A DNA stretch of 64,000 bases from Candidatus Bathyarchaeota archaeon (lineage in GTDB: Archaea > Thermoproteota > Bathyarchaeia > Bathyarchaeales > Bathycorpusculaceae), in assembly GCA_026014745.1 (NCBI GenBank), contig JAOZHS010000001.1, positions 310,001 to 374,000 of the forward strand. Reading direction: 5' to 3'. Shown here piece after piece: positions 1 to 64,000 of this stretch (positions within the stretch are counted from its first letter, which is position 1; every line of letters begins with the position of its first letter). A model generated the notes under the pieces. It saw only the letters and a program-made list of their open reading frames with translations. It had not been told where the DNA came from and did no database searches. The position numbers and the translations under genes are program-made.

Positions 1-408
1 TTCGCAATCAAGAATAGAGAAAGCACTTAGAAATGACTGATTGTCAATTTGGTTTGAGAAGGGTAGTTGTACATCAAGTAAGTTAAATTGTCGGATTTTT
101 TTGATATGTTCTTTCCAAGCATATGTGTTTAGATTGTTAGAAAGATCATGAAGGCTTTGAAGTATAGATGGTAATCTTTCAAGTTGCTTATTAACCGAAG
201 TAGTTTCTTTCTCTTTGCTTTCTGAAGCCTTAGTCGCCTCTTGTTGACTTTCTGTACTTGCTTCGATTTTTCCTTCAATTATTGTCACCACAGTTGTCCT
301 GAGGTCTGACGAGAGTTTTGTAACGGCTTCAGATTGTTTCAATGCCCATTTTCGAAAGTTCTGAGTTTGCTTATGATATTCAACCAGTTCAGCTAACTTA
401 TTTTCCAC
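1..408 (-). CDS. Hypothetical coiled-coil protein, C-terminus cut by window edge
   Basis: An open frame runs from a GTG at 408 to the first base of the window without a stop (136 codons seen). It starts 3 bases after the stop of the upstream gene on the same strand, so the two are probably co-transcribed. The visible protein is polar and helical, rich in Glu, Lys, Gln and Ser, with a long stretch of likely coiled coil around residues 10-75. No family is recognised. It belongs to the A/T-rich accessory region that ends at the tRNA-Arg near 6.7 kb. Confidence 0.55.
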   Translation of the reverse strand, partial: MENKLAELVEYHKQTQNFRKWALKQSEAVTKLSSDLRTTVVTIIEGKIEASTESQQEATKASESKEKETTSVNKQLERLPSILQSLHDLSNNLNTYAWKEHIKKIRQFNLLDVQLPFSNQIDNQSFLSAFSILDCE

Positions 409-411
409 AGA

Positions 412-1146
412 CTATTCCTCCAAGAAATCCTTGCTTCGGCTACCTATGCTCGTTTTTGAAACCGGCTGCATAAACCCACTTTGCAATGCTTGCAAATTCA
501 TCTCATTCGATTTCGCAGATTCTGAGGCCAAACTCGTCAAACTGACCGAGCAACGAATTATGCTTGATATAACTTGCAATGTTCTTGGTAAGAAGACGAC
601 CCATCTAAGATTATCGACTGCCATCAACTGATAATCGATACTTTCCAAGATGTTCAAGCATTTTCTCAGCGCCTTATATGCACTTATTAAGAATCCAAGC
701 GTAACATCCTCTTGAATGAGAATCTGTAGTTTTTGCACCGAGAGGAGGTTTGAAGATAAATCATAAATTGGCGAAGGAAATGAATCTTTTATTTGTTCTT
801 TTACCTCTGTTGACCATGTGTGTAATTCTGAGAAACATCCTATGATGCAGCCAAGTTGCTCCTTGAAGGAACTCAAGACTCTCAGTTCTTCCGCCACATC
901 AAAAGGTGATCCGTCAACTTTTAGTAGGACTAAGTGTTCCTTAGGGTTTGTTTCCGAGAATTCATCTTTCTTAACAAAGCCGATACTTGTTTGAGCCAAT
1001 CTCGCAGCCAATGAGTCAATTGTGCATGAATAGCTTTCAAGCTCCTGACATATTAAGAGCGCTAACTCAGTTGCCTTTCGGAGCTGTTCATTACGTCTAA
1101 TGGACCATGTAAATCCCGTATTCTGTCTTTTGTCCCTTACCATCAT
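412..1146 (-). CDS. Hypothetical helical protein (accessory region)
   Basis: The 244-aa protein looks all-helical, with many leucines, a few cysteines and no clear signal peptide. A moderately hydrophobic stretch near residues 145-210 could pack as a helical bundle; it is not an obvious membrane span. Two ATG codons stand side by side at the start. It lies between two same-strand neighbours with gaps of 3 and 6 bases, so a three-gene operon is likely. I recognise no domain. Element cargo is an inference from the recombinases downstream. Confidence 0.55.
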   Translation of the reverse strand: MMVRDKRQNTGFTWSIRRNEQLRKATELALLICQELESYSCTIDSLAARLAQTSIGFVKKDEFSETNPKEHLVLLKVDGSPFDVAEELRVLSSFKEQLGCIIGCFSELHTWSTEVKEQIKDSFPSPIYDLSSNLLSVQKLQILIQEDVTLGFLISAYKALRKCLNILESIDYQLMAVDNLRWVVFLPRTLQVISSIIRCSVSLTSLASESAKSNEMNLQALQSGFMQPVSKTSIGSRSKDFLEE

Positions 1147-1152
1147 GTTAAG

Positions 1153-1452
1153 TCAACTCCTGAGGGTATGCGAAAATTTCTGAACCGGCTTTTTTTTATC
1201 TTCACCATGGTAACATAATGTGTGAAGAAATACCAATTCTCCCCAAAACAAGAAAATGTTATTATTGAACTTCATTGCAAGCCAAGAAGTCTTCATAGAA
1301 TCTAGCAAGTGTATTAGTTTTGTGAATTCTTTCGGGCTCAGTATTACAATTGGCTTGTATTTGTTTAAATCCGGGGTAGCGTCAATTTTGATTATTCTTT
1401 CACTCTGCATTAGGCCTTCTATTGGGCAGTAAGTATTTCTATCATCCAACAT
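1153..1452 (-). CDS. Hypothetical 99-aa protein, first gene of leftward accessory operon
   Basis: A small protein with an N-terminal polar part and a central aromatic stretch (around residues 55-80), no recognised family. It starts only a few bases from a set of direct repeats shared with the divergent RHH gene at 1537, so both directions may be controlled from the same 85-bp region. It is followed after 6 bases by the next gene on this strand. Its reality rests on operon position and the compact spacing. Confidence 0.5.
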   Translation of the reverse strand: MLDDRNTYCPIEGLMQSERIIKIDATPDLNKYKPIVILSPKEFTKLIHLLDSMKTSWLAMKFNNNIFLFWGELVFLHTLCYHGEDKKKPVQKFSHTLRS

Positions 1453-1458
1453 TATGTT

Positions 1459-1526
1459 TATACGCCTATATGACTATACGCCTATATGTTTAATGCTTAT
1501 AAACTTTATGCACATACGCTTATGTG
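1459..1526. promoter_or_regulatory. Direct-repeat operator candidate between divergent genes
   Basis: Two exact copies of TATACGCCTATATG lie at 1459-1472 and 1475-1488, a 16-bp period. A diverged copy, CATACGCTTATGTG, lies at 1513-1526. They fill the gap between a leftward operon (start 1452) and a rightward RHH gene (start 1537). RHH proteins commonly bind short tandem repeats in their own promoters, so autoregulation is a reasonable inference. Confidence 0.5.
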
Positions 1527-1536
1527 GTTATATGCA

Positions 1537-1704
1537 ATGCCCAAGAAGGACAATACAATCAGAACAACGTTGGTAATCGACGAGAAACTATGGGGCCGCT
1601 TTCTAAAATATACTTTTGAAAAGTACGGAAGTGCAAAAAAAGCTTCTGCAGAGATTGAGTTAGCGATCGCTGAATATTTGGAACGACATGAAAAACGACC
1701 GTAG
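1537..1704 (+). CDS. Ribbon-helix-helix DNA-binding protein (55 aa)
   Basis: The 55-aa protein begins with a short basic arm, then a beta strand (IRTTLVID) and two helices ending in AIAEYLERH, the pattern of Arc/MetJ/CopG-type RHH dimers. I chose ATG 1537 because the RHH strand follows it directly; an in-frame ATG at 1486 lies inside the upstream direct repeats. Such proteins are small repressors or antitoxins. No toxin-like partner follows, so control of element genes is more likely. Function is inferred from the fold pattern. Confidence 0.6.
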   Translation: MPKKDNTIRTTLVIDEKLWGRFLKYTFEKYGSAKKASAEIELAIAEYLERHEKRP

Positions 1705-1763
1705 GGCGATATCTAATTGATATCAATTCTTTTTCTTTCACCCCAAACAAAAAAATTTGCTAT

Positions 1764-2003
1764 CTATTTGATAGCATCTAAGAGTTTAGGAATTTCATTA
1801 AATATCTTTTTGAGATCGTCAATGTCGATTAAATCGCTATTCAGGATAACACTAGAAATAAGGTCCTGACAGCCAGTACAGATACTTATTTTCCAGGCAC
1901 CGCTAATCTCTTTCAACTCTGTATATTTCCCAAAATATTTCTTCAGCTCTTTTTTCGACCTGTGACAGATCCAACAGCGCAGTTCCTCTTCTTTATCGCT
2001 CAA
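1764..2003 (-). CDS. Small zinc-finger-like protein (79 aa)
   Basis: The protein has two Cys pairs, CWIC near residue 10 and CTGC near residue 43, separated by a basic segment. This is the spacing expected for a treble-clef or HNH-like zinc knuckle. The C-terminal third is acidic and helical. No HNH catalytic histidines are evident, so a nuclease function is not claimed. It lies between an RHH gene and a winged-helix gene in the accessory region. A nucleic-acid-binding role is inferred only from the zinc-binding pattern. Confidence 0.55.
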   Translation of the reverse strand: MSDKEEELRCWICHRSKKELKKYFGKYTELKEISGAWKISICTGCQDLISSVILNSDLIDIDDLKKIFNEIPKLLDAIK

Positions 2004-2103
2004 TTTTTCACCCCGCTGTCAAAATTATATCATTCTTGTTCGCTGCGGCGCTTGCAAATCCTTAGTTCAAATTCATTAGTCTTTTAACCACATTCATTTA
2101 CCT

Positions 2104-3102
2104 TTGATTGGCTTGCGCACAATAAGATCAATAAGCAGAAGGCAGAACTTGTCATTTCCAATTCATGAAAAGGCTCACAGGAATCCTCACAAGTATGGAA
2201 AAAGAGAATGTCCCATAGACCCCAGCTCCACCGAAATTACTATTTTGGAAATACTTGCTTTGAAGAGAAGCAGCTGGGCGAAAGAGCTCATTGACAGATT
2301 CAATGTTGGAGCAAGTAGAACAGTTTATCCTGCATTAGGTTGCTTAATCGCGAGAGGAATGATTGAACCTGCCGGTAAAGATGTTTGTGAGAGTGAACCT
2401 TCAGCAGCGAAGCGTCTACAATTGAGTGAGTACGGCTTGATAGCTGCACTTTACTATCAAAAAAATAGCGAATTTGATAAAAATGAGGCTATAGGCCCAA
2501 AGCCGATTCCTAGAACATCTAAAAAGCCCCAAATGAATAACCTCACCAAATGGAAAATGCCTTTACCAACTCCCTTCGCGAAAGAATTAAAGGATAAGAC
2601 GAAATCTATGAAGCTCAAGTCTCCCACGCTTTGGAGAAAAATTGACGAAGTTGTTGAAACTCATAAAGACAAATTGCCGCTTATTTTAGGTAAATGGAGT
2701 TATTTTAAAGAAAATAAATGTGGGGATATAGTCTTGTCAAGTTTAAAATCATTTTTTGAAAAGGATCAAACAATGCCTTATGTTTTTTACAACCAGGGTA
2801 ATGCCCACCAAAAGATTGTTATTAGCACAGGCTTAGCTCCGCCAATTAAATTTGAAGAACATGTTAAGAGCTTGATTCAACGGCTATATTGTTATGTTCT
2901 TTTTCCAGAACCAACTCATTCCCTAGACTATATTTTTGTCTCAGGAATGGAACCTTCTGGATGGGAAGCAACTTTACTTAAAGACAAAGATATCAGAAAT
3001 TTTATTTACAATCAAATTAAAACAAGAGAGAAGTATCATAAAAAAGAACTCAGGCAGCTTAACTTTTGGATGAAATTCGATAGGATGATAGAAAGCAGCT
3101 AA
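2104..3102 (+). CDS. Winged-helix (PadR-like) protein of the integrated element
   Basis: Residues about 40-125 read as a winged helix of PadR type: a helix ending in EILALK, a recognition region with SRTVYPALGCLIARGMIEP, and a wing followed by RLQLSEYG. The remaining ~200 residues are basic at first, then mixed alpha/beta, with no family I recognise. The listed start is a TTG at 2104; no ATG exists near the N-terminus and the true start could lie further in. It may regulate the element or bind its DNA during replication or excision. Confidence 0.55.
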   Translation: MIGLRTIRSISRRQNLSFPIHEKAHRNPHKYGKRECPIDPSSTEITILEILALKRSSWAKELIDRFNVGASRTVYPALGCLIARGMIEPAGKDVCESEPSAAKRLQLSEYGLIAALYYQKNSEFDKNEAIGPKPIPRTSKKPQMNNLTKWKMPLPTPFAKELKDKTKSMKLKSPTLWRKIDEVVETHKDKLPLILGKWSYFKENKCGDIVLSSLKSFFEKDQTMPYVFYNQGNAHQKIVISTGLAPPIKFEEHVKSLIQRLYCYVLFPEPTHSLDYIFVSGMEPSGWEATLLKDKDIRNFIYNQIKTREKYHKKELRQLNFWMKFDRMIESS

Positions 3103-3244
3103 ATCCAACACCTGCTTACGTTTTCTTGTTTTGTGACAATCTTTATGGTATTGTTTTCTCGTATATTATGATTAAATGTGTACTTTTTTGAAAAAACTGG
3201 TAATATTCTAGCTTATATCAGTTTTCAAGCAATGTCTTGAAACA

Positions 3245-3451
3245 ATGAAAAGGGGTAAACAGTTAATGGACCTCTGCAAGACTCAAAACACTGTAAACAT
3301 TTCGTTGCTGAAGCGATTTGCTATAGATAAGCTGCCACAATGTCACCCGTTAAAAGTGTGTTTGCTATCAGAAATATCCGACGAAATTCCGACTGACGTT
3401 TTCCTGGTAAAAATGCAAATATGGCTGCAATTGGCAAATTGGAAAACATAA
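3245..3451 (+). CDS. Hypothetical 68-aa protein
   Basis: A short open frame with an ATG at 3245 ends just before the A/T-rich repeats that precede the RHH-recombinase operon. The sequence has scattered cysteines and a hydrophobic C-terminal third. No family is recognised. It could be a real small gene or a chance frame; the same strand and position immediately upstream of the operon are the only support. Confidence 0.3.
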   Translation: MKRGKQLMDLCKTQNTVNISLLKRFAIDKLPQCHPLKVCLLSEISDEIPTDVFLVKMQIWLQLANWKT

Positions 3452-3452
3452 A

Positions 3453-3476
3453 GACATATAAGCATATAGACATATA
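3453..3476 (+). promoter_or_regulatory. Tandem 8-bp repeats upstream of RHH-recombinase operon
   Basis: Three 8-bp units run head to tail: GACATATA (3453-3460), AGCATATA (3461-3468) and GACATATA (3469-3476). They end 21 bases before the ATG of an RHH protein. They contain TATA-like sequence, so they could combine a promoter with an operator for the RHH protein encoded immediately downstream. Confidence 0.45.
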
Positions 3477-3497
3477 AAACTGTGGAGAAGTTCAATA

Positions 3498-4031
3498 ATG
3501 ACGGTCTGGAAAGAAATATTGATTCGAGTAGCTGAACCAGAACTATCTCATTGGGACGAGTGCTGTGCGAAGCACAACCAGACCAGATCAGACTTTCTTA
3601 GAAATGCCGTTAGGATCTTCATCGCTAACCCGGACCTTGCAAATGGAATCGTAAAGCAGCCAGTTAATCAAGTAGATATTGCGCCAATAATGAAAGCGAT
3701 TGAGGAATTAAACAAGAAACTAGAGATTAATGAACAAAATGGTCCGACCTTCGGAAACACTGTTTTCAAAAACTCTTTGGCAAAGCGCAAGGTCTTGGAA
3801 GCTGTATTGTTGCAAAAACAAAAAGCTTTGGAATCGCAGGAGACAGTTACAACTTTAGATCAATTGAAAGAAATGCTAAAAGACTCCGACCCCTCGCTTG
3901 CACCTTTTATTAATCCTCCTGCTGGAGGCGGTCTATCAATCCTGGACGAAGTCCTTCAAGAATTAAACGGTAAACAAGAACTAACGTGGGATTTTTGTCA
4001 AATAATAGAGTTCAAGGAGGGCTATAAATGA
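3498..4031 (+). CDS. RHH N-terminal regulator, co-transcribed with recombinase
   Basis: Residues 1-45 fit a ribbon-helix-helix domain: a strand (KEILIRVAEPE), a helix, then TRSDFLRNAVRIFIAN. The rest (about residues 70-177) is polar and helical with a coiled-coil part near residues 65-80. Its TGA overlaps the ATG of the next gene (ATGA at 4028-4031), so translation is coupled to the recombinase. A role in controlling recombinase expression or acting as an accessory DNA-bending factor is inferred. Confidence 0.65.
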   Translation: MTVWKEILIRVAEPELSHWDECCAKHNQTRSDFLRNAVRIFIANPDLANGIVKQPVNQVDIAPIMKAIEELNKKLEINEQNGPTFGNTVFKNSLAKRKVLEAVLLQKQKALESQETVTTLDQLKEMLKDSDPSLAPFINPPAGGGLSILDEVLQELNGKQELTWDFCQIIEFKEGYK

Positions 4032-5287
4032 ACCAAAACTGGAATCTGAGCGCAAAAAGTGACCCGCCGATCTTAGTGAAATATCATGATGAATTAAGGC
4101 TTGGTTACCAAACCTGGCAAAATAGAAGAGGCTGCTTGAAAAAACTCGACGCGTTTTTGAAAAAGAGTGGAAAAAGCATTGAGGAGTTCAATTCAACAGA
4201 TCTTGACGGCTTTTATGCTGAACTTGCTCGCCGCAAAGAAAAAGGAGAAATTAAGGAATGCACTCTCCAGAAATACATCAGAATAGTAAAGATGTTTGCA
4301 AAATGGCTTTCAAGACAAGGCTTATTTGTTTCGGACACAGAAACCTGGCTTTCAACTAAAAATGGTAGACTCATTGACTTTAACAATCTTCCACCAATTT
4401 TGGTACAATACTATCAGTACGTTTCAGTAAACGGCAGAACAGCCAAAGCGAGACTTTACGCTCTGAGGAGATTTCACGAGTTTCTGGTTAAAAAGCATTC
4501 AAAAGGAATTGATAAACTTAAGGCCTCTGACTTGCTTGAATATCTTTCAGAACTACGACAAGCCAAGGAAAAGAAATTAATTTCACAAAACTCAATTCGA
4601 GCGTATGCTGTCATAATTAAGATGTTTGCAAAATGGCTCAAAAGAGAGGCGTTGATAACCGTTGAGGAATACAGTAAAATTGAGGAGGATGTTGCTGACG
4701 TTCCCCATGAAATCGGCGAAGACCATAGAATATGTGTTAGTGATGAAGAACAAAAGATACTGGAACAAAAACTCACATTACCTTTACAAAAACAGCTTGT
4801 TTGGACAGGAAACAATTTCGGCTTTAGACGTCAAGAGTATTGCAATCTCAGAATATGCCATTTAGAAATGGATCGTGAAAAACCAAGAATAAAGATTGAG
4901 TTAAGCAAAGGTCACAGCCAGAAAACGCGCTATATTAGGATGTTTCCGACTCAATTAGAGATGTGGAAAAGATGGCTTAACTTCATAAAATTCCTAAATT
5001 TGAAACATGACTATGTTTTCTTTCATCCTAAAACCTTAGAGAGGCTCGATAAGGACGGTGTTAGCTATATCTTTCAACAGATTTCTGACATTTCTGGCTT
5101 AAAACTATACAGTCACCGTTTAAGATACACTTATGCAGTCAATTTGTTCCGACATGGAGTTGAAGTTCTAATCATAAGCCGATGCCTGGGGCATAGTCGA
5201 ATAGACACTACCATCAAATATCTGAAATGCCCTGAGGAAGAATTCGACAACAAATTTGATGATCAAACAAAAGGGTTTTTTCATTGA
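4028..5287 (+). CDS. Tyrosine recombinase (integrase) with duplicated core-binding domain
   Basis: The C-terminal domain carries the full tyrosine-recombinase set: R267 (GFRRQE), a Lys in SKGHSQKTR, H363-x-x-R366 (HRLR), H389 (LGHS) and nucleophile Y398 (IKYLK). The family cuts and rejoins DNA through a 3'-phosphotyrosine link. The N-terminal half is unusual: residues about 12-100 and 118-213 are two copies of a SAM-like core-binding domain, both opening with PPILV and closing with KMFAKWL. It is coupled to the RHH gene upstream and lies 14 bases before a second recombinase. Confidence 0.92.
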   Translation: MNQNWNLSAKSDPPILVKYHDELRLGYQTWQNRRGCLKKLDAFLKKSGKSIEEFNSTDLDGFYAELARRKEKGEIKECTLQKYIRIVKMFAKWLSRQGLFVSDTETWLSTKNGRLIDFNNLPPILVQYYQYVSVNGRTAKARLYALRRFHEFLVKKHSKGIDKLKASDLLEYLSELRQAKEKKLISQNSIRAYAVIIKMFAKWLKREALITVEEYSKIEEDVADVPHEIGEDHRICVSDEEQKILEQKLTLPLQKQLVWTGNNFGFRRQEYCNLRICHLEMDREKPRIKIELSKGHSQKTRYIRMFPTQLEMWKRWLNFIKFLNLKHDYVFFHPKTLERLDKDGVSYIFQQISDISGLKLYSHRLRYTYAVNLFRHGVEVLIISRCLGHSRIDTTIKYLKCPEEEFDNKFDDQTKGFFH

Positions 5288-5301
5288 CGATGGTATAATC
5301 T

Positions 5302-6585
5302 ATGGTCAAATACGGTTATTTGCTTGAAGATACTGATGTAAAGCGTTGGTTTTCTAACCTAGCTGCTGGTTCGCAAATAACAGCCGATGTCTACTTACGA
5401 GGGCTCGGGAGATATTGTGAACTAAATAATTCATCTCCTACAAGGATTTTGCAGCAGGCAAATACAAATGAGTTCAGAGATGGCTTCTTAGATTTTGTAA
5501 GACAATTAGAAAACCAGCATAAGGCTGGTTCGTACATTATAAGATACAAAAAAGTTGTGTCTTCTTGGTTGGCATATAATGGGATCCAAACAAAGTTGAA
5601 AGTGAATATTAAAGGTGCAACTGAAACACCTACACTAATGAATGAAAGAGTGCCGATGAAAGAAGAGCTGGCAAAAATTTTCCGCAATTCCAGCCAAAGA
5701 TGTCGGGTATCAAGCGTTATGATGGCATACTGCGGTCTTCGACCGGAAAGTCTGGGAGATTATTGTGGCAAAGATGGAATAAGACTTGGAGACTTCAGGG
5801 AAGCAAAAATCACTCCAAGTGAAATAATATTCGACAAAATTCCAACATTACTCGCTGTCAGAGGCACACTTAGCAAGGGAAAACATCAATATTTCACCTT
5901 TGTGCCTCAGGAAGCAGTTACCTTCATTAAAGAATACTTAGACGCAAGGGCAAAAGCTGGAGAAAAGCTTGCGCCTGACTCACCTTTACTACAAATTGAC
6001 GCACGAGGAAATTCAAGAAATCTATTTCTAAGAACGGCTTTGGTAACACGAGAGATTAGAAAAGCCATAAGGCATTCGGGGTTTTGCTGGAGACCCTATG
6101 TTCTAAGAGCATATTGTGATACAGCATTTGATATAGCCGAAAGTAAAGGACTAATCTCGCATCCTTGGAGAATGTTTTTCATGGGACACAAGGGGGATAT
6201 TGAGTCGCGATATTCCTGCAACAAAGCGAAACTCCCACCAGATATGGTTGAAGAAATGAGAATGTCCTACAAAAGAACGTCTGCTCTAATACAAACTAGT
6301 ATTATAGAGCCGTCAACCGAAGAACAAGTCAAAAGGGCATTAAAAGAACAACTACTATTTGTGGCAGGATTTAAGAAAGCGGAAATGGAAAAGATGAACT
6401 TAGAGCAAATGAACGCCGAAGAAGTTCAGAATATTGTAAGGCAGAAATTGTTGGGAATTATGTCAAACAATGGGTCAAAACAGAAAGTGATCTCCTTTAC
6501 CGACTTAAAATCATATATTAGCCAAGGGTTCGAGTATGTTGCTTCATTGCCAAATGGAGAAGCCATAATTAAAATGCCTTTCTAA
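5302..6585 (+). CDS. Second tyrosine recombinase/integrase, archaeal type
   Basis: Catalytic landmarks are R147 (CGLRPESL), K192 (LSKGKHQ), R269 (RPYVLRAY), H296 (MGHKG) and nucleophile Y304 (SRYSC). In the H-x-x-R box the His position is Tyr266. An N-terminal SAM-like domain occupies residues about 10-100. The C-terminal ~110 residues after the tyrosine are a helical extension rich in Glu, Lys and Met. The gene ends about 130 bases from the 3' end of a tRNA-Arg, a typical place for an archaeal element integrase. Confidence 0.9.
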   Translation: MVKYGYLLEDTDVKRWFSNLAAGSQITADVYLRGLGRYCELNNSSPTRILQQANTNEFRDGFLDFVRQLENQHKAGSYIIRYKKVVSSWLAYNGIQTKLKVNIKGATETPTLMNERVPMKEELAKIFRNSSQRCRVSSVMMAYCGLRPESLGDYCGKDGIRLGDFREAKITPSEIIFDKIPTLLAVRGTLSKGKHQYFTFVPQEAVTFIKEYLDARAKAGEKLAPDSPLLQIDARGNSRNLFLRTALVTREIRKAIRHSGFCWRPYVLRAYCDTAFDIAESKGLISHPWRMFFMGHKGDIESRYSCNKAKLPPDMVEEMRMSYKRTSALIQTSIIEPSTEEQVKRALKEQLLFVAGFKKAEMEKMNLEQMNAEEVQNIVRQKLLGIMSNNGSKQKVISFTDLKSYISQGFEYVASLPNGEAIIKMPF

Positions 6586-6715
6586 ACGATTGTTTTTGAA
6601 TGATCTTTAAGAGGAATAGTTAGTCTTTACCAATTAGATTATGATGCGAGAAAAGTCTGTTAGATTGAGTGGTTGGTTTAAGCATGCCAGCGGACATGGA
6701 TTCGCTTAATAAAAG

Positions 6716-6794
6716 TGGCGGGCCCGCTGGGATTTGAACCCAGGATTCCCGGCTCCGGAGGCCGATGCCTTAATCCGTGCTAGACTACGAGCCC
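6716..6794 (-). tRNA. tRNA-Arg (anticodon CCG), CCA encoded
   Basis: Read on the minus strand the gene starts GGGCTCG at 6794. The acceptor stem closes with CGGGCCC, followed by discriminator G and an encoded CCA at 6718-6716. The D stem is GTCT/AGGC, the anticodon stem TCGGC/GCCGG with loop CTCCGGA (anticodon CCG), and the T arm CTGGG-TTCAAAT-CCCAG. No intron is seen. The gene is intact although it borders the recombinase genes, as expected when an element restores the tRNA 3' end on integration. Confidence 0.95.
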
Positions 6795-6839
6795 TTTTCC
6801 ATACTTCCTAGCTGGACTACCTTCATTTTTGGATACTGT

Positions 6840-7155
6840 CTAATATGGGTTTTCTGGACTATTTTGATGGATTCCGTTCACTGACCAGTAAACCTTTTTT
6901 TCTTTGCGTAAGTAATGCCTGCCTGTCGTGCGATTATAGTTATATTCTTGATAGTCTTCGGCACCCTAGCGAGGTCTCTCTCTTCGAGTTGTGCTAAGAA
7001 GGGGTAGACGAGGCTGGGGCTGATTTCTTTTTTGACGCGTCGTTTGAATTGCTGATTATGCTTTAGTCATGGACAGGGTCTTCGTGGAGTATGGTAAGGA
7101 TTTAGAAGCGGCTGAAGTCGCTAATTAATTCGTCCATTTCTTGGGTTTTTGCCAT
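6840..7155 (-). pseudogene. Decayed PadR-family regulator
   Basis: Starting from ATG at 7155, the minus strand reads a PadR-like N-terminus (MAKTQEMDELISDF...ILTILHEDPVH) with in-frame stops where PadR proteins have Tyr or similar residues. A one-base frameshift follows. The next frame reads QFKRRVKKEISPSLVYPFL and AQLEERDLARVPK, the classic PadR recognition helix and wing. A later frame gives RKEKKVYWSVN before a TAG at 6842-6840. Two stops plus at least one frameshift make this a dead gene. It sits between the tRNA-Arg and a TrmB regulator. Confidence 0.75.
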
Positions 7156-7180
7156 TTTGCTCGTATGTTGCTTTGTGGAT

Positions 7181-8083
7181 TTATGGTATTGAATGTTTAT
7201 CAGATATACTATCAACAGCCGGGTGATATGCCGACTGGCTGTTCTTAGTAGCAATATTTCTTGGGATTAATCTGTATTCTAAACTCGCATTCCATGTCTT
7301 TTCAAACTGATCTGCTAACATCGAAATCAAACTAGGATGGTTCGTGCAAATTAACGGAGATTCAAACAATGGCTTTCCGGGGAAGAAATTTATTAAAGCC
7401 TCGTTTTCGTCAAAAACTGTACCGTTGGATTTTAGTGGTGCCTCAAAGCTAACAAGCTTAAAGTTTGGTTTCTCCAATAAGGACCGCACTTGTTTTGGAA
7501 GCTTAGATATACTTTCCAAGTGTTCTATAATTACTCGATATTCTACTCCCCTCGACAAAGCGGCTTCATAGTCTTTAATGCAACACTCGACTATTTGCAG
7601 CCAACTGGGCAAAGTGGAAAGAATCCTCACGCTATACTGGGCATTATGATTCTGCCGAGATTTCTCTTTGAGTATCCGCTCTTTCCCTTCAATTATTCTA
7701 ATCTTGTATTCATCAAGACCCTGAATGTTGTCCGAGAAACTTGAACCCTTTTGAAGAAAAGTCTTAACACTCTTTTTAAGTTCAGTACACTGATTCACTT
7801 TAGACGTTAACAATGATTGAAGTCCGATAACCAGAGGAATTGCGATAAACAGGTTAGGAAAACGCACTTCTTTCTCAACCAAACCTTTCTGCTGCAACTC
7901 GCTCAACGTACGGTATACTTCCGATCTTGGAAGACCAATGCTTTGAGAAAGCGCACCTGCTTTTGATTCCCCGATTTCCAGCAATGCCAAGTAAAGCTTT
8001 GCTTGAGTTACAGTTAATCCAAGGTCTGTTAGAACCTGGGTGCCTGTTTCCTTAAAGGACGAGTGATTCGACCATACGCGCAT
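7181..8083 (-). CDS. TrmB-family transcriptional regulator
   Basis: Residues about 15-85 form the TrmB winged helix: LTDLGLTVTQAKLYLALLEIG, then SIGLPRSEVYRTLSELQQKGLVEKE. The remaining ~200 residues match the layout of TrmB-like ligand or phospholipase-D-like effector domains. Family members are archaeal regulators, often of sugar metabolism. The gene is divergent from a large PQQ surface protein at 8236, and a perfect 20-bp palindrome lies between them. Control of that protein and of itself is inferred. The last ~25 residues are polar and poorly structured. Confidence 0.8.
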   Translation of the reverse strand: MRVWSNHSSFKETGTQVLTDLGLTVTQAKLYLALLEIGESKAGALSQSIGLPRSEVYRTLSELQQKGLVEKEVRFPNLFIAIPLVIGLQSLLTSKVNQCTELKKSVKTFLQKGSSFSDNIQGLDEYKIRIIEGKERILKEKSRQNHNAQYSVRILSTLPSWLQIVECCIKDYEAALSRGVEYRVIIEHLESISKLPKQVRSLLEKPNFKLVSFEAPLKSNGTVFDENEALINFFPGKPLFESPLICTNHPSLISMLADQFEKTWNASLEYRLIPRNIATKNSQSAYHPAVDSISDKHSIP

Positions 8084-8192
8084 GCGCTCTGCCCTTAATT
8101 TGGTAAGTAGACCTTTTCATATTTAATATCTTCGCATGTTACCGTAGTCTGTCCTAGCACATTATTAAAAATGTTTTTAAAAAATAACATGT

Positions 8193-8212
8193 TTGAAGCA
8201 AAATTGCTTCAA
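8193..8212. promoter_or_regulatory. Perfect palindrome at promoter of PQQ surface protein
   Basis: TTGAAGCAA (8193-8201) and TTGCTTCAA (8204-8212) form a perfect 9-bp inverted repeat with a 2-bp spacer. A TATA-like A/T tract (about 8174-8187) lies just upstream, so the palindrome would cover the transcription start of the gene at 8236. The divergent TrmB protein is the obvious candidate binder (inference). Confidence 0.6.
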
Positions 8213-8235
8213 CAACAAACTATGGAGAAAATTAA

Positions 8236-11043
8236 ATGCAAGTTGTAAAAAACAAGAATATTGCGTTTTTAATTACTTTGTTTCTGATGCTGACTATCAC
8301 AGGGACATCCATATTCGTAGCATTACCAACGACTGAAGCGCACGACCCACCAGTGTATATGCCAACCAACGCCTATGTTAGTTGTACACCCCCCGTTATT
8401 GGTCTTGGTCAGAATACCGTTATAGTAGTTTGGCTTGACAGAACCTCACCTACATCAACCGGTACGAGCGGTCAACATTTTGCTGGATTCTTGCTGACAA
8501 TCACAGACCCAGACGGAATCAACTCAACCATTGGACCTTGGAGTACGAGCGGGGCCATGGCAAGCGACTTCAAGACTTTTACTCCCACTAAGCTAGGCAA
8601 TTACTCAATCGTGTTCAGCTGGCCTGGAGCAGTTATAGAAGCCAGTGATCAGCCCTACGTCAATACCCAACAAGACGTCGGTGATATTTGGATGGCCTCC
8701 ACAAGCAAACCATGCACACTCACCGTTAACGAGGACCAAGTGCCACAATATCCAGAACCACCGCTTCCAACCGACTACTGGACTAGACCAATTACCAACA
8801 TAAACCGGAACTGGAACGTTCTTGCAAGTAACTGGCTTCAAGGCACATGGCTACAAAGTAACATCCAGACAGTTGGTACAGGACCCATGAGCGCTCACGT
8901 ACTATGGGCACGACCTATACTGCCCGCGTTCCCCGGAGGCATCGCTGACGCAAACTATGGGAACTTGAACGCAAACATCGAAGACTATCTAAGCCCATGG
9001 GGCGGCTGCATAATCATGAACGGCATAATCTACTACAATACTCCGCAAAACGCAGAGACTCCCCGTTATGGATATTACGCAGTAGACCTCCACACCGGAG
9101 AACAGATATGGTACAATAACGGAACAAACCCCATAACAATGGCTACATGGACTGGTGCAGGCGGCGTTACTTCTCCAACTGTACAGTCATATCCAAAACT
9201 TACTTGCGGTCAAATGTTGAAGATTGACAACGTAAACGGAAGAGGAGTAGCGTCATATCTTTGGGAAATGGGGCCCGCCACAAGCAAAGATCGCCCAGGA
9301 TACACTTCATGGTATATGCTGGACCCAAGCACTGGAAACCTCATCTTGACATTGCATAATGTTCCATCCGGTACATCTGCAACCGACGCTCAGGGAGATT
9401 TGCTGATATACACCTACAACTCTGCCACAGGAAATATTCTCTGTTGGAACTCAACACAAGCCATTCCCCCAGGAGGTCCATTAGGAACTGGGCAGCAGAC
9501 TTGGAGACCTGAAATAGGGCAAGAAATCGATACCATGAACAACACCTTGTTTACCCCCGGATCGTGGTCAAATTCCCTTGATGCTGCCACATTAGCAGCG
9601 ATAAGTGCAGGACCCTTGACGCCGTACTCAATGAACGTTACAGTAGCTAAAAATCTTCGTGGAAGCATGACTATTCTTAAGGATGAAACACGTGAACCAG
9701 TTGGAATCTTTGGCAGCCAAGTCAACTCAACATACGTCGGTGGAACTGCAGCTCCTACCGCAGACATGTTCACAGTCTGGAAAGTAACTATAAATGACCA
9801 CGCAGCGCCCTACAGTCCATACCCTAACCTAGCAGGTACACTAAATAACAACCTTGGGTTCACTGCAACATTAGACTACAATAAAGACATAGCCGTTCCC
9901 CTGCCCGGTCATAACTATACGTGGAGTGTTAGCCTTAGCGGGCAAGCTGATCAAGCTGGAGTATTCTTCTTAAGATGCACGCAGACAGGTCAGATTTGGG
10001 CATACAGTCTGGATACTGCAAGCCCATTGTGGGGACCAATCGAGGGAATCCAAGGCGGCGACGCAAACGACCAAATGGCGTACTACGGCATAAGTGCCAC
10101 AGTCTATGAAGACAAAGTTCTTGTCAACACGGGTTATATGGGTGCAATCACTGCGTATGATGTGCAAACAGGCAATTTCCTCTGGCGGTATGTTGCTTCA
10201 GCAGCACCTTACAGCTATGAAAGTCAATACAGCGCAAACATGCCACTAAGCCTCGGTAGTATCTGCAACGGAATGATATACACCTGGTCAAACGAGCACT
10301 CGCCCACTAACCCACTGTGGCGCCAATCATACACACGATGTGTTAATGCAACCGACGGAACACTGGTGTGGAAGCTATCGACGTATATGATGTTCATCGG
10401 CACGCCCTCAGCTATAGCAGACGGCTACCTCGTAACAGCCAGCGACTACGATAACTTGATCTACTGCATCGGCAAAGGACCAAGCGGAACCACAGTTAGT
10501 GCGCCACAGGGTGGCATAACCGAAGGAAACAGCTTCACTATCACAGGAACAGTGACCGACCAGTCACCCGGAGCGTTAGCCTTTGCATCTAAATATGGTC
10601 TCATGAACGGAGTCGCAGCCGTATCCGACGCCAGCCAAGAAGACTACATGATGTACTTGTACGAACAGCAGGTAAAACCAGCGAACGCAACAGGTGTTCA
10701 AGTCACATTAAACGCCCTTGACCCTAACGGCAACTTCATCGACCTCGGCACAGCAACAACCGATGTAAACGGATTCTACTACCTCCAAGTTGATCCAAAC
10801 ATGCTTGGAGCTGGCGCAGGTACATACAAAATCATCGCTAACTTTGCAGGCTCCGAATCTTATGGCTCATCAACTGCAGAATCTGCCTTCACTATTAACT
10901 CTGTCGCACCAACGCCAACAGCAGCGCCCGTACAAGCTCAGCCAAACACAGAGCTATACATTATCGGCGGAGTAATAGCCATCATTATTGCAATCGCTAT
11001 AGGCTTCACCATAACAATCCTTGTGCTTAGAAAGCGACCCTGA
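8236..11043 (+). CDS. Secreted PQQ-like beta-propeller surface protein, 935 aa
   Basis: An N-terminal signal peptide (residues about 8-33) is followed by an Ig-like region and the motif PLPTDYWTRPI near residue 180. Propeller blades of PQQ type follow, such as YAVDLHTGEQIWY and ITAYDVQTGNFLWRY. A beta domain opening near TVTDQSPGA comes next, then a Pro/Ala/Thr linker and a C-terminal membrane helix (ELYIIGGVIAIIIAI) with a basic tail. It is thus a membrane-anchored extracellular protein. Quinone binding is not implied; many such propellers are structural. A paralogue lies at 18222. A strong hairpin terminator follows. Confidence 0.88.
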   Translation: MQVVKNKNIAFLITLFLMLTITGTSIFVALPTTEAHDPPVYMPTNAYVSCTPPVIGLGQNTVIVVWLDRTSPTSTGTSGQHFAGFLLTITDPDGINSTIGPWSTSGAMASDFKTFTPTKLGNYSIVFSWPGAVIEASDQPYVNTQQDVGDIWMASTSKPCTLTVNEDQVPQYPEPPLPTDYWTRPITNINRNWNVLASNWLQGTWLQSNIQTVGTGPMSAHVLWARPILPAFPGGIADANYGNLNANIEDYLSPWGGCIIMNGIIYYNTPQNAETPRYGYYAVDLHTGEQIWYNNGTNPITMATWTGAGGVTSPTVQSYPKLTCGQMLKIDNVNGRGVASYLWEMGPATSKDRPGYTSWYMLDPSTGNLILTLHNVPSGTSATDAQGDLLIYTYNSATGNILCWNSTQAIPPGGPLGTGQQTWRPEIGQEIDTMNNTLFTPGSWSNSLDAATLAAISAGPLTPYSMNVTVAKNLRGSMTILKDETREPVGIFGSQVNSTYVGGTAAPTADMFTVWKVTINDHAAPYSPYPNLAGTLNNNLGFTATLDYNKDIAVPLPGHNYTWSVSLSGQADQAGVFFLRCTQTGQIWAYSLDTASPLWGPIEGIQGGDANDQMAYYGISATVYEDKVLVNTGYMGAITAYDVQTGNFLWRYVASAAPYSYESQYSANMPLSLGSICNGMIYTWSNEHSPTNPLWRQSYTRCVNATDGTLVWKLSTYMMFIGTPSAIADGYLVTASDYDNLIYCIGKGPSGTTVSAPQGGITEGNSFTITGTVTDQSPGALAFASKYGLMNGVAAVSDASQEDYMMYLYEQQVKPANATGVQVTLNALDPNGNFIDLGTATTDVNGFYYLQVDPNMLGAGAGTYKIIANFAGSESYGSSTAESAFTINSVAPTPTAAPVQAQPNTELYIIGGVIAIIIAIAIGFTITILVLRKRP

Positions 11044-11072
11044 GGAACAAAAGTTCCTCTTTTCTTTTTTTA
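11042..11072 (+). terminator. Hairpin + T-tract terminator
   Basis: GAGGAAC (11042-11048) and GTTCCTC (11053-11059) form a perfect 7-bp stem with an AAAA loop, followed at once by a T-rich tract. It overlaps the stop codon of the PQQ protein gene. Confidence 0.8.
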
Positions 11073-11244
11073 ATGTAAACCTTTAGGTGTATTAGTAAAG
11101 TATCATAAAAGGTACAATGCAGCAGACGTCTCCACAAGCTTTCTGTTAGAAATTTAATATTGAGTTGGTTCCGAAAAGAAAAAAAGAAGATGCGCTACAC
11201 AGAGAAAAAACTAATGACGATGTCCCCACTCGAAGTCATTCAGC

Positions 11245-11260
11245 GCTAGACTACGAGCCC
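11245..11260 (-). repeat. 16-bp copy of the tRNA-Arg 5' end
   Basis: GCTAGACTACGAGCCC here is identical to 6779-6794 in the tRNA-Arg(CCG) gene (acceptor strand plus start of the D arm, read on the minus strand). The rest of a tRNA cannot be folded from the flanks. It may be a remnant of an old integration or of another tRNA gene. The 258-base gap 11044-11301 holds otherwise only the terminator. Confidence 0.55.
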
Positions 11261-11301
11261 ACATGCGAAACAAACAAAACTTTTTTTTAAAGCTAACCTT
11301 C

Positions 11302-11802
11302 TCATTCCTGAATAAGTTCTTCGTCTATCCACCAAGCTTTCTTTTTGCCTGATTTTTCACCCGCGTAATATTCGATTATTGCTTTTCCAGCTTGTTTTTT
11401 GGAGGTTTTCTGGATGCGCTGCAGCCGATTTAAGACCAGCCAACGGTTGGTTTTAAGGTATTCAGCTAATTCGGGGGTGGTGGCTGATTTGTAATGCATG
11501 AGGTAGTCGATTATTTTGTGGTCTAATTCGTCGACTCCGTATTGGTGAGGGTTGATTTTGCCATGTTGGAATGTCAGGATTTCGAGTTCGGCTAGGTACA
11601 TGCGAATTTGCCCAAACTCTTCTTCGAGTCGCTCCATGCGCTGCTGTAGAGCTAAAAGGGTGTTGGGTTTGGGGGTTTTCTGCAGTTTCTCGTTAATGGC
11701 TTCGCGGATAAACGTGCTTCGGTCACCTTCAGGGATCCGTAGCGCCATTTCTTGGTAGACGTCTTCAGGTAGTTTGACGGTTACGACTCGGACTTCACTC
11801 AT
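11302..11802 (-). CDS. RHH (CopG-type) regulator with C-terminal winged helix
   Basis: Residues 1-42 fit CopG-type RHH: VVTVKLPEDVYQEMALRI then GDRSTFIREAINEKL. A coiled coil follows (residues about 48-75). The C-terminal part (about 90-145) has DELDHKIIDYLMHYKSATTPELAEYLKTNRWLVLNRLQRI, a winged helix-turn-helix. It is a two-DNA-binding-domain architecture, probably a transcriptional regulator. It is divergent from the aldolase-GlpX pair, so control of those genes is possible but unproven. Confidence 0.75.
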   Translation of the reverse strand: MSEVRVVTVKLPEDVYQEMALRIPEGDRSTFIREAINEKLQKTPKPNTLLALQQRMERLEEEFGQIRMYLAELEILTFQHGKINPHQYGVDELDHKIIDYLMHYKSATTPELAEYLKTNRWLVLNRLQRIQKTSKKQAGKAIIEYYAGEKSGKKKAWWIDEELIQE

Positions 11803-11978
11803 GCCTATGCCTCGCCTGCTTTTATGGTTGTTTTATTATTTCATAGTTTCCCCAAAAAATTTAATCAATCCAAAAGGATTGTTGCCTTCAGATAGTTAAA
11901 GGCTACTCTGCTATTGGAACAGCCTTTTAAACGTTGAAACAATAATAATTAAATTATAGAAAACGTAAAACAGATACG

Positions 11979-12902
11979 GTGACAAATGTGACTGATTGGT
12001 CCCAAAGACAATTACTTATCTTGGCTTTTGACCACCGAGCGTCATTTTTAGAAAAAATGTTTGGAATCAAGAATCGCCAACCAACCCCTGAAGAAAAACA
12101 GCAAATACAAGATTACAAGCAAATCATTTTTGAGGGCTTCCGATTAGCCATCAAGAAAAACGTCCCCAAAAACATCGCTGGCTTACTCGTAGACGAAGAG
12201 TTTGGCAGCGGCGTTTTGCGTCAAGCAAAGAAGGACGGTTTAATGTTTGCTATGCCCACCGAAAAGTCGGGGCAAGACGAATTTGACTTTGACTACGGCG
12301 AAGACTTCGCCAAGCACATTGAAGAATTCGATCCCACTTTCTCAAAAGTTCTTGTACGCTACAACCCTGAAGGCGACGCCGAAATGAATAAGAGACAACT
12401 GCAAAGGCTAAAAAAACTCAGCGATTACCTCCAAAAAACGAACCGCCCCTTCCTCTTTGAACTCATCGTTCCCTCAACGCCCGCCCAGATGCAGAAACTC
12501 GGCGGATCCAAAGAAAAATGGGACCTCGAACTGCGCCCTAAACTCATGGTACAATGCCTCAAAGAAATCCAAGCGGCAGGAGTAGAACCCGCCATCTGGA
12601 AACTCGAAGGTGTCGATAAACCTGCAGATGCTGAAGCCGTGGTTAAACAAGCGCAGAGTGGTGGCAGAAAAGTCGGCGTCATCACGTTAGGTCGTGGTGA
12701 ATCCAAAGAGAAAGTGCAGGAATGGCTCACAGTCGGCGCAAAAATCCCCGGCATCATCGGATTCGCTGTTGGTCGTACCATCTTTTGGAATCCGCTAGCA
12801 GACTATAAAGCAGGCAAAACCAGCCGTAGCCAAGCAGTTGAAGCAATCGCCCAAAACTATAATGAATTTACAGAGTTATGGTTAAAAGAGTGTAAACGGT
12901 GA
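11979..12902 (+). CDS. DUF2090 / class I aldolase-like protein
   Basis: The protein opens with LLILAFDHRASFLEKMFG, the hallmark of the DUF2090 domain known from the C-terminus of bacterial IolC fusions. Other landmarks are AGLLVDEEFGSG near residue 65, AIWKLEG near 205 (a candidate Schiff-base Lys) and a C-terminal GFAVGRTIFWNPL phosphate-binding-type segment. The family resembles TIM-barrel class I aldolases. The start is GTG 11979, with an in-frame GTG 9 bases on. It lies 7 bases before glpX. I infer a sugar-phosphate aldolase feeding GlpX, possibly FBP aldolase; the substrate is not proven. Confidence 0.72.
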   Translation: MTNVTDWSQRQLLILAFDHRASFLEKMFGIKNRQPTPEEKQQIQDYKQIIFEGFRLAIKKNVPKNIAGLLVDEEFGSGVLRQAKKDGLMFAMPTEKSGQDEFDFDYGEDFAKHIEEFDPTFSKVLVRYNPEGDAEMNKRQLQRLKKLSDYLQKTNRPFLFELIVPSTPAQMQKLGGSKEKWDLELRPKLMVQCLKEIQAAGVEPAIWKLEGVDKPADAEAVVKQAQSGGRKVGVITLGRGESKEKVQEWLTVGAKIPGIIGFAVGRTIFWNPLADYKAGKTSRSQAVEAIAQNYNEFTELWLKECKR

Positions 12903-12909
12903 ACAAAGC

Positions 12910-13893
12910 ATGACATCTCTTAGATCTTTATCTCCCTCGATGATTAGAATCACGACTGCTGGCGCAGTCGGAGCCGCTCTCCACATCGGCAAAGGTGACC
13001 CTGATAAAGTGGATCAAACCGCCCTTGACTTTTCACGTGCAGTCCTCAACCAAACTGAAGTTGACGGAGAAGTAATCTGTTGCGAAGGTCCCAAAGACAA
13101 TGCACCTGCCTTTAACAACCGCGAAAAAGTCGGTACTGGCAACGGTCCCAAAGTTGAATTTGTCATAGACCAAGTCGACGGCACAACCGCCACTTCTAAA
13201 GGCAAAAAAGACGCAATCTCCGCATTAGCATGCGCCCCCGCAGGCTGCCTACAAGTCCTTCCCGACGACGGCTATTACTTCAAAGTCGCAACCAACGGCA
13301 TAGCAAAAGGCAAAATCAACCTCGACATGTCAATTGAAGAGATCGTTGAAACAGTCGCTAAACTCAAACATCGTCCTCTTGCAAACTTCACTGTTATTAT
13401 GCTTGAACGGGAACGCCATGCTGAATTGCTTGCGAGCCTCCGCAAGATGGGCGTACGTATAATTCTCATCACTGACGGAGACATCGCAGGTTCCATCGTT
13501 ACATGTCTGCCCGATTCCGGTGTAGATTTGCTTGTCGGCGCAGGTGCTGGCGCAGAAGCTACAATTGCAGCCACGGCTGTTAAGTGTCTTGGCGGCACTA
13601 TGCTGGTCAAAGTTTGGAAAGGAAAAAGCGATGATCCCGAACGTATGGCACGACTCAAAGCTGCCGGTGTAGATGTAGAAAAAACCTACACGGAAGACGA
13701 ACTCGCAAAAGGGAACCAAATGATTTTTGCCGCCTCAGGCGTTACCAAAGGTGAAATGCTTGATGGTGTACGCTTCACCGCTTCTGGAGCAAAAGTTCAG
13801 TCTTTATGCACAAGGTTGCCCAGCGGAACAATCGAGTGGTCCCAGACTATCCTTAAATTCAAAGACCACCCCGTCTACGGTCAAATAACCTAG
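12910..13893 (+). CDS. glpX: Fructose-1,6-bisphosphatase class II (GlpX)
   Basis: The 327-aa protein matches the GlpX family in length and motifs: ITTAGAVGAA near the N-terminus, the metal-binding ICCEGPKDNAP segment, FVIDQVDGTTATSKG around residues 77-95, and ILITDGDIAG with VDLLVGAGAGAEAT in the C-terminal lobe. It hydrolyses fructose 1,6-bisphosphate to fructose 6-phosphate in gluconeogenesis. Many archaea instead use the bifunctional FBP aldolase/phosphatase, so a GlpX beside an aldolase-like gene is notable. The pair is tightly spaced and probably one operon. Confidence 0.92.
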   Translation: MTSLRSLSPSMIRITTAGAVGAALHIGKGDPDKVDQTALDFSRAVLNQTEVDGEVICCEGPKDNAPAFNNREKVGTGNGPKVEFVIDQVDGTTATSKGKKDAISALACAPAGCLQVLPDDGYYFKVATNGIAKGKINLDMSIEEIVETVAKLKHRPLANFTVIMLERERHAELLASLRKMGVRIILITDGDIAGSIVTCLPDSGVDLLVGAGAGAEATIAATAVKCLGGTMLVKVWKGKSDDPERMARLKAAGVDVEKTYTEDELAKGNQMIFAASGVTKGEMLDGVRFTASGAKVQSLCTRLPSGTIEWSQTILKFKDHPVYGQIT

Positions 13894-13901
13894 ACGAACA
13901 A

Positions 13902-13918
13902 TTTTTTCTTTCTTTTTT
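13902..13918 (+). terminator. T-rich terminator tract after glpX
   Basis: A run of T's broken by single C's starts 8 bases after the glpX stop. Archaeal RNA polymerase ends transcripts at such U-rich tracts without a hairpin. A run of A's follows, so it can also serve the convergent gene. Confidence 0.5.
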
Positions 13919-13947
13919 AAAAAAATAATCCGACTAACCCGTGAGGT

Positions 13948-14535
13948 TTAGTGGTTGTGATTATGTTCTTCAGGCAAGACTTGTCCTGTTAGTTCAGCGA
14001 GTTCAAAGTAGCGTTGCTCTGTTATGTGTGCCAGTTGTGTCTGTAGCTCTTCTGCTGTTGTGTATTTGCGTTTTAGCAGGGCGGTTTTTTTAGCGAGTTC
14101 CTCGTCGCCTAATCCCTTAAACCATGCTTCGAAGTCTCCGCGTTTCATATGAAAATCTATGGAGGCTACGTCGGCTCGGTTTAGTTTGTGTGCGAAGTCT
14201 CGCAGGCTGTGGGCATGGATGCCTAAAGGTTTGCCTACTGCGATGTAGAATTCGAATGCTTTATCGTGTGGTGCATAGGCTAAGATGTCGGCGGCTTTTT
14301 CTTTGGTGGTTTCTGGGATGCCTATTACTGTTTTTCCTTTGTCTGTTATGGCGTAGAGTCCTTTCTCGGGGCAACTTACGTAGCCCATGCGGGTGAGTCC
14401 TAAAAGGTGCATCATGACTGGCTGGAATTCTCTGTTTGCGTTCTTAGCGATTTCCGCTGCTTTTTGGGGTTTATCGCTTAGGAGCATAGTTTCCAGTATT
14501 TCTTGTTTAATAGGTGATAAACTCATAACTCGCAC
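13948..14535 (-). CDS. Winged-helix protein with DUF5752-like domain
   Basis: Residues about 5-75 form a winged helix (IKQEILETMLLSDKPQKAAEIA, MGYVSCPEKGLYAITDKGK). From about residue 90 to 185 it carries a domain with SLRDFAHKLNRADVASIDFH, then KRGDFEAWFKGLGDEELA and a final helix ending TEQRY. The same domain closes the GH57 amylase at 36124. It matches the DUF5752 pattern as I recall it. The protein ends in a His/Asn-rich tail. It is divergent from a glycogen-synthase-like gene, which suggests a link with polysaccharide metabolism. Confidence 0.7.
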   Translation of the reverse strand: MRVMSLSPIKQEILETMLLSDKPQKAAEIAKNANREFQPVMMHLLGLTRMGYVSCPEKGLYAITDKGKTVIGIPETTKEKAADILAYAPHDKAFEFYIAVGKPLGIHAHSLRDFAHKLNRADVASIDFHMKRGDFEAWFKGLGDEELAKKTALLKRKYTTAEELQTQLAHITEQRYFELAELTGQVLPEEHNHNH

Positions 14536-14666
14536 CTTACTGTTATTTAGTGCTAATGTCGAACGGTCTAATCAAACTTTTCGTCGTAATATCCAAAGAA
14601 GCGATGGGTCGCCTGCTTCTTGGTCGGCATAAGTAAAGTTTTAGTAGACAGATAAAATATTGCTAA

Positions 14667-15941
14667 ATGATAACTGGTGACTTAAAGGACATGAAGCTCG
14701 CTGTTTTTGTTTATGAGTACCCGCCAAAAATTGTTGGCGGATTAGGAACCTACGCCGCGGAGATTACCCGAAAATTCGTCCTAAATGACCATGACGTCAC
14801 GGTCTTTACAATGAATGATGACGCAGGTTCCTTACCGACTAGAGAAATCTGGCGTGGTATAGAAATTCATCGCCCCCTCCACATTGACGTTTCTGACTCG
14901 TTGCCCGACGTAATCGCAGATGACATAAAGAAGTGGGGTCGAGGTTTGCATCTCTTTGGCAAGCTCATGGTTTACAATTACCTCTCTGCCGCCAAGTTGA
15001 TCAACGAATTAATCAAGAAAGAAAACATGAAGTACGATGTTGTTGTGGCGCATGACTGGCTCTCTGCGATGGGCGGCGTCACCGTAAAACGTGAAACCAA
15101 TTTGCCCTTTGCCTTCCATGTCCACTCAACTGAGAAAGGCCGCACCATGGGCACAGGCTCAAGCGTAGTCAGCAACATCGAGTTGCGGGCAGGCAAAACT
15201 GCTGACATGGTTGTCACGGTTTCTTATGCCATGAAAGATGAGTTGATTCAGCTTGGTTTTCCGCGCGAAAAAATCCAAGTCAGCTACAACGGTGTAGACC
15301 CCCAGAAGTATGACCCTGCGACGGTTAACAAAGAAGACATTAAACGTATTCGTGCTAAATATGGACTCAAAGACGACGAAATCATGATTCTCTTTCTTGG
15401 GCGTCTCGTCGGGGTTAAGGGCGTTGACAAACTCATCATGGCTATGCCCCATATTCTGCCTAAAATTCCAAAAGCAAAGCTGGTTATTGTGGGCGTTGGG
15501 GACCTTCAAGAGTATCTGACAAACCTGACTCGTACCATTCGACTGGATGAATACGTGAAATTTTGCTTTGATTTCATCCCTGAAGAGGAACGTATCCTTC
15601 ACTACGCAGCCTGCGATATCGCGGTGTTCCCAAGTCACTATGAACCCTTCGGTATTGTAGCTCTGGAAGCTATGTCAATGGAGAAACCCGTTGTTGTCGG
15701 CGCCGCAGGCGTCAGTGGCATGCGCGAAATCGTTATCTGCACTGGTGAAGAACAATGCGGTTACCACATTGACCCCAACAACCCCTCCGACATCGCTTGG
15801 GGAGTTGTTAACGCTCTGCAAAGCCCTGAATACGCCAAATGGCTGGGCAAAAATGGCAGAAAACGAGTCCTAGCCGAATTCACTTGGAACCGCATAGCCC
15901 AGAAAACAATCGAACTCTACGAATCAATCGCTAAACGGTGA
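14667..15941 (+). CDS. GT-B glycosyltransferase, glycogen synthase-like
   Basis: The N-terminal lobe begins FVYEYPPKIVGGLGTYAAEI, the acceptor-side signature of archaeal glycogen synthase (GT4/GT5-like). HDWLSAMGG and FHVHSTEKGR follow near residues 125-155. The donor lobe contains LFLGRLVGVKGVDKLI and the conserved HYEPFGIVALEAMSMEKPVVV with E-x7-E catalytic spacing. It likely elongates alpha-1,4-glucan from a nucleotide-glucose. ATG 14667 and ATG 14691 are both possible starts. Overlapping context with the next gene (gap 4 bases) suggests co-transcription. Confidence 0.85.
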   Translation: MITGDLKDMKLAVFVYEYPPKIVGGLGTYAAEITRKFVLNDHDVTVFTMNDDAGSLPTREIWRGIEIHRPLHIDVSDSLPDVIADDIKKWGRGLHLFGKLMVYNYLSAAKLINELIKKENMKYDVVVAHDWLSAMGGVTVKRETNLPFAFHVHSTEKGRTMGTGSSVVSNIELRAGKTADMVVTVSYAMKDELIQLGFPREKIQVSYNGVDPQKYDPATVNKEDIKRIRAKYGLKDDEIMILFLGRLVGVKGVDKLIMAMPHILPKIPKAKLVIVGVGDLQEYLTNLTRTIRLDEYVKFCFDFIPEEERILHYAACDIAVFPSHYEPFGIVALEAMSMEKPVVVGAAGVSGMREIVICTGEEQCGYHIDPNNPSDIAWGVVNALQSPEYAKWLGKNGRKRVLAEFTWNRIAQKTIELYESIAKR

Positions 15942-15945
15942 GTGC

Positions 15946-16560
15946 TTGAGTTTTGGCTCTGATTTAAAGCAGCGCGTTGCACGTGAAGCTGCTACTCTGC
16001 TTTATTTTGGAGCAGAAAAAGAATACAAACAAGCCAAACTCCATGCGGCAGAAACGTTGGGAACCCATTTTTTGCCTTCTAACCTCGAAGTTGCCCTAGA
16101 ACTTGATAAGGTGGCCGAAGAAAACGAGGGTTCCAAACGAAAGGAACGCCTAGTGGAGATGCGCAAGGAGGCGCTAGAGGTTATGCGATTGGTGGAGGCG
16201 TTTTGCCCAGTTTTGATTGGGAGCGTGTGGCGGGGAACCATCAAGCAAGGTAGCGACATCGACATCGCCGTTTACACTGACAGCACCGAAGACCTCTTGA
16301 AAACGCTTGAAAGGGGTGACTTTAGGGTTTCTCGAACTGCTTGGACAACCGTTAACAAACATGGCATTACCCATTCATCTTTTCACGTTTATACCCAAAC
16401 CCCTGCGGGTCACGGTCTTGAAATTGTCGCCCGCGCCGCCGAAGAAGCAGGCAAAAAACGACGATGCGAAACATTCGGCGACGAACTCAAAGGCCTCAAC
16501 CTGCGTGAACTCCAAAAAGTCCTCGGCACAAACCCCACGCAACAATTCATCCCCCTGTAA
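15946..16560 (+). CDS. Nucleotidyltransferase-fold protein (MNT type)
   Basis: After a helical N-terminus (residues 1-80) the protein has VLIGSVWRGTIKQGSDIDIAVY near residue 90, the G-S-x-D-x-D active site of polymerase-beta-like nucleotidyltransferases. A third carboxylate may be Glu in GHGLEIVAR near residue 162. Such domains transfer nucleotides to RNA, protein or small molecules; the substrate here is unknown. The start is a TTG 4 bases after the glycosyltransferase stop, so the two share an operon. Confidence 0.75.
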   Translation: MSFGSDLKQRVAREAATLLYFGAEKEYKQAKLHAAETLGTHFLPSNLEVALELDKVAEENEGSKRKERLVEMRKEALEVMRLVEAFCPVLIGSVWRGTIKQGSDIDIAVYTDSTEDLLKTLERGDFRVSRTAWTTVNKHGITHSSFHVYTQTPAGHGLEIVARAAEEAGKKRRCETFGDELKGLNLRELQKVLGTNPTQQFIPL

Positions 16561-16637
16561 TTCTCGCAAAATCTGCTTCGTCATCAAAAAAACACATAAA
16601 CATCCTTTTCCATTCTTTAGTTGAAAATTGATGCGCT

Positions 16638-17054
16638 ATGGCCATTGACAAAAAAGACATCAAGAAAATGTTTCCTAACCTTTATCGGGAGCTTGAAGCA
16701 AGTGAAAATAAAGTTTCTATAGATGCCGTGCGCAAAGACGTACTAACAGCGGAGGAAGAAGCCTCTGGTGAATCCTGTGAATGCGAGGAATGCGCCGAAG
16801 GAGACGAAGCCTCTGACTTGCACGTGGAGACGCCAGATAAACTGCGGCATTTTACTCCGCAGGCAGTTGATTTTCTTCGTCGATGTGATACTACAGCTCA
16901 AGCTGAAGAAATCATTGCTTATTTAGAAAAGAAGGGTGAAATCTCCGCAGAGTATGCTTCGAAGCTACGGGGTCAACTCAAGAAGGATGGTGTTCGTAGT
17001 TTTGGGCCTAAAAAAGAAGAGTATTACTACTTTAAAGAAGGCGGTCTCTGTTAG
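16638..17054 (+). CDS. DUF2095-family archaeal protein
   Basis: The start MAIDKKDIKKMFPNLYRELE is the pattern I associate with the archaeal DUF2095 family. A central acidic region contains a small Cys cluster (CECEEC near residue 48), possibly metal-binding. The C-terminal half (TPQAVDFLRRCDTTAQAEEIIAYLEKKGEIS) looks like a helical domain followed by a Gly/Tyr-rich tail. Function is unknown. It faces two convergent Lrp regulators. Confidence 0.7.
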   Translation: MAIDKKDIKKMFPNLYRELEASENKVSIDAVRKDVLTAEEEASGESCECEECAEGDEASDLHVETPDKLRHFTPQAVDFLRRCDTTAQAEEIIAYLEKKGEISAEYASKLRGQLKKDGVRSFGPKKEEYYYFKEGGLC

Positions 17055-17067
17055 AAGTTTTCTGTTT

Positions 17068-17550
17068 TTAAGTAGTTGCTAGAGTTAAACTTTGCTTGCT
17101 ATAGAGCTTATTGAAATTTTGCGGTGCAGGGAGGTCTGTTTCTTTGATGAATGCTACTTCTACTCGTTCAACGCCATCTATCCGTTTTACGGTGTCAACT
17201 AGCTTCATTATGCTGTTTAAGTCCGTGACAAAGGCGATGGCAAGTATGTCAAAGGCGCCGATTATCTCGGTTATCACCACTATGTTTATGATTTTTTTAA
17301 GCCCTGATAAGGTTGCAGCTTTGGTTTGATTTGGCGAATTTGTTATCATCAGGAAAGCTTTGCCTTGGTATCCTAGTTTTGAGGGGTCTATGGATAGGGC
17401 GCATCTGGTGATTATGCCGTCTTTCTTCATTTTGTCGTATCGGGAGATGACGGTTTTGGGTGAGACACCGATTTTTTTTGCTATAGTCGCAAAGGGTGTT
17501 TGGGCATCTTTTAGCAGTTCGCTTAAGACAAAATAATCGAGTTTATCCAC
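17068..17550 (-). CDS. Lrp/AsnC-family regulator (downstream of pair)
   Basis: The N-terminal helix-turn-helix reads LDYFVLSELLKDAQTPFATIAKKIGVSPKTVISRYDKMKK. The C-terminal RAM domain contains LSIDPSKLGYQGKAFLMI, IIGAFDILAIAFVTDLNSIM and VERVEVAFI. Such proteins form octamer-like assemblies that sense amino acids or related metabolites. The start is a GTG whose G is also the last base of the preceding stop (TAGTG), so it is translationally coupled with its paralogue at 17550-18032. Confidence 0.9.
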   Translation of the reverse strand: MDKLDYFVLSELLKDAQTPFATIAKKIGVSPKTVISRYDKMKKDGIITRCALSIDPSKLGYQGKAFLMITNSPNQTKAATLSGLKKIINIVVITEIIGAFDILAIAFVTDLNSIMKLVDTVKRIDGVERVEVAFIKETDLPAPQNFNKLYSKQSLTLATT

Positions 17551-18032
17551 TATCTTTTCTCTTCCTTTGGTTGACAGTCGATATTTTCAAAAGCCATAAA
17601 CGGCATAGAGGTCCAAACGTTAATTTCGACTTTTTGCACACCAGGGAGCCGTTTAATGGAGAACGAAATTTTATCTAGTTCGTTTATGCTTTCAGCGTGG
17701 ATTGCTGCGATTAAATCGTATTTTCCGACGCTTGATGATATTTGTATTGTGTTTATGTTTTTTTGTACTGTTTGGATTACTTCTTCAAAATTACTTTTTA
17801 GGTTGATTCCGACTGTGGCGACGATTGGTATTTTGAGTTGGTCTAAGACTGGGAAAAGGGTTGCGCCACCGTTTATTACGCCCATTTGTTTTAATCGTTT
17901 GATTCGGTTAAGGATGGAGACTGAGGATATGCCGCATTTTTTTGCTATGTCTTTTAGGGGTGTGCGGGCGTCTTTTAGTAGGGTGCGGATTATTGTGGCG
18001 TCTGTCTCGTCGATTTGTGTTGTATGATTCAT
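17550..18032 (-). CDS. Lrp/AsnC-family regulator (upstream of pair)
   Basis: The protein has DATIIRTLLKDARTPLKDIAKKCGISSVSILNRIKRLKQMGVI as helix-turn-helix, then a RAM-type ligand domain with IVATVGINLKS, GKYDLIAAIHAES and VQKVEINVW. It is 160 aa, the same as its downstream neighbour, and the two clearly arose by duplication. Paired Lrp proteins may form hetero-oligomers. The gene is divergent from the PQQ surface protein at 18222, which shares the 190-bp A/T-rich promoter gap. Confidence 0.9.
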   Translation of the reverse strand: MNHTTQIDETDATIIRTLLKDARTPLKDIAKKCGISSVSILNRIKRLKQMGVINGGATLFPVLDQLKIPIVATVGINLKSNFEEVIQTVQKNINTIQISSSVGKYDLIAAIHAESINELDKISFSIKRLPGVQKVEINVWTSMPFMAFENIDCQPKEEKR

Positions 18033-18221
18033 TTCGGTTTAGGTTGTGGGTGCTTGCATATTAAACTTTTCAGTGTTTCCTCTGTGTATATTAAGACACA
18101 TGGGTAAAATAATTAGTGTTTGATTGGTTTTTATTTAATACATTTTTCTTTTTTTTTATTGTTTATGCAAAAACTTATATGTTTTAAATTCGCTTAGCGC
18201 TGAATTGAGGAGATACATGCA

Positions 18222-20666
18222 ATGCAATATAAAAAAACTAAAGTGTTAACTCTATCAACCGTATTGCTGATAGTAGCACTAATGTTACCTATGATAGCAC
18301 AACTCCCAACCACCAAAGCAGGCGACATCCCAACATACGCATTCCTAGCCGCTGCACCCAACCCAGTCGGCGTAAACCAAGACTGCACAATCAGTTTCTG
18401 GCTAAACGAATTCCCACCAACAGCCAATGGCGCTCTAGGTGACCGATGGGAAAACATGAAACTAGAAGTCACAAAACCCGACGGCACCACAGAAACCTTA
18501 GGACCTTACCGGTCTGACCCTGTAGGCGCATATTATATCACCTACACTCCAAAACAAGTCGGCAACTACACAATGCAATTCACTTTCCCTGGCCAAAACA
18601 TCACTGGCACCCGATATGGTCAACCAATTAACAACTACTACAAACCCAGCGAAAGCCGGGTATTAACCCTTGAGGTTACAGAAGAACCCGTAGCCCACTG
18701 GCAATCAACACCACTACCCACCGATTACTGGACCCGACCCATCGACTCTAACAACCGCGAATGGTACCAGATTTCAGGAAACTGGCTATTCAAAGGTTAT
18801 GACACAAGCAAGGCCTTCACAGCTCAAGGCTACAACCCCTACACAACCGCACCCAACACAGCTCACATCGTTTGGACCAAAGAAATCGCTTTCGGCGGCG
18901 AAGTCGGCGGATTTGATGAAAGCACCCAATACTACACTGGCTTATCTTACGAAGGAAAATGGAACCCACCCGTAATCATGCAGGGCAGACTATACTACAA
19001 CTTGCCATTAGCTAACAGTCCAAGTGGAGGCACATTCGCTTGCGTAGATGTACGCACCGGAGAGACACTGTGGACCGCAACTGGATCCATAACAAACGGC
19101 CAAATATTTGACTATGAGTCACCAAACCAACACGGCGCCCATGCATACCTTTGGAACTGTCCTTCAAGCTGGTGGGGACCCGCATCAAACTGGACAATGT
19201 ATGACGCGTTCACAGGAACGCAACTGCTGACATTCTATAACACACAAAACCCCGGTGTTATCACTGCTTCCGAAAACGGCGACTTGATATGCTATGTTCT
19301 CAACGCCCAAGCCAACTGGCTTGTGAAATGGAACAGCACTAAAGCTATTCCAGCAGGACAAAGTGGCTGGAGTTGGAGCGTCTCTAGAGGCGCAAGCTAT
19401 GACTGGAATACCGGAATCGAATGGAACACAACAATCCCTGATGTTGCAGGTTCACAAAGCATAAACCGATATTCTGACAACAAACTCTGGGCAAGCAGCT
19501 TCTTGATGAGTGAAGTTCCACCAATCACCGTGGACGTAACTTATGACGTAAGCAACGAAGCCAAAGGCACACAGCTCTCAGTAAAGAACCACACCGACAT
19601 GATTGACCCCGGCCAATACGCAGGTGGCATCGGACCAATGGGTGAAGGAGTCTACACAATATACTCCAAAGAAAAACTCCAATGGTATGCCTACGACGTC
19701 GAAACAGGCGCACGTGTTTGGGGCCCAACTGAACGGTATGACAACGACTGGGGTATGTATGTCTCAGTCCTTGGCGGAGAAGCATGGATAGCTGAAGGCA
19801 AACTGCTCGCACAAGCATACGACGGATGCATCCACTGCTTTGACATAACCGACGGCAGTGAACTATGGACTTACTATGCAGGAAGCGCAGGATTCGAAAC
19901 ACCCTACGGAACATATCCATTCTACAGCGGACCCACCATTGCTGACGAAAAAGTCTACTCAACCACTGGTGAACACTCTCCAGGTGACCCATTATGGAGA
20001 GGCGAAGCAATTCACTGCGTTGACCTAAACACAGGCGAAGGCATATGGAACATCTCTGGCTGGTACACTGGTCCAGTAGTAGCAGATGGCTACCTCTTGA
20101 CACTCAACGGCGCAGACAACAGAATTTATTCCTTCGGCAAAGGCCAAACTGAAACCACTGTCACGGCGTCTCCAAAGGTTTCAACCTTCGGCGACGGAGT
20201 CCTAGTTGAAGGAACCGTGATGGACCAATCCCCTGGCGCATCAATGAACACTCCTGCCATCGCAGACGAATACATGTCTGAATGGATGGAGTACATCTAC
20301 ATGCAGCAATCAAAGCCCTACAATGTCAAAGGTGTCGAAGTCGTCTTAGAGACAATCGATCCTAACGGCAACTACTATGAACTCGGTACAACCACAAGCG
20401 ACGAAAATGGCATGTTCAAGTACATGTTCACACCCGAAGTCCCCGGCGAATACACCATCATTGCTTCATTCAAAGGCTCAGACTCTTACTTTAGCTCCCT
20501 TGCAGAAACTGCCATAGGCGTTGGCGATGCACCTACACCCGCACCAACAGAAGCTCCAGTAGCAGCTCCAATGACTGACACCTACGTCTTAGCATTCGGT
20601 AGCGCAGCACTAGTTGCCATCATCATCGGCTTTGCAATCTTAATCCTGATGGCTCGCAAACGATAA
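18222..20666 (+). CDS. Secreted PQQ-like beta-propeller surface protein, 814 aa
   Basis: This is a paralogue of the 935-aa protein at 8236 and shares TPLPTDYWTRPI near residue 165, propeller blades such as FACVDVRTGETLWTA and HCVDLNTGEGIWN, the MDQSPGA-containing beta domain and a Pro/Ala linker. It begins with a signal peptide (residues about 8-30) and ends with a membrane helix (TYVLAFGSAALVAIIIGFAIL) and ARKR. GAGGAG stands 6-8 bases before the ATG. An imperfect 20-bp inverted repeat (18187-18206) lies near the likely transcription start. It is probably surface-exposed and anchored. Confidence 0.88.
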   Translation: MQYKKTKVLTLSTVLLIVALMLPMIAQLPTTKAGDIPTYAFLAAAPNPVGVNQDCTISFWLNEFPPTANGALGDRWENMKLEVTKPDGTTETLGPYRSDPVGAYYITYTPKQVGNYTMQFTFPGQNITGTRYGQPINNYYKPSESRVLTLEVTEEPVAHWQSTPLPTDYWTRPIDSNNREWYQISGNWLFKGYDTSKAFTAQGYNPYTTAPNTAHIVWTKEIAFGGEVGGFDESTQYYTGLSYEGKWNPPVIMQGRLYYNLPLANSPSGGTFACVDVRTGETLWTATGSITNGQIFDYESPNQHGAHAYLWNCPSSWWGPASNWTMYDAFTGTQLLTFYNTQNPGVITASENGDLICYVLNAQANWLVKWNSTKAIPAGQSGWSWSVSRGASYDWNTGIEWNTTIPDVAGSQSINRYSDNKLWASSFLMSEVPPITVDVTYDVSNEAKGTQLSVKNHTDMIDPGQYAGGIGPMGEGVYTIYSKEKLQWYAYDVETGARVWGPTERYDNDWGMYVSVLGGEAWIAEGKLLAQAYDGCIHCFDITDGSELWTYYAGSAGFETPYGTYPFYSGPTIADEKVYSTTGEHSPGDPLWRGEAIHCVDLNTGEGIWNISGWYTGPVVADGYLLTLNGADNRIYSFGKGQTETTVTASPKVSTFGDGVLVEGTVMDQSPGASMNTPAIADEYMSEWMEYIYMQQSKPYNVKGVEVVLETIDPNGNYYELGTTTSDENGMFKYMFTPEVPGEYTIIASFKGSDSYFSSLAETAIGVGDAPTPAPTEAPVAAPMTDTYVLAFGSAALVAIIIGFAILILMARKR

Positions 20667-20682
20667 ACAAAACCAAAATCCA

Positions 20683-20712
20683 TCCCCCTCTTTTGGGGGA
20701 ACCCAATATTTT
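20683..20712 (+). terminator. Hairpin terminator after PQQ protein
   Basis: TCCCCC (20683-20688) pairs with GGGGGA (20695-20700) across a 6-base loop, followed after a few bases by a T-rich run. It sits between the PQQ gene and the next same-strand gene. Confidence 0.65.
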
Positions 20713-20751
20713 TTATTTGTCTTAATTATAAATTACCGCTGAGGTTTCACT

Positions 20752-21222
20752 TTGAACACCACTAAATTAGGCATTTGCGTTTGTTTAGCTATAGTCCTAT
20801 CTTTTGCTGTGGCAGTCGTTGTTGAAGCCGCGCCGACTTTGAGCACAAGCTTCTACAAAAACAACGGCTACGGCATGGGCAACGACATGAGCGGAGAATG
20901 GACTCTCAATACCTCAGTCTCTTCAGACGTTGCATATGTGGAGTTCTATTTAGATGACCAACTCCAGTTAAATGCAACCTCGGCTCCTTTCAGCTGGCAT
21001 TTTAACACCAGCAGCTTCACCGAAGGGCAACACAATTTCCACGTAATCGCCTACGATGCCCAAGGTGCATCAGACGATGTAGCTTTCACGCGTAACTTTG
21101 TAGGTTTCCCCGTTGACTTTGTCGTAATCATAATTGTCGTTGTGGTGGTTGCTGTGATTGTTTCTTTGGCAGTGCTGCTGTATAGAGTAAAGCGGCAAGA
21201 TGCAAAAAGGAACAACCAATAA
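20752..21222 (+). CDS. Secreted Ig-like protein with C-terminal anchor, 156 aa
   Basis: The start is TTG 20752, supported by GAGG 7 bases upstream and by the signal peptide that follows (ICVCLAIVLSFAVAVVVEA). Residues about 60-110 resemble a small Ig-like beta sandwich (DVAYVEFYLDDQLQL, PFSWHFNTSSFTEGQHNFHVIAYD), as in bacterial Ig-like repeats. A strong membrane helix (VVIIIVVVVVAVIVSLAVLLY) and a basic tail close it. It is probably a surface accessory to the adjacent PQQ protein; no enzymatic motif is seen. Confidence 0.75.
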   Translation: MNTTKLGICVCLAIVLSFAVAVVVEAAPTLSTSFYKNNGYGMGNDMSGEWTLNTSVSSDVAYVEFYLDDQLQLNATSAPFSWHFNTSSFTEGQHNFHVIAYDAQGASDDVAFTRNFVGFPVDFVVIIIVVVVVAVIVSLAVLLYRVKRQDAKRNNQ

Positions 21223-21254
21223 CCTTCCACAAACTATTTTCTCCAAAAATAGGT

Positions 21255-21309
21255 CCCCCTACGGGAGGGGGTGGATACCCCTATCTATCTCTACTCCAAA
21301 AAATGGAGT
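21255..21309. terminator. Two hairpins between convergent genes
   Basis: CCCCCT/AGGGGG (21255-21260 with 21266-21271) and ACTCCA/TGGAGT (21293-21298 with 21304-21309) form two stems. The second is followed on the plus strand by a T-run and preceded by A's, so it can act in both directions between the Ig-like gene and pgk. Confidence 0.6.
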
Positions 21310-22541
21310 TAGATTTTTTTGGTGTTAACCGCATTTTCTAGAGCCGAGACGCCGGGCAGTTTTTTACCCATCAAAAACTCGATAAGTGCGCCGCCTGCAG
21401 TGCTGATGTAGCTGATTTTTTTGGTTAAGCCATATTCTTGGATAGCTGCAATGGTGTTTCCGCCGCCAGCTAAACTGAATGCTTTGCTGTCCGCGATGGC
21501 TTGGAGCACTTTTTTAGTGCCATAGCAGAACTGTGGGTTTTCATAAACGCCCATGGGTCCGCTGACGACGATGGATTTGGCGGTGGCGATGATTTTGGCG
21601 TAGTTTTCTACTGTTTGGTGACCTATGTCGTAGATGGGGTAGTCGGTTGGCAGTTGGGTTATGGTAACTTCTTTGCGTACGCCGCCGAAGTCAAGCGCAA
21701 CGTCAACTGGAACCACGATTTTGTCGCCGTACTGCTCAATGAGGCTCTTGATGCCCGGCAAGTACTGGGTGAGTTCTTTTTTGGCAAGAAACTCCACGAC
21801 ACCTTTTCCTAAACTGACACCTTTCGCCGCCAAAAACAGCTGCGACGTAACCCCCCCGACTAACACGTAGTCTGCAATGCCGTTTGAGAGAACGTATTTG
21901 CTGATTTCAAGGCTGTCGTCGGCTTTGGCGCCTCCCATCACATAAACGCAGGGTTTCTCAGGTTTCTCCAAAGCTTTGCTTAAGGATGTTAATTCGCGTT
22001 CCATGATGCGACCCGCCGCAGAGGGCAAAACAGCCGTGAACCCAACCATCGAGGCATGGCCGCGGTGTGCAGCTGAAAATGCATCGTTAACAAACAAATC
22101 GGCAAGTGGCGCCAGATTCTGCACTAATGGAGTTTTTGATTGTTGCTCGGGCGTGCCGTTTTTGGTTTCTCCCTCCCAGCCCCGTACGTTACCTAAGACG
22201 AGGGTTTCGCCGGGTTGGAGGCTTTTGATGGCGGCTTGAGCTTGTTCGCCGAAGATGTCATCGACGTATTTTACTGGGCGTTGAAGAATCTGCTGGAGGA
22301 TTTCGGCGTGTTGTTTTAGGGGAATAAAGTCATCGTCGCCTTTGCGTCCTTGATGCGCTATCACCACGGTTTTGGCGCCTTTCTCAGCTAGTTCTTTTAG
22401 CGTGGATTCCGCGTGGGCTCGGATGCGGACGTCGCTTGTGACGTTTTTGGTTTTCGGGTCAATTTCGGAGTTAAAGTCCACTCGGACAAGGACTGTTTTG
22501 TTTTTAACGTTAAAATCGTCCAGTGTATGGTATTTCGCCAT
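21309..22541 (-). CDS. pgk: Phosphoglycerate kinase, archaeal type
   Basis: The 410-aa protein shows the PGK core: VLVRVDFNSEID near the N-terminus, the substrate-binding IAHQGRKG and HRGHASMVGF segments, VYVMGGAKADDSLEI near residue 205, and the C-terminal nucleotide-site ISTAGGALIEFLMGKKLPGV. It interconverts 1,3-bisphosphoglycerate + ADP and 3-phosphoglycerate + ATP. It lies 61 bases downstream of the GAPDH gene on the same strand, so the two consecutive pathway steps are likely co-transcribed. Confidence 0.96.
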   Translation of the reverse strand: MAKYHTLDDFNVKNKTVLVRVDFNSEIDPKTKNVTSDVRIRAHAESTLKELAEKGAKTVVIAHQGRKGDDDFIPLKQHAEILQQILQRPVKYVDDIFGEQAQAAIKSLQPGETLVLGNVRGWEGETKNGTPEQQSKTPLVQNLAPLADLFVNDAFSAAHRGHASMVGFTAVLPSAAGRIMERELTSLSKALEKPEKPCVYVMGGAKADDSLEISKYVLSNGIADYVLVGGVTSQLFLAAKGVSLGKGVVEFLAKKELTQYLPGIKSLIEQYGDKIVVPVDVALDFGGVRKEVTITQLPTDYPIYDIGHQTVENYAKIIATAKSIVVSGPMGVYENPQFCYGTKKVLQAIADSKAFSLAGGGNTIAAIQEYGLTKKISYISTAGGALIEFLMGKKLPGVSALENAVNTKKI

Positions 22542-22602
22542 TAACGTTTACCTTCTAATCTTTAAAAATGAAAAGATTGGGAATTTAAGTTTGATTCCCA
22601 CT

Positions 22603-23625
22603 TTAGAGGTTGGCTTTTTGGGCAATCAACTCTATGAAGTCGACCATGCGGTTGCTAAAGCCCCACTCGTTATCGTACCAAGCGAAGACTTTAACAAAGT
22701 TGCTTTTCTCTCCCAACACCATTGTTAAACCTGCATCGAATACGCTGCTATAGGTGCTGTGCAGTACGTCGGTGCTCACGATTGGGTCTTCAGTGTATTG
22801 GAGGATGCCTTTGAGTTCGCCTTCAGCGGCTTTTTTCATGGCTGCGTTGATTTCTGCCTTGGTGACTTCTTTTCCCAAAACCGCAGTTAAGTCCACGATG
22901 GAGACATCTGGAGTTGGAACACGAAGTGAGTACCCATTCATTTTGCCTGCGCAAGAGGGCAAAACTTCTCCGATGGCTTTAGCAGCGCCAGTGCTGGTCG
23001 GGATGATGTTTATGGCTGCTGCGCGTGCGCGACGGGGATCTTTGTGGACGATGTCTTGGACTTTTTGGTCGTTAGTGTAGCTGTGGCAGGTAGTCATCAA
23101 TGCTTTCTCTATACCGAAGTTTTCAACGAGTACTTTACTTATGGGTGCTAAGGCGTTAGTGGTGCAGCTTGCGTTGCTTAGAATGTTGTCGGTTTGGTGG
23201 TTGTAGGTTTCTTCGTTTACGCCGAGTACGATGGTGCAGTCAGGGTTTGTGGCTGGCGCGGAAACGAGCACTTTTTGGGCTCCTGCCGCGAGATGTTTGC
23301 TTGCGCCTTCCCGATTAGTAAACAGCCCTGTGCTTTCAACAGCTAAATACACGCCCAGCTGTTTCCAGGGCAAGTTTGCGGGGTCCCTTTCTTGGAGACA
23401 TTTGAGGACTTTTCCATTCACGACCATGTCGTTACCTTGGACTTCTACAGTTCCGGGGAAGTGTCCATGGACTGAGTCATATTTTAGCAGGTGAGCGTTA
23501 GTTTTTGCATCTGCAAGATCGTTCACCGCAACGAAATCAATGTTTGCATTTTTTTCGATGGCGGCTCGGTAGAGCAATCTTCCGATTCTGCCGAACCCGT
23601 TAATTCCAACTTTAATCTTCGCCAT
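22603..23625 (-). CDS. gap: Glyceraldehyde-3-phosphate dehydrogenase, bacterial (type I) form
   Basis: ATG 23625 is chosen because the Rossmann start [18 protein letters not shown] follows and a GGTGAT box precedes it. The catalytic motif [16 protein letters not shown] (Cys near residue 152), the CHSYTNDQ histidine region and the C-terminal [16 protein letters not shown] are those of classical bacterial/eukaryotic GAPDH, not the archaeal enzyme. An Asp in VAVNDLAD suggests NAD preference. It catalyses phosphorylating oxidation of glyceraldehyde 3-phosphate, or the reverse in gluconeogenesis. The operon with pgk is natural; the enzyme type suggests transfer from bacteria. Confidence 0.95.
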
Positions 23626-23831
23626 TAAATAATCACCAAGTTTCGGTGAGGTTCTAAAACAGACAAAGTTAATTAATTTTTTCCAACCCAAACAGACAAG
23701 ACAATGGTTGCTATAGATGTTTGCAATTCAATCAAGCCATTTCATTTCGCCAAATTTTTCTCCTGCAACTCTCAATAAAACTTTAAGCTCCAATGATAAT
23801 TGGGTTCTGAAAAGTTTTATGGGATAAAACG

Positions 23832-24566
23832 CTATGCCGAAAGCAGTGCCTGTAGGTTTTGGTTAACGTTTAGCAAGTTTTTTGCGATGTAGTCTGGTTG
23901 TAGTTTGATTGATTGAAGGTCTTTTAGCTTGTTGAACTGTGATGGCACAAACATTGCTTTCAACCCCGCTTCTTTGGCGCCTTGGATATCCTCAATGGGA
24001 CTATCCCCGATGTAGATTGCCTCTTCTGCTTGCACCTGAAGGCGACTAAGGGTGTCTTGGAAAATTTTACCGCTGGGTTTACGCCACCCATTCTCCTCTG
24101 ACACCACAATTACACTGAAATATTGGCTTATGCCGATTCTTCGAAGGCTCTTATGAATGACGGGTGCATAGGTGAAGTTTGAGATCAATCCCACTTTGCA
24201 TCTGCTGATAGTTTGGTCAAGGAGTTTTTTTGCTCCAGCCCGCAACTCAAGTGTGTCAATGAAGGCTTGGAAAAAGACGTTAAGCGCCGCCTTCATATGT
24301 GCATCCTCTTTTGAAACGTCAAACCCCAATGACTGTAGAGCTTCTGACACCCAAATTGCATTGGTCACTTCGCGGTGCTCTTCATAGCGGACTCTGCGGT
24401 ACTTCTGATGCGCCAAATTGTAAGCGTCCAAAAACTGTTTCTTCTCGGTTTCAAACCCCTGTGCCGCTAAGGCGGAGTGTAGGGTGTCTTCTGAGGCTGA
24501 CATGCTGTAGCCTTTGCAGTTCACCAAGGTTCCGATGTAGTCAAAAATCACTGCTTTAATGGGCAT
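23832..24566 (-). CDS. HAD-superfamily hydrolase
   Basis: Motif I is VIFDYIGTLV at the N-terminus: the nucleophile Asp is present but the usual second Asp (DxD) is replaced (D-Y-I-G-T). Motif II is VGLISNF near residue 125, motif III the Lys in WRKPSGKIF, and motif IV YIGDSPIEDIQGAK near residue 190. A helical cap lies between motifs I and II. Such proteins are phosphatases of small phosphorylated metabolites. The start overlaps the end of the MinD-type HypB gene by 11 bases, so it belongs to the hyp operon, but a maturation role is not established. Confidence 0.85.
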   Translation of the reverse strand: MPIKAVIFDYIGTLVNCKGYSMSASEDTLHSALAAQGFETEKKQFLDAYNLAHQKYRRVRYEEHREVTNAIWVSEALQSLGFDVSKEDAHMKAALNVFFQAFIDTLELRAGAKKLLDQTISRCKVGLISNFTYAPVIHKSLRRIGISQYFSVIVVSEENGWRKPSGKIFQDTLSRLQVQAEEAIYIGDSPIEDIQGAKEAGLKAMFVPSQFNKLKDLQSIKLQPDYIAKNLLNVNQNLQALLSA

Positions 24567-25308
24567 GGCGTTTTCCTTTAGCTGCAGTTTTTTTGATGTC
24601 AGTTAGTGCTGTTCCAAGCGCGGTGGATAATAATTGTTTGGGTTTTCCTATAGCGTCTTCTACTTTTGGGTCGTAGGGTATGGAGCCAAGGTAACTTAGC
24701 CCAAGCTTTTGAGTTTGGGTTCGGATGGCGTCGGAGGGGGTTTGTTTCATATTTTCAATGACGCCGATGATGCTCATGTGGAGTTCGTATAGCAGCCGTG
24801 CCTGTTTCTTGACAACTTCAAACGCTAACAGCGACGGCGTTGTAACTATGAGAAACTCGATGCGCCTAACCAGTCGCACTAAATCCAACACGGCATCTCC
24901 TATGCCTGGTGGCATGTCAATAATGAGATAGTCCAGTTCGCCCCACTGCGTAATTGCAAGTAACTCGATAAGCGCATTGGAGACGTCGGCGCCACGCAGA
25001 GGTGCGGGATTGTCGCCAACAAAGTAAACCAGCGACATGTACTCTAAACCCTCCAGTGTTGGGGGGATGAGGCCGCGGTCTTCTTTGGGCTGAAGGTTGT
25101 TTGGGGCGCCCAAAATGATGTGAGTTGAGGGTCCTGTGAAGTCAAGGTCAAATAAGCCGACACGGCAGCCTTCCTCAGCAAGTGACAACGCTAACCCGGT
25201 GGCGACCATGCTTTTGCCGACGCCTCCTTTGCCGCTGGAAACAGCGATAATTCGTCTTATTTTGGATAAACGGGTTTCAATTACGCTTGTTCGGGGGTCA
25301 ATCGCCAT
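24556..25308 (-). CDS. MinD/Mrp-type ATPase, probable HypB for NiFe hydrogenase maturation
   Basis: A deviant Walker A near residue 25 (VSSGKGGVGKSMVATGLA) and IDMPPGIGD near residue 130 place it in the Mrp/MinD P-loop group. It lacks the Cys-x-x-Cys of iron-sulfur carrier Mrp proteins in the C-terminal part. In Thermococcus kodakarensis a MinD-type ATPase, not the usual GTPase, serves as HypB and works with HypA to insert nickel. Here the ATG overlaps the stop of hypA (TAATG), which supports the same role. Confidence 0.82.
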   Translation of the reverse strand: MAIDPRTSVIETRLSKIRRIIAVSSGKGGVGKSMVATGLALSLAEEGCRVGLFDLDFTGPSTHIILGAPNNLQPKEDRGLIPPTLEGLEYMSLVYFVGDNPAPLRGADVSNALIELLAITQWGELDYLIIDMPPGIGDAVLDLVRLVRRIEFLIVTTPSLLAFEVVKKQARLLYELHMSIIGVIENMKQTPSDAIRTQTQKLGLSYLGSIPYDPKVEDAIGKPKQLLSTALGTALTDIKKTAAKGKRHAH

Positions 25309-25706
25309 TATTTAACCCCTTTTATGTCTTGAAGCCAAACTCCGCGTCCAGTCTCGATTTCAAAGTCGGGGCTGCCACATTTAGGGCACTTGACGTATGT
25401 GTGTGCGGCTTCAGGCACAAAATGAATCGCTTCCGCGGTGGCTTTATCGAGGCTCTTTAGGCTAAACTGCCATTTTTCTCCGCAGACACGGCATTTAAGC
25501 GTGGATTTTGCCTTGAGGATGTGAAATTTTGTGTCTGCAAACAAACCGTCTTTTAGTTGCGAGAGCGCAAACCGCAAAATCGGCGGCTCCACCTGTTGGA
25601 GTTCCCCCACTTTGATGGTAACTTCCGTAACTGACTCTAAGTCTTCCTGCAAAGCTATCTGCCTAGCAGAAGCAAGAATCGATTCAGCCAGCGCCCATTC
25701 ATGCAT
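25308..25706 (-). CDS. hypA: Hydrogenase nickel-insertion protein HypA
   Basis: ATG 25706 is chosen because HypA must start MHEW, where His2 binds nickel. The body has VTIKVGELQQVEPPILRFAL and a zinc domain with CRVCGEKW and CPKCGSPDF. HypA delivers nickel to the [NiFe]-hydrogenase large subunit together with HypB. It is first of a three-gene operon with overlapping genes. No hydrogenase subunits are in the window. A protease gene for large-subunit processing is also absent here. Confidence 0.92.
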   Translation of the reverse strand: MHEWALAESILASARQIALQEDLESVTEVTIKVGELQQVEPPILRFALSQLKDGLFADTKFHILKAKSTLKCRVCGEKWQFSLKSLDKATAEAIHFVPEAAHTYVKCPKCGSPDFEIETGRGVWLQDIKGVK

Positions 25707-25890
25707 ACACAATTAGGCTAAACGGAGCAATAAAAAAATATTGCACAGAACACGTTTTGGCTCATCGGGTAATTTCTTGCAGCTTCGAGTTTTCAAAATC
25801 CAATATGCCTCTTTAGCCGTGGCTGTTTAGGAGGCTTCTCAGCAAAGCCTTAAAATGGTGTGGTGCCTCGTAAGGAATGAGGCTTTCACT

Positions 25891-27183
25891 GTGCGAGTTA
25901 TAGCTGACCTCCATATTCATGGCCGATTTAGCCGAGCAACCAGCGAACAAATGAGCATTTCTGAAATTGCAAAATACGCCCAAATCAAAGGCCTAACCCT
26001 CGTCGGCACAGGCGACTTTACCCATCCTGAGTGGCTAAAAGAAATCCAAGGAGCCACCACCCCCGACGCCGATACAGGTCTGCTTAAGCTTGCGGCTTCT
26101 GATTCGCCAGTGCGGTTTATGCTTCAAACCGAAGTCTGCACCATATTTGACTACAAAGGCGAATCCAAAAAAGTCCACCACGTCATCCTAACCCCCAGCA
26201 TAGAAACCGCCACCCAAATCAACGAGCGTCTCCAAAACTTTGGCAGTTTAAGCGCCGACGGACGCCCCATCCTTGACGTGTCCGCGCCTCAACTTGTTGA
26301 AGAAGTTATGGAGGCTTCAGGGGATAACATGGTTTTTCCTGCGCATGTTTGGACGCCTTGGTTTAGCATCTTTGGCGCCTTTAGCGGGTTTGACACGGTT
26401 GAAGACTGCTATCAGGACATGGCTAAACATATACACGCGCTCGAAACGGGTTTGAGCAGTGACCCGCCGATGAATTGGCGCCTAAGCAAACTTGACCGTT
26501 ACGCCTTGCTTTCTAACAGTGACTGCCACAGCTTTTGGCCTTGGCGTATCGGCAGAGAAGCAAACGTGTTTGACCTCGAAAACTTCTCCTACAAAGCCGT
26601 TATCGATGCTATAGCCGCCAACGACCCCGCAAGATTCAGGTTCACCATCGAAACCGACCCTGCCTATGGCAAGTACCACTGGACGGGACATCGAAACTGT
26701 AAAATCTCCATGTCACCCCAAGAAGCCATCAAATTCGGTAACGTTTGCCCCGTTTGCCGCCGAAAACTCACCAAAGGCGTCGAACAACGAGTAGAAGAAC
26801 TCGCCGACCGCCCAAGCGACTATAAGCGTGAGGTTGCGCCAGGTTTTCTGCGGTTACTACCCCTCTCTGAGGTGATTGCGGCGGTACTTGGAACAGAAAC
26901 CCCCTCCACACAGGCAGTCTGGAAAAACTACAATCTGCTAACCGCAAGGTTTGGCAACGAATACTCGGTGCTCATTGATGCTCCCTTAGACGCGATGGCT
27001 CAGGTTGTGGACCCCGCTGTAGCGAAGGCAGTTGTGAATGTCCGCGAGGGCACCGCGAAGGTCACGCCGGGTTACGATGGAGTTTATGGACAACTGGTTT
27101 TGGGAATCGAAGCGCAGAAAGCTAAGCCTAAGCCGCCTGCTCCGCCTAAAGTGCAGCAGAGAAGTATGAGTGACTTTTGGTAA
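25891..27183 (+). CDS. Endonuclease Q (PHP-domain deaminated-DNA nuclease)
   Basis: The PHP domain opens with VIADLHIHGRFSRAT and carries VGTGDFTHPEW, PAHVWTPWFSIFG and LSNSDCHSFWP, its metal-binding His/Asp sites. A zinc-finger part (HRNC ... CPVCRRKL) lies near residues 270-300. This is the EndoQ arrangement known from Pyrococcus, which nicks 5' of uracil, hypoxanthine and xanthine in DNA. The last eight residues, QRSMSDFW, fit a PCNA-interacting peptide. GTG 25891 gives the usual short N-terminus; an upstream ATG at 25855 would add 12 residues. Confidence 0.88.
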   Translation: MRVIADLHIHGRFSRATSEQMSISEIAKYAQIKGLTLVGTGDFTHPEWLKEIQGATTPDADTGLLKLAASDSPVRFMLQTEVCTIFDYKGESKKVHHVILTPSIETATQINERLQNFGSLSADGRPILDVSAPQLVEEVMEASGDNMVFPAHVWTPWFSIFGAFSGFDTVEDCYQDMAKHIHALETGLSSDPPMNWRLSKLDRYALLSNSDCHSFWPWRIGREANVFDLENFSYKAVIDAIAANDPARFRFTIETDPAYGKYHWTGHRNCKISMSPQEAIKFGNVCPVCRRKLTKGVEQRVEELADRPSDYKREVAPGFLRLLPLSEVIAAVLGTETPSTQAVWKNYNLLTARFGNEYSVLIDAPLDAMAQVVDPAVAKAVVNVREGTAKVTPGYDGVYGQLVLGIEAQKAKPKPPAPPKVQQRSMSDFW

Positions 27184-27238
27184 CCGCACAAACGGTTTAT
27201 TTCCCCCCGCCGCTTCTAGCTAGGCAGGACCGATTAAC

Positions 27239-28624
27239 TTGATAGACGTTCTCACTCGTATCACCAATGCTGCTTCTCAACGGTTCGGCGCACAATACGC
27301 TGAAGCCCGCGCACAGAAACTCTACAAAACCAGCCTCAGCCTCAAAGAGGAACGCGTCGAAGCCGCCAAACAAGGCATCGAAAACGGCGTCGCACTCCGC
27401 GTGCTCGTTGACGGCGCATGGGGATTCGCTTCGGTAGGTTCCTTTGACGCAGTGGTTTTGGAAAATGCAGTTTCGGATGCCTGTCGCATGGCAAAATTGG
27501 CTAGCACACGCCTAAAAACCCCCACAAAACTAGCCCCCGCCAAAACCATAACCGACAACGTCAAGTCAACACCCCAAAAGAACCCCTCCGACATCGCCAT
27601 GGAAGACAAAATCCAAACAGCGCTCACCATAAACAAAACCATACTGGGGTTTGATGGCAAAATCAAAAGCTGCAACGTCGACTACCTTGACCTAACGGGT
27701 AGCAGCACCTTTGTGAATAGTGAAGGCACCCAAATCACGCAGGATAAACTCTACGTTTGGGCACGCATAACCGCCTCAGCCGCCGAGAATGGCGTGTTTA
27801 CGTTTAGCCGCGAAGAAATCGGCTCCACCGCAGGCTACGAACTCTTCGACCAGCAACCCCCCGACGCTTTAGGCTTAAAGGTGGCGACGCGGGCAGTTCA
27901 ACAACTCCGTGCCAAAGCGCCTAAAGGCGGCAAATTCCCCGTCGTTTTAGGCCCCAACGTGGTGGGCGTGTTTGTGCATGAAGCGTTTGGGCACCTTGCC
28001 GAGGCGGATTTAGCGCTCTCTGGCGGTGTATTAGCAGATAACCTGGGTAAAAAAATCGGCTCCAACCTCGTCACCTTCTACGACGACGGCACCTTGCCTG
28101 GGTCATTTGGCGCATTCAAATACGACGACGAAGGTGTCCCCTCACAGAAAACCCTACTTATCAAAGACGGCGTCGTCTCGGGGCTAATGCATAACCGCGA
28201 TACTGCTCAAAAATTCGGCGCAGCTCCTACCGGCAATGCGCGTGCTGAGGACTTTCGGGTTGAACCCATTATTCGTATGCGTTGCACCTATATGGCACCT
28301 CGAGACCAAACTCTCGAAGAACTCCTCGAAGGCGTCAAATCAGGTTACTACTTTAAGAGCTTCCGAGGCGGACAAGCCAATCTCGACGGCACTTTCCAAG
28401 TGGGTATTCAGGAAGGCTACGAAATCCAAAATGGCGAAGTCGGCGCACCCGTCCGCGACGCATCCATTAGCGGCAGCACCTTGGAGACGTTACTTAAGGT
28501 GGATGGTGTGGGAAAAGATTTTGTGATTGATCCGGGACGCTGTGGGAAGGGGCAGACAGCGTTTATCTGTGACGGTGGACCGCACATACGAGTAAACGAG
28601 GTGATTGTCGGTGGCAGTGCTTGA
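27239..28624 (+). CDS. tldD: TldD-family metalloprotease
   Basis: The 461-aa protein contains [12 protein letters not shown] near residue 248, the HExxxH zinc motif of active TldD, with further motifs [25 protein letters not shown] and the C-terminal RCGKGQT region. TldD forms a heterodimeric peptidase with TldE that unfolds and digests small peptides. The start is TTG 27239. Its end overlaps the TldE start by 20 bases, so the two subunits are made together. Confidence 0.93.
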
Positions 28625-29975
28625 AAAAAACATAATGCTCAGCCTAGCCGAAAACGCAGTGAAAGCGGCACTCAGCAAAGGCGCCCAAGAAGCCGAAGCC
28701 TACGTCTACGAGGGACAGGCAACAAACATCGGCATCGAGCTGGGGCAAATTAACAAAACAAACAAAATCATAGATCACGGATTAGGCATCCGCGTCGCCT
28801 CAAACAAAGCCATCGGCTTCGCCTACACCAACATAGTTGATGACCCCCAAGCCATCGACCAAGCCGTAACCAGCGCGTTGGGCGCTGCAAAAGCCAGCAA
28901 ACCCGACCCTAACTGGAATGGACTTGCCCCAAACAAACCCTACACCCAAACCAAAGGCACCTATGATTCTGAAATCCTCTCGTTGGAGTCGGAGGAACTC
29001 GTTAAAGTCGCTGCAACTATGCTTGACGCAGCAACCGCTGTGGATAAACATGTTTTTCCCATCGAAGGCGGCATAGGCGGCGCCTACATCGCAAACGCCA
29101 TCGCTAACTCTAACGGCGTCTCAGGCTTTGACCGCGGCACCATAATCGAATGCAGCCTCGCCACCCTCGCCAGAGAAGGCAACAAGGTAACACCAGTATG
29201 CTTCGAGTTTGACGCCTCAAGAAGCCACAAAGTAAACCCTGAATGGGTAGGCAAAGAAGCTGCAAAGCTCGCGGTTTCGGCTATGAAAACCAAGCCCGTA
29301 GAAACCAAAGCAGGCAAAGTAATCTTTACCCAGTTTGCACTGCAAGATTTGCTGTCATACACTTTGATGAACGCCATTAAAGCTGACAGTGTACAGAGGG
29401 GGCAGTCGCCTTTCAAAGGCAAATTGGGTACGCAAGTCGCCTCAAGCAACCTCACAATCTACGATGACGGTTTGTATGCGGGTGGTTTGCGGACTTGGAT
29501 GTTTGACGGCGAAGGCGTACCGCACCAAAAGACTCCCGTAATCGAAAACGGCATCCTGAAAAACTTCCTCTACGATAACTATTCCGCCAGAAAAGACAGT
29601 AAAGAAAGCACTGGCAACGCATCTCGCGCAGGCTACCTCTCAACGCCGGGTATAGACACAACAAACTTCCATATTCTACCCGGCAAAGCATCTGAGGCTG
29701 AAATGCTAAAAGACATCGATGACGGCTTAATTGTGTACTACCTTCAAGGTGCCCATAGCAGCAACCCTGTAAGCGGTGAATTCTCTGTGGTTGCAACGCC
29801 TGCGTGGAAAATCCGAAAGGGCGAAATAACCCATGCCTCAAGCGGCGTCATGTTGGCTGGCAACATCTTTGAACTCCTCAAAAACGTTGCTGTCGTTGGC
29901 GCAAACGAACGGCAGATGGGCAGCATAATTTCGCCTTGGCTTGTGGTTGATAACTTGCGAGTTATCGGGAAATAG
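28605..29975 (+). CDS. tldE: TldE/PmbA-family protease subunit
   Basis: The protein has the TldE layout: an N-terminal domain ([11 protein letters not shown]), [18 protein letters not shown] near residue 55, and the C-terminal [28 protein letters not shown]. It lacks the zinc HExxxH, as expected of the non-metal subunit. The start is within the end of tldD (TTG 28605; GTG 28611 and ATG 28635 are alternatives). It pairs with TldD to form the closed peptidase chamber. Confidence 0.92.
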
Positions 29976-29995
29976 ACAAACGGGGGCGGTCTTGG

Positions 29996-31498
29996 TTAAG
30001 TGGTGATTATGGTTACTTTCCAAGCGGAGCCGTTGTCGGTGTAAGTGTAGCTGGTTTGAACTGAGTTGACATAGACTCTGAGACTGGTTACGTTGGGCAG
30101 TGTGGTTTTGCTGATTGTTACTTCGATGTAGTTGACGCCGCTTTTGGTTATCGAGAGGTATAAGCGGTTGTTTGCTTGGTTGTAGTTGACTTGGGTGACG
30201 GTTACGTTGGCAGCGACTTTGATTGCCCTATCTAGGGGTTGTGGCGTAGCTGTTGGAGTAGCGGTGGGCGTGGGGCTTGGCGTTGGAGATGCTGTCGGGG
30301 TAGGCGAGGGGGTAGGCGTCGGAGAAGCCGTAGGTGTAGGCGTTGGAGTGGCTGTTGCAGTCGGTGTAGGTGATGGTGTGGGCGAAGGGGAAGCAGTCGG
30401 CGTCGCCGTAGGCTGAGGCGCAGAAATTAAGCAAGCCCCATTGCGCACAGTTCCGCCCAAAACAACATCATGATAGAGAACACCCTGCACAAAATTACTT
30501 GAGGCAGTTGTCCCATCATAGCCCTGCTGCGCGGACATAGATTCTACTAGTGTCCAGCTTTGCCCATCATTGACGCTGACATAAATCCCTGCAGTTATGG
30601 AGCCAAATTCAGCTGCACAGAATCCCGCGTAGACCTCGTTTGCGGCGTCGTTTTGGCGTATCCAAAAACAGTACGAGTTGCTGGCAGTGTTGAGTACTTG
30701 GGTGTAGGTGTTGTCGTTGGTGGTTCGATAGATTGCGCCAACGATACTGTCAGAGCCAAAAAGCCGCGCAGTGGGAGTGACTTCGACGGCAACCACTTGT
30801 GTCATGTCTGTTAGGATTTTGCTCCAGCTTGAGCCGTTATTGGTTGAACGTAGGACGTAATTGATGTTCCACGGCGCCATGGCGTCGCCGACGGTTGCGT
30901 AGATGTAGTTGTTGGTTTTGTCGATTGCAATGTCATGGATATGTCGCGCGGTAGAGTCGTAGTAAACGGAGGTCCATGAGGTGCCGTTGTTGGTGCTGCG
31001 GTAGATTCGGGCGTTTGAGTTGAAGCTGTCCGTGGTGTAGACGCCTGCGAAAAGGTACCCGTAGTTATCGCTGTCCATGCCCCAGATGCATTCCCCAGGC
31101 GACAGAGCCAACACGCGAGTCCAACTTTGGCCTTGGTCGGTGCTTCGCCATAACCCTGCGTTTGAACTGCTAAGGCTATTGCCTACGGCAGAGTAATAGA
31201 TGTAGCCATTACCTGCGATGAAGATGCAGCTGGTGTCTACAGCGTTTGGTATGGTTTTTAGTGCGCTAGACCATGTTTGGCCTTGGTCTGTGCTTCTATA
31301 GACGCTGTCAGTTGTGCCTGCGTAGACGGTGCCGTTGGATGTTATCCATGCGGCATGTATGGGTTTGGTTACGGGGGTGGTGGTGATTTGGCTTTTTGTG
31401 GTCTCCATTATGATGCCAAGCGTTAATGCTAAGATAAGAATCAAAGAGAGGACGCCGAAAATTTTGATTTTGTTTTTTTTCATTTCTTCTTCCTTCAA
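29996..31498 (-). CDS. Secreted sortilin/BNR-like propeller protein with Pro/Thr linker
   Basis: A signal peptide (residues about 10-28) is followed by repeated Asp-box-like units: [44 protein letters not shown] and VSVNDGQSW, a beta-propeller of the BNR/sortilin type. A long Pro-Thr-Ala-Ser linker (about residues 360-425) leads to a ~75-aa C-terminal domain. That domain is nearly the same as in the neighbouring protein at 31518. No membrane anchor is seen after it. The protein is likely secreted or held at the surface through that domain. Confidence 0.8.
30230..30420 (-). repeat. Low-complexity Pro/Thr/Ser linker coding repeat
   Basis: A minisatellite-like stretch encoding PTPTPS-type repeats on the minus strand. 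The complementary frame reads as Gly-Val repeats and is not a gene. It is a flexible, probably O-glycosylated stalk. Confidence 0.75.
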
Positions 31499-31517
31499 TC
31501 AAAATTTTGCTTTAGGG

Positions 31518-33803
31518 CTAGGTTGAGGTCACGCTTATGAGCCACGAACCGCCGTTGTCGCTGTAGGTATAGCTGGTTAAAACGTAGTTGATGTAGACTC
31601 TAAGGCTGGTTATGTTAGGTAGGGTAGTTTTGCTGATTTCGATTTGGATGTGGTTTTCGCCGCTTTTGACGATGGTTATGTAGAGTCTGCTGTTTGCTTG
31701 GTTGAAGTTGACTGCTGTTACGGTGGTGCTGGCGTTTACTTCTAAGGCTGTTGTGAGGGCTGGTGATGTCGGAGTTGGCGTCGGCGTAGGCGTAGCAGTT
31801 GGGGTTGGTGTAGGTGTTGGCGAAGGGGTCGGTGTGGGAGTTTGGGTTGGAGTTGGCGTTGGGGTGGGGGACGGTGTCGGAGTTGGAGAACTCGAGGGTG
31901 TTGGCGTCGGAGACGGGGTTGGAGTTGGAGAAGCCGTAGGCGTAGGTGTAGGGGTTGGTGTGGCTGTTGAAGTTGGAGTGGGCGTTGGGGTCGGCGTAGG
32001 AGCTTCTATACCTATGTAGGAGCTGTTTACGCGTACACAATCAACATAGATAGTTGAGGCTGATTCCGCCCAAGAAATGCCTGTGCAGATCCGATTGCTG
32101 TTGCCCACATGTGGACGTGAAGAAGCATCTACGCGGAGGTTGCCGTTTACCCATATGCTGGTTTTGTGGTTGGTTACGTCTCGGCAAACTTCCAGACAGT
32201 AATAGACGCCTGTGGTGGGGTTACTGGGCGCTGCTTCGTAGTCTAAGTAGGCTACGCTGTTCATGATGCTAATGGCACCCCAATAGTACTGTCCATTATT
32301 GTTATAGATGAAGGGATCCACAGTGTTTTGGGCGTTCTGATACTGGATGCTGCCCAAGTACAGCGTACTACCCGATGATGGTAGGCTGCCTAGTTTGACG
32401 TATTGACGATAATAGGTGACGGCGCTGCTGTTGATTGCGTTGTATGCCCAGCCTTCGCTTTCGGCTGACGCAGTGAACTTGGCGTCGTAGGTTCCCAGAT
32501 AGGGGTTGAGGGTTTCCACCGTTTGGGTATGGGTGCCTGCGCCGCTAACGCCGCTATATTCGTTAAAGTTGCCCCCTTCAAAGTCTGCGCTAAAGAGGTA
32601 GTTGGGGTTTGGCGTTGCCGTTGGAGATGGGGTGGGCGTAAGTGTTGGTGTTGGAGTGGGTTGTGGGATATTCTCAGTTATGGAGAAGGTTTGGTTTGGA
32701 CCATCGGAGCCAAAAACAATCCCCTTTGGGTTAACTGTGAGCATATTTGTGTGATGCAGTGACTGGGAAATGCTGGATGATTTGATGACTTGCCAATTCA
32801 CGCCGTCCTCGCTTGCAACAATCCGTGACGTGCCGTCATAAAATTCTGCGGTGCTGGAAAACAATATAATTTTGTTTAACCAAACAGCCGATATGATGGG
32901 GAAGTTGCTGTCAGAGGGAAACGTGTAGACCCGTTGAGGTGTAACCGCTTCACTGCTTCCGTTGTCGTAGAAGCGGTCAATCCAGTTCGCCTGAAAAGCC
33001 TGATCTGAACCCAGATAGACCCAGTTGCCGTTAAAAAGCATAGTTAAATAGACGGTGCTTCCTATGCCTTGGATTTCTGACGGTCGGTCTATCACTATAC
33101 TCCATGTATCGCCGAGATCTTTGCTTCGGAAAACCCTTTCACATTCTTGATTGTTGTAACCATACCCCCATTCGCTAGTGACTACATAGAGGTAGCCATT
33201 TGAGGGGTTAAACTTGATATTGTGAAGATGCACCGAGGCAAACGTTTGAAGCTCCGTCCATGAGGCGCCTCCGTCTGTGCTCTTTAAAATCGGCGGTTCG
33301 TTGGGGAAAATGCTGTTACTATACGTTGCCGTGTATAGGTCGCCTAAGGTGTCCTCGGTCATGGCTATGAAGAAGCCGTCGTTTTGAGTTCCATTAGTGT
33401 TTAGGACCTGCGTGAAGGCGGAGCCGAAGTTGGTGCTGCGGTATAGCCTGTTGGTTCCTGGGATGGAGACAAAGACGGTGTTGTTGGAATCTACGTATAT
33501 GAGCCAGACGTACCCCGTAACGGCGCTGTCAGGGTTGGATTGCTGGGGAAACTGGTAAATTAATCTAAAGGAACTGCCGTTGTTATCGCTTCGATAGAGC
33601 CTAAAGTTGTTGTCTCCTGCAAAAAGAGTGCCATTGGAAGAGAAGACTGAGCCGCACAGTTGACTACTAAAACTGGATACCGCGTTTATTTGTAGTTGAT
33701 TAATTGATGCGCCAGCTTCAAAATTAATCAGTAAAGAGCCGAGAAGAACAAGAATACATGCCAAAACTACCTGTTTTTTTCTATGAATACTATCCACCTT
33801 CAC
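31518..33803 (-). CDS. Secreted propeller + LamG-like surface protein, 761 aa
   Basis: A signal peptide (residues about 10-32) precedes Asp-box-like repeats ([42 protein letters not shown]) over residues 40-375. After a short Pro/Thr linker a jelly-roll-like domain begins [15 protein letters not shown] (about 402-600). A long Pro/Thr/Ser stalk follows, then the same C-terminal ~75-aa domain as in the 500-aa neighbour. It lies 19 bases upstream of that gene on the same strand, so both are likely co-expressed surface proteins. Ligand binding by the jelly roll is inferred. Confidence 0.8.
31765..32005 (-). repeat. Second Pro/Thr/Ser stalk coding repeat
   Basis: About 240 bases encode alternating Pro-Thr with Ser and Ala on the minus strand, similar in base pattern to 30230-30420. 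The two are prone to recombination or slippage, so length may vary between strains. Confidence 0.75.
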
Positions 33804-33975
33804 AACGTACAGAAAGCAGACTGGTTTGACGCGATAAACAGTATAAGAATGCTTGATAGCTGGTTTATGCGCTACTGTGTCTCTTGAGCACTAAAGCCTC
33901 AAGTAGACAATTACTGCTACTAGTGACCGAGGGATATAGTCTTTTTTACAGCCTAATGGTTAATCGGTTAAGGTG

Positions 33976-35181
33976 TTATGCCCAAAAACTCTTGGAGTAC
34001 TCCCCTAAAACCCCTTCGTAGATGCGTTTAGTCTGCTCTGCGATTTTTCCCCAATCGTACCGTTGCTGCACCACGCGGTAAGCGTTTTCACTCAAAGCCC
34101 GCGCGTAATTGTCATCAAGCAAAACCTTGGTTATACCCCATGCCAACGAATCAGGATTATTAGGAAACACCTTGACGCCTGTAACATCATGCTGTATGAT
34201 TTCGGATAAACCGCCTGTATCTGAGGCAACCACGGGGCTTTTTGCCGCCATAGCTTCTAGCGCGACGATGCCAAACGGCTCAAACAGCGAAGGCACAACC
34301 GACACGTCTGCACATTTCTGTAGCCGAAGCAATGTAGCCTCATCCATAAAGCCTTGAAACATTACCTTATGCTCCAAACCCATGCTGCGAACGATGTTTA
34401 GAAGTTGTTCCTTCATGTAGCCGCTGCCGACGATGATGAATTTGGCGTTGACTTTACTAAGGATCTTGGGCACTGCGTTAATGAGCACATGGATACCTTT
34501 TTCGTAGACTAGTCTGCCTACAAAGAGGACAACTTTTTCTTCGGGGAGCGCAAATTTGCTGCGGAACTGCTGGCAATCTTCCGTTATGTTGTCGTATCCT
34601 TGCGTGTTGACGCCGTTAGGGACCATAACCAGTTTGTCGTTGGGTAAGCCAAAAGCGTATTTGACATGGGATATCATGTAATCGCTGCAGCAGATGACTT
34701 TCCAAGCCTCGTAGGTGAGCCAAGCTTCGGTTTCATGAATCATCCGCTCGGCGGTGGTGTGTAAGCCGTCGCGGCGACCCAGCTCGGTAGAGTGCATGGT
34801 GACTAAGAGGGGTTTGCGGAAGATGTGTTTGAGACCTATGCCTGCGTTTGCGACTAGCCAGTCGTGGGCGTGGATGACGTCGATTTTACCGCCGATTTTG
34901 CGCATGATGGCTGCGGTTTCTTTTTGCATGTTCATGTTCATGAGGTAGACCCATGTGGCGAAGTCAGGTGAAGGGTTCTTGTAGGAGTCGACTCTGTAGA
35001 CTTCGACGCCGTCGATGACTTCGTGGGCTGGTGCGTCGGGGAAATCGCAGGTTACTACGTAGACTTTGACGTCTTGTTGAGCTAAGTATTTGGATAGGAA
35101 GTAGATGTGGGGTGAGATGCCTCCGATGACTCTGGGCGGGTACTCCCAACTTAGCATCATCACCGAGAGTTTATTCTGCAT
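33976..35181 (-). CDS. GT-B glycosyltransferase, glycogen synthase-like
   Basis: The N-terminal lobe starts MLSWEYPPRVIGGISPHIYFLSK and includes HAHDWLVANAG and TMHSTELGRRDG near residues 103-135. The donor lobe has LFVGRLVYEKGIHVLI and SLFEPFGIVALEAMAAKSPVV with the E-x7-E catalytic spacing. It is probably an alpha-glucan synthase using nucleotide-glucose. Its start overlaps the end of the half-glycosyltransferase gene by 11 bases. With the GH57 enzyme upstream it forms a polysaccharide operon. It is a distant paralogue of the protein at 14667. Confidence 0.87.
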   Translation of the reverse strand: MQNKLSVMMLSWEYPPRVIGGISPHIYFLSKYLAQQDVKVYVVTCDFPDAPAHEVIDGVEVYRVDSYKNPSPDFATWVYLMNMNMQKETAAIMRKIGGKIDVIHAHDWLVANAGIGLKHIFRKPLLVTMHSTELGRRDGLHTTAERMIHETEAWLTYEAWKVICCSDYMISHVKYAFGLPNDKLVMVPNGVNTQGYDNITEDCQQFRSKFALPEEKVVLFVGRLVYEKGIHVLINAVPKILSKVNAKFIIVGSGYMKEQLLNIVRSMGLEHKVMFQGFMDEATLLRLQKCADVSVVPSLFEPFGIVALEAMAAKSPVVASDTGGLSEIIQHDVTGVKVFPNNPDSLAWGITKVLLDDNYARALSENAYRVVQQRYDWGKIAEQTKRIYEGVLGEYSKSFWA

Positions 35182-35800
35182 TCTTGTTTGCCTCCGCCAC
35201 GCTGTTGTAGAGTTTTAGAACATCTTTTATCCATGTGCTTGAATCAGGTGCGATTACAACGATTTTGTCTTCTGGCACCTTGTAGATACGCGTGATTTCT
35301 TCTTTCATCCATTTTGATTTCACGTTTGCCTTTGTCGCTTCGTAGAAGCCTAGCCACTCGATGCTTTTAATCGCCATGTTATATGAGGAGCTAGCGTTTG
35401 GTGAACGGTGGTCTTCTAAACTTTCTACTGAGTAAACAAAGGGGATGCCTAACGCGTTTTTTAGGGCGACCGCGGCTGGGATAAAATGCCAATCATACAC
35501 GTCTATGAGGTCGATTTGTCCCTTGTAGTCGTAGTAGATGTTTGCTGTGGCGCGTTCGACTTCTTGGTTTAATGTGAGTACCCATGTTAAGACGCCGATG
35601 TGGGTGCGTACTGGGTTGGTTACGCGGCTGGTGGTTACGCCGCTGGGCTCTTGGGTTTGGCTTGTTGCCATGTCATCGTAGGTTACGACTTTTATGTCTA
35701 CTTTGTTTGCTGCTAGCTGGGTGGCGAGGGCTTTAACGTACCCTGCCAATTGACCTACAACCCGTGGCGGATATTCCCAAGAAAAAATTATGGAGCGCAT
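35171..35800 (-). CDS. Stand-alone GT-B N-terminal lobe (half glycosyltransferase)
   Basis: The 209 aa align with only the N-terminal lobe of its downstream neighbour: IIFSWEYPPRVVGQLAGYVKALATQL at the start, VYDWHFIPAAVALKNALGIPFVYSVES in the middle, and KVPEDKIVVIAPD near the end. The donor-binding lobe with the E-x7-E motif is absent. The GG of the acceptor loop (RVIGG) is changed to GQ. Overlap with the full-length gene suggests a dedicated partner, perhaps regulatory or scaffolding. It could also be a decaying duplicate, but the frame is intact and coupled. Confidence 0.75.
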   Translation of the reverse strand: MRSIIFSWEYPPRVVGQLAGYVKALATQLAANKVDIKVVTYDDMATSQTQEPSGVTTSRVTNPVRTHIGVLTWVLTLNQEVERATANIYYDYKGQIDLIDVYDWHFIPAAVALKNALGIPFVYSVESLEDHRSPNASSSYNMAIKSIEWLGFYEATKANVKSKWMKEEITRIYKVPEDKIVVIAPDSSTWIKDVLKLYNSVAEANKNAE

Positions 35801-35807
35801 GGTTTCA

Positions 35808-36059
35808 CTATGTGAAAAGTGAACAGACTTTAATGATTCCTCTTCCGTTTAGGTAATACCGTTTTTTGCCTTCGTTGTCTATGAAGCTTTCAGCGAATCC
35901 TTCTGCTTTGTAGCGGTCTAGAATGCTTTCAATCTCGTTGGGGTCCTTCTGCAGTAGTCTTGCCACTTCTTCGCTTCGCCTAGCTAAGTCCGCGGCGGTG
36001 GCGCAGAGGTTGTGCAGGGTCTGCAGAACTTTATCTGGAAACGGAAGTTCATCTCGCAT
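35808..36059 (-). CDS. Small winged-helix protein (83 aa)
   Basis: The protein reads as a short helix-turn-helix: LHNLCATAADLARRSEEVARLLQKDPNEIESILDRYKAEGFAES, then a wing NEGKKRYYLNGRG. It sits between the GH57 gene and the half-glycosyltransferase, 7 bases before the latter, so it is part of the polysaccharide operon and may regulate it. No partner domain is present. Confidence 0.65.
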   Translation of the reverse strand: MRDELPFPDKVLQTLHNLCATAADLARRSEEVARLLQKDPNEIESILDRYKAEGFAESFIDNEGKKRYYLNGRGIIKVCSLFT

Positions 36060-36123
36060 ACAAATTGCACCATGCTACCCAATATTAGCTTACTCTAACT
36101 TAATAAACGCATTTCCGCGACTT

Positions 36124-37671
36124 TTAGAACAGCCGCGTGGCATCCATTACCTGTTTACTCTGAGTCATGTAGCGTTTCTTGGTGGCTTCAATCAGTTCTT
36201 TGCGGAGTTTTTCGCCTTCTTGTTCTGAAGCTTTCAGCGCCTTGATTGTGGCTGCTAAGTGGGGGTCTTTTAGTGAGTATTCCGCCCAGCTTTGGAAATC
36301 GCCATTTTTGAAGTGAAACTCCACCGCTGCAACATCAACCTTTTCTAGTGCTTTTATAAAGCCCCGCAGGCTCCACGCCATAGCGCCCGTATTGTATTTT
36401 TCACCATCTCCAGTGTGGAACAGGAAAGGCTCGTTGGCTGCCAAAACTGCTAGGCGTAGTCTGGCTTCAAAATCGTTTAGCAGGGTTTGTGCTGCCACGA
36501 ATGCATCCATTGGGGATTCGTAGGGGCTGAAGTAGGAGTGGACTTCTCCGGGTCCGCCGCCTGCCGTGAACATGTAATAGAGGTGGTCGCTTATCTGGAA
36601 GTCCCGCCATAACCGCAGAAACTCAGGATCCTCAGATTCATGCACAAACGGTTCTAGCCTACGCAGCGTCGTGAAGTATGCCCATTGCATCACGTTGCCC
36701 AGCCAGCCGGTTTGGTCTCGTTGTACATCTGCCCAAGAAACGGTGCCCTCAGCTTCGGGGACATCGATTTCGCCAGCAGAGATATGCTTGTCAATTACCT
36801 CGGTGGGTGTCACCATGCGTAGGTGGTCGTATTTGAGGAGTTCATCGGGGAGGTGTTGGAGGAAACTGTGAATGCCGGTTTCGGGCCAGTGATGTTCACC
36901 GAAGGTTTCGTAGTCGGGGAATATGTTGATAACTTCGCCTTTGGTGGTGGCTAACCATTTGGCGTATTTGTCGGCGGTCAACGGCCACTCAGGCCACCAA
37001 CGCGCTGAAAACCGAAAGCCAATGTCATCAGTTAACTTGTAATTTCGCAGTAGCACGCGGATTTTTTTGGCTCCTTTTGGTGTGTAGATGAAGTTGGGGG
37101 ATTTTTCGCCCAAAATTCTCTCTACCCCTTCGGTGTAGATACCTCGGTAGCCTAAGCCCTCGACGGTTTTGGCGATGGTGTTGTTGTAGAGTAATTCAGT
37201 GTTTTCAAAAATGTGTGGTGTGTAACCAAGCAGGTCTTTGATGGTTTGTTTGTGCAGTTTGACTTGTTCGATGAATTCTTCTTTTTGGGGGTAGAGGCTG
37301 GCGATGGAGTGATAGTAGGTTTGGTCTAAAAACTCTGCGCCGCCCGACGCTGCTAACTGCTTAAAACTTTCCAGCAGGTCTTTGTTGTACATCTCGCATT
37401 GTTCGAGGAAAACTCCTGAGAGGCTGAAGCTGAATTTGGCTTGTTTACGGTCGTGTTTGTGTCGGTCTATGACGTCGAGTATGATTTGGTTTGAGGGAAA
37501 ATAGCATTTGCGCGCGGCTCGCTTAAAGATTTCGCGGTCCGCTTCGCGGTTAAAGTAATAATCAAATAGTTCGCCTTTTGTTTGGCGGCGAAAAATCTTG
37601 TTTTCCCAAAACAGGCTGCGTTTTAGCCTGTGTGGCTGGTGAACCTCGAAGACAAACACAACATCAGTCAT
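36124..37671 (-). CDS. GH57 alpha-glucan hydrolase/transferase with DUF5752-like tail
   Basis: GH57 motifs are in order: FEVHQPHR (region 1), FENTELLY with nucleophile E159 and FPDYETFGEHH with catalytic D253, plus the WARWWP-like SARWWPEW. The enzyme acts on alpha-1,4-glucans (alpha-amylase or glucanotransferase). Residues about 400-510 are an extra domain (SLRGFIKALEKVDVAAVEFHF, NGDFQSWAEYSL) shared with the winged-helix protein at 13948. It leads an operon with a winged-helix protein and two glycosyltransferase genes. Cytoplasmic, since no signal peptide is present. Confidence 0.88.
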   Translation of the reverse strand: MTDVVFVFEVHQPHRLKRSLFWENKIFRRQTKGELFDYYFNREADREIFKRAARKCYFPSNQIILDVIDRHKHDRKQAKFSFSLSGVFLEQCEMYNKDLLESFKQLAASGGAEFLDQTYYHSIASLYPQKEEFIEQVKLHKQTIKDLLGYTPHIFENTELLYNNTIAKTVEGLGYRGIYTEGVERILGEKSPNFIYTPKGAKKIRVLLRNYKLTDDIGFRFSARWWPEWPLTADKYAKWLATTKGEVINIFPDYETFGEHHWPETGIHSFLQHLPDELLKYDHLRMVTPTEVIDKHISAGEIDVPEAEGTVSWADVQRDQTGWLGNVMQWAYFTTLRRLEPFVHESEDPEFLRLWRDFQISDHLYYMFTAGGGPGEVHSYFSPYESPMDAFVAAQTLLNDFEARLRLAVLAANEPFLFHTGDGEKYNTGAMAWSLRGFIKALEKVDVAAVEFHFKNGDFQSWAEYSLKDPHLAATIKALKASEQEGEKLRKELIEATKKRYMTQSKQVMDATRLF

Positions 37672-37683
37672 AACACACGTCGC

Positions 37684-38487
37684 CTAACCAGAAATACTCC
37701 ACAGCGTGTATTTATCTCTAATTTTTGCTGCGCCCTGTTGGGTTCGAGTGTTTGCATGCTTTTTGGCAACTGACATACGACGCAGGGCTGCAAAGGTAAC
37801 GACTAAGGCAACTACAGCAACTATTATGGCAGAATAGAGCAAGGTTGGCTGACTCGAAGCATCAACTTGCCACCTGTTGGTGTCCACCAGTTTTATAACG
37901 TCAGTCTTGTCTACCGCCTCGCCCGTGGAATTGTTGATGAAGCGGTGGGTTCGAACAAAATCAACCATCATTCCCGTTTGTTTGTCAAAGTAGCCGTTTC
38001 CCCAATCATCAGACAAGTTCCATTCGGCATGGTTTGTTTCCCTTTTCTCATCAGCATAAACCGTAAACGTGGTGTCGTTGATGACCAAACCAGTCGTGGG
38101 AATGAAGTCTCCTACTGACAGGTCAGCTGCACAGATGGGGACGGCTTGACCGACAGGTTTGCTGCTGGTTCCGTTTGGGTTCACTTCAGAAGCAATTGTG
38201 AAGGTGCTTTCGCTTTGATTGTTGAAATGCAATGTGTAAACCTGATGGACCGTGACGCCTTCGACGCTGGCTATGTCGATTCGGACCCATTGGGTATTGT
38301 TGTACTCGAACTCGGGAATCGCTAAGGTAGCGTTGGGGCGGTTAGATGTGAAGACCCCGTACATTTGATAGGTAAAATAGTCGCCTGCAGCAACTCCCGG
38401 TGTCCATGTATCTAAACAGGCGGCGTGTAAGCTTAGCATCGATACCGCGAACAGAAACAAAACGGCGAATTGCAGTTTCAACCTCAT
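37684..38487 (-). CDS. Secreted or anchored surface protein, 267 aa
   Basis: A signal peptide (residues about 4-24) is followed by a beta-rich extracellular domain with GVAAGDYFTYQMYG near residue 32 and several N-glycosylation sequons (NxS/T). A membrane helix near residues 218-238 (LLYSAIIVAVVALVVTFAAL) and a basic cytoplasmic tail close it. No enzymatic motif is seen. It is the sort of membrane-anchored surface protein abundant in this window. Confidence 0.65.
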   Translation of the reverse strand: MRLKLQFAVLFLFAVSMLSLHAACLDTWTPGVAAGDYFTYQMYGVFTSNRPNATLAIPEFEYNNTQWVRIDIASVEGVTVHQVYTLHFNNQSESTFTIASEVNPNGTSSKPVGQAVPICAADLSVGDFIPTTGLVINDTTFTVYADEKRETNHAEWNLSDDWGNGYFDKQTGMMVDFVRTHRFINNSTGEAVDKTDVIKLVDTNRWQVDASSQPTLLYSAIIVAVVALVVTFAALRRMSVAKKHANTRTQQGAAKIRDKYTLWSISG

Positions 38488-38588
38488 CGTGGTCAGTTTT
38501 ATGGTTAATGTTTAGGCTTAAGAAATTTTGGTAGACTCAGCAAAGCTTTAAGCCGTTTCCAACCATACAGCTTGTCGGTTGAGAAAAG

Positions 38589-39863
38589 TTGGCTGAGGGC
38601 AACGAAGAAATTTACTCCACCATGTTTAGTTCTCTTAAGCATCCCGTCCGCCGAAAAATCCTTCGCATCCTAGCCGACAAGCCCCTGACCTTCTCAGAAA
38701 TGCTTGGGTTACTAGACGTTTCTAGTTCCAACTTAACTTATCACCTTGAGAACCTCGGCGAATTAGTTACTAAAGACGACGCTGGTCGCTATCGGCTCTC
38801 AACGTTTGGTTTAGCCGCCGTGGGCACTATGAAAATCGTTGAGGAAGCCCCGCCTATTCAACCCAAAACCCGCGCCATGTTGTCTTTTAAATGGAAAACG
38901 GTTATCGGCGCCGTTTTGATTGCGTTGGTGGTGTTTGCCAGCTTCGCGGTCGTAGAGTATGGCGCCCTAAATCAGACGGCCAGTGAACGTGACAGCATTC
39001 AGGCAAAATATAACCAGCTGCTCGCATGGAGCGCTACCACTGACCGTGCCATAACATTTCTGGAAAATGTTGCACAAATAGACACCTCCAAATATCAGGC
39101 TACCCTGCTTAGCCGCACCGTGGAGAGCCGCGCAGATTTAGGCGGAGCCATCGAAGAAATCGTGACTTACGCCTTAACGAGCAGTAACAGCAAGCTTGAC
39201 GTGGTGTTTCGGTTCCGAAATAATCAGCTTTCACGCTATCAACTCATCACCCTTGAGGGTTCCCCCATCTATGCGCAGGCTCAGCCCCACAGTGTCTTGG
39301 AGAAAGCCAAAGACCTGCTCTCCCGACTTGGCGCCTATGAAGACAAAGGCTACCTCGCAAACATGAGCAGTCTCCTCTCATTGGTGGATAATCCGCAAAA
39401 CATTGAAATCAAAGAAGGCAACCAAAAACTCAGCGCCACCTTCCAAGACAACAACGCCCAAATAACCATAACATACACGCAAAACGACGTGGACTTCTCC
39501 CCCAAAAGTCTCAGCTTAACCTATGAGAACGGCGACTTAAAACAAGTAATAGACGGCTGGTTCCTCTTCACCGTCGGTGACACCTCAGTTAAGATTTCAG
39601 CTGACCGCGCCGCCGAACTAGCAAAAACTGCCATTGACAACTTCAGTTGGACTGCTGAGGGCAAAACCATCTCGGGTTTTAAGGTGCTCTCTGAGCCGGC
39701 TTCGGTGGTTTTTCACCCCAACACCAAAGGTGGCTTAGCGTTATATCCGCAGTGGCTGGTCACCTTCAACTTGGACGGGGTCTATGCGGGTAACGTTGAT
39801 AGCATCATGGTTGAGGTTTGGGCTGACAGCGGGGAAATCGCTCAGATAACTCCTACCAGTTGA
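38589..39863 (+). CDS. Membrane-anchored ArsR-type winged-helix regulator
   Basis: The start is TTG 38589. Residues about 8-80 are an ArsR-like winged helix (MFSSLKHPVRRKILRILADKPLTFSEML, SSSNLTYHLENLGELV). One membrane helix follows near residues 98-120 (VIGAVLIALVVFASFAVV), then a ~300-aa extracellular part with a coiled-coil start and beta-rich, PepSY-like repeats. The layout is that of a one-component regulator with DNA-binding inside and a sensor outside. Target genes are unknown; it is divergent from a surface protein gene at 37684-38487. Confidence 0.75.
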   Translation: MAEGNEEIYSTMFSSLKHPVRRKILRILADKPLTFSEMLGLLDVSSSNLTYHLENLGELVTKDDAGRYRLSTFGLAAVGTMKIVEEAPPIQPKTRAMLSFKWKTVIGAVLIALVVFASFAVVEYGALNQTASERDSIQAKYNQLLAWSATTDRAITFLENVAQIDTSKYQATLLSRTVESRADLGGAIEEIVTYALTSSNSKLDVVFRFRNNQLSRYQLITLEGSPIYAQAQPHSVLEKAKDLLSRLGAYEDKGYLANMSSLLSLVDNPQNIEIKEGNQKLSATFQDNNAQITITYTQNDVDFSPKSLSLTYENGDLKQVIDGWFLFTVGDTSVKISADRAAELAKTAIDNFSWTAEGKTISGFKVLSEPASVVFHPNTKGGLALYPQWLVTFNLDGVYAGNVDSIMVEVWADSGEIAQITPTS

Positions 39864-39914
39864 GGGGGTTTGTGTAAACATTAAATGTGGGAGCTTCCTA
39901 TTGGATAGGAGAGT

Positions 39915-40247
39915 GTGAAATGCTTGTTCCGCGTACGAGTCAACAAAATCGAATCCACCCGTGACGTAGATGGTAACTTAGGAAAACGAATCGAACTCCT
40001 TGAAGAGCGAGAAGTCAACCCCTACGTGCTGCGACCCCAAACTGACGAAGCAAAAATGGCTCAAGACATCATGCAGGCGCTTCAGACACAGATGCCGTTT
40101 CTGCCCCAACGCCAACAGCTGGCAACCCCGAAATTAATCCTGTTCCTAACCGAGCATGAATACGATAGCCTAGGCATAAGCTTCGACGTTAACCAAGTCT
40201 ACGAAGTCCTCTTAGAGAACCAAGCCATCCGCTTCAGGAAAGTTTAA
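39915..40247 (+). CDS. Conserved archaeal protein, arcadin-1-like (tentative)
   Basis: A 110-aa alpha/beta protein: strands at FRVRVNKIEST and KRIELLEEREV, a helical Gln-rich middle, and a closing LILFLTEHEYDSLGISFDVNQVYEV with a final strand. This closing pattern resembles what I recall of arcadin-1-type proteins of the crenactin cytoskeleton, but no actin gene is nearby, so the assignment is weak. GTG 39915 follows AGGAG closely; TTG 39924 is an alternative. Its end overlaps the convergent gene by 14 bases. Confidence 0.6.
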   Translation: MKCLFRVRVNKIESTRDVDGNLGKRIELLEEREVNPYVLRPQTDEAKMAQDIMQALQTQMPFLPQRQQLATPKLILFLTEHEYDSLGISFDVNQVYEVLLENQAIRFRKV

Positions 40248-40590
40248 GCAACTCACTACGCATCTGCGCCAGCGCCGGATGCTTAGGATGAAACGATAAA
40301 ACAAACATCATGTGCCTCAAGGCGCTGCCTATTTCTTCTAAATCCGACCTTTTACCTTCATCACAGTACAGCGGAATAGGTTCCCCTCCTTTGCCTTCCT
40401 CATAATAGACGTAGATGGGTGAAGTCGCACGCTCAAATCGTACCATCTCAAAATCTAAGTTGAGCCGTTTTGCGGTTTCTTTGGCGGCTTCTCGGACGGA
40501 TTCGAGGCGTTTTGTGCTCGGTAGTCCTGTTGAGGCGTAAACCATGAGTTTCCCAGAGGCTTCTTTGTACATGACAATCACAGTTTGCAT
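40234..40590 (-). CDS. Hypothetical 118-aa protein
   Basis: A compact alpha/beta protein with QTVIVMYKEASGKLMVYAS at the start, a helical middle (RLESVREAAKETAKRLN) and YVYYEEGKGGEPIPLYC. No known family. The convergent overlap with the previous gene (40234-40247) and clean start support it as real. Confidence 0.6.
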   Translation of the reverse strand: MQTVIVMYKEASGKLMVYASTGLPSTKRLESVREAAKETAKRLNLDFEMVRFERATSPIYVYYEEGKGGEPIPLYCDEGKRSDLEEIGSALRHMMFVLSFHPKHPALAQMRSELLKLS

Positions 40591-40726
40591 TCCGTAGAAA
40601 ACGCTTTTAAGTCAAGAGCACAAGCGACCTGTGGCTTCAGTGGAGAGGTCAGTTAAAGTGACGCCCTTGTGGTTGTGGCTCCTCAGTCACAACGGCTTAA
40701 ATCGGCAGCTTACACGTCCGCTATAG

Positions 40727-41197
40727 GTGAATAATGTGCAGGAACAGCATTGGGAGCCCCCCAGTTGGTGGTATCGCGAAAACAAACCGCCAAACGACGA
40801 AGCCTACTTTGAGAACATGAGCCACGTAATTTTTGAAGCAGGCTTAAACTGGCAAGTAATCGACAACAAATGGCCCAACATCAAAGAAGCCTTCATGCAA
40901 TTTGACATCCAAAAAGTCGCAGCCTTCACCGCCGAAGACGTCGCCTGCCTACTCAAAGACCCCGACATAATCCGCAACAAAGGCAAAATCTTAGCCATTA
41001 TCCAAAATGCCCAAAACTTCCTCGCTATCAAAAAACGCTACGGCTCATTCCAAAAATATCTCGACAGCCAAGACAAAACTGACAACTACCAAGCCATCGT
41101 AAAAGACTTAATCAACAAATTCAAGTGGCTTGGTCCCTCTTCAGCGACCCTTTTCCTCTACTCCGTAGGCGAAGACATCGACGTATGGGAACATTAA
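40727..41197 (+). CDS. Tag-like 3-methyladenine DNA glycosylase, zinc ligands missing
   Basis: The sequence follows E. coli Tag through the helix-hairpin-helix core: FENMSHVIFEAGLNWQVI carries the catalytic-pocket Glu and Trp, then FDIQKVAAFTAEDVACLL, IIRNKGKILAIIQNAQ and LINKFKWLGPSSATLFLYS. The N-terminal Cys and the C-terminal His/Cys zinc ligands of Tag are missing, so it is a zinc-free branch. It would excise alkylated bases. The GTG start at 40727 is the first good one. Confidence 0.75.
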   Translation: MNNVQEQHWEPPSWWYRENKPPNDEAYFENMSHVIFEAGLNWQVIDNKWPNIKEAFMQFDIQKVAAFTAEDVACLLKDPDIIRNKGKILAIIQNAQNFLAIKKRYGSFQKYLDSQDKTDNYQAIVKDLINKFKWLGPSSATLFLYSVGEDIDVWEH

Positions 41198-41225
41198 TAA
41201 AATCAGGGTGAACTCAAACATAGCC

Positions 41226-41504
41226 ATGGCAAAAACTAGGGCACACATCTACGTTTCAGGATTTGTTCAGGGCGTATTTTTTAGGCAAAACACTAAACGC
41301 CAAGCCAAAAACCGCGGCGTCATGGGTTGGGCGAAGAATCTGCCTGATGGGCGGGTGGAAGCGGTTTTTGAAGGCGAAGCCGCCGACGTCGCCGCGTTAG
41401 TTGAGTACTGCCATCGGGGACCTTACTCGGCGAGGGTCGAAAAAGTAGATGTGGCATACGAAGATTACCAAGGCGAGTTTGACGGTTTTGATATTGTCCA
41501 TTAG
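41226..41504 (+). CDS. Acylphosphatase
   Basis: The protein carries the acylphosphatase signature: YVSGFVQGVFFRQNTKRQA with the phosphate-binding Arg and GVMGWAKNLPDGRVEAVFEG with the catalytic Asn. It hydrolyses acyl phosphates such as 1,3-bisphosphoglycerate. ATG 41226 gives the usual length of about 92 aa; a GTG at 41208 would add 6 residues. It lies 10-28 bases after the Tag-like gene, on the same strand. Confidence 0.93.
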   Translation: MAKTRAHIYVSGFVQGVFFRQNTKRQAKNRGVMGWAKNLPDGRVEAVFEGEAADVAALVEYCHRGPYSARVEKVDVAYEDYQGEFDGFDIVH

Positions 41505-41550
41505 TTTTTGCTTAAATTTTAGTTAGCGATAATACTTTTCGGTGGATGGC

Positions 41551-42096
41551 GTGAAGGTTCTTGGTTTAGTAGGTAGTCCCCGAAAACAAAGCAACACTGA
41601 CCTGCTCGTGGGCAGTATCCTTGAAGGCGCAAACCAGACTGGCTCTGGCACAGAGAAACTCTACCTCTACGACTACGATACCAAACCCTGCGTAGACTGC
41701 CGCGTCTGCAAACAAGACAAGCACCAATGCGCCCTAAAAGACGACATGGCAACGCTTTATCCAAAACTTGAAGACGCCGACGTCATCGTGTTTGGGACGC
41801 CGCTCTACTGGTACGGTCCATCCGCAAAAATGAAGCTGCTCATAGACCGTTTACGACCCTATATAGCTTCCAAAAAGCTAGCTGGCAAACAGGCGGTTTT
41901 GGTGGTTCCTTCTGAGGAAGGCGCCGAAGCCTGCAACGTCACCGTGGACATGTTTAAGATGTCATTCAAATATCTAGAAATGACTCTAACAGGCGTACTG
42001 CTTCCCAGAGCTTATGAGCGTGCAGAAATCAAAGCCCAACCACGGGTGTTAAACGATGCGTTTCTGTTGGGCAAGAATCTAAAGTTGACGGTTTAG
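41551..42096 (+). CDS. Flavodoxin-fold NAD(P)H-dependent FMN reductase
   Basis: The N-terminal VLGLVGSPRKQSNTDLLV is the FMN-phosphate loop, and IVFGTPLYWYGPSAKMKLLIDRL near residue 85 is the flavin-ring contact of the NADPH-dependent FMN reductase / iron-sulfur flavoprotein group. A Cys cluster (CVDCRVCKQDKHQC, near residue 47) matches the iron-sulfur flavoprotein type. It may transfer electrons or reduce quinones. GTG 41551 gives MKVLGLVG; another GTG lies 9 bases before. Its stop overlaps a convergent gene. Confidence 0.85.
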   Translation: MKVLGLVGSPRKQSNTDLLVGSILEGANQTGSGTEKLYLYDYDTKPCVDCRVCKQDKHQCALKDDMATLYPKLEDADVIVFGTPLYWYGPSAKMKLLIDRLRPYIASKKLAGKQAVLVVPSEEGAEACNVTVDMFKMSFKYLEMTLTGVLLPRAYERAEIKAQPRVLNDAFLLGKNLKLTV

Positions 42097-42539
42097 GCTT
42101 TCTTTTTGGGCACTCTGAAGTGGCTGTCTTTGCCTGCGCTGATGTATTCGCCGCCCATGCCGCGGACTGCGGAAGCGATTTTGGCGAAGTTTTCTGAGCC
42201 GAGGAACTGTTTGGGTTTAATGATGATGTATTCGCCTTTCTCTTCGAAGCTTAATCGGGCTTCGAGTTCTTCGGGGAAGGACATGCGGATGTCGTCAAGT
42301 GAACGTAGTTTTGAGGTCGCCGACGTTGGGGCTGGGGGCGCTGCGGGTTTAGTTGCAGGTGGCGGTGGGGTTGGGCTTGTTTGGGGCTGTGTAATCTGGC
42401 TTACTGCAAGTGACTTTAATGATGCCGAAACGGAACGTAACTCACTTTCAACTTTGGTTAGGGTGGCTGTGAGTTCGTCGACTTTCTGTAAAAGCGCACC
42501 GAGTTTCTCTTTATCAATGCTATTGTTGTTGCTCATCAA
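42093..42539 (-). CDS. Hypothetical coiled-coil protein with conserved C-terminal domain
   Basis: Residues about 8-50 form a coiled coil (KLGALLQKVDELTATLTKVESEL). A Pro/Thr/Ala linker follows, then a ~70-aa domain: LRSLDDIRMSFPEELEARLSFE, IIIKPKQFLGSENFAKIASAVRGMGGEYISAG. The closing part resembles a DNA-binding-type or ssDNA-handling small domain but no named family is certain. It overlaps the flavoprotein stop by 4 bases. Confidence 0.6.
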   Translation of the reverse strand: MMSNNNSIDKEKLGALLQKVDELTATLTKVESELRSVSASLKSLAVSQITQPQTSPTPPPPATKPAAPPAPTSATSKLRSLDDIRMSFPEELEARLSFEEKGEYIIIKPKQFLGSENFAKIASAVRGMGGEYISAGKDSHFRVPKKKA

Positions 42540-42664
42540 GCGTTGCCTCTCAACCCCTAAGTAACCCCAGAGGCTTATTACTTTTTTCCAAAAAAGTCGG
42601 AACCTCTTGACTCCTAAATTGAGTTGAGTAAACTATTATTGAAAGAGAGTTAAACTATCTAATT

Positions 42665-43429
42665 ATGAAAGAAAACAGACGCCTGCTTGTTTTCTTCATC
42701 GCCCTCTTGGTTGTTGCTTCAACTTTAGTTATAGTTAAGCCGGTGTTTGCCCAAACGACACCTAACCCGTCTGTCCCGCAATTCAGCGTAGAAGTAAATA
42801 AAGGCACCATTGTGGTTACGATAAAAAACCAGCCGCTGCCTACTGCACTTGACGATGAAGACGCTGCATTGTATTACAATATTCAAGTTAAGGACCACGA
42901 TGAAACCGACTGGATTGACCTCTATACACACAGTGAAATCGATGCAGTATACAAGTTTACAATTTATGATTGCCCAATTCAATCCACCTCTGAATACACA
43001 ACCCTCGCATTACCCGCAAACTACCCCGTTAACAGCGAGATAGATATCCAGGTGCAAGCCATTATTGCAAAGATGGGCGAAATCGCGATTCCAAACTTTT
43101 TGCCAGATAATGGGTTACGTTACCATGGTCATGATGATTACACTTACAAACCAGCCTTGAGACCTATGAGTTCAAGCGAATGGAGTCCTGTTCAAACTTT
43201 AGTAATTACTAGCGGTTTTTCCTCTCCATTACCCGTTCCGACTAAATTGGTGTCCCCCACAATTCCCCCAACAGCAACGCCGTCAACTAACGAAAATCAG
43301 CCACTGGCGAACAATAAAGATGTCTCTGTGCCCTTGATGACTTTTTTACTGGTCGTTATGGTTCTCACGACAATTATTATAGGATTATTACTGATGCTCC
43401 TTAAGAGTCGTACCCAAGCTTTTGGCTAG
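42665..43429 (+). CDS. Membrane-anchored surface protein, 254 aa
   Basis: A signal peptide (residues about 6-28, ending VFAQT) is followed by a beta-sandwich-like domain of fibronectin-III type (VVTIKNQPLPT, YYNIQVKDHDETDW), then a Pro/Thr linker and a C-terminal membrane helix (LMTFLLVVMVLTTIIIGLLLMLL). No enzymatic motif is evident. It belongs to the surface-protein group of this genome. Confidence 0.7.
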   Translation: MKENRRLLVFFIALLVVASTLVIVKPVFAQTTPNPSVPQFSVEVNKGTIVVTIKNQPLPTALDDEDAALYYNIQVKDHDETDWIDLYTHSEIDAVYKFTIYDCPIQSTSEYTTLALPANYPVNSEIDIQVQAIIAKMGEIAIPNFLPDNGLRYHGHDDYTYKPALRPMSSSEWSPVQTLVITSGFSSPLPVPTKLVSPTIPPTATPSTNENQPLANNKDVSVPLMTFLLVVMVLTTIIIGLLLMLLKSRTQAFG

Positions 43430-43468
43430 TAATCAATTTAAATTTCACTTTTACTAAACACAGCATGT

Positions 43469-44509
43469 ATGTTTGAGATTGATGGAAGCCAAAAAAGCGG
43501 CAGCGGAACCATCCTACGCCTAGCCATAGCCCTATCCGCAATCAAGCAGCAACCACTCCACATCACTAACATCCGCCAAAACCGCCCCCAACCCGGACTA
43601 AAGCATCAGCATCTTGAAGCGGTGTTGACGGCGGCAAAGCTCTGCAACGCTAAACTCGAAGGAGCCACCTTAGGGTCACGGGAACTCTATTTTGCGCCCC
43701 AGCAAATCAAAGGCGGCAACATCGAGGCGGTAATTGAAACCGCTGGGAGCATCCCAATGCTTATGCTCGCCGTTTTACCCATCTGCCTATACGCAGAGAA
43801 CCCTGTGCGGTTGCATGTGGCGAAGGGCGGAACCGACACCACCCATGCCCCAACAATCAATTACCTCCGGAACGTGTTTTTGCCAGCGCTAAAACCCATG
43901 GGCGTCGAAGCCGAAATCACCGTGCAAAAGTACGGGTACTATCCCAAGGGCAACGGCGAAGCAACCTTAACCGTCCAGCCAAACCCCCACCTAAAACCGC
44001 TACGGCTTGAAAACTTCGGAAACCTGCTGACTGTACAGGGCATTTCAGTTTGCACCTTCCTAGCCGACCGCCAAGTTGCCGCGCGCCAAGCCAAAGCCGC
44101 AACCGACACGCTACACCAATGCGGCTACAGCTCCCAGATCGAAGTTGTAAACGACCAATCTAATCCCATCCAGAAGGGCAGCTCCATCACCTTGTGGGCA
44201 GAGACCGACACGGGTGTGCGCGTTGGCTCCGATGGGTTGGGTGAGTTGCACAAGATGGCTGAAGCTGTCGGTAGAGAGGCTGCCCAAAAGCTCTGTGTGG
44301 TGCTTGATGCGGATCCGACGGTGGATGTTTTCTTGGCGGACATGCTAATACCCTACATGGCGCTTGCCGAGGGCAAATCCGCCTTCATCGTACAGGGAAT
44401 CTCTGACCATGTTGATTCTAATTTGTGGCTTATGGAGGAAATGTTAAAGGTTAAATTCAACGTAACCGAAGTGAACACCCACCTCTCAAAAATCGAAAAG
44501 AGCAACTAA
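43469..44509 (+). CDS. rtcA: RNA 3'-terminal phosphate cyclase RtcA
   Basis: The start FEIDGSQKSGSGTILRLAIALSA is the RtcA signature. NIRQNRPQPGLKHQHLEAV and TDTTHAPTINYLRNVFLPAL follow, and the nucleophilic histidine is in ISDHVDSNLWLMEEM near the C-terminus. The enzyme converts RNA 3'-phosphate to 2',3'-cyclic phosphate with ATP. It lies 2 bases before trm5, suggesting a shared RNA-processing operon. Confidence 0.94.
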   Translation: MFEIDGSQKSGSGTILRLAIALSAIKQQPLHITNIRQNRPQPGLKHQHLEAVLTAAKLCNAKLEGATLGSRELYFAPQQIKGGNIEAVIETAGSIPMLMLAVLPICLYAENPVRLHVAKGGTDTTHAPTINYLRNVFLPALKPMGVEAEITVQKYGYYPKGNGEATLTVQPNPHLKPLRLENFGNLLTVQGISVCTFLADRQVAARQAKAATDTLHQCGYSSQIEVVNDQSNPIQKGSSITLWAETDTGVRVGSDGLGELHKMAEAVGREAAQKLCVVLDADPTVDVFLADMLIPYMALAEGKSAFIVQGISDHVDSNLWLMEEMLKVKFNVTEVNTHLSKIEKSN

Positions 44510-44511
44510 CC

Positions 44512-45582
44512 ATGCAAAGAACCGCCGTGTGCCTAAAAGTCGCCAAGCAGCAGGGCGAAACAGCCATCGCATTAGCCAACAAACTTCTCCTCATGGACAA
44601 GACGCTTGCGGTTAGCCACGTCGGCGACGACCTTTGCATCCCCATCATCAGGCAACCCGACGACGCTGAACTCGAAAAAATTACCACCGCCTTGCCCCGC
44701 TTCGAAGTAGCCACCTGCGACTTCACACAGAAACGCCCCGTCACCGAAACCCTCACCCAAGCGCTACAAGGCAAACTTCCCGCCGAGTTGCTTGAGGCGG
44801 TTCCACAGGCATTTGACATAATCGGCGACATCGTCGTTATCGATATCCCCACCTCGCTTGAGCCATACGGTAGCCTCATTGGGGAAGCTGTTATGCAAAC
44901 TCATCGAAGCGTCTGCACCGTGCTTGCCAAGGCAGGCGACATAAGTGGCGTCTTTCGAGTCCGCGACTACACTCACCTCGCAGGTGAACACAAAACCCAA
45001 ACCATACACCGTGAATTTGGCTGCAGCTACCATGTCGACATCGCCAAAGCCTACTTTTCGCCGCGGCTTAGCCACGAGCATGAGCGGGTCGCAGGGTTGG
45101 TGCAGAAGGGTGAGGTGGTTGCGGATTTGTTTGCTGGGGTGGGTCCTTTTTCGGTTTTGATTGGTAAACAAAACCCACAAGTGAACGTGTACGCTGTAGA
45201 CCTTAACCCCGACGCCGTGGAACTGCTCAAGGTTAACGTGAAGGCAAACAAAGTGGAGAATCGCGTGTTTCCGCTTCTTGCTGATGCCCGCGTCATTGCG
45301 GCAAGTCAACTTCACGGCGTAGCTGACCGCGTCATCATGAATCTGCCTGAGACCGCGATTGACTTTGTTGATGCTGCCTGCAACGCCATCAAGCCAGCGG
45401 GCGGTGTGGCTCATTTTTATGGGTTTGTTCGTGCGCCTGACACGGTTGAGAATTTGCAGCGGCGGTTTAGCGTGTTGGTTGAGCAGAGTGGCAGAAGAGT
45501 TGAGGCTTTTGTTTGTGCTCGCAGTATTCGTGAGACGGCGCCGTTTGAGTCGCAGATTGTTTTAGACGCCCAAATCCGTTAA
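44512..45582 (+). CDS. trm5: tRNA (guanine37-N1)-methyltransferase Trm5
   Basis: The protein has an N-terminal D1/D2 region (about residues 1-190) with HREFGCSYHVDIAKAYFSPRLSHEHERV, then a class-I SAM-methyltransferase domain: VADLFAGVGPFSVLIG near residue 205, YAVDLNPDAVELLKVNVKAN, and the NLPE catalytic motif near residue 275. It methylates G37 of tRNA, needed for correct reading frame. It is tightly linked to rtcA. Wyosine-type activity (Taw22) of some paralogues cannot be excluded. Confidence 0.92.
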   Translation: MQRTAVCLKVAKQQGETAIALANKLLLMDKTLAVSHVGDDLCIPIIRQPDDAELEKITTALPRFEVATCDFTQKRPVTETLTQALQGKLPAELLEAVPQAFDIIGDIVVIDIPTSLEPYGSLIGEAVMQTHRSVCTVLAKAGDISGVFRVRDYTHLAGEHKTQTIHREFGCSYHVDIAKAYFSPRLSHEHERVAGLVQKGEVVADLFAGVGPFSVLIGKQNPQVNVYAVDLNPDAVELLKVNVKANKVENRVFPLLADARVIAASQLHGVADRVIMNLPETAIDFVDAACNAIKPAGGVAHFYGFVRAPDTVENLQRRFSVLVEQSGRRVEAFVCARSIRETAPFESQIVLDAQIR

Positions 45583-45601
45583 CGGTTCAGTTTGACTTTG
45601 G

Positions 45602-45643
45602 CTCTAACCTTTAGAGTGGTATCTCTAACCTGTAGGGCTATAA
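45602..45643 (+). promoter_or_regulatory. Tandem-dyad promoter element, copy A
   Basis: CTCTA-N5-TAGAG, 6 bases, then CTCTA-N5-TAGGG running into CTATAA. The two dyad starts are 21 bp apart. The last A of TATAA is 25 bases before the ATG at 45668, the right spacing for a leaderless archaeal transcript. Confidence 0.8.
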
Positions 45644-45667
45644 TCGTCAACCCCTCATTGTCTGCAA

Positions 45668-46258
45668 ATGTCACTCGTAATTGGGTTAATCACACTCTTT
45701 CTTACTTCGTTTGGTTTAGGGCTAATCCCGTTTGCTGGCCCCTCAACCTTGTTTATCGCTTCTAACGCCGTCCTCCTTTTAGGAGTATCTGATGCGCCAA
45801 CTTTAGCTGCGGTAGCATGTTTGGTGGCGTTTGGCTCCGCTTTGGCAAAAAGCGTGCATTACATGGTTACCTTTTATGCAAGTAACCGCCTAAGCCCCAT
45901 AAGACAGCAACGGTTGAATGCGAGCGCTCAAAAGATTAACCGCTGGGCTTTTCTGCTCCTCTTCGGCGCCGCGTCAACGCCGATTCCTGATGACCCCATC
46001 GTTATTCCGCTTGGCTTAATCAAGTATAGTCCCTACAAGTTTTTCTTAGCCTATTTTTTGGGAAAAATAATTATTACCCTCACAGGTGCATTCATAGGCA
46101 GTTGGACTGGTCAAATGCTCTCCGAGTGGCTAACTCCCGAAGTTACCATAGCGTCTTCAATCATCTTGACGGTGGTCTTCACAGTTATCCTGTTGAAGGT
46201 TGATCTAGGCAAACTAACAGAAAAAATCCTGAGGAAAAAACATGAAGCTGTCGCCTAA
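45668..46258 (+). CDS. VTT/DedA-like membrane protein (YqaA type)
   Basis: Residues 5-190 are largely hydrophobic with about five membrane spans. It carries LLFGAASTPIPDDPIVIPLGLIKYSP, the re-entrant-loop pattern of VTT/DedA proteins that move or scramble lipids and lipid-linked sugars. The ATG lies exactly 25 bases after the TATAA of copy A and no Shine-Dalgarno is seen, so the transcript is probably leaderless. It overlaps the next gene by 17 bases. Substrate is unknown; membrane lipid transport is inferred. Confidence 0.8.
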   Translation: MSLVIGLITLFLTSFGLGLIPFAGPSTLFIASNAVLLLGVSDAPTLAAVACLVAFGSALAKSVHYMVTFYASNRLSPIRQQRLNASAQKINRWAFLLLFGAASTPIPDDPIVIPLGLIKYSPYKFFLAYFLGKIIITLTGAFIGSWTGQMLSEWLTPEVTIASSIILTVVFTVILLKVDLGKLTEKILRKKHEAVA

Positions 46259-47291
46259 ACAGAAACGCGCCATAATAATACCCATACAGGTAGCCGTCAG
46301 CATCCTGTTGCTCTACTTACTATTCCGAAACGTCGACTTGGCACAGGCCCAACAAATCCTATCCGCCACAAATATCCCCATACTCGCGGTTTCGGTGGTT
46401 TTCTTTATTCTCTCCTCGTTTGCCATCGGTATAGGACTCCACAGCGCCCTCAAAGCAACAAACGCTGCGCCCCCCTTCAAAACAACCATGCTTGCCAACT
46501 TCGGCGGTCAACTCTTAAGCGATGTAACCCCCGCCAAGTCAGGCTACTTCGCCACCCCTGTGCTGCTAAACCAGCTCAAAGCGGTACCGCTAGAAAAGGG
46601 TCTGATGAGCGTTATGGCGGTTGGTGCAGGCAACTTTTTCGTCAAAGCTATAATCTCCTCGCTTGCCCTACTCTACTTCCTGTACCGCATACCCGCCACG
46701 GTTATGGATTCCACGATAACTAACGCCTTAGTGGTCGGCATCATAATACTACTCATCTGCGGCATCGGCTTAACTGTGCTTGTTTGGACCAACTATTTCT
46801 CAGGCTTTTTGCAGCGGCTATCAAAGTTGCCCTTGATTGGTCGAGCAATCAAAAAACTCCAAGACATCCGCGTGTTATTCTCTAAAGATAAAGCTGCAAT
46901 GCGCAAATCCATAAAAATCATCGTGGTTTCCGTGCTTGGCTCCGTTCTCTTCAGCGGAATATCCCTCTTTATCTTAGCCCAAGCGATGGGCATGACTGAA
47001 CCCTCACTTGTTGATTTCATGTTCATGGGGCCTTTAACGGCGGCTTTCATGTATGTTCCTATAACTTTTGCTGGGTTGGGTTTGCAGGAAGCAGCTTACG
47101 TCTTTTTACTCACAGGGATAAGTGCACAGCCAGAAGTGATTCTTCCTTTTGCAGTAACCTTCTCTTTGCTGGTTCGTTTAATTGCTGTTACCACGGACCT
47201 TGTCGGGTTGCCTCCTTTGCTAAAAACAAGCGACAGTCTCCTTAATCGCTTTCATCGCCAAAAAACTGCCCCTGAGGTCAAAGAAACCTAA
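46242..47291 (+). CDS. UPF0104/LPG-synthase-TM-like membrane protein
   Basis: The 349-aa protein has about eight membrane spans and motifs of the UPF0104 (lysylphosphatidylglycerol synthase TM / AglD) family: QLLSDVTPAKSGYFATPVLLNQL, PLTAAFMYVPITFAGLGLQEAAYVFLL. Relatives flip lipid-linked sugars or lysyl-lipids. It overlaps the VTT gene by 17 bases, so the two are an operon under copy A. Lipid or dolichol-sugar handling is inferred. Confidence 0.85.
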   Translation: MKLSPKQKRAIIIPIQVAVSILLLYLLFRNVDLAQAQQILSATNIPILAVSVVFFILSSFAIGIGLHSALKATNAAPPFKTTMLANFGGQLLSDVTPAKSGYFATPVLLNQLKAVPLEKGLMSVMAVGAGNFFVKAIISSLALLYFLYRIPATVMDSTITNALVVGIIILLICGIGLTVLVWTNYFSGFLQRLSKLPLIGRAIKKLQDIRVLFSKDKAAMRKSIKIIVVSVLGSVLFSGISLFILAQAMGMTEPSLVDFMFMGPLTAAFMYVPITFAGLGLQEAAYVFLLTGISAQPEVILPFAVTFSLLVRLIAVTTDLVGLPPLLKTSDSLLNRFHRQKTAPEVKET

Positions 47292-47330
47292 AAGTGCATT
47301 GAGCTCAAAGCGGTTTTGATGAGTCAAGTA

Positions 47331-47804
47331 CTATGATTTTAGTTGTTTTATGAGCACTTTGGCTTTTAGGGGCAGTTCGGGTTTGTTTTGCCGGTTTAAT
47401 ATCGAGAAGAAGGCTCCAAAGAATATCAGCCCAAACCCAAACACGGCTATCCCCTCTATGGGTACCACCCCCCATTCCAGCAATAGGGTGAATACGATTA
47501 GGGATATGCCGAGTATGACTATGCCTGCATTGCTCTTAGATGCGGTGGACTGGAGTGTGAACTCTTTTTTACCCAACTCTGTTACTGAGAAGTAGCCTTC
47601 TTTTTCCTCTATCATTGCTGAGGCGACAAGATAGTTCCAGTCGTGATGGAAGTGTCCATCGGACTTGTAGCCTAATGCTGTGGAGATCTGCGATTTTACT
47701 CCGGGAAGGGCTCTGATGCGGCTGTGAGGCGTTGAATAGATGAGGTAGAGTAGTTTGGTTCGCGGTGCCTGTATGTCTGTGTTTATTCCCCTGCTCTTCG
47801 CCAC
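47331..47804 (-). CDS. Winged-helix protein with two membrane helices
   Basis: Residues about 15-80 look like a winged helix (TKLLYLIYSTPHSRIRALPGV, LVASAMIEEKEGYFSVTELGKKEF). Two membrane helices follow at about 92-112 (AGIVILGISLIVFTLLLEWGV) and 116-137. A short basic tail ends it. A membrane-bound regulator is likely. It sits in the middle of the four dyad-element genes and is divergent from copy B, making it the local candidate for their regulator (inference). Confidence 0.7.
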   Translation of the reverse strand: MAKSRGINTDIQAPRTKLLYLIYSTPHSRIRALPGVKSQISTALGYKSDGHFHHDWNYLVASAMIEEKEGYFSVTELGKKEFTLQSTASKSNAGIVILGISLIVFTLLLEWGVVPIEGIAVFGFGLIFFGAFFSILNRQNKPELPLKAKVLIKQLKS

Positions 47805-47863
47805 TTCCTAACCTCCGCTTGTCTACTTTGTTTTTTAGGAGAACACCGAAAAAATGGATATGA

Positions 47864-47905
47864 CTCTATGTCTTAGAGTTGAGGCTCTATATGGTAGAGC
47901 TATAA
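47864..47905 (+). promoter_or_regulatory. Tandem-dyad promoter element, copy B
   Basis: CTCTA-TGTCT-TAGAG, 6 bases, then CTCTA-TATGG-TAGAG followed by CTATAA: the best-preserved copy. Position +25 from the last A is a GTG at 47930, which is out of frame with the PAP2 protein by one base in a run of seven A's. Confidence 0.8.
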
Positions 47906-47940
47906 CACGCAAGCCACACCGCTCTCTGCGTGAAAAAAAC

Positions 47941-48681
47941 TTGCCCACTAAAAATCTGCACCCAACAAAACAAATAAACTATTGGATTCCCGTTTTGTTG
48001 TTGTCTCTTTGCTGTTTTGTGCTAATCGCCATTACACGAAACCTCTTCAGTGGATTCAATCTGACAATAAATTCGTGGGCAGCAAGCATAAACACAGGCG
48101 CCTTAACGCAGCCTTCAGAGATTATCTCTAGCTGTTTTGATACAACAGTGCTGTTTGGTGTTAGTTTTCTGTTCTTCTGTGTCTTGCTCTATAGAGGTCG
48201 CTCTTGGGATGGGTTTTTGCTTTTAGGCGGAATGGGCTTAGACGCGTTTTTACTTGTGCTCTTAAAAACCTTGGTGGATTCACCTAGACCCTTGAATAGT
48301 TTAATCTTGGAAGACAGTTTTTCCTTTCCAAGTGGACACCTGACAAGTACTCTTGTCTTTTTGGGTTTGCTAACTTATCTGGCATGGCGAACCCATAAAA
48401 CACCCTTGAAAATCGGTTTAGCTGTCCTCACACCGTCGCTGGCAGTGCTGGTTGGGTATAATCGGCTATACTTGAATGCCCATTGGTTTACTGACGTGGT
48501 CGCTGCGCCTTTTTTGGCGTTGTTTTTGATTGCGACTACAATTCTAATCTTGCATTACTTACAAGACAAGCAGATTTGGGAACGGCGTTTCTCCCCAACG
48601 CTGTCTACTCTGCGTCTTAGATTTGCTGCTCTATATGGTAGAGCTATAACCCCCAGTAACCGCATAGTGAGGAGTGACTAA
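47941..48681 (+). CDS. PAP2-family membrane phosphatase
   Basis: The phosphatase motifs are KTLVDSPRPLN (near residue 100), SFPSGHLTSTLVFLG and YNRLYLNAHWFTDVVAA, the three conserved blocks of PAP2 acid phosphatases; about six membrane helices surround them. The family removes phosphate from lipid phosphates such as undecaprenyl or dolichyl pyrophosphate. TTG 47941 is the first in-frame start after the promoter element. The open frame extends upstream through copy B, but that part would lie before the transcription start. See the finding on the A7 run. Copy C lies inside its C-terminal codons. Confidence 0.85.
   Translation: MPTKNLHPTKQINYWIPVLLLSLCCFVLIAITRNLFSGFNLTINSWAASINTGALTQPSEIISSCFDTTVLFGVSFLFFCVLLYRGRSWDGFLLLGGMGLDAFLLVLLKTLVDSPRPLNSLILEDSFSFPSGHLTSTLVFLGLLTYLAWRTHKTPLKIGLAVLTPSLAVLVGYNRLYLNAHWFTDVVAAPFLALFLIATTILILHYLQDKQIWERRFSPTLSTLRLRFAALYGRAITPSNRIVRSD
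48608..48649 (+). promoter_or_regulatory. Tandem-dyad promoter element, copy C
   Basis: CTCTG-CGTCT-TAGAT (degenerate first dyad), 6 bases, then CTCTA-TATGG-TAGAG and CTATAA. It is embedded in the last codons of the PAP2 gene. The GTG at 48674 is exactly 25 bases after the last A. Confidence 0.75.
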
Positions 48682-48934
48682 AATGCGTGAGCAAATAGAA
48701 GCAGCCTTCGAATACACTATTGAGCATCCTGAAGCTCTCATGATTTTAGGTGGAATGTTCTTTGCGTTTATCTCTATTTTTACTGCGGCGGTTGATGCTC
48801 AAACAACAAATTTTGTGCGATTTTTAGGCGTGGGGCTGATTGTGCTGGGTGTCTTACTTTATGTGTTGCATTTGGGTTTGCGGTTTTTGATTAGGGCGTT
48901 TCGTAGACTTTTCCACTTAGCCCTCGACCCTTAA
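48674..48934 (+). CDS. Two-helix membrane protein with EHPE motif (paralogue 1)
   Basis: The protein has EYTIEHPEALMILGGMFFAFISIFTAA as first helix region and a second helix (FLGVGLIVLGVLLYVLHLGLRFLI), then a basic tail. GTG 48674 fits the leaderless position; ATG 48683, preceded by GAGGAG, is equally good. The protein is a paralogue of the one at 49120. No function is known. It overlaps the PAP2 stop, but has its own element copy C. Confidence 0.75.
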   Translation: MTKMREQIEAAFEYTIEHPEALMILGGMFFAFISIFTAAVDAQTTNFVRFLGVGLIVLGVLLYVLHLGLRFLIRAFRRLFHLALDP

Positions 48935-49053
48935 CCACCCAAATGATTTTTAGAGCAAAATTAATGCGTTAAAAATGGTTCTTTTCAGGTTTGGTGCCTA
49001 CCTTTGGCTCTTAGTTGTCTGCGGTAAGGCGGGTAATCGGTGTTTTGGTTTAA

Positions 49054-49095
49054 CTCTATACCTTAGAGTTAGGACTCTAATTGGTAGGGCTATAA
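49054..49095 (+). promoter_or_regulatory. Tandem-dyad promoter element, copy D
   Basis: CTCTA-TACCT-TAGAG, 6 bases, then CTCTA-ATTGG-TAGGG and CTATAA. The GTG at 49120 is 25 bases after the last A, as in copies A and C. Confidence 0.8.
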
Positions 49096-49119
49096 CCCCG
49101 CTGCTACACCTACACTGGT

Positions 49120-49368
49120 GTGGTTGGTATGCGACAAAAAACCGAATTCCCCCTCAAATATTCCGTCGAGCACCCTGAAGGTCTAGTCCTGTTAGCAGGC
49201 ATATTCATAGCCTTATTCTTCATCTTCCTCCTTACGTTGGATGTCCACACCATTATTTTTCTGGGGCTCCCCGCCGCAGCCATGGCTATCTTTCTATTCT
49301 ACCTAATGCATCGGATTATGCGATATCCAGTGCGCCGTTTCCAAGAAATAATTCCATCCGCACCTTAA
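49120..49368 (+). CDS. Two-helix membrane protein with EHPE motif (paralogue 2)
   Basis: KYSVEHPEGLVLLAGIFIALFFIFLLTLD matches the first half of its paralogue at 48674, including the EHPE-G/A-L turn before the helix. A second helix (IIFLGLPAAAMAIFLFYLM) and a basic, Arg-rich tail follow. GTG 49120 or ATG 49129 is the start. Function unknown. Two paralogues behind two separate element copies suggest a duplicated gene plus promoter. Confidence 0.75.
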   Translation: MVGMRQKTEFPLKYSVEHPEGLVLLAGIFIALFFIFLLTLDVHTIIFLGLPAAAMAIFLFYLMHRIMRYPVRRFQEIIPSAP

Positions 49369-49386
49369 GCTCCCGCGGGTGATTTT

Positions 49387-49560
49387 ATGAAGAAAGTTAT
49401 TGCATGGACACTTGCCCTGATTGTTTTGTTGACGCTGTTCATCTTGTTGATGACGCTGGGGTACCTGCTTAACTGTCACCCGCTTGCAATTGCCGCCTTA
49501 GCCGTTTTGACCCTACTTTCGGGGCTATCAACCTACTACGTGCTCTCTCGTGAAACCTGA
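49387..49560 (+). CDS. 57-aa two-helix membrane protein
   Basis: A short gene 18 bases after paralogue 2. It starts MKKVIAWTLALIVLLTLFIL and contains a second helix (AIAALAVLTLLSGLSTYYVL). GGGTGA precedes the ATG by a few bases. Being two-helix and immediately downstream, it is probably in the same operon. It is easily missed because of its length. Confidence 0.6.
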   Translation: MKKVIAWTLALIVLLTLFILLMTLGYLLNCHPLAIAALAVLTLLSGLSTYYVLSRET

Positions 49561-49567
49561 CCCACAA

Positions 49568-50002
49568 CTAAAAATCCGCTGAAGCCACAAAGGTAACTTT
49601 GACTCTCTGCTTGGGGTTTTTGAGTTTCTCTACAAATTCTCGGGGCAAATCATTAGATGCCCTGTCGGCGCATATTGCCAGTGTGCGGTTGCAGATGAAG
49701 CTGCTTCGGCGAACTACCAAATCAGAGGGATGCGTTAATTGTAGCTTGGGAGAACCTGAAGCGTTGATTTGCTCTGTTATGTCGTCTGCTTCGATTTGGA
49801 TGGTGAGCTTGGCGTTTGGCGATTGCAGGGCTTGCTTGAATTGGGGGCTTAAATCGGCTGCGGCTTTCTCTGCTGCCACCGCGACTATGCAGTCTCCTGT
49901 TGGGGTGAGGTGGGTGTCTTTGGTGAGCATAAGCGTAGTGGGATGTATGGCTTGGATGTTTGGGTGTCCCTGTGCCCAGACAACCTCAGTAACATGCTTC
50001 AA
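49568..50002 (-). CDS. DUF371-family archaeal protein
   Basis: The sequence, about 144 aa, has the DUF371 pattern: VVWAQGHPNIQAIHPTTLMLTKD, GDCIVAVAAEKAAADLSP and SFICNRTLAICADRASNDLPREFVEKL. It consists of two similar beta-rich halves. The function of the family is unknown. The start is a TTG at 50002; ATG codons nearby are out of frame. It follows the winged-helix gene upstream with the stop touching its start (TAATTG). Confidence 0.85.
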   Translation of the reverse strand: MKHVTEVVWAQGHPNIQAIHPTTLMLTKDTHLTPTGDCIVAVAAEKAAADLSPQFKQALQSPNAKLTIQIEADDITEQINASGSPKLQLTHPSDLVVRRSSFICNRTLAICADRASNDLPREFVEKLKNPKQRVKVTFVASADF

Positions 50003-50965
50003 TTATTCGCGAACCTCAATTGAATCAACCTTGCCGTCGCCATCCAAATCAAACCCCTGAATAACCACCGCAAAGGTGTCCTCTCCTTTATACTTCTGCA
50101 GGGTAGTTTTCCAAAAATTCGTCAACGCAATCACGCAGGCTTTAGTTCCAACAGCCTTGTTGCCTGCTAACACGATGATACGTTTAGTCTCATCCCATGG
50201 GTTCACGATTTTGGCTATGACGCCTGTGACGTCGGAGGTGAAAATCTGCGACGACTTCTTAGACGCTAACCCGCCTAAGAGAAATCCCTGCGGGGAGGTT
50301 TGCATTATAAATTTGATGGGCAAGTATTCGTTGATTTCCTGCGTGAGCAGGTTGGTGCCCGGACCACCGACGAGGAGTAGGTTGTTTTTTTCTTCTTTTT
50401 CCGCCTTCACGTCCACGTCTAGCTTAACCGCGAACTCTTCGGGGGTGCGCGTGAATTGCCCCAAAAACAGGGCTAAGTGTGCTGCGTAGTGGCCGTCTCG
50501 GGCGCTGGTTTTGAAGGGGCCGTGTGGTTGGGGGCTGCCGACTACGATTTTGCCGTTGAAGGTGGTGTCTTGGATGAATTCTTTGAAGAAGGTTTGGAGT
50601 GGTTTGCTGATGTTTAGGGGGGTGCGGTTTTGGATGGGTTTGTAGCCTTGGGGGAATTCGACGCCGAAGGCGGGTGAGGTGGTTTTGTAGTATTTGGCGG
50701 TTGCGCCTTTCTTTTTTTCTTCTTTGGCGATTTCGATGGCGCCTGCTTTTTGGAGTTTTTTGATGTGGTAGTAGACTTTTTGTTCTTGGATGTCTAGTTT
50801 TTTGGCGATTTCGAGGGGGTACATTTCTTGTTGGCTGAGCATGGTGAGGATTTTCCAGCTTAGGGGGCCGAGGATGGTTTTGAGTTTTTGGGCGTCTTTT
50901 AGGATTGTGATTTCTTTTATTTCTTGGGTGTTGTTGTTTTCTTGGAGGAGCATTTTTTTGTCCAT
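50003..50965 (-). CDS. Winged-helix regulator with S-layer-like domain and EF-hand loop
   Basis: Residues about 30-100 are an ArsR-like winged helix (GPLSWKILTMLSQQEMYPLEIAKKLDIQEQKVYYHIKKLQ). The C-terminal ~150 residues resemble the archaeal S-layer C-terminal domain (LLLVGGPGTNLLTQEINEYLP, IVLAGNKAVGTKACVIALTNFW). The protein ends with DLDGDGKVDSIE, a perfect 12-residue EF-hand calcium loop. No membrane span is visible, so it is cytoplasmic and would be a regulator that uses an S-layer-type sensor. It is divergent from glmS across a palindrome. Confidence 0.72.
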   Translation of the reverse strand: MDKKMLLQENNNTQEIKEITILKDAQKLKTILGPLSWKILTMLSQQEMYPLEIAKKLDIQEQKVYYHIKKLQKAGAIEIAKEEKKKGATAKYYKTTSPAFGVEFPQGYKPIQNRTPLNISKPLQTFFKEFIQDTTFNGKIVVGSPQPHGPFKTSARDGHYAAHLALFLGQFTRTPEEFAVKLDVDVKAEKEEKNNLLLVGGPGTNLLTQEINEYLPIKFIMQTSPQGFLLGGLASKKSSQIFTSDVTGVIAKIVNPWDETKRIIVLAGNKAVGTKACVIALTNFWKTTLQKYKGEDTFAVVIQGFDLDGDGKVDSIEVRE

Positions 50966-51029
50966 GGGGCTTCAGGATGGTATGGGCGTACGGTATTAAA
51001 AAATTTTTTGTAACGGTTGTGTGTTGGGT

Positions 51030-51046
51030 GTATTGAGATTCAATAC
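51030..51046. promoter_or_regulatory. Perfect palindrome between winged-helix gene and glmS
   Basis: GTATTGA-GAT-TCAATAC is a 7-bp perfect inverted repeat with a 3-bp spacer. It lies about 65 bases upstream of the winged-helix gene start (minus strand) and about 130 bases before glmS. A TATA-like tract for the minus gene lies between it and the gene. It may be an operator for either gene. Confidence 0.5.
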
Positions 51047-51177
51047 GTCCCATCAGAATTGACCCGACCCTTACAAAAAAATTTTGGGCATCCAAATAAA
51101 ATGTTAAAAATCCTTAAAAACCATGCACCATTTCCAATACCTGAACATAAATCTTGCATTAATCGAGGCAAAAAACA

Positions 51178-53007
51178 ATGTGCGGAATATTTGGTTGTGT
51201 ATTAAAAGACGGCAACGCTGCTCCACTGATTCATTCTTGTCTAAAACATCTCGAATACCGCGGCTACGACTCCGTCGGCATCGTCACCATCTCCGATGGC
51301 AAACTGTACCTAAAAAAAGATCAAGGCAAAATCGATGAGGTCCACAAACTCCTCGACCTCGACGATTTACCTGGGCAAATCGGCATCGGCCACACCCGAT
51401 GGGCAACCCATGGCGCACCCCTGCAAGTTAACAGTCACCCCCACACCGACTGCACCGGCGAAATCGCCGTCGTCCACAACGGCATCATCGAAAACTTTCT
51501 TGAACTTAAAGCCGAATTAACCAACCTTGGCCACACATTTGTCTCAAAAACCGACACCGAAGTCATGGCGCACCTTATCGAGGAAATCCAAAAACAAAAC
51601 CCCCAACTCACCCTCACCCAAGCCGTGCTGGAGAGTCTCAAACGCATTGAAGGCTCATATGCCTTTGCGATTGTTTCCACTCGGGAACCGGACAAAATTA
51701 TCTGTGCCCGAAACGAAAGCCCCCTCGTGTTAGGCATCAATCACAAGGGCGTGTTTTGCGCCAGTGACATCCCCGCGTTTCTCTCCGTGACTAACAAAGC
51801 TGTGATGATTAACAATGGTGAACTTGTTATCCTCAATGCTGAGGGTTATGAAATCCGCAAAATCAGTGACAACAGCCCCATCACTCGGGAACCAATAACT
51901 ATCGAGTGGACTGCGGAGATGGCGGTGAAGCAGGGTTATCCGCATTTTATGATTAAAGAAATCCATGAACAACCCGAAACCCTCCGCAACACGTTGCGCA
52001 TTCAAGATCACTATCTTGATTTGCTTACTACCTTTTTAGATCGGGCAAACGAGGTGTTTTTGGTGGCTTGCGGAACCAGCTACCACGCCTGCCTAGCCGC
52101 ATCTTACATGTTCTCTAAATTGGCGTTTTTGCCGACTTATCCGGTGTATGCGTCTGAGTTTGTGGAGCAATGCGGCAAATCCGTCAACATCGACAGCACC
52201 CTACTAGCTGTTAGTCAATCCGGCGAAACCGCGGACACCATAGCCGCCGTGAGTTGTGCTCAGCAACGTGCCGCCACGATTTTGAGTTTAACCAACGTCA
52301 TCGGATCCACCCTGACTCGGGTTTCGCGTGTCTATATTGGTACGCAGGCGGGGCCTGAGATTGGGGTGGCTGCAACCAAAACCTTCACCTCCCAACTCTC
52401 TGTGCTTGCGCAGTTGGCGTTGAAGTTGTCTAAGAAGCGGGGTAAAATCAGTCAAGACGAGATGGATGAGCTTGCGGAGAAACTTGACCAACTCCCCGAC
52501 ATCGTGGATACTATTGTGCGGACGCAGGAGGAAAAAATCAAAGCCATCGCCAAAAAATACGTGGACGCCAAAGTGTTCTTCTTCTTGGGCAGAGGCATAA
52601 GCACCGCCACCGCCTTTGAAGGCAGACTCAAACTCATGGAAATCGCCTATATCCCCAGTATAGCGTTCCCTGCTGGCGAGAGCAAGCATGGTCCCATTAG
52701 CCTCATCGAAGCGGGTTTCCCTGTCGTGTTCATTTGTCCTCGGGATGAAACTCACCGAACCGTGATTGGGAACATTATGGAGATGAAAGCCCGCGGCGCC
52801 CACATCATCGCCATCGTCGAGGAGGGCGACAAAGAAATCAAAGAATTATCCGATGACTACATCGAAGTCCCCAAAGGCATCCCGGGCGTGCTCTCACCGA
52901 TTCCCTATGCTGTGCCTCTGCAGTTGTTGGCGTATTATACGGCGTTGGAGAAGGGCTACAACCCCGACATGCCCCGCAACCTCGCCAAATCGGTTACCGT
53001 CAAGTAA
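51178..53007 (+). CDS. glmS: Glutamine-fructose-6-phosphate aminotransferase GlmS
   Basis: Cys2 after the initiator Met (MCGIFGC) is the glutaminase nucleophile, followed by GHTRWATHGAP. Two SIS sugar-isomerase domains follow (around VACGTSYHACLAASYMF and FFFLGRGISTATAFEGRLKLMEIAY). The C-terminus, PRNLAKSVTVK, is the GlmS signature. It makes glucosamine 6-phosphate from fructose 6-phosphate and glutamine for amino-sugar synthesis. It is divergent from the winged-helix/S-layer regulator, compatible with co-regulation of glycan synthesis. Confidence 0.97.
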   Translation: MCGIFGCVLKDGNAAPLIHSCLKHLEYRGYDSVGIVTISDGKLYLKKDQGKIDEVHKLLDLDDLPGQIGIGHTRWATHGAPLQVNSHPHTDCTGEIAVVHNGIIENFLELKAELTNLGHTFVSKTDTEVMAHLIEEIQKQNPQLTLTQAVLESLKRIEGSYAFAIVSTREPDKIICARNESPLVLGINHKGVFCASDIPAFLSVTNKAVMINNGELVILNAEGYEIRKISDNSPITREPITIEWTAEMAVKQGYPHFMIKEIHEQPETLRNTLRIQDHYLDLLTTFLDRANEVFLVACGTSYHACLAASYMFSKLAFLPTYPVYASEFVEQCGKSVNIDSTLLAVSQSGETADTIAAVSCAQQRAATILSLTNVIGSTLTRVSRVYIGTQAGPEIGVAATKTFTSQLSVLAQLALKLSKKRGKISQDEMDELAEKLDQLPDIVDTIVRTQEEKIKAIAKKYVDAKVFFFLGRGISTATAFEGRLKLMEIAYIPSIAFPAGESKHGPISLIEAGFPVVFICPRDETHRTVIGNIMEMKARGAHIIAIVEEGDKEIKELSDDYIEVPKGIPGVLSPIPYAVPLQLLAYYTALEKGYNPDMPRNLAKSVTVK

Positions 53008-53059
53008 CCCTCTCCCCTTTAGGCAACACCTTTTAGGCCCCTTACCTCTTGCTTATTTT

Positions 53060-53203
53060 ATGAGCAACCTGCCTTCCAAAGCCGTCATCTTAAACGTGTA
53101 CATCCCCCGATGCTGCGCCAATTGTGGACACCCAAAAGCCACCCATGAACAGGGGCAAAGGTGCACCATAAAAGGCTGCATGTGCCAAAAATTCATCGAT
53201 TAA
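53060..53203 (+). CDS. Small Cys-rich zinc-ribbon-like protein (47 aa)
   Basis: A short ORF with PRCCANCGHPKATHEQGQRC and GCMCQKF: six cysteines and a histidine in a pattern typical of small zinc-binding ribbons. It begins ATG 53060, about 50 bases after glmS on the same strand, and ends 3 bases before the convergent FEN1 gene. Its function is unknown; a zinc-binding role is inferred. Confidence 0.55.
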   Translation: MSNLPSKAVILNVYIPRCCANCGHPKATHEQGQRCTIKGCMCQKFID

Positions 53204-53206
53204 CCT

Positions 53207-54235
53207 TTAGCCGAACCATTTTTCGAGTGAAACTTTGCTTTTCTGTTTCTTGCTGCCCGCGGTCATGCGTTCTAGGGATTTTTTGACGCGTTCTTCGCCG
53301 AATTCTTTTTCGCCGCACATGAATTCGACGATGCCTGCCTCGTTGGGTTCTTTCCATTGGAGTGTGTAGTTGTCGGTGACTTGGGGGTGGAGGAATTCTT
53401 GGCGGATTAGTTGGGGTTCGCAGGGAAAAGATGCGTTTTTGATGAAGGGTAGGGCTTTTTCGAGTGTGCCGTGTTGGCGGATGAGTTTTAGCGCGGTTTT
53501 AGGTCCGACACCTTCGATGCCATCGGGGTTAAAGTCAGTGCCGATAAGGATGCCGACATCGATTAGTTGCTCATAGGTTAACTCGCAATCTGTGAGCGCC
53601 TTTTTGAGTTCGATGACTTCAGGAACCACTTCGATAAAGGCTTTGCCGCGTCTGCGCCGCCCCGAGATAGTGACATTACGTAGCAACTTGGGTGCGCCAA
53701 ATAGGAGGCTGTCGTAGTCTTGGCTGGCACAATAATCCGCGTGCCCCGTGCGATTCATGTGGGCAGCTTGGGCTTCGCCTTCACTGGGCGCCGCAACCCA
53801 AGGCAACCCCATCAAATCCAGCAGCCGCTTGCTCTCAGGCACCATGTAGGGCTTGAGGGTCGCCGTCATAGACGCGAATTGACGCATTTTTTCTTGGTCA
53901 CCGCTGGCTTTAGCTTCCGCATACTTCACGGTAGCCTCAGCCTTGATTTGGTGGCGTCGCTCGACTTCTTTGGCTTTGAGTTCGGGGGCTTTGCCGTCGA
54001 AAACAAAGACTGGTTTTAAGCCGAGTTCGACGAGGTTGCTGGTGCGGTAGAAGAGTCCTGAGAGGTGGCTGGTTATTTCCTCGCGGCTGTTCTTGAGCGG
54101 GGTGCCGTCAGGTTGACGAATGATACTTAGGAACTGGTAAATCGTGTTGTAGGCGTCTATGGCTATGATTTTGCCTGAAAGGTCTTCGAGTTTAACAGGA
54201 GTTTTCGGGATAAGGTCTTTGAAGTTAACACCCAA
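53207..54235 (-). CDS. fen: Flap endonuclease FEN1
   Basis: TTG 54235 is the start that gives MGVNFKDLIP; Gly2 is needed in FEN1 because it reaches into the active site. Motifs are IIAIDAYNTIYQFL, VFVFDGKAPELK, PSEGEAQAAHM, ASQDYDSLLFGAP and IGTDFNPDGIEGVGPKTALKL. It cuts 5' flaps during Okazaki fragment processing and repair. The C-terminal SLEKWFG is a PIP-like PCNA-binding tail (K-V-S-L-E-K-W-F). A GTG at 54250 would add 5 residues. Confidence 0.95.
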   Translation of the reverse strand: MGVNFKDLIPKTPVKLEDLSGKIIAIDAYNTIYQFLSIIRQPDGTPLKNSREEITSHLSGLFYRTSNLVELGLKPVFVFDGKAPELKAKEVERRHQIKAEATVKYAEAKASGDQEKMRQFASMTATLKPYMVPESKRLLDLMGLPWVAAPSEGEAQAAHMNRTGHADYCASQDYDSLLFGAPKLLRNVTISGRRRRGKAFIEVVPEVIELKKALTDCELTYEQLIDVGILIGTDFNPDGIEGVGPKTALKLIRQHGTLEKALPFIKNASFPCEPQLIRQEFLHPQVTDNYTLQWKEPNEAGIVEFMCGEKEFGEERVKKSLERMTAGSKKQKSKVSLEKWFG

Positions 54236-54313
54236 AACAGGGCACCACACATAGGTTAGGAAAAAAACAAACTAAAGAGCATTACGAAAAAACTAACCAG
54301 AGCGTCGGGTACT

Positions 54314-55261
54314 TTATGCTCTAGCCAAAAGAGCGCTATTTACTGAATCGATTTCCTTCTGTTTTTCTATCATTCTATGTCTGAGGTCATCTTTTCCATG
54401 AAAGTGCTTACCGTCTTGTTCAATTAAATTATATTCTACAAGTGCCTCAAGATCCCGCCGTAGCACATCCTTATTTATCGGTCGGTTGTAATTCTGTTTA
54501 AACTCCTTACTTATGGAATCAATGCTTCGGTAAACTTGATTATCCGTCTCTATTTCGGGCATGTAGATACAGTTTTCAATTCGAATAATCGGCCCAAGTA
54601 TCCTTACACCGAAAATGTCTCGCAAAGTTGAATAGCGTTCTTTGAGAATTGTGGAAACCAAAAGGTCGCTGAAATAGTTCTTGTCTCCCTCAGCTTCCTT
54701 TCTGGCGATGACCGTCGTGTTGCCCTCTATGTACCCATCCTCTTGTTTTCTTACTATCTTCAGCCCTTCAAGTAATGATAAATAAAGTTGGGTTTTATGC
54801 CGTCTATTCTTGTTACGGCAATAATTGATTTCAAATTCGCTAATGCCCTCATATTCCCAGAGTTCAGATACTATCTCTTTAATTGGTGCAAGAAAAGGGT
54901 TCCATTTAAGGAGTTGAACAAGCCCGTCAGATGTCGCGTAAACAACTATTTCCTCAGTTCTTTTCTTCCATAACTCAAAGAATGATTGAATATTTTTGAT
55001 ACATTCATCTCGAGTTGTTGTACGATTCTTTATTATTTTTCCATCTTGATCTGAGGTTATTTGTCCTAAGCGGTCAATTTCGAAAATATGGAGCGTTCTT
55101 GTTTGGGGCGGTTTCTCATTTCTAATATAAAGAGGATAATCAGACCTTAAGTTTGAAATATATACATTTTCTTGTTCGTCATGGATCGGAGGGTCCACTA
55201 ATATTACGTGGCCATAATTTAGCGAAGCATAGAATGCTATTGCTTGCTCTGGATTACTCAA
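54314..55261 (-). CDS. Hypothetical protein paired with C39-like peptidase
   Basis: A 315-aa protein I do not recognise. The N-terminal part is alpha/beta (YGHVILVDPPIHDEQ); the middle is helical with FELWKKRTEEIVVYATSDGL; the C-terminal ~70 residues (NRPINKDVLRRDLEALVEYNLIEQDGKHFHG) look like a winged-helix turn. Its start overlaps the end of the cysteine-peptidase gene by 8 bases, so the two are coupled. The DNA is more A/T-rich than the neighbouring FEN1 gene, suggesting acquired DNA. Confidence 0.6.
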   Translation of the reverse strand: MSNPEQAIAFYASLNYGHVILVDPPIHDEQENVYISNLRSDYPLYIRNEKPPQTRTLHIFEIDRLGQITSDQDGKIIKNRTTTRDECIKNIQSFFELWKKRTEEIVVYATSDGLVQLLKWNPFLAPIKEIVSELWEYEGISEFEINYCRNKNRRHKTQLYLSLLEGLKIVRKQEDGYIEGNTTVIARKEAEGDKNYFSDLLVSTILKERYSTLRDIFGVRILGPIIRIENCIYMPEIETDNQVYRSIDSISKEFKQNYNRPINKDVLRRDLEALVEYNLIEQDGKHFHGKDDLRHRMIEKQKEIDSVNSALLARA

Positions 55262-55826
55262 TTTCGGGCCCTCCTTGTTCTAAATACCCTGATATGTAAG
55301 TTTGGTCTTTACCTAATAAAATTTGCACCCATTTTGTTTCCCATTCCCATCGTCTCACAAATGTTCCAACATCTAGGCTTTGAATTGCGGTTTCTTCTTT
55401 ATCCTCTAGTGGGTCATCAAAATAGACAATGCGATTGACCGAATCATACTCTACTATCACGACAGCGTGCATAAATTTGGTTGTTCCTTTTGGAGGTTTT
55501 TCCTTCGGATTTAGGAATACAATTACTGGAAGTTGCTTCTTGTTCAACTCTTTCTCTATTTCAGGAAACTTTGATCCTTCATGATAAATGAACTTTAAAC
55601 TAGGTCTAGCTTTTAGTAAATGTGAATTCATAAATTCTACGGCTCTAGGCGGGGTTCCGTCAATAGGGGTGGTCTTCGTTATCTTTGCAATCTTGCTGAG
55701 CGTAAAAACCTTTAGACCTTTTATTTTATGCTTTTTGCAAACGGCATCTAAACACATTTTGAGACAAGTTGGGGTGCAATACAGGTCTTCTGGTTGGTGA
55801 AAGTGTTTTACCTCAAGTCTAGCCAA
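55254..55826 (-). CDS. C39-like papain-fold cysteine peptidase
   Basis: Near the N-terminus HFHQPEDLYCTPTCLKMCLDAVC gives the oxyanion Gln and the catalytic Cys, followed near residue 140 by MHAVVIVEYD (His) and VYFDDPLED (Asp). This is the layout of C39-type bacteriocin-processing peptidases, here as a stand-alone 190-aa cytoplasmic protein without signal peptide or transporter. It might process a peptide or ubiquitin-like partner, or act in defence. Partner gene overlaps by 8 bases. Confidence 0.72.
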   Translation of the reverse strand: MARLEVKHFHQPEDLYCTPTCLKMCLDAVCKKHKIKGLKVFTLSKIAKITKTTPIDGTPPRAVEFMNSHLLKARPSLKFIYHEGSKFPEIEKELNKKQLPVIVFLNPKEKPPKGTTKFMHAVVIVEYDSVNRIVYFDDPLEDKEETAIQSLDVGTFVRRWEWETKWVQILLGKDQTYISGYLEQGGPEIE

Positions 55827-56064
55827 AGCCGTTTCCTTCGTTTATGAATCAAAGTAGCACATTATTTGTTAGGACTGCGTATATAAAATGATGCAAATAC
55901 TATCGAAGGTAAATGTTCCTGAATTCTGACAAATGGCTAAATCGTATCCCACGCTCTTGGTGTAATCATACGTCTTTTGGTTCTAGCAATGTATCGCCTG
56001 TTTCATGGCTTTTATGTTGTTTTTTGTTTGTGGGGTTTTTTTGGCGGGTTGTTTGGGCTGGTTT

Positions 56065-56274
56065 TTAGGTTTTGTATTGGAAGGTGTAGTGGGTTTGTTG
56101 GTTGGTTTGGTTTTTTATGAAGGCGGTGAAGCCTTCTTGGTTGAGGCAGTCGATGAATAGTTGGTGGCGTTGTTGGGTTGTTAGGTGGGTGACGTTGTAG
56201 GTTTTTTGGTGGGTCATGTTGGCGGCCTTGGTTTTTGTTTTGTGCACTTTTGCTTTGTTTTGTTTTTTCTTCAA
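56065..56274 (-). CDS. Hypothetical small protein (doubtful)
   Basis: A short, Lys/Thr/Gln-rich frame, with a possible second start at an internal Met (56217) giving about 50 aa (MTHQKTYNVTHLTTQQ). Low complexity at the N-terminus and no family make it uncertain. The 238-base gap 55827-56064 to its right in the coding direction holds nothing I recognise. Confidence 0.3.
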   Translation of the reverse strand: MKKKQNKAKVHKTKTKAANMTHQKTYNVTHLTTQQRHQLFIDCLNQEGFTAFIKNQTNQQTHYTFQYKT

Positions 56275-56371
56275 TATAACATTTGCTTATTTTACCTTAT
56301 TTTTACTGCTTTAACCCTATTTATGCAGATAAGCCCTAAACATGGCGGCAACAATAGGCTAACGATTCAAA

Positions 56372-56530
56372 ATGGTAAAAGTAAAGCTCACAGTCACAGT
56401 CTCCCCCGAAACAATCCACTGGATAGACGAACAAGTCAAGCAAGGACACTTCGCCGACCGCAGCCACGCAGTCCAATACTCCCTCCACAAAGTCAAAGAA
56501 TTAATCGACAAAGAAGAAATCAAATTCTAA
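56372..56530 (+). CDS. Tiny RHH (CopG-like) protein, 52 aa
   Basis: The ATG at 56372 opens a 52-aa frame: VKLTVTVSPETIHWIDEQVK, then GHFADRSHAVQYSLHKVKELI. This is the strand-helix-helix of CopG/ParD-like RHH proteins, complete within 52 residues. It may be an orphan antitoxin or small regulator; no toxin partner is visible. It is divergent from the doubtful gene at 56065. Confidence 0.65.
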   Translation: MVKVKLTVTVSPETIHWIDEQVKQGHFADRSHAVQYSLHKVKELIDKEEIKF

Positions 56531-56702
56531 CGCTTACTGCGTCAAAAATGGTCTTTTTTATTTGGTTTTTTGTTTGTGAAGATTCCTTATAGGCAGCCTA
56601 TGGCTTTTCCGTTGCGTGACGGGTGGTTTCCTGTTTGTTTGGGCCATGCTAGTGCCCACTTGCATTGTGAAATCATTGCTGTTCTTTTGCGGTCAACGAA
56701 CC

Positions 56703-56827
56703 TATTTGGCGTCTATTAGGATCCTATTAGTGGTTCTATGTTGAAACCTATAGGGGGAGGGTAGGTCGGTGGGCATATTTGGAGCCTATTAGAAACTCTA
56801 TGCAGAACCCTAAGAGGGGTAGGGTCG
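56703..56827. repeat. Two imperfect direct repeats in a gene-free stretch
   Basis: Unit 1 (56703-56767) and unit 2 (56776-56827) both read TATTTGG-(C/A)G-(T/C)CTATTAG ... TCTATG ... GAA(A)CC(C)TA ... GGGTAGG-GTCG. Unit 1 has an extra inner segment with a further CTATTAG. The stretch 56531-56969 holds no convincing gene. Function unknown. Confidence 0.5.
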
Positions 56828-56969
56828 TATTGGTTGAAAACAAGCGCATTAGTATGTTGGAAAACAGTAGAAATCCCCGTTTCAAATTAGGGCGGGGAGG
56901 GGTCATCTATCTGTCTGGTTGGCGTGTTTGGTGTCAAACTTTTTAAATCTGAAGCATGAATGGAAAAGT

Positions 56970-57479
56970 ATGCAAACTCAAAAACGCGGCGTCGGCATCA
57001 TCATGGGCGCAAACGTGCAGATCGGTGAGGGCACCGCCATCTGGAATTACGTCGTCATCGGCGACGGCACAAAAATCGGTGACGGAACCATCATCGGCAG
57101 CTTCGTGGATCTCGGCAAAAATGTGTCCATAGGTAAAAACTGCAACATCCAAGCCCACGTAACCATAAGCAACGGATGCGTCCTTGGCGACAACGTGTTC
57201 ATCGCCCCCAACAGCAGCCTCCTAAACGACAAATACCCCAAAAGCACCTACATGACCCCACCCACCATCCAAAACGACGCGGCGATTGGAGGCGGCGTAA
57301 CCATCCTTCCCGGCGTGGTCGTCGGAGAAAAAGCCGTCGTCGGAGGCGGCAGCGTCGTAACCAAAAACGTCCCAGCCCAAACCGTCGTGGCAGGCTGCCC
57401 AGCAAAAAAAGTAATGACCCTACAACAATTCCAAACCAAACGCAAAGAGTTCCTAGAGCAGCAACGGGTGCAGCCATGA
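56970..57479 (+). CDS. Left-handed beta-helix (hexapeptide) acyltransferase
   Basis: Hexapeptide repeats run through the protein (MGANVQIGEGTAIWNYVVIGDGTKIGDG, DLGKNVSIGKNCNIQAHVTI, IGGGVTILPGVVVGEKAVVGGGSVVTK), forming an LbH acyltransferase like WbbJ/NeuD-type N-acetyltransferases of sugar-nucleotide pathways. A TATA-like tract (about 56938-56948) is about 25 bases before ATG 56970, so a leaderless start is likely. Its stop overlaps the next gene's ATG (ATGA). Acts on a nucleotide-activated amino sugar (inference). Confidence 0.85.
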   Translation: MQTQKRGVGIIMGANVQIGEGTAIWNYVVIGDGTKIGDGTIIGSFVDLGKNVSIGKNCNIQAHVTISNGCVLGDNVFIAPNSSLLNDKYPKSTYMTPPTIQNDAAIGGGVTILPGVVVGEKAVVGGGSVVTKNVPAQTVVAGCPAKKVMTLQQFQTKRKEFLEQQRVQP

Positions 57480-58453
57480 AAGTCTGGTATGACGCCTGCA
57501 CGGGCAAACAAATCCGCTACGGAGCCGCCATCGGCAAACGCCTCCGCGCAGAAGGCCACGAATTTGTTTTCACCACACGTGAACACCCTGATACGGTTCC
57601 GCTCGCAAAACTTCTCGGCGAAAACCCCGTAGTCGTGGGCAAATACAGCCCCAGCACCCTCGCATCCCGACTCATAGAAAGCGCCAACCGCATAATCGAA
57701 TTCTCCCAAATGTTTGGCAACCAAAAACCCGACGTCGCCATCGCCCACCAATCCGTCGAACTCTGCCGCGTCGCCTTCGGCTTGGGCATCCCCATAATCA
57801 CAACCGCCGACACCCCCCACGCATACGCCGTCAACCGACTAACCCTCCCCTACGCCCACACCGTCGTCATCTCCAAAGCCCTACCCCAAAGCTTCCCAAA
57901 AAAATATGGCGCCCAAAACATCATCCAATTCAGCGGCGTAGACGAAGTCGCATGGATCAAAAACTTCAAACCCAAAAAAACAGCCAAAACCAAACCCCTT
58001 ATCGTTCTGCGACAAGTCGAAACCAAAGCCGCCTACGCCACAAACAAACAAGACAACGCCCAAACCCTAGCAGAACAGCTCCGAAAACTCGGAGACGTGC
58101 ATTTACTCGAAAGATACGGCTCCACGGGCGATGTGTTTGGAGAAAAAGCAAACTTTGAAGACTCCGCAAGTTTAGTGGCAAACGCCGACTTAGTTGTCAG
58201 TTACGGCGGCACTATCTCCCGCGAAGCCGCCCTGCAAGGCGTACCAAGCATCGCTACCTCAGATATGGCAAACACCAACGTCAACACCTACCTCGTCAAA
58301 AAAGGATTCCCCTTCTACATAACCACCGAACACGGCGTAATGCGCTACGCAAAAGCGCTGTTGGGCAAACGGTTCGACGTTTCAGACAAGCTTGCGGCAT
58401 TAGAGAACCCTGTTGATGTCATCACAAAAGTTGCCCAAACCCTAAACCGATAA
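57476..58453 (+). CDS. DUF354-family GT-B protein (sugar-nucleotide pathway)
   Basis: The ATG overlaps the stop of the acyltransferase gene (ATGA). The protein has the two-lobed GT-B/UDP-GlcNAc-2-epimerase-like fold of DUF354: VWYDACTGKQIRYGAAIGKRL, VAIAHQSVELCRVAFGLGIP, then a C-lobe with LIVLRQVETKAAY and VVSYGGTISREAALQGVPSI. Its job is most likely sugar-nucleotide conversion or transfer for surface glycans, together with the acyltransferase. The end overlaps the convergent SAM-hydrolase gene by 12 bases. Confidence 0.85.
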   Translation: MKVWYDACTGKQIRYGAAIGKRLRAEGHEFVFTTREHPDTVPLAKLLGENPVVVGKYSPSTLASRLIESANRIIEFSQMFGNQKPDVAIAHQSVELCRVAFGLGIPIITTADTPHAYAVNRLTLPYAHTVVISKALPQSFPKKYGAQNIIQFSGVDEVAWIKNFKPKKTAKTKPLIVLRQVETKAAYATNKQDNAQTLAEQLRKLGDVHLLERYGSTGDVFGEKANFEDSASLVANADLVVSYGGTISREAALQGVPSIATSDMANTNVNTYLVKKGFPFYITTEHGVMRYAKALLGKRFDVSDKLAALENPVDVITKVAQTLNR

Positions 58454-59227
58454 CACTTCAACTCGGCTTCCCGGCTTAGCTTGGAATTTTTCTGCGGCAC
58501 TACCCTGATTTAGTGCGACTTCTAAAAAGCCGTGACTGCCAATTAATGCGATTGCGGTTTGGGGTTCGGTGTCGCCGTAGGTTTTTACAAAGGGAAGCGT
58601 TAGGTTTAGGTCGGCTATTTTTAGGGTTATTGTTTGGGTTTGGGGAAGCTGTTTGGGTTGAAGGTTGGTGATGATGTTGCCAAACCCATCCACATGCAGC
58701 ACCTCACCCGCCCAACCGCCATCTTTCTGAGTTACGTTGGCAAATGTGGGCGTTTTGGGGTCAGTCACTTCGGGTCCAAACTCCGAAGACTTCACGCCCA
58801 AATCCAAGTAGGCTGCAGCTGGTGCGAATATGTCTCGCCCATGAAACGTACCTGACACTTCAGCCCGCCTAAACTTTGGGTTAACTAACTCATAGACATG
58901 TTTGATGCCTTGCTGCTGGGCTGCAAGCATCAAAATGCCGTTGTCGGGTCCCACAAAAAACCCCCGCTGCGTCTCCACCACAATGCCCCGTCGAGCGGTG
59001 CCTACCCCCGGATCAACTACCCCCAAATGCACCGTGCCCGCGGGAAAATAGGGAGCCGCTGAAGCCAACGCGAAGGCCGCCTCTCGGACATCAAATTTAG
59101 CGACTTCATGAGTTATGTCGATAAGCACGGCGTTTTGGTTTAGGGATAAGATGACGCCTTTCATTTCGGCTACATAGGGGTCTTTTAACCCAAAATCCGT
59201 TGTCAACGTAATCAAATTATCCACCAT
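58442..59227 (-). CDS. SAM hydroxide adenosyltransferase (DUF62)
   Basis: The N-terminal domain has LITLTTDFGLKDPYVAEMKGVI and VVDPGVGTARRGIVVE and FHGRDIFAPAAAYL, carrying the Asp, Arg and His of the DUF62 triad. The C-terminal beta-domain includes HVDGFGNIITN. It hydrolyses S-adenosylmethionine to adenosine and methionine. The start overlaps the end of the MoaD-like gene by 11 bases, so the two are coupled. Cytoplasmic. Confidence 0.93.
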   Translation of the reverse strand: MVDNLITLTTDFGLKDPYVAEMKGVILSLNQNAVLIDITHEVAKFDVREAAFALASAAPYFPAGTVHLGVVDPGVGTARRGIVVETQRGFFVGPDNGILMLAAQQQGIKHVYELVNPKFRRAEVSGTFHGRDIFAPAAAYLDLGVKSSEFGPEVTDPKTPTFANVTQKDGGWAGEVLHVDGFGNIITNLQPKQLPQTQTITLKIADLNLTLPFVKTYGDTEPQTAIALIGSHGFLEVALNQGSAAEKFQAKPGSRVEVLSV

Positions 59228-59501
59228 GAACTACAGGGACAAACACGACTTCGTCGCCGTCACGTAGCTTCGTTTGGTAACCTGCCAGTACGCTGATTTC
59301 TTTCCCGTTGACAAGGACTAGACTGTTGGATTGGGCGCTGTTTAGGGTTTGGTCACTGAATACGTGTTTTACGTTGGGGAGTTGTCGGCAGATTTCTTCA
59401 ACAGCATCTTTGATTGTGGCGTCTGCTGGAAGGTTAAGTGTGAATTGGGTTTTGCCTGAAAGATGACGCAGGGCACCGACAAATTTCACGGTGATAGTCA
59501 T
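59217..59501 (-). CDS. MoaD/ThiS-like beta-grasp sulfur carrier
   Basis: The 94-aa protein has the beta-grasp pattern (ITVKFVGALRHLSGK, FTLNLPADATIKDAVEEI, LVLVNGKEIS) and ends with DGDEVVFVPVVHGG, a C-terminal Gly-Gly that is adenylated and thiocarboxylated in sulfur carriers. Molybdopterin synthesis or tRNA thiolation are the common roles; SAMP-type protein tagging is also possible. No MoaE or E1 gene is in the window. Confidence 0.9.
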   Translation of the reverse strand: MTITVKFVGALRHLSGKTQFTLNLPADATIKDAVEEICRQLPNVKHVFSDQTLNSAQSNSLVLVNGKEISVLAGYQTKLRDGDEVVFVPVVHGG

Positions 59502-59518
59502 ATTTATCTACGCTACCT

Positions 59519-60892
59519 TTAGAGGACGATGATTATAGCTATATCGTTAACGTTGGTTCCGGTTTGCCCCGTAAACACGAGGTCTCCTAGCGCGGCGAAG
59601 AAGTGGTAGGAGTCGTTTGCTGCCAAAAACTCCCTTGGATTTAACCCTGCGGTTGCCGCTCGTTTGAGTGTTGAAGAGTCAGCGATTGCTCCAGCAGCAT
59701 CTGTGGGGCCATCCACGCCATCAGTGCCCACACAAACAACCACTGCCCCCTCAATGTCAAGTTTTTGCGCCGCGGACAAAGCGAGTTCTTGGTTGCGTCC
59801 TCCTTTGCCGCTGCCTGTGACTTTAACGGTTGTTTCTCCGCCAGCTATAATGGCTACGGGTTTAGGTTTAGGGTTACCTGAAGCAAGAACTTCTCTGGCT
59901 ATGGCGGACAGGATATTGCCGACACATTTGGCTTCCCCCTCTATAGTCGAAGTCAACAAAACCGTGTCTACCCCTTCCCTTTCTAGATGTTCTTTGGCGG
60001 CAAGGCAGGCAGTTCGATTATTGCCCAAAACAACATTAAAAACTCGCTCAAAGGCAGGGTCAGCGGGCTTTGGCGTCTCAGCGATATGTCCCTTTATGCC
60101 GTTCATAATCACTTTTCGAACCGAATCAGACAGGTTTGTCCATAACTCGTATTTCTCTAAAACGCTTTTGGCGTCAGCAAACGTTGTAACATCAGCCACG
60201 GTAGGTCCCGACGCGATGACATCCAATGGGTCCCCGACCACATCAGAAAGAATGATGCTTATTATTGTGGCGGGGTATGCTTTTTTGGCAAGCCAGCCGC
60301 CCTTGAAGCCTGAAAGATGCTTCCTAACAGAATTTATCTCGTTTATTGTGGCTCCGCTTCTGAGTAAGGCGGACGTGAGTTCTTGTTTATCTTTTAGGCT
60401 GATGCCGTTGCGTGGGCAGCACAGGAGGCTAGAGCCACCGCCCGAGATTAGGCATATGACCAAATCGTTTTCGGTTGCTTTTTCGGCTAATTTGAGCATT
60501 TGTTTGGCTCCTTCGACTCCGGCTTGGTCAGGTAGGGGGTGGCTTGCTGGTTGAAGCCGTATTTTTTCTGTTCGGCTGGGGTCTCCGTAGGGTACGTTAA
60601 CTACCCCCTCGGTCAATCCGTCACCTAAAACTGCCTCTATTGCCTCTGCCATTTGTCCTGATGCTTTTCCCCCGCCAACCACATATATGTGATAGAACTG
60701 GGCTAAATCAAAACTGTGCCCGTGCACTTGCAGATGGTTTTCTTTTAGGGTAAGTTGTGCTGCAACCAGCTTTTTGGGGTCTACAGCGTTTATAGCGATT
60801 TGTATGCTGTCGAGGGCTAAGCTGCGGGCTCTTCTTAGGCTTGATTTTTCGCCGTTTTCGATTAGTGCCTGCTTGTTTTTTATCAGCACCAA
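59519..60892 (-). CDS. Glycerate 2-kinase (MOFRL/DUF4147)
   Basis: The 457-aa protein has the DUF4147 domain (YVVGGGKASGQMAEAIE, ISGGGSSLLCCPRNGISL, NSVRKHLSGFKGG) and the C-terminal MOFRL domain (IIAGGETTVKVTGSGKGGRNQELAL, TDGVDGPTDAAGAI). It phosphorylates glycerate to 2-phosphoglycerate, feeding the lower glycolytic pathway of archaea. It follows the MoaD-type gene on the same strand with a short gap (17 bases). Confidence 0.93.
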   Translation of the reverse strand: MVLIKNKQALIENGEKSSLRRARSLALDSIQIAINAVDPKKLVAAQLTLKENHLQVHGHSFDLAQFYHIYVVGGGKASGQMAEAIEAVLGDGLTEGVVNVPYGDPSRTEKIRLQPASHPLPDQAGVEGAKQMLKLAEKATENDLVICLISGGGSSLLCCPRNGISLKDKQELTSALLRSGATINEINSVRKHLSGFKGGWLAKKAYPATIISIILSDVVGDPLDVIASGPTVADVTTFADAKSVLEKYELWTNLSDSVRKVIMNGIKGHIAETPKPADPAFERVFNVVLGNNRTACLAAKEHLEREGVDTVLLTSTIEGEAKCVGNILSAIAREVLASGNPKPKPVAIIAGGETTVKVTGSGKGGRNQELALSAAQKLDIEGAVVVCVGTDGVDGPTDAAGAIADSSTLKRAATAGLNPREFLAANDSYHFFAALGDLVFTGQTGTNVNDIAIIIVL

Positions 60893-60972
60893 AACAACCC
60901 GCTTTATCCTGACGATGAAAAAGTGAACTATCGCTAATAATTGTTTAGTAAATTGAAAAACAAAAAAGCTTG

Positions 60973-61362
60973 TTAGCTTTCGAATCTTTCTTGTGTGAGG
61001 GTTTCCACGATGTCGGTGGCGATTGACACAATGGAATCAGCCTGTTTCATCATGGCGTCCCCGTTGACTTCTTCGAGTTGTGAAATCTGTTGTACTATGG
61101 TTTCGATTTCCATGAGAAACCGTAGTACAGAATCGTTGGTTGCGGGGTTCTTTGTGATTTCTTCACGGATGAGTATCTCGATGAAGGCGGGTTCACCTAG
61201 ACTGTAGTAGATGGCGTTTCGGGCTTTTCTTATGGCTTCTAAAACAAGGTTTGGTGCCATGTAGGGTATTTTTCTTGCCGCTTCTAATTCGGCTTTGGCT
61301 TCCCGAAGATACCTAATTGCCCACCCTTTTCGGTACTCATCCATCATGAGGTATTTTCCCAA
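60973..61362 (-). CDS. Hypothetical helical protein, HEPN-like
   Basis: An all-helical 129-aa protein (AIRYLREAKAELEAARKI, LVLEAIRKARNAIYYSLGEP, VSIATDIVETL). The helix pairs recall HEPN domains, but the RNase motif R-x4-H is not present. It begins 5 bases after the S17e stop; TTG 61362, or ATG 61347/61344, could be the start. Function unknown. Confidence 0.6.
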   Translation of the reverse strand: MGKYLMMDEYRKGWAIRYLREAKAELEAARKIPYMAPNLVLEAIRKARNAIYYSLGEPAFIEILIREEITKNPATNDSVLRFLMEIETIVQQISQLEEVNGDAMMKQADSIVSIATDIVETLTQERFES

Positions 61363-61367
61363 ACTGT

Positions 61368-61601
61368 TTATTCGGCAACTTCTTCGATGTCTACATCATC
61401 ATCGGCGTTTTGAGCTTTTGCGAGTGCAATGGTGCGTGTGATATAACCAGCGGTTTTGTTGCGTACGCGTGTTGTGGTGCCTTGTGTTAGTTGGTCGACT
61501 AAGCGTTTATTGTCATCAAAGTTAGTGTTGAATTTGTTTGGAAACTTTTCCATCAGTTCTTTGCCGAGGTGTTTTATCTGTTCAGTTTTTACTTTTCCCA
61601 G
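61368..61601 (-). CDS. rps17e: Ribosomal protein S17e with apparent CTG start
   Basis: The body, EKFPNKFNTNFDDNKRLVDQ and RVRNKTAGYITR, is S17e. The first in-frame ATG (61553) would remove the conserved N-terminus GKVKTEQIKHLGKELM. Upstream the frame is open to a CTG at 61601 with GGAGG 7 bases before it, giving (M)GKVKTEQIK, the family start. Length becomes 77 aa, normal for archaeal S17e plus an acidic tail. It binds the small ribosomal subunit. Confidence 0.88.
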   Translation of the reverse strand: MGKVKTEQIKHLGKELMEKFPNKFNTNFDDNKRLVDQLTQGTTTRVRNKTAGYITRTIALAKAQNADDDVDIEEVAE

Positions 61602-61757
61602 GATTATTCCTCCAAGTTAACTTGCTTTCTCCGACCGTTTAAAAACGTAGGAGCAACTCTCAATAGATAGGAGCCTTAATTTAAGTTTGCGCCTCAACCC
61701 CACAATTTTTCAAACCAGCAAGCCGCAGCGTGGGCGTTGCTAAAAAAAATTGAAGGG

Positions 61758-62531
61758 TTAGTTTAGTTTTATATTAAAGAAGGTTTCAAAGTTCTCAACT
61801 ATTTGTTGCGCGACTTCTTCGGGGGGTATTTTTTTGATTTCAGCTACTGCAGCCACGACGTTTTGGATGTAGGAGGGCTTGGTTAATTGTCCGTTGAAGG
61901 GTTTTTTCCAGTAGGTTACGGGGCCATCGGTTTCGGTTAGAAAGTTTGTTAGGGGCGTGTTTTCGACGACTTCTCGGATGCCATTGGAGTAGGTTACTGG
62001 GGGACCCTCGGTGATGTAGTAGCCGCTGTCTATAGCTTTGGCGAGCACGGTCATAGGATAACTAAACCAGTGGAGCAGCACCCGTTTGAGGTTGTATGAG
62101 GGTAGCATATCTACGATTTTGTCGGTTGTGCCTCTTGAATGGATTATGACTGGCAGATTGAGGGTTTCGGCGAGGTGCAGCATGCGGTCAAACACCATGG
62201 TTTGTTTTTCCCAGATGGTTTCATATTTGTTGTCTAAGCCGATTTCTCCTATTGCCCGAATTTTTCCTTTATTTTTTAGGATGAACTCAACGGTGTCTTC
62301 AAGTTCGTTTTCTTGAAGAACATTCACATTCCAGGGGTGGATGCCCATTGCTGGATAAACTAAGTCAGGATATTGTTCGGCTAGTTTGAGGTCGTTTTGG
62401 CAGCTTTTGAGGTCCAACGAGTTGGTTACTAGGGCTACTAACCCAGCTTCTTTTGCGTCTGCTATTACCTCTTCAATATGGCCTGCGTATCCTGCGTCTG
62501 AGAGATGGATATGTGCGTCTACAAGTTTCAT
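61758..62531 (-). CDS. TatD-family metal-dependent hydrolase
   Basis: The TIM-barrel amidohydrolase pattern is DAHIHLSDAGYAG (metal HxH), GIHPWNVNV, IGEIGLDNKYE and VIIHSRGTTDKI, with HWFSYPM and LTETDGPVTYW later. TatD proteins are 3'-5' exonucleases or deoxyribonucleases. The gene is convergent with nothing close; it ends before a 150-base gap. Archaeal TatD-like proteins of this branch may act on other phosphodiesters. Confidence 0.85.
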   Translation of the reverse strand: MKLVDAHIHLSDAGYAGHIEEVIADAKEAGLVALVTNSLDLKSCQNDLKLAEQYPDLVYPAMGIHPWNVNVLQENELEDTVEFILKNKGKIRAIGEIGLDNKYETIWEKQTMVFDRMLHLAETLNLPVIIHSRGTTDKIVDMLPSYNLKRVLLHWFSYPMTVLAKAIDSGYYITEGPPVTYSNGIREVVENTPLTNFLTETDGPVTYWKKPFNGQLTKPSYIQNVVAAVAEIKKIPPEEVAQQIVENFETFFNIKLN

Positions 62532-62684
62532 TTCTTTTCAGCGCTATATTCACGGTTTCGGGTTTTAAAAATTTTCTTAGTTTACCCGTGCTAGGTTTTA
62601 GGTTAAACTCTATTTTAACGTAAAAACAGATAACAAAGGTTAAATATTGCCTTAAAGAGAAAAAGAAGCTAAAGAGATGTCGAT

Positions 62685-62906
62685 ATGACAGAATTAGAAA
62701 TAGCTGTAGCCCCCATGCACAGATTATGCAAGAAAGCAGGCGCTGACAGAGTAAGCGAAGCAGCAGCAAAAGAACTAGCAAAGGCACTTGAGGAAATCGG
62801 CGTAAAAGTAGCTAAAGAGGCACTTGATTTTGCGATGCACGCCGGAAGAAAAACAATCAAAGCCGAAGACATAGAGATTGCTGCAAAAAAAGTCATGGGC
62901 AAATAA
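62685..62906 (+). CDS. Archaeal histone (HMfB-like, 73 aa)
   Basis: The histone fold is present: [70 protein letters not shown]. It forms dimers and multimers that wrap DNA. A TTAAATAT box lies about 40 bases upstream. Length and lack of tails match Methanothermus-type histones. It contains a Cys (residue 15), which is uncommon in these proteins. Confidence 0.95.
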
Positions 62907-62961
62907 TTCAAAGTAACCTCGCGTTTCTCTCTTCTTTTTTCTTTTTCTCGTTGCGGGGCGG

Positions 62962-63714
62962 CTATGTAGTTGCGGAGCTATCCCAAAGGAACTGGAAATA
63001 CTCGCGTGCAAACCCCACTAAGCCAACATGATTACTCCATATAACAAGGCTAGGCTTATCCTCACCCAAAAACAGCATGGCTTCTTTGCCGTCCGCGATT
63101 ATGCCGCCGCCAAACATGTGATCCCTAATACGCATCTCGCTTAGGCCGCTGAATTTTTTGATGAAACTCCAGTCTTCTTTGCTGCCTGCTGCCATCAGCT
63201 TTACCTTTACGGTCTTTTTTAATCCGTTGCCTAAGAGAGGTTCAGCCATAGCGATTAGGGGTTTGGCGAATTCGGGGGCTGCTATGACTATTTCAATGGT
63301 GGCTTTGCTGACGACTTCTTTGACTTTTCCCAGTGTCGCTTGTTGTCCTCGCAGAATTAGCATGTCAGGGCGTTCGACTAGTTCTCGTTTCTCATAGAGT
63401 GGTTGAAGTGTGTCAGCGAGGGTGTTTTCCCATCCTGCATATTTGTCTTCTAGGCGTAGTTTGGTTATGCGGGTGGCTTCTAGCGGGGGAACGGGGTAAT
63501 ATTTGAAGGGGCGGTCTTCGCTGCTTTTTATCCAGCCTTTCTGTTTTAGCTCGTTGAGGACTTCGTAGATTTTGCTGTAGGGCACGTTGGCTTGTTGGCT
63601 GATTTCCATAGCTGTCATTTGGCCGCCTTCTAGAAGTGCAAGGTACGTGTCGATTTCGTAGGCGTTTAACCCCATTTCGCGTAGTGCAGAACGGGTTTCG
63701 TCGTTTACTGCCAT
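62962..63714 (-). CDS. TrmB-family transcriptional regulator
   Basis: ATG 63714 is chosen because GAGGGG lies 5 bases before it. Residues about 5-80 form the winged helix (LREMGLNAYEIDTYLALLEGGQMTAMEISQQANVPYSKIYEVLNELKQKGWI). The effector domain resembles the TrmB phospholipase-D-like half (LILRGQQATLGKVKEVVSKATIEIVIAAP). It is divergent from the Tes-like gene at 63821 and may regulate it; the histone gene converges upon it. Confidence 0.88.
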   Translation of the reverse strand: MAVNDETRSALREMGLNAYEIDTYLALLEGGQMTAMEISQQANVPYSKIYEVLNELKQKGWIKSSEDRPFKYYPVPPLEATRITKLRLEDKYAGWENTLADTLQPLYEKRELVERPDMLILRGQQATLGKVKEVVSKATIEIVIAAPEFAKPLIAMAEPLLGNGLKKTVKVKLMAAGSKEDWSFIKKFSGLSEMRIRDHMFGGGIIADGKEAMLFLGEDKPSLVIWSNHVGLVGFAREYFQFLWDSSATT

Positions 63715-63820
63715 GTTTTTCCCCTCAATCACCTTAGGAAACGTTTGGAAACCTTATTATCGTGTTTTCTGCTCTTAAGCCCTTCGTCATTAACGCTTAC
63801 ACGTTAGAAGGCAAATTTCG

Positions 63821-64000
63821 ATGAAAGATATTAAACCGACTAAAAGTCTCTGTCCTGAATGCCTCAAACCTATCGATGCTACTATCTTTGAAGATGAAGG
63901 AAAAGTTTTCATCAAAAAAGATTGTCCCCAGCATGGTCATTTTCAGGAACTTTACTGGTCAGACTACGACCAATATGTACGCGCCGAAAAATTCCGCAGT
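63821..64000 (+). CDS. Tes-like radical SAM protein, N-terminus only
   Basis: Only the first 60 codons are in the window. They read TKSLCPECLKPIDATIFEDE, then KDCPQHGHFQELYWSDYDQY, the N-terminal Cys-rich motif of the MJ0619-like radical SAM family that includes tetraether lipid synthase Tes. Tes joins two archaeol chains to form membrane-spanning lipids. The radical SAM CxxxCxxC lies further on, outside the window. Assignment to Tes rather than another member of the family is tentative. Confidence 0.65.
   Translation, partial: MKDIKPTKSLCPECLKPIDATIFEDEGKVFIKKDCPQHGHFQELYWSDYDQYVRAEKFRS

Follow-up and report, generated by a model that had tools for sequence, protein, structure and literature searches.

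The question raised by this locus is which protein reads a sequence element that recurs upstream of membrane-protein genes in a 64,000-nt stretch of the genome of a Candidatus Bathyarchaeota archaeon (the window, to which plain coordinates refer). We believe that the element very probably serves as operator for a one-component regulator that is tethered to the membrane and is the product of the divergent gene at 47331-47804 (minus strand). What computation showed is the element itself, how it is conserved and phased, which genes form its target set, and that its link to this gene is exclusive.

The window holds four copies, all on the plus strand. Element 1 (45602-45643; distal dyad 45602-45616, proximal dyad 45623-45637, TATA-like CTATAA 45638-45643) lies upstream of VTT/DedA-like and LPG_synthase_TM genes, and element 2 (47864-47905; dyads 47864-47878 and 47885-47899, CTATAA 47900-47905) between the divergent regulator gene and a PAP2 gene. 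Element 3 (48608-48649; proximal dyad 48629-48643, CTATAA 48644-48649) precedes the gene TM_A, and element 4 (49054-49095; dyads 49054-49068 and 49075-49089, CTATAA 49090-49095) precedes TM_B and TM57. A preliminary description of this DNA had aligned all four without gaps as CTCTA-N5-TAGAG-N6-CTCTA-N5-TAG(A/G)G-CTATAA. Elements 1, 2 and 4 match this consensus exactly, but element 3 reads CTCTGCGTCTTAGAT-N6-CTCTATATGGTAGAG-CTATAA, with two mismatches in a degenerate distal dyad. The 21-bp distance between dyad starts holds in all four copies. The element is real; matches with up to three mismatches appeared in 0 of 100 dinucleotide shuffles.

Judged by its sequence, the dyad is better given as CTCTAA-N3-TTAGAG, a unit of 15 bp. 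Distal and proximal units differ consistently, the former reading CTCTAA(C/G)(C/T)CTTAGAG and the latter (C/T)TCTAAATG(G/T)TAGGG, and the CTCTAA half-site is nearly invariant across the two genera in which the element is conserved. Each element consists of two, sometimes three, precisely spaced dyads. The promoter-proximal dyad always adjoins the TATA-like box, which reads CTATA(A/T/G), and its distance from the box is invariant at every site read. This agrees with the earlier proposal that the second dyad touches the promoter zone; a promoter k-mer survey of the window was too noisy to yield a local BRE/TATA consensus. Upstream units lie at offsets of 21, 22, 32, 42, 44, 53 and 54 bp, i.e. 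whole helical turns (vector strength 0.955 at a 10.5-bp period), and this spacing supports the suggestion that the dyads occupy one face of the DNA.

A shared sequence of this kind could have been spread by recent duplication or as a mobile repeat, and have no regulatory role. Two DUF996 loci and the TM_A/TM_B paralogues in one genome do show gene duplication. However, among the DUF996 loci of six species the units and TATA-like box are 95% identical, whereas identity is 32% in the 6-nt spacer and 67-68% in the flanks. Additionally, every site lies immediately before a gene, with constant orientation and TATA offset, the upstream units move by whole helical turns only, and the conservation spans two genera. 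We regard this explanation as almost certainly wrong.

The proposal that the element is the common operator of a regulon of membrane-protein genes is supported. The targets in the window are all on the plus strand. They begin with a VTT-domain (DedA-like) membrane protein of 196 aa (45668-46258; PF09335, E=1e-9) and, in operon with it, a 349-aa LPG_synthase_TM (UPF0104-type) membrane protein (46242-47291; PF03706, E=4.9e-27). The PAP2 phosphatase (47941-48681; PF01569, E=3.6e-14) likely starts at TTG 47941, as read from the sequence; the mechanical ORF, 47854-48681, opens at ATG 47854, upstream of element 2. TM_A (48683-48934; likely start ATG 48683) is a two-helix protein with orthologues in L060, L094 and L095. 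By sequence and hydropathy, TM_B (49129-49368; likely start ATG 49129) is its paralogue, with 34% identity, and forms an operon with TM57, a two-helix partner of 57 aa (49387-49560). DUF996 proteins are further targets in the regulon.

Leaderless initiation, with an ATG or GTG 25 nt past the last A of the TATA-like box, had also been proposed. Such codons do begin at 45668, 47930, 48674 and 49120, but only that of the VTT gene (ATG 45668) fits well. GTG 47930 does not share the reading frame of the PAP2 ORF and opens a frame of only 15 codons. At both GTG 48674 and GTG 49120, an ATG in the same frame comes 9 nt further on. Orthologues of TM_A start with an ATG at about +34 to +37, and the G147 copy has no GTG at +25. 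In DUF996 targets the start codon lies at 48-56 nt and is accompanied by a Shine-Dalgarno-like GGAGG. Thus, reading frames, orthologue starts and DUF996 leaders defeat the +25 start as a general rule, and we rejected it as a property of the regulon.

The source genome (G000) contains at least six sites at three places: the four in the window, one at C2:681531 and one at C1:380397 (minus strand). Thus, the regulon is not confined to the window, where it had been described as locally clustered, and one operator stands before several unlinked transcription units of a single genome. The preliminary description had called for a scan of related genomes, and the element is present there. In G010, G013 and G015 elements also occur at loci far from the regulator gene, which implies action in trans. 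Two single-dyad matches, G010:C7:10935 and G022:C89:9853, look like chance and were set aside.

No regulator had been named, although a gene for a winged-helix, two-TM protein lies 60 bp from element 2 and diverges from it; in this respect the earlier reading of the regulon was incomplete. The predicted protein has 157 aa. Its AlphaFold2 model (pLDDT 77.8) places helices at residues 14-24, 36-44 and 49-61, the last being the putative recognition helix, and wing strands at 65-68 and 71-74. Helices at 76-110 and 118-138 follow, and hydropathy peaks at about 95-113 and 118-136 suggest two TM segments. Foldseek matches to winged-helix proteins were weak (best E=0.039). Searches of Pfam, NCBIfam and PDB sequences returned no known family, nor any Pfam winged-helix family match. 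In both genera the HTH region, LGYKSDGHFHxDWNYL, is almost unchanged. Among 398 genomes sampled from the phylum, the regulator's only matches beyond its family of genomes were weak ones in G134 and G360, and a brief look at the G134 locus revealed no obvious dyad. A degenerate-peptide scan of IMG/VR contigs found no viral relative, and a viral origin was rejected.

The regulator gene and the element go together. Among 257 genomes of the class, the gene is present in 16 and the element in the same 16. The pattern search matched 15 of these, and the sixteenth (G006) proved on reading to have a three-unit version. None of the 241 genomes without the gene has a convincing element; the search gave two weak matches elsewhere in the class, both without a TATA-like box. 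Every one of the 16 intact copies of the gene found across the class diverges from an element and lies within about 60-135 bp of it. Fisher tests that ignore phylogeny gave p=3e-21 in the class and p=9e-8 in the genus, and the co-occurrence is partly phylogenetic. Within the genus, DUF996 genes occur in all 32 genomes and the element in 12. Thus, the element tracks the regulator and not this target, and DUF996 was rejected as its determinant. As the element is confined to genomes that carry the regulator and adjoins its gene, the regulator probably reads it. The HTH/S-layer-like protein at 50003-50965 was considered as a reader since it is a constant neighbour in Trm5-side loci; on a comparison of loci it was rejected because at DUF996 loci the elements are found elsewhere and follow the winged-helix gene.

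It is also conceivable that the element is recognized by another factor, either a regulator that has diverged or a TFB with a specialised role, and that the winged-helix gene simply counts among the targets, served by a bidirectional promoter. On the minus strand a TATA-like TCATAT (47858-47863) abuts the distal dyad of element 2 and is, from its sequence, a possible promoter of the regulator gene; in eight related DUF996-side loci TCATAA adjoins the distal dyad at the corresponding position. Additionally, in G018 and G149 the sole regulator copy is truncated or broken, and an element before a small two-helix gene persists. There the regulator may have been lost only recently or have gone undetected, or something else may read the element. 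However, no weaker second homologue was found in either genome, and 0/241 genomes without the gene have a convincing element. If the gene were simply a target, its presence at 16/16 loci would be surprising when other targets vary. The DNA-binding helix is the best-conserved part of the protein. We consider a different reader unlikely.

We propose a model in which the protein from 47331-47804 is the reader; binding, signal and sign of control are its inferred parts. Cytoplasmic winged-helix dimers would bind each 15-bp dyad through the CTCTAA half-site. With whole helical turns between units, two or three dimers could stack cooperatively on one DNA face. The proximal dimer would occupy the BRE beside the TATA box and so govern access of TFB and TBP. 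The two-helix TM anchor may sense a membrane or envelope signal that alters DNA binding, and with it expression of the DUF996, small two-helix, PAP2, VTT/DedA and LPG-synthase-TM-type genes.

Whether a signal would release repression or the regulator would activate is a close call, and we lean slightly towards repression, since the BRE lies within the proximal dyad. Activation, in which dimers on phased dyads would recruit TFB and TBP to an intrinsically weak core promoter, has its closest functional precedent in ArnR/ArnR1 at flaB, which need a pair of 15-bp inverted repeats immediately before the BRE (PMC6396743). The BRE position here reads KTAGGG and the box CTATA(A/T/G), and archaeal activators accompany non-consensus BRE/TATA sequences (PMC5512572). 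An invariant distance from proximal unit to TATA would also be expected if contact geometry matters. However, the proximal dyad spans the whole BRE instead of ending upstream of it, whereas the ArnR-box fragment covers -84 to -43, and thus a bound protein would compete with TFB. We hold activation to be a real possibility, if somewhat short of an even chance.

A literature search of open papers found no described operator or regulon for Bathyarchaeia and no paper on DUF996. The pair described here offers a concrete, testable case in this abundant uncultured group, and a first functional context for DUF996 and small two-helix proteins of unknown function. More tentatively, and with rather doubtful odds, the protein might be a minimal switch, a winged helix and membrane hairpin with no sensory domain, that responds to the condition of the archaeal membrane itself and, through BRE-occupying phased dyads, controls a regulon for lipid-carrier and envelope maintenance (PAP2, VTT/DedA, flippase-like, DUF996). 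If so, it would be an archaeal counterpart of bacterial envelope-stress regulons.

The system shares features with several known regulators. It resembles PadR/ArsR/MarR-type repressors in its winged-helix fold and in a dyad operator near the promoter. Unlike the soluble Foldseek neighbours (STIV F93, Rv0047c, Sco5413, RosR and LmrR), its winged helix runs on into a TM hairpin. Phased operator boxes are known from Ss-LrpB of Sulfolobus. Ptr2 of M. jannaschii uses multiple sites upstream of the BRE (PMC5512572). Both are like the present case in having several boxes at regular intervals immediately before the core promoter, but they are soluble Lrp-type proteins with no membrane anchor and their operators are unrelated to this element.

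The closest known system, by architecture and operator layout, is ArnR/ArnR1 of Sulfolobus acidocaldarius, an activator at flaB with an HTH and two C-terminal TM helices (PMC6396743), and it may be similar in action. The regulator here has a predicted N-terminal HTH (AlphaFold2 model, weak Foldseek matches) and two C-terminal TM segments (hydropathy, modelled helices), and its targets are likewise cell-envelope genes. The two 15-bp ArnR boxes of flaB are inverted repeats of the form TCGAC-N5-GTCGA (PMC6396743); the dyads here have the same N5-N5-N5 layout with a different half-site, CTCTA-N5-TAGAG. ArnR boxes lie upstream of the BRE, whereas our proximal dyad adjoins the TATA-like box. ArnR has a putative HAMP and a sensory domain; the protein here has neither, since there is no room for them between the end of its wing, near residue 74, and the start of the TM-leading helix at 76. 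The targets of ArnR are type-IV-pili genes, and those here are lipid-type membrane enzymes and small membrane proteins. The present system thus differs from that of ArnR in half-site, operator position and domain content, and together the two suggest that membrane-tethered winged-helix proteins on tandem 15-bp dyads beside the core promoter may be a wider archaeal design.

All four sites of the tandem element (45602, 47864, 48608 and 49054) are indeed present in the window. A search allowing up to three mismatches returned exactly these four plus-strand matches, and none in 100 shuffles. The consensus is exact at three of them, but at 48608 the distal dyad is degraded (CTCTGCGTCTTAGAT) beside a perfect proximal dyad. 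Across the window's own genome (G000), the full pattern matches the four window sites only. Relaxed patterns added C2:681531 and C1:380397 (minus strand, 6.4 kb past the window end), and DUF996 genes lie downstream of both.

The gene for a predicted winged-helix regulator (47331-47804, minus strand) is divergent from the second element (47864-47905), 60 bp off, and its homologues adjoin elements at nearly all related loci. A profile built from 13 sequences detected the regulator in 12/32 genus genomes and 16/257 class genomes. The preliminary description had suggested scanning related genomes for the element; when the 257 class genomes were searched independently of the regulator, 15 of the 16 regulator-bearing genomes gave matches, and the sixteenth (G006) carries an element of three units, offset by 22 and 32 bp. 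Two matches fell in genomes without the regulator; these are weak and lack a TATA-like box. The element lies divergently upstream of all 16 intact regulator copies (two each in G000 and G008; one each in G003, G006, G010, G012, G013, G015, G017, G022, G025, G144, G146 and G147). Fisher tests of co-occurrence, which ignore kinship, gave p values of 3e-21 (class) and 9e-8 (genus). As DUF996 genes are found in 32/32 genus genomes, the element tracks the regulator gene, not the target. The regulator protein is the likely reader of the element.

Two genomes with a decayed regulator speak against this pairing. In G018, a deletion running through the promoter that regulator and DUF996 share took the intergenic element, the regulator's first 27 residues and the DUF996 start (L092, contig C15), and in G149 the regulator gene is full of stops (L096, contig C1). 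An element ahead of a small two-helix gene nevertheless persists elsewhere in each genome. The G018 element is the same, base for base, as the one in G010, whose regulator is intact, consistent with recent regulator loss. The G149 case is less easily accounted for and would allow a different protein to read the element.

An AlphaFold2 model of the regulator (four-sequence alignment, mean pLDDT 77.8) has a winged helix (helices 14-24, 36-44 and 49-61; wing 65-74) followed by two long C-terminal helices, hydrophobic at 95-113 and 118-136. Its best Foldseek neighbours are winged-helix regulators, none below E=0.001, and Pfam, NCBIfam and PDB sequence searches gave no family assignment. The LGYKSDGHFHxDWNYL region is near invariant among homologues.

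From 27 distal and 27 proximal units in two genera, the distal consensus is CTCTAA(C/G)(C/T)CTTAGAG and the proximal one takes a distinct form, (C/T)TCTAAATG(G/T)TAGGG, always with CTAT, or a sequence one base different from it, immediately after it. Three units occur at some loci. Upstream units lie 21/22, 32, 42/44 or 53/54 bp from the proximal unit, all near whole B-DNA turns (vector strength 0.955 at 10.5 bp), which supports stacking of proteins on one DNA face. In G012, G006 and the sixth site of G000 (C1:380397), the middle gap measures 32 bp, or three turns, not 21. When DUF996 loci from six species are compared, the units and TATA are 95% identical, the six-base spacer 32% and the flanks 67-68%, a pattern that reads as a clear footprint. 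On the opposite strand, a TATA-like TCATA(A/T), often inside a conserved TTTGCTTATGA, abuts the distal dyad (window 47858-47863, minus strand; DUF996-side loci L056-L059, L068, L070 and L093). With this conserved TCATAA on the regulator side, the element may be a two-way promoter with autoregulation.

The ATG or GTG exactly 25 nt past the last A is literally there at each site, but it misleads as a leaderless rule. GTG 47930 is out of the PAP2 reading frame; orthologues of TM_A, the two-helix protein downstream of the third element, have an ATG in common at about +34 to +37, and a GTG at +25 is not consistently present among them (L060, L094, L095); and DUF996 targets begin 48-56 nt downstream, after a GGAGG-like ribosome site. 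VTT is the only target in G000 that looks leaderless.

Window targets include VTT/DedA-like (PF09335), LPG_synthase_TM (PF03706) and PAP2 (PF01569) proteins, and the two-helix proteins TM_A and TM_B with their partners. DUF996 proteins (PF06195), also targets, have a C-terminal zinc ribbon. A two-helix target adjoins DUF371 in G008, G010, G013, G015, G018 and G149, and G025 has another membrane-protein target, a homologue of which lies after DUF996 at the sixth G000 site. The claim that all targets are membrane proteins holds, related genomes included. As PAP2 is weakly similar to undecaprenyl-diphosphatases and VTT very weakly to UptA, we would guess that the targets help to recycle lipid carriers or to maintain the membrane. 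DUF996 is multi-copy in the genus (1-10 copies per genome, seven in G000), with the element at a minority of copies only.

The operator set differs among species while the genes stay together. L060 (G008, contig C10) runs regulator, three-unit element, PAP2, TM_A, VTT, LPG_synthase_TM, two-unit element and two-helix gene, and its TM_A has a single dyad only. In G146, a 579-aa secreted-looking Pro/Thr-rich repeat protein (L094:4348-6087), between Trm5 and the regulator gene, occupies the place of the window's VTT/LPG_synthase_TM genes. At 50003-50965 (minus strand) the window encodes a protein of 320 aa that combines an ArsR-type HTH (PF12840, PF01022) with a match to an S-layer-like outer domain (PF05124, E=1.8e-8) and whose C-terminus weakly resembles an EF hand; it constantly adjoins DUF371 in related genomes (67-80% identity).

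We propose that winged-helix dimers would occupy each dyad, binding cooperatively through dyad phasing, that the TM hairpin would keep the DNA-bound regulator at the membrane, and that the regulator would thereby control TFB/TBP access to the promoter. Repression, suggested previously, is slightly favoured because the proximal dyad covers the BRE. Activation is only slightly behind: the same covering of the BRE speaks against it, but the non-consensus BRE, the fixed geometry of the element and the ArnR precedent speak for it.

In Sulfolobus, the HTH proteins ArnR and ArnR1 are bound to the membrane and have two TM segments at the C-terminus; they depend on a pair of 15-bp inverted repeats (TCGAC-N5-GTCGA) close to the flaB promoter (PMC6396743). 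The Bathyarchaeota system appears to work in a similar way, but its regulator lacks their HAMP and sensory domains and its operator position is not the same. Given these differences, and since the likeness drawn here is one of protein layout and operator form, we do not place the regulator in the ArnR family.
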